Assembly: GCA_028276365.1 (NCBI GenBank) | Contig: JAPYWL010000057.1 | Location: 1 to 6,822, forward strand | Reading direction: 5' to 3' | Source of the DNA: Deltaproteobacteria bacterium | GTDB lineage: Bacteria > DRYD01 | DNA length: 6,822 nt | Part shown: positions 1-6,822 of the stretch, one piece after another | Layout of the letters: every line of letters begins with the position of its first letter | Position numbering within the stretch: the first letter of the stretch is position 1 | The notes under the pieces: generated by a model | Database searches by the model: none | Told to the model about the DNA's origin: nothing | Seen by the model: only the letters and a program-made list of their open reading frames with translations | Translations under genes and position numbers: made by a program

Positions 1-556
1 TATCAGCGTAATCTAATTCACTTCCTGCAGGTAATCCTATTCCTAATTTTGTTAAAATAATTGAATCATTTATTTTTTTTATCTTTTTAGAGATATAGTT
101 TATAGTAGTTTCTCCTTCTAAGGTAGTGGGTAAAGCAAATATTACTTCTGTTATTTTTTCTGCTTCTATCCTTTTAAGTAGTTTTTCTATAGTTAATTTT
201 TCGGGGGTTATATTTTCTATTGGATTTATTAAACCTTTTAATACATGATATTTCCCAAAGTACGAATTAGTTTCTTCTATATGAATTACATCTTTTATAT
301 TCGATACTACGCATATTTTATTTTCCCTTTCCTTACTTATACAAATCTTACAGGGATTGATATTTCTCATTGTTATAGAATAACAATTAGAGCATTCAAT
401 TATATTATTTTTAAGGTTTGATATAGCGTTAATTATTTCTTTAAATAGATCTGATTCATCAGATACTAAAAAAAAAGTTATTTTTTCTGCTGTTTTATAA
501 CCTATTGATGGTAATTTTTGTAAAACCTCTATTAATTCTTTTATTTCTTCAAACAT
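1..556 (-). CDS. recR: Recombination mediator protein RecR (3' end cut by window edge)
   Basis: RecR works with RecF/RecO at single-strand gaps and helps load RecA during recombinational repair in the cytoplasm. The visible 185 residues show the family layout in order. There is a helix-hairpin-helix at about 12-26 (LPSIGYKTAEKI), then a four-cysteine zinc motif (C55, C58, C69, C72), then a Toprim domain from about residue 80 (ICVVSNIKDVIHIEE, then YFGKYHVLKGLINP at 99-112). The Walker-B-like segment LPTTLEGETT (142-151) and the C-terminal GLPAGSELDYAD (174-185) follow. RecR is usually about 200 residues, so roughly 15 are missing off the left edge. The ATG at 556-554 places the family's N-terminus correctly. 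Only weak A-rich sequence precedes it, with no clear Shine-Dalgarno. The lspA stop lies 9 bases upstream, suggesting co-transcription and perhaps translational coupling. In the usual ARGxPVGGDLEYAD region the Arg position reads Ile, a minor variation. Identity is secure. Confidence 0.96.
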   Translation of the reverse strand, partial: MFEEIKELIEVLQKLPSIGYKTAEKITFFLVSDESDLFKEIINAISNLKNNIIECSNCYSITMRNINPCKICISKERENKICVVSNIKDVIHIEETNSYFGKYHVLKGLINPIENITPEKLTIEKLLKRIEAEKITEVIFALPTTLEGETTINYISKKIKKINDSIILTKLGIGLPAGSELDYAD

Positions 557-565
557 CTTTTAGGT

Positions 566-1063
566 TTATATTTCTAATTTAGAATATGAGTATATAAATA
601 GAATAACTCCTATAGTTATATAGCTATCTGCTAAGTTAAATATTGGAAGATTTAAAAGAGATATCCAATCTACTACTTTTGAATATTTTATTCTATCTAT
701 TAAATTTCCTAAAGTGCCACTTATTATAAATAAAATAGAAAAATTGAATAAGTTAATCAGAAATTTATTTTTTTGGTTATCTGCTAAGTAGTATATTTTT
801 TTATTAAACTTAAAGAAAAAATACACTAAGAAAATACAAACAATACTTCCAATAATAATATATGTTTCATTATTAAATAGCTTAATACCAAAAGCACTAC
901 CTTCATTATAAACTAAGGTAAATCTTATATAATCATTTATAAATTTCATATAATCATTTAGTTTCAAATGGAATCCATTAACAGCTAAATTTTTAGTATA
1001 TTGATCTAAAACTATTAAAAGAAATACTATAAATGTATATCCTACAAAATTTAGATATTTCAT
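566..1063 (-). CDS. lspA: Lipoprotein signal peptidase (signal peptidase II)
   Basis: LspA is an inner-membrane aspartyl protease that removes the signal peptide from prolipoproteins after the lipobox cysteine has been diacylglyceryl-modified. The 165 residues match the usual length of about 150-170. All conserved boxes are visible: DQYTKN (20-25), the NEGSAFG motif (53-59), TLGNLIDR (117-124) with catalytic Asp123, VDW (131-133), and FNLADSYI (142-149) with the second catalytic Asp146. Four membrane segments fit at about 8-25, 67-86, 105-121 and 145-162. The ATG start leaves a short cytoplasmic N-terminus (MKYLN), as expected. No convincing Shine-Dalgarno precedes it. The gene starts 8 bases after the sdhC stop and ends 9 bases before recR, so it is the middle gene of a tight leftward operon. 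No gene in the window carries an evident lipobox, so its substrates lie elsewhere. Confidence 0.97.
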   Translation of the reverse strand: MKYLNFVGYTFIVFLLIVLDQYTKNLAVNGFHLKLNDYMKFINDYIRFTLVYNEGSAFGIKLFNNETYIIIGSIVCIFLVYFFFKFNKKIYYLADNQKNKFLINLFNFSILFIISGTLGNLIDRIKYSKVVDWISLLNLPIFNLADSYITIGVILFIYSYSKLEI

Positions 1064-1071
1064 TTATATTT

Positions 1072-1986
1072 TTAATCTTCTTGTTTATTATCTTTATGAT
1101 TAAAATTGTAATTTTGTGAATAAAAATGTATTATTAATAATCCCCAAAGGCTTAAGAATAGGAATACGAAATTGGATAAATCTCTTAGTTTCTTTTGTTT
1201 TTCATAGGTTTTAGCTAAGCCCCAGGTTATAGCTGAAGTCCATAATCCATTTGATAAATGATAAGCTATAGATAAAGTAAATAATTTATAAATTATTAAT
1301 CCTATTGGTTTTAAAGGATTTTTAAACCAGATATTTACTTTTTGGAATGTATAATCTCTTTTAGGTGGTATGTTCAAAGATTTTTTTATAAAATCTGGTA
1401 AGTATTCATTAAATCTTATTGTGATTAAATGAAATAATAAAGTAAATAATATAATATAAGCAGTTAATCTTTGTAATATGAATCTGTAGTTAGTTTCATA
1501 TTTTAGATTATAATTTATTTTACTAGTTTTTAAAAGTATTAAACCGATAATTATATGTAAAGTTAAAGGAAGGTATATTCCAAATATTTCTATTAAAGGT
1601 AGGAGAGGAAATTTATGAATTTTTTCACTAAATTCATTTAGTTTTTTTGGATCTTTTGCTAAGGAATTATTTATATAATGAAATATAACAAACCCTCCTA
1701 TAAATATTATACCTGTTATTGAATGAATTCTTTTAAATACTACATAAGGAATAGAATCTATAAAATCTGTTATTTTAGATGTTGTATTTTTTACTGTATT
1801 AACAAAATTAGTTAAAATACTATCCACTTTTTGAATATAATTTGATTCATTATTATATAAACTTTCTGTGGATACTATATTAGGATCTAAATTAGCTTTA
1901 ATTTTATTTTCTTTATGTTTTTTTAATTTTTTATAAAGTATAAAACCTGTTAAAGTGCCTGCTCCTAAGATTAGTGGTATTAACAT
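1072..1986 (-). CDS. sdhC: Succinate dehydrogenase/fumarate reductase cytochrome b558-type subunit with N-terminal extension
   Basis: This is the single-polypeptide di-heme membrane anchor of B-type succinate:quinone oxidoreductases, which holds the flavoprotein and iron-sulfur subunits to the membrane and passes electrons to or from quinone. The core (about 84-290) follows the Bacillus SdhC pattern: KRIHSITG (85-92), FHY (102-104), LEIF-like LIEIFGIYLPLTLH (131-144), LQRLTAYIILFTLLFH (171-186), and YHLSNGLWTSAITWG (242-256). H103, H144, H186 and H243 are the probable axial ligands of two hemes, and H88 corresponds to the conserved RLHS histidine. Five membrane helices fit at about 86-106, 130-152, 172-190, 230-256 and 271-289. 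The protein is 304 residues, against about 200 for Bacillus SdhC. The surplus is mainly an N-terminal extension with its own hydrophobic segment (about 1-18) and a polar linker. A strong AAGGAG lies 8 bases before the ATG and supports this start. It is the first gene of the leftward operon; no sdhA or sdhB is in view. Confidence 0.9.
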   Translation of the reverse strand: MLIPLILGAGTLTGFILYKKLKKHKENKIKANLDPNIVSTESLYNNESNYIQKVDSILTNFVNTVKNTTSKITDFIDSIPYVVFKRIHSITGIIFIGGFVIFHYINNSLAKDPKKLNEFSEKIHKFPLLPLIEIFGIYLPLTLHIIIGLILLKTSKINYNLKYETNYRFILQRLTAYIILFTLLFHLITIRFNEYLPDFIKKSLNIPPKRDYTFQKVNIWFKNPLKPIGLIIYKLFTLSIAYHLSNGLWTSAITWGLAKTYEKQKKLRDLSNFVFLFLSLWGLLIIHFYSQNYNFNHKDNKQED

Positions 1987-1994
1987 ATTTTTTA

Positions 1995-2000
1995 CTCCTT
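1995..2000 (-). promoter_or_regulatory. Strong Shine-Dalgarno of sdhC
   Basis: Read on the minus strand, AAGGAG lies 8 bases upstream of the sdhC ATG. It fixes the start of the long N-terminal extension and is the only near-consensus ribosome binding site at good spacing that I found in the window. Confidence 0.85.
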
Positions 2001-2074
2001 CCCTTATAACTATAATCCTTAAATTCTTTCTTTGGTTTTATATTTTTTATTTATACTTTTAACTATTTTATCCT

Positions 2075-2091
2075 TGTTAAAAAAATTAACA
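2075..2091. promoter_or_regulatory. Perfect inverted repeat TGTTAA-N5-TTAACA, candidate operator
   Basis: Two perfect 6-base arms (2075-2080 and 2086-2091) flank five A residues, about midway between two divergent genes. The left arm extends to TTGTTAA. The arms equal those of the clostridial Rex redox-repressor site as I recall it (TTGTTAA-N4-TTAACAA), but the spacer here is five rather than four and the outer base on the right is G. In such AT-rich DNA a dyad of this size can arise by chance. The placement upstream of a respiratory gene is what makes it notable. Confidence 0.35.
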
Positions 2092-2096
2092 GTTTT

Positions 2097-2125
2097 TTGG
2101 GATTTTTAATTTAGAATTTTATATT
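2097..2125 (+). promoter_or_regulatory. Candidate sigma-70-type promoter of comEA
   Basis: TTGGGA (2097-2102) lies 17 bases before TATATT (2120-2125), which matches four of six and five of six consensus bases. Transcription would then start near 2132, leaving only about seven bases before the comEA ATG. That fits the absence of a Shine-Dalgarno there. The AT-rich background makes false -10 matches common. Confidence 0.4.
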
Positions 2126-2138
2126 TTTGTAAGCAATA

Positions 2139-2699
2139 ATGATATTAAAGGAATATATAACCAGGAAGAAAAATAAAATAATAGCTATGGGAAATGATCT
2201 AAGAAATGATATAAAAAATAAAACCTTAGCTATAATTTTAATTATAATTTTATTATTCACAATAAGCATTTATAAGATAGATAATATATTTCTTAAGAAA
2301 GATTCAAAAAATTATAAAATAAAGGTTTATATATGTGGGGAGGTAGAAAATCCAGGAGTTTATGAACTAAATTATAATACAAGAATTCAAGATTTATTAT
2401 TATTAGCGAAAGTAAAAAGTACTGCTGATTTAGAAACAATTAACTTAGCTAAAAAACTTAAAGACGAAGATTTTATAAGAATATACCCAAAAACAAATAG
2501 CTATCAAATAAAAATAAATATAAATCAAGCTAACATAGAAGAACTAACTAAGCTCCCTGGTATCTCCAAAAAAATAGCTATAGATATAATAGAATATCGA
2601 GAAAAATATGGAAACTTTACTAACTTATCTGAGCTACTCAAAATTAAAGGAATTACTATCCAAGACTTAGAAGAATTAAAAAAATATATAACATTCTAA
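2139..2699 (+). CDS. comEA: Competence protein ComEA (SLBB plus helix-hairpin-helix DNA receptor)
   Basis: ComEA is the membrane-anchored, outward-facing double-stranded DNA receptor of natural transformation, which hands DNA to the ComEC channel. The 186 residues show a basic N-terminus, one membrane anchor (about 29-46, AIILIIILLFTISIYKI), an SLBB domain (about 61-117, IKVYICGEVENPGVYEL to FIRIYP), and a C-terminal tandem helix-hairpin-helix domain (about 127-183). The two hairpins are KLPGIS (138-143) and KIKGI (168-172), the usual ComEA signature beginning ININQANIEEL. The start is uncertain. ATG at 2139 gives a 28-residue cytoplasmic tail, while an in-frame ATG at codon 17 (MGNDLRND) would give a shorter one more typical of the family. 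Neither has a Shine-Dalgarno. It is the first gene of the rightward block, and comEB and comEC are not adjacent in view. Some SLBB/HhH proteins without a proven uptake role share this layout. Confidence 0.88.
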   Translation: MILKEYITRKKNKIIAMGNDLRNDIKNKTLAIILIIILLFTISIYKIDNIFLKKDSKNYKIKVYICGEVENPGVYELNYNTRIQDLLLLAKVKSTADLETINLAKKLKDEDFIRIYPKTNSYQIKININQANIEELTKLPGISKKIAIDIIEYREKYGNFTNLSELLKIKGITIQDLEELKKYITF

Positions 2700-2700
2700 A

Positions 2701-2732
2701 ATAAATTAAAAATAAAATAAATTAAAAATAAA
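2701..2732. repeat. Perfect tandem duplication of a 16-base A-rich unit
   Basis: The unit ATAAATTAAAAATAAA occurs twice head to tail (2701-2716 and 2717-2732), immediately after the comEA stop, and a partial A-rich continuation follows. It fills almost the whole 44-base gap to the next gene. It is probably a slippage product in low-complexity DNA. Confidence 0.8.
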
Positions 2733-2743
2733 AAAAATAAAGG

Positions 2744-3259
2744 TTGCTAAAAGAAAATCCAGAATTAAAAACTTCATTCTATCTTATATTATTTTCCATT
2801 ATTTTCTTATTTTTGATATTTTTAACTTCAAAATATGAGAATTTAACCTATATAAATATCCAAAAACCTAACACAAATTACTTTATTGCTTATAATGTAG
2901 AGTTTATAAAATGGTTAAATTATGATAAAATAAATTATTACATTAAAGCTCAAAACATATATACCCCTACTTTTGAATCCTACTTTGCTTTAGAAAATGC
3001 TAAATTTGTACTTTATCAAAAAAATAAAGATATCAAGGGGTATATATCTAATGCTTTAATTTACAAAAATTTAGCTTTTGGAAAAGGTAATAATATTGTA
3101 ATTTCTTATAATTATTCCACCTTATATAGTCCCTACTTTAAAGTAAGATATAAAAATATCTTTCTATATAATTGCTACATAGATAATCAAATAAAAAATA
3201 AAAATCACAATGTTTTAATAAGATCTAATATCCCTTTGATAATAATTTATATTAGATAA
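2744..3259 (+). CDS. Single-pass membrane protein, probable LptC-like
   Basis: The 171-residue protein has one N-terminal membrane segment (about 10-28, TSFYLILFSIIFLFLIFL), followed by about 140 residues expected outside the cytoplasm and rich in beta-prone Tyr, Ile and Asn. The order of motifs resembles LptC, which anchors the LPS transport bridge: a VEFIKWLNYDKINYYIKAQNI stretch (52-72), then YFALENAKFVLYQKN (80-94), then ISNALIYKN (101-109), then NNIVISYNYSTLYSPYFKVRY (116-136). This follows the family's repeated pattern of 'goes with A, element in chain, line in value'. The match is by pattern only. TTG at 2744 is the only plausible start: an in-frame TAA lies two codons upstream, and there is no internal Met. 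AGG directly abuts the TTG, which is too close for a normal Shine-Dalgarno. lptA and lptB are not adjacent. If it is not LptC, it is a membrane-anchored protein of unknown function. Confidence 0.5.
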   Translation: MLKENPELKTSFYLILFSIIFLFLIFLTSKYENLTYINIQKPNTNYFIAYNVEFIKWLNYDKINYYIKAQNIYTPTFESYFALENAKFVLYQKNKDIKGYISNALIYKNLAFGKGNNIVISYNYSTLYSPYFKVRYKNIFLYNCYIDNQIKNKNHNVLIRSNIPLIIIYIR

Positions 3260-3481
3260 AGTTAGGTATCCAGTTTTAACTACTTTCTTACTGATCAGTA
3301 AGTATAGAAGATTTTAATAAAACTTTATTGTAAAGAATTAGAAGGTATTAAACGTAATTTTCCTAAATATTGTTTAAAAGGAACTATTTAAAAATAATTA
3401 TAAGTATTAAAAATTTAATAGATAAATTGCTAAAAAAGATTAAAATTTATTTAAATATATGTATCTAATGGTATATATCTA
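3260..3481. other. 222-base non-coding spacer before the helicase gene
   Basis: No convincing coding region is found on either strand; the short open stretches lack family-like sequence and usable starts. It holds a perfect 16-bp palindrome near its left end, listed separately. A weak promoter-like pair, TTGTTT (3370-3375) with AATAAT (3393-3398) at 17-base spacing, could serve the helicase gene and would give a leader of about 75 bases. The region directly before the helicase carries a short repeated start context. I see no intrinsic terminator for the gene upstream. Confidence 0.55.
3287..3302. promoter_or_regulatory. Perfect 16-bp palindrome CTTACTGATCAGTAAG
   Basis: The two 8-base halves are exact reverse complements with no spacer, and the core contains TGATCA. 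It sits 27 bases after the stop of the LptC-like gene and 179 bases before the helicase start. With no T-tract after it, it is a poor intrinsic terminator. A dimeric regulator's operator or a protein recognition site fits better. It stands out because it is richer in G and C than its surroundings. Confidence 0.5.
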
Positions 3482-3485
3482 ATGG
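3462..3485 (+). repeat. Duplicated start context TATCTAATGG before the helicase
   Basis: The 10-mer TATCTAATGG occurs at 3462-3471 and again at 3476-3485. The first copy's ATG (3468) opens a four-codon frame, ATG-GTA-TAT-ATC-TAA, whose stop overlaps the helicase ATG as TAATG. Either a small duplication created a decoy start, or the mini-frame couples translation to the helicase. The sequence alone cannot tell these apart. Confidence 0.55.
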
Positions 3486-5383
3486 GTAATAATTTATTTG
3501 TTGATAATTTATTTGTAAGGTATTCAAGATTAAATGAGGATCAATTAAGAGCGGTAAAAGAGATATATGGTCCTGTTTTGGTGATAGCTGGTCCTGGTAG
3601 TGGTAAAACTAATGTTATATCTTATAGAATCCACAATTTAGTTAAAAATCATAAAATTAATCCTGAAAAAATCTTGCTTCTTACTTTTACTAATAAAGCA
3701 GCTCAAGAAATGACTAAAAGAATAAAATTTTTATTTAATATAGATTTACCTTATGCTGGAACTTTCCATAGTATTATTATTAAGCTTGTTAAAGAATATC
3801 TTCAAAGGAAAATCCCTATTGAATCTACTACTTTTGATTTTGTTAATTATAAATTAAATTTAGTAGATGAAGAAGATAAATTAGAAATCCTAAAAACTAT
3901 TATAAAATTATATAAATTTGATAAAAAATTTAAAATAAATATTTTAGATTTAGCTAATTATATATCTGCTGTAAAAAATAAGAAAGTAAATCTTAGTGGA
4001 TTCTATCAAGAGTTATTTAATATTTATAACGATATATTAAGAAAACAGTATATGATAGATTTTGATGATTTATTAATGTTGGGAATCGAGATTTTTAATA
4101 ATGAAAAAATAAAAAACAACCTTAAAAATAGGTTTAATTTTTTAATGGTAGATGAATTCCAGGATATTAATTATTTACAATTTGAGTTTTTAAGGAGATT
4201 TGAGGTAGATAATATTTTTGTGGTTGGTGATGATGATCAAAACATTTATTCTTTTAGGAATTCTGATTCTAAGTTTATTTTGGAATTTAGCAATTATTAT
4301 AAAAATCCTGTTATTATTAAATTAAGTTATAATTATAGGAGCTATCAAGAGATTTTAAATTTTGCATTAAATACCATTAGATATGTTTCTTATAGGTATC
4401 CTAAGAATTTAATAGCTTTTAAAGGTAGTAATCCTGATTCTGTTTTTTTTAAAACTTTTAAAAATGAATCTCAAGAAGACAATTTTATTATTAATAAAAT
4501 CAAGGAAATTTTTAATGAAAATAATAATTTTAAAAAAAGTACAGTTATTTTATGTAGAACCAATGAAATAGTAAAATATATGGAAAGATTACTAATTTCT
4601 AATTCTATACCTGCTAAAGCTATTGGGAGTTATAATTTTTTTAATCGAAAGGAAGTTAAAGATATTATTTCTTTACTTAAATTAGTTATTGATTTAAAGG
4701 ATGATCTATCAATTATTAGAGTTGTTAAAAATTTTTTTAATTTTAAAAAGATTGATGAAATATATACTGATTCCTTAGAAGTAGGTAAAAATTTGGTTGA
4801 TTATATTGAACTAAATTATATGAAACTAAATGATAAAATTATTAATATATGGGGATTTATTCAAGAAAAAATTAATAATATATTTTATTATAATAAAATA
4901 AGTGAGTGGATTAATAATTTTGTCTTTGAAATTAAAGAACATTTTGATTTTGATTATTTTAAGAAAAATAATAAAGATTTTTTTGATTTGTTTCTAAAAT
5001 TTATTGATTCTTTTATAAGTAAAAATATAAGTAAAAAAGATGTTATAGATAAGCAAAAAGAAGAGGATTTAGAAAAAAGTAGAATTAATTTTATAGAAGA
5101 TTTAGTAAATTATGTATCTTTAATAAGGGGTAATGATATAGAAATAGAGGATTTAGGTAATATAAAAAAGGTTATAATAATGACGATACATAGTGCTAAA
5201 GGATTAGAATTTGATCATGTTTTTATTCCAAAGGTAAGGGAAGGAATAATACCTCATTACAAAAGTGAAGATATTGATGAAGAATGTAGATTATTTTATG
5301 TAGCTATTACAAGAGCTAAAGAAAAATTATTTATAACTACTTCTAATCCAGTTTCAAGATTCTTATTAAATTATCTGAAATAA
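3482..5383 (+). CDS. UvrD/PcrA/Rep-type superfamily 1 3'-5' DNA helicase
   Basis: This ATP-driven helicase translocates 3'-5' on single-stranded DNA. Relatives act in nucleotide-excision and mismatch repair, replication restart and removal of RecA filaments. All motifs are present in order: Q motif LNEDQLRAV (17-25), Walker A AGPGSGKT (36-43), motif Ia LLTFTNKAAQEM (66-77), GTFHS (93-97), DEFQD (224-228), motif III VVGDDDQNIYSFR (247-259), motif IV SYNYRS (282-287), motif V MTIHSAKGLEFD (567-578), and motif VI ECRLFYVAITRA (601-612). The 633 residues are shorter than PcrA/UvrD (about 720). The protein ends just after motif VI, so the C-terminal tail that binds RNA polymerase in PcrA is absent, and it is not safe to choose among uvrD, pcrA and rep. 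The ATG at 3482 overlaps the TAA of a four-codon reading frame. No Shine-Dalgarno is seen. The N-terminus carries a small internal repeat (NNLFVDNLFV). It is followed 27 bases later by the pseudokinase-like gene. Confidence 0.95.
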   Translation: MGNNLFVDNLFVRYSRLNEDQLRAVKEIYGPVLVIAGPGSGKTNVISYRIHNLVKNHKINPEKILLLTFTNKAAQEMTKRIKFLFNIDLPYAGTFHSIIIKLVKEYLQRKIPIESTTFDFVNYKLNLVDEEDKLEILKTIIKLYKFDKKFKINILDLANYISAVKNKKVNLSGFYQELFNIYNDILRKQYMIDFDDLLMLGIEIFNNEKIKNNLKNRFNFLMVDEFQDINYLQFEFLRRFEVDNIFVVGDDDQNIYSFRNSDSKFILEFSNYYKNPVIIKLSYNYRSYQEILNFALNTIRYVSYRYPKNLIAFKGSNPDSVFFKTFKNESQEDNFIINKIKEIFNENNNFKKSTVILCRTNEIVKYMERLLISNSIPAKAIGSYNFFNRKEVKDIISLLKLVIDLKDDLSIIRVVKNFFNFKKIDEIYTDSLEVGKNLVDYIELNYMKLNDKIINIWGFIQEKINNIFYYNKISEWINNFVFEIKEHFDFDYFKKNNKDFFDLFLKFIDSFISKNISKKDVIDKQKEEDLEKSRINFIEDLVNYVSLIRGNDIEIEDLGNIKKVIIMTIHSAKGLEFDHVFIPKVREGIIPHYKSEDIDEECRLFYVAITRAKEKLFITTSNPVSRFLLNYLK

Positions 5384-5390
5384 CAAAATT

Positions 5391-5404
5391 ATTCTAAATA
5401 GAAT
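5391..5404. repeat. Inverted repeat ATTCTA-AA-TAGAAT in the helicase-pseudokinase gap
   Basis: Perfect 6-base arms are separated by two A residues, within the 27-base gap. The sequence TAGAATAT of the right arm recurs at 5415-5422 inside the start of the next gene. It is too tightly spaced to be a hairpin terminator. It may be a small operator or chance in AT-rich DNA. Confidence 0.3.
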
Positions 5405-5410
5405 ATCTTT

Positions 5411-6822
5411 ATGATAGAATATTTTAAAGAATATAAAATTATCTCTAAGCTTAATATTCCTGATTTATTTTCTGATTATTATTTAGTTTTTAAAGATTCT
5501 AAGTATTATATATTAAGAATATTTAATCAGGATTTAAAAATTGAAAGTGAAATAATTGAAAATGTTAAAGATATAACTAATGACTTACAAAAGCATTTAT
5601 GTGTTATATATGAATTTGATTTTTATGAGAAAAATTATTATCAAATTTTGGAATATCCTTCTTATGGAACTTTAACTAATTATATTGATAAAAAATTATT
5701 TAGTAATAATAGGATTGATAGGGATATATTGGATGAAATATTAAAGGAATTAGTTGAAGCACTAATTGATTTACATTCTAATGGCATTGCTGTCCTTTTA
5801 TTTAATTCTGATAGTATTTTTATAAGGAATTTATCTAAATTAGATTTGGTATTTGTTAGTTTTAATTTACCACCATTAATTAATGAAGAATTATTTTTTG
5901 ATAAGTTAATTAATAATTACAAATCTTTTTTAGCTCCTGAGAATTTAAATAATATTTTTTCTTTTGAATCAGATTATTACCAATTGGGAAAATTAATTTA
6001 CAAAATCTTTAAGAAAAAGGATTATAATTTTAATGATTATGAATCAATAAAATTTGATATAGATATACCTATAGATTATAAAATATTGCTTTTAGGATTA
6101 TTAAATAGTGAATATAAAAAAAGGTTTTATAATAATGAGTTAGCTTTATTTCTTAATAAAGATATAAATACCTTAATAGATAAATTAGCTTTTATAACAG
6201 ATATTGATTATCCTTATATAAAAAATATCCCATTTGGAAATAATGTTTATAACAATTATAGGGAATTATATTTTAATTTTGTTAAGAGTAAAGAAAATTT
6301 TGAATTAGCTTTAAAGTTATTTTTTAATTACCTTATTGATAAATTGAGTTTAAAGGATTATAAAATTTTTAATGAGATTAACAAGGAGATAAAAACTAAA
6401 GAAGTTGTTTTTTCAGTTTTTATTTCTGTTAAATTAGAACAGTTTTATTTATATAATTTTTTAGTTGATATTAAGCTAATTAAAGAAATTTTAAAAGATC
6501 CTAAGCATCCTTTATACTCTTTTTTAAATAATTATATTAACTACTTATTTAATAATTCTTTTGAAGATTATAAAAATAGTATTTTTTATTTTTATTCAGT
6601 TTTTAGTAGATTATCAGGTATTACACTTAATTATTTAGAGAATTTTTTTTATAATATCCAAAACTTGGTCTTAGATTTAGATTTTGAATTTTATAGTAAC
6701 TATTATCGTATAAAAAATAAAAACGAAATTTTTATTAAGTTTTTAAGTGATTTGGTTAATGATAAATTAATTATTTATAAAGATTTTGATGTTTTCAATA
6801 CTAAAATTGATGTAGAGGTTTT
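5411..6822 (+). CDS. Protein-kinase-fold protein lacking catalytic residues (pseudokinase), 3' end cut by window edge
   Basis: The frame stays open from the ATG at 5411 to the window edge (470 codons and two bases), so the gene is real but incomplete. Residues 1-250 follow the kinase fold: a beta-3-like YYILRIF (32-38), hinge ILEYPSYGTLTNYI (79-92), helix E ending in LHSNGI (121-126), FLAPE (173-177), helix F SDYYQLGKLIYKIF (187-200), and a helix-I LLNSEYKKRF (230-239) whose Arg238 would pair with the APE Glu177. The catalytic positions are gone. The ATP lysine is Arg36, HRD reads VLL (128-130), the catalytic-loop Lys and Asn read Asn132 and Ser135, and DFG reads SFN (150-152). The N-lobe has no glycine-rich loop. 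Kinase activity is therefore very unlikely; a binding or scaffold role is inferred. Residues 260-470 are helical and rich in Phe, Tyr and Asn, perhaps a worn AAA/STAND region. No Shine-Dalgarno precedes the ATG. It follows the helicase by 27 bases and is probably co-transcribed. Codon use matches the neighbours. Confidence 0.8.
   Translation, partial: MIEYFKEYKIISKLNIPDLFSDYYLVFKDSKYYILRIFNQDLKIESEIIENVKDITNDLQKHLCVIYEFDFYEKNYYQILEYPSYGTLTNYIDKKLFSNNRIDRDILDEILKELVEALIDLHSNGIAVLLFNSDSIFIRNLSKLDLVFVSFNLPPLINEELFFDKLINNYKSFLAPENLNNIFSFESDYYQLGKLIYKIFKKKDYNFNDYESIKFDIDIPIDYKILLLGLLNSEYKKRFYNNELALFLNKDINTLIDKLAFITDIDYPYIKNIPFGNNVYNNYRELYFNFVKSKENFELALKLFFNYLIDKLSLKDYKIFNEINKEIKTKEVVFSVFISVKLEQFYLYNFLVDIKLIKEILKDPKHPLYSFLNNYINYLFNNSFEDYKNSIFYFYSVFSRLSGITLNYLENFFYNIQNLVLDLDFEFYSNYYRIKNKNEIFIKFLSDLVNDKLIIYKDFDVFNTKIDVEV

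Follow-up and report, generated by a model that had tools for sequence, protein, structure and literature searches.

The open reading frame that runs into the end of the window (the whole of contig C30, 6,822 bases at 20% G+C, from a 1.59-Mb draft assembly of 124 contigs) raised the question of whether a protein with the outline of a Hanks-type kinase but with replaced catalytic motifs can still act as a kinase, and what it might do for the cell if it cannot. A preliminary description had placed a pseudokinase at positions 5411-6160. The kinase-fold domain was indeed found there, but it is only the N-terminal domain of a gene that continues past position 6820. The relevant features of the window are as follows:

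3482..5383, + strand: gene for a UvrD-type helicase, ending 27 bases upstream of the pseudokinase open reading frame
5411..6820, + strand: pseudokinase open reading frame, 470 aa without a stop codon, cut by the contig end; the N-terminal part of a protein of approximately 1,060 aa
5411..6163, + strand: pseudokinase domain, residues 1-251 (from Pfam, the AlphaFold2 model, Foldseek and VIA-align)
6164..6820, + strand: residues 252-470, a helical region with homology to the part of active paralogs that follows their kinase domain

A full-length ortholog was encoded in the same genus (L019:6714-9905, 1063 aa, with an identical copy in L072) and shared 67% identity with the window protein over the 470 residues compared. 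It comprised the pseudokinase domain (1-251), a helical region to approximately residue 550 that was common to the active paralogs, a single strong hydrophobic span (563-581) and approximately 480 further residues. In the window protein, the helical region was modelled as helices at lower confidence, and paralog matches extended to query residues 420-428, or to 461 with a profile. The 3' end of the window's own gene, comprising its last 290 codons, was situated at the end of contig C59 (G000:C59:4009-4878, - strand); the encoded part was 53% identical to the ortholog with a dN/dS of 0.49, and thus less constrained. It is very likely that the protein is anchored in the membrane with a domain outside. 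No match to this domain of the ortholog was found in Pfam or NCBIfam, or by sequence in the PDB. A low-confidence model from the single sequence (pLDDT 41) was mostly β, with Foldseek matches largely to propeller proteins (YncE, BtuG2 and an NHL domain among them); the C-terminal outside domain is perhaps a β-propeller, which we regard as a reasonable guess from such a model.

The gene order UvrD, pseudokinase, glutamate dehydrogenase, MurC was common to both species, with 3 bases between helicase and pseudokinase in the same-genus genome, and the UvrD genes of two further genomes (G002 and G004) had no kinase gene behind them. Elsewhere in the window, a gene encoding SLBB and helix-hairpin-helix domains (2139-2699) was followed by a 171-aa open reading frame (2744-3259, + strand) whose product had a hydrophobic stretch at its N terminus and gave no match in Pfam.

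Kinase fold and catalytic positions

Residues 1-251 of the window protein have kept a Hanks-type kinase fold. Pfam Pkinase (PF00069) matched residues 55-218 at E 1.9e-6; this profile search, suggested in the preliminary description, returned a match, although its score of 27.9 bits was below the gathering cut-off of 31.7, a value that the ortholog just exceeded (32.1 bits). Using an active paralog as the phmmer query, the window protein was matched at E 5e-18, and the best solved structures by sequence were eukaryotic kinases (MELK, E 1.4e-4). An AlphaFold2 model built from six sequences had a mean pLDDT of 65; most of the kinase core scored 70-89, and the activation loop fell below 50. Its elements followed the canonical two-lobe kinase order: β1 (9-14), β2 (21-28), β3 (31-41), αC (46-58), β4 (66-72) and β5 (75-81), then αD (88-96), αE (104-123), β7 (136-140) and β8 (145-148), and finally αF (185-201), αG (209-213), αH (221-230) and αI (241-248). 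Foldseek comparison of the model with solved structures returned kinases (E 6.5e-9, probability 1.00), and VIA-align returned Z scores of up to 18.4 against solved kinases (rmsd 3.9, 221 aligned residues within 4-251), far over the tool's middling level, with all matches listed being protein kinases; structure prediction, also proposed as a check, therefore bore out the two-lobe fold. With a profile built from 29 kinases of the lineage, the window protein was absent from the matches at E 0.01, which we attribute to domination of that profile by distant families, since Pfam, phmmer and structure all gave matches. The best-scoring NCBIfam model, the MAD6 defence kinase (NF047741), was rejected as an assignment at 25.6 bits against a cut-off of 460; the ortholog scored 29.4 bits on the same model and the active paralog 92.6, above the window protein.

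The alignment of catalytic positions was anchored by active paralogs from the same genome (G000:C70:10519-12867, locus L022:10519-12867) and the same genus (G001:C11, locus L021:3563-5896), which shared 28-30% identity with the pseudokinase across the kinase domain and the following helical region. The paralogs kept FVLK, HRDLKP(T/S)N and DFN in the aligned columns, and had the motifs LHSNGI, LAPE and ESDY in common with the pseudokinase. Their C terminus was a hydrophobic hairpin (690-708 and 733-751 in the G000 copy), in contrast to the one span and outside domain of the pseudokinase. Together with a subfamily alignment of seven sequences, this comparison located the following positions:

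5516..5518, + strand: Arg36 at the β3 Lys (VAIK) position, aligned with FVLK of the paralogs; Arg in the ortholog too
5792..5800, + strand: Val128-Leu129-Leu130 at HRD, by paralog alignment; ILF in the ortholog
5804..5806, + strand: Asn132 at the catalytic-loop Lys, by paralog alignment; also Asn in the ortholog
5813..5815, + strand: Ser135 in place of the catalytic-loop Asn, which is retained in the ortholog (FNSDNIF)
5858..5866, + strand: Ser150-Phe151-Asn152 at DFG; DFN in active paralogs, SFN in the ortholog
5933..5989, + strand: APE (175-177) and helix-F Asp188/Gly193, kept; P176, E177, D188 and G193 invariant in the subfamily alignment
6122..6124, + strand: helix-I Arg238, kept; invariant in the subfamily alignment

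The APE Glu, the helix-F Asp and Gly and the helix-I Arg were thus invariant in all seven sequences, and the β3 Lys, HRD Asp and DFG Asp were all three replaced in both the window protein and the ortholog. The Gly-rich loop of the window protein had no glycine, and was also degenerate in part of the active subfamily. Every residue named in the preliminary description was found in its place (R36, E81-L88 as EYPSYGTL, H122-I126 as HSNGI, V128-L129-L130, N132, S135, S150-F151-N152, A175-P176-E177, D188/G193 and R238), and its central claim, a pseudokinase with the fold kept and the catalytic residues replaced, was confirmed by the paralog-anchored alignment and the fold matches. Two of its details needed narrowing. 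The change of the catalytic-loop Asn to Ser is true of the window protein but not clade-wide, as the ortholog has Asn; and in SFN the change of Asp to Ser is new, but the Asn is no loss, having been inherited, as active paralogs read DFN.

A shifted alignment was considered and rejected: the paralogs read LHSNGI-IHRDLKPTNILIR...DFN where the window protein reads LHSNGI-AVLLFNSDSIFIR...SFN, so that the relatives with intact HRD and DFN align at the same columns and anchor the register. Intact motifs were found in paralogs alone, and the sole ortholog shared the losses. An assembly artefact was likewise rejected, the losses being common to this 67%-identical ortholog from a different assembly. 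The window protein is almost certainly not a conventional kinase, and loss of catalytic chemistry is strongly supported by the residues at these positions.

The same residues bear on whether the protein was repurposed as an enzyme, with another mode of nucleotide binding, another chemistry (SelO-like AMPylation or SidJ-like glutamylation) or weak phosphotransfer. The polar catalytic-loop residues N132 and D134 were kept in both orthologs, the N-S-D-N of the full-length ortholog resembles the N-T-D-N motif of SelO, and Arg at β3 is found in pseudokinases that still bind ATP (PMC12599244); the residue-level evidence is compatible with nucleotide binding. However, a likeness over four residues can be chance, and the window protein has Ser for the DFG Asp, Arg for the β3 Lys, no Gly in the Gly-rich loop and Ser for the loop Asn. 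SelO and SidJ retain the β3 Lys and DFG Asp for their other chemistry (PMC12599244, motif table), where the window protein has Arg36 and Ser150. We consider such an enzyme quite improbable.

Ancestry, distribution and selection

A tree built from 33 kinase domains placed the two pseudokinases inside a nine-row branch (support 100/100), of which the other seven rows all kept the β3 Lys, HxD and D(F/Y)(N/G). As the pseudokinase nests inside a clade with intact motifs, catalytic loss was derived within the subfamily; the pair's own stem was long, at 1.82 changes per column. A further subfamily member with intact motifs was found in a Leptospiraceae MAG (L073). Searching contigs with the window protein alone gave no matches, and a four-sequence alignment was required as the query; a profile search of seven genomes of the phylum found no orthologs beyond this genus. 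The subfamily from which the pseudokinase arose also includes a tandem of two nearly identical kinase genes in G002 (L020:3852-6011 and 6016-8190) with HSD and DYN motifs. In two related active kinases (L073:7932-10964 and L023:3720-6845), the kinase domain was followed by an extended series of KEWK(x)GF-like repeats, on which Pfam Decapeptide gave a match below cut-off in L023. In members of the active subfamily, the profile column of the αC Glu was occupied by Leu despite intact HRD and DFG Asp, which could be a genuine trait or arise from the alignment.

The pseudokinase gene is under purifying selection in the two related species. Over the 470 codons of the fragment, dN/dS was 0.24 with a moderate dS of 0.80. 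The corresponding values were 0.21 for the UvrD gene next to it, 0.17 for the kinase domain of the active paralog and, for glutamate dehydrogenase, 0.12. Between the catalytic loop and DFG, identity was 76%, against a gene mean of 67%, with both conservation and dN/dS resting on one ortholog pair. That selection kept the scaffold, as proposed earlier, agrees with the value of 0.24 for this pair. A decaying gene, that is, a kinase paralog that has lost its function and is on its way out, might be suspected from the missing catalytic residues and the narrow distribution in one genus. However, the frame of the ortholog is open for 1063 aa, gene order is conserved, dN/dS is like that of active neighbours and the catalytic loop-to-DFG stretch is well conserved, so that decay is scarcely credible and is refuted as far as two sequences allow.

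Proposed function and known pseudokinases

The preliminary description suggested a role as signalling scaffold or sensor. We lean towards a non-catalytic membrane signalling or scaffold protein, which may serve as a receptor-like partner for other kinases. Its N terminus would be cytoplasmic and its C-terminal domain outside, sensing a ligand or the state of the envelope; judging by its motifs, the pseudokinase would transfer no phosphate and would work by protein contact. Action by binding an active kinase, through docking and allosteric control, is plausible, if somewhat short of an even chance, and would be the most likely mode given descent from kinases of the same cytoplasmic architecture that are still in the same cell. 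The sequence gives no partner's name, and no active kinase gene lies beside the pseudokinase gene, the neighbours being housekeeping genes; a candidate partner would be a paralog of the C70/C11 type, which has the same cytoplasmic architecture, the pseudokinase then being a receptor with a dead kinase domain. More specifically, and tentatively, the protein could be a HER3-like receptor in which an outside β-propeller senses ligand and the dead kinase domain allosterically switches the active paralog in the same cell via their shared cytoplasmic architecture.

A pure scaffold would instead serve as a structural platform on which an envelope or secretion complex is assembled without a partner kinase, as for EssB/YukC, or would itself be phosphorylated to recruit a binding protein, as in mycobacterial MviN. 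Either case is in keeping with a membrane-anchored protein that has lost every catalytic motif (PMC12599244), and among the genes downstream is that of the peptidoglycan enzyme MurC. Yet no secretion genes adjoin the pseudokinase gene in the regions read, the mixed neighbourhood (helicase, glutamate dehydrogenase, MurC) need not be functional, and ancestry from kinases of the same architecture is accounted for no better by a scaffold than by pairing with a kinase; we regard a pure scaffold as rather unlikely, although it ranks second after control of a partner kinase.

Bacterial Hanks-type pseudokinases have been reviewed as the families ActPs1-3, GLW, CP1, DYD and DLHK, together with EssB/YukC, SidJ and SelO; several of these families lack all three motifs, several have a C-terminal transmembrane region, and pseudokinases make up as much as 67% of some bacterial kinomes (PMC12599244). 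The earlier remark that well-described bacterial pseudokinases are few is therefore fair for experimental studies, which are few, but several families are catalogued. Like the window protein, MviN (ActPs3, Mycobacterium) is a membrane protein with a Hanks-type pseudokinase that has lost all three motifs, but its pseudokinase domain is at residues 710-942, whereas here the domain is N-terminal and followed by one span and an outside domain. EssB/YukC of type VIIb secretion is similarly a membrane-anchored cytoplasmic pseudokinase without the three motifs; in contrast, the neighbourhood read here held no type VII secretion genes, the helical region is long and the outside domain comprises approximately 480 aa. 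GLW shares hydrophobic residues at HRD, but is defined by GLW at that motif and Leu/Trp at the β3 Lys, as opposed to VLL/ILF and Arg here. ActPs2 shares Arg at β3, but its HRD Asp is Asn and its activation loop carries a long insert, as opposed to Leu/Phe and no long insert here. ActPs1 also has an extra C-terminal domain (PQQ), and GLW, ActPs1 and ActPs2 all come from lineages other than that of the window protein. On its motifs, the protein would best be called a lineage-specific bacterial Hanks-type pseudokinase of a kind already known, set apart from GLW and ActPs2 by their motif definitions.

PknD-type receptor kinases consist of a kinase, a transmembrane segment and an extracytoplasmic propeller, and PknD is catalytically active. 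The same plan of an N-terminal kinase fold, one transmembrane helix and a β-rich outside domain was seen in the ortholog, the last part from a model of pLDDT 41. Unlike active PknD, the window protein lacks the catalytic residues, and the propeller here is a guess.

Degenerate kinases of the lineage

Two more families of degenerate kinases were observed. One was present in five genomes (L005, G000:C124:57419-58075, - strand; L060, G001:C2; L048, G004:C150; L087:1577-3565, G002:C5; L046, G006:C119) and had the β3 Lys replaced by Arg and the DFG Asp by Asn (NLA/NIA/NFG), with the HRD Asp, Lys and Asn kept; in its G002 copy the kinase fold was followed by TPR-like repeats. The other, of approximately 325 aa, was present in four genomes (L006, G000:C15:1784-2446, - strand; L063, G001:C8; L064, G002:C7; L065, G003:C66), with a β3 that lacked Lys, xxD(L/I)(N/S)PEN for HRDxKPEN and SFS/SFA for DFG. 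Separately, G001 carried a kinase gene in three diverged copies (L075:8440-8590, L076:8452-8602 and L066; contigs C26, C28 and C9), each split by a change of reading frame at one common site, after the activation loop and before APE; shared decay, a split gene or recoding are candidate readings.

The genome of approximately 1.6 Mb encoded eight Pkinase matches, three of them degenerate kinases; three in so small a genome is a further indication that the kinase fold is frequently retained for roles other than catalysis. If the HER3-like reading is true, then with the two other degenerate families approximately one third of the lineage's Hanks kinome would be non-catalytic. The main interest of the locus is that active and dead paralogs of the same plan coexist in one small genome: with nearly the same cytoplasmic architecture in both, it offers a direct way to ask how a dead kinase might regulate a live one.
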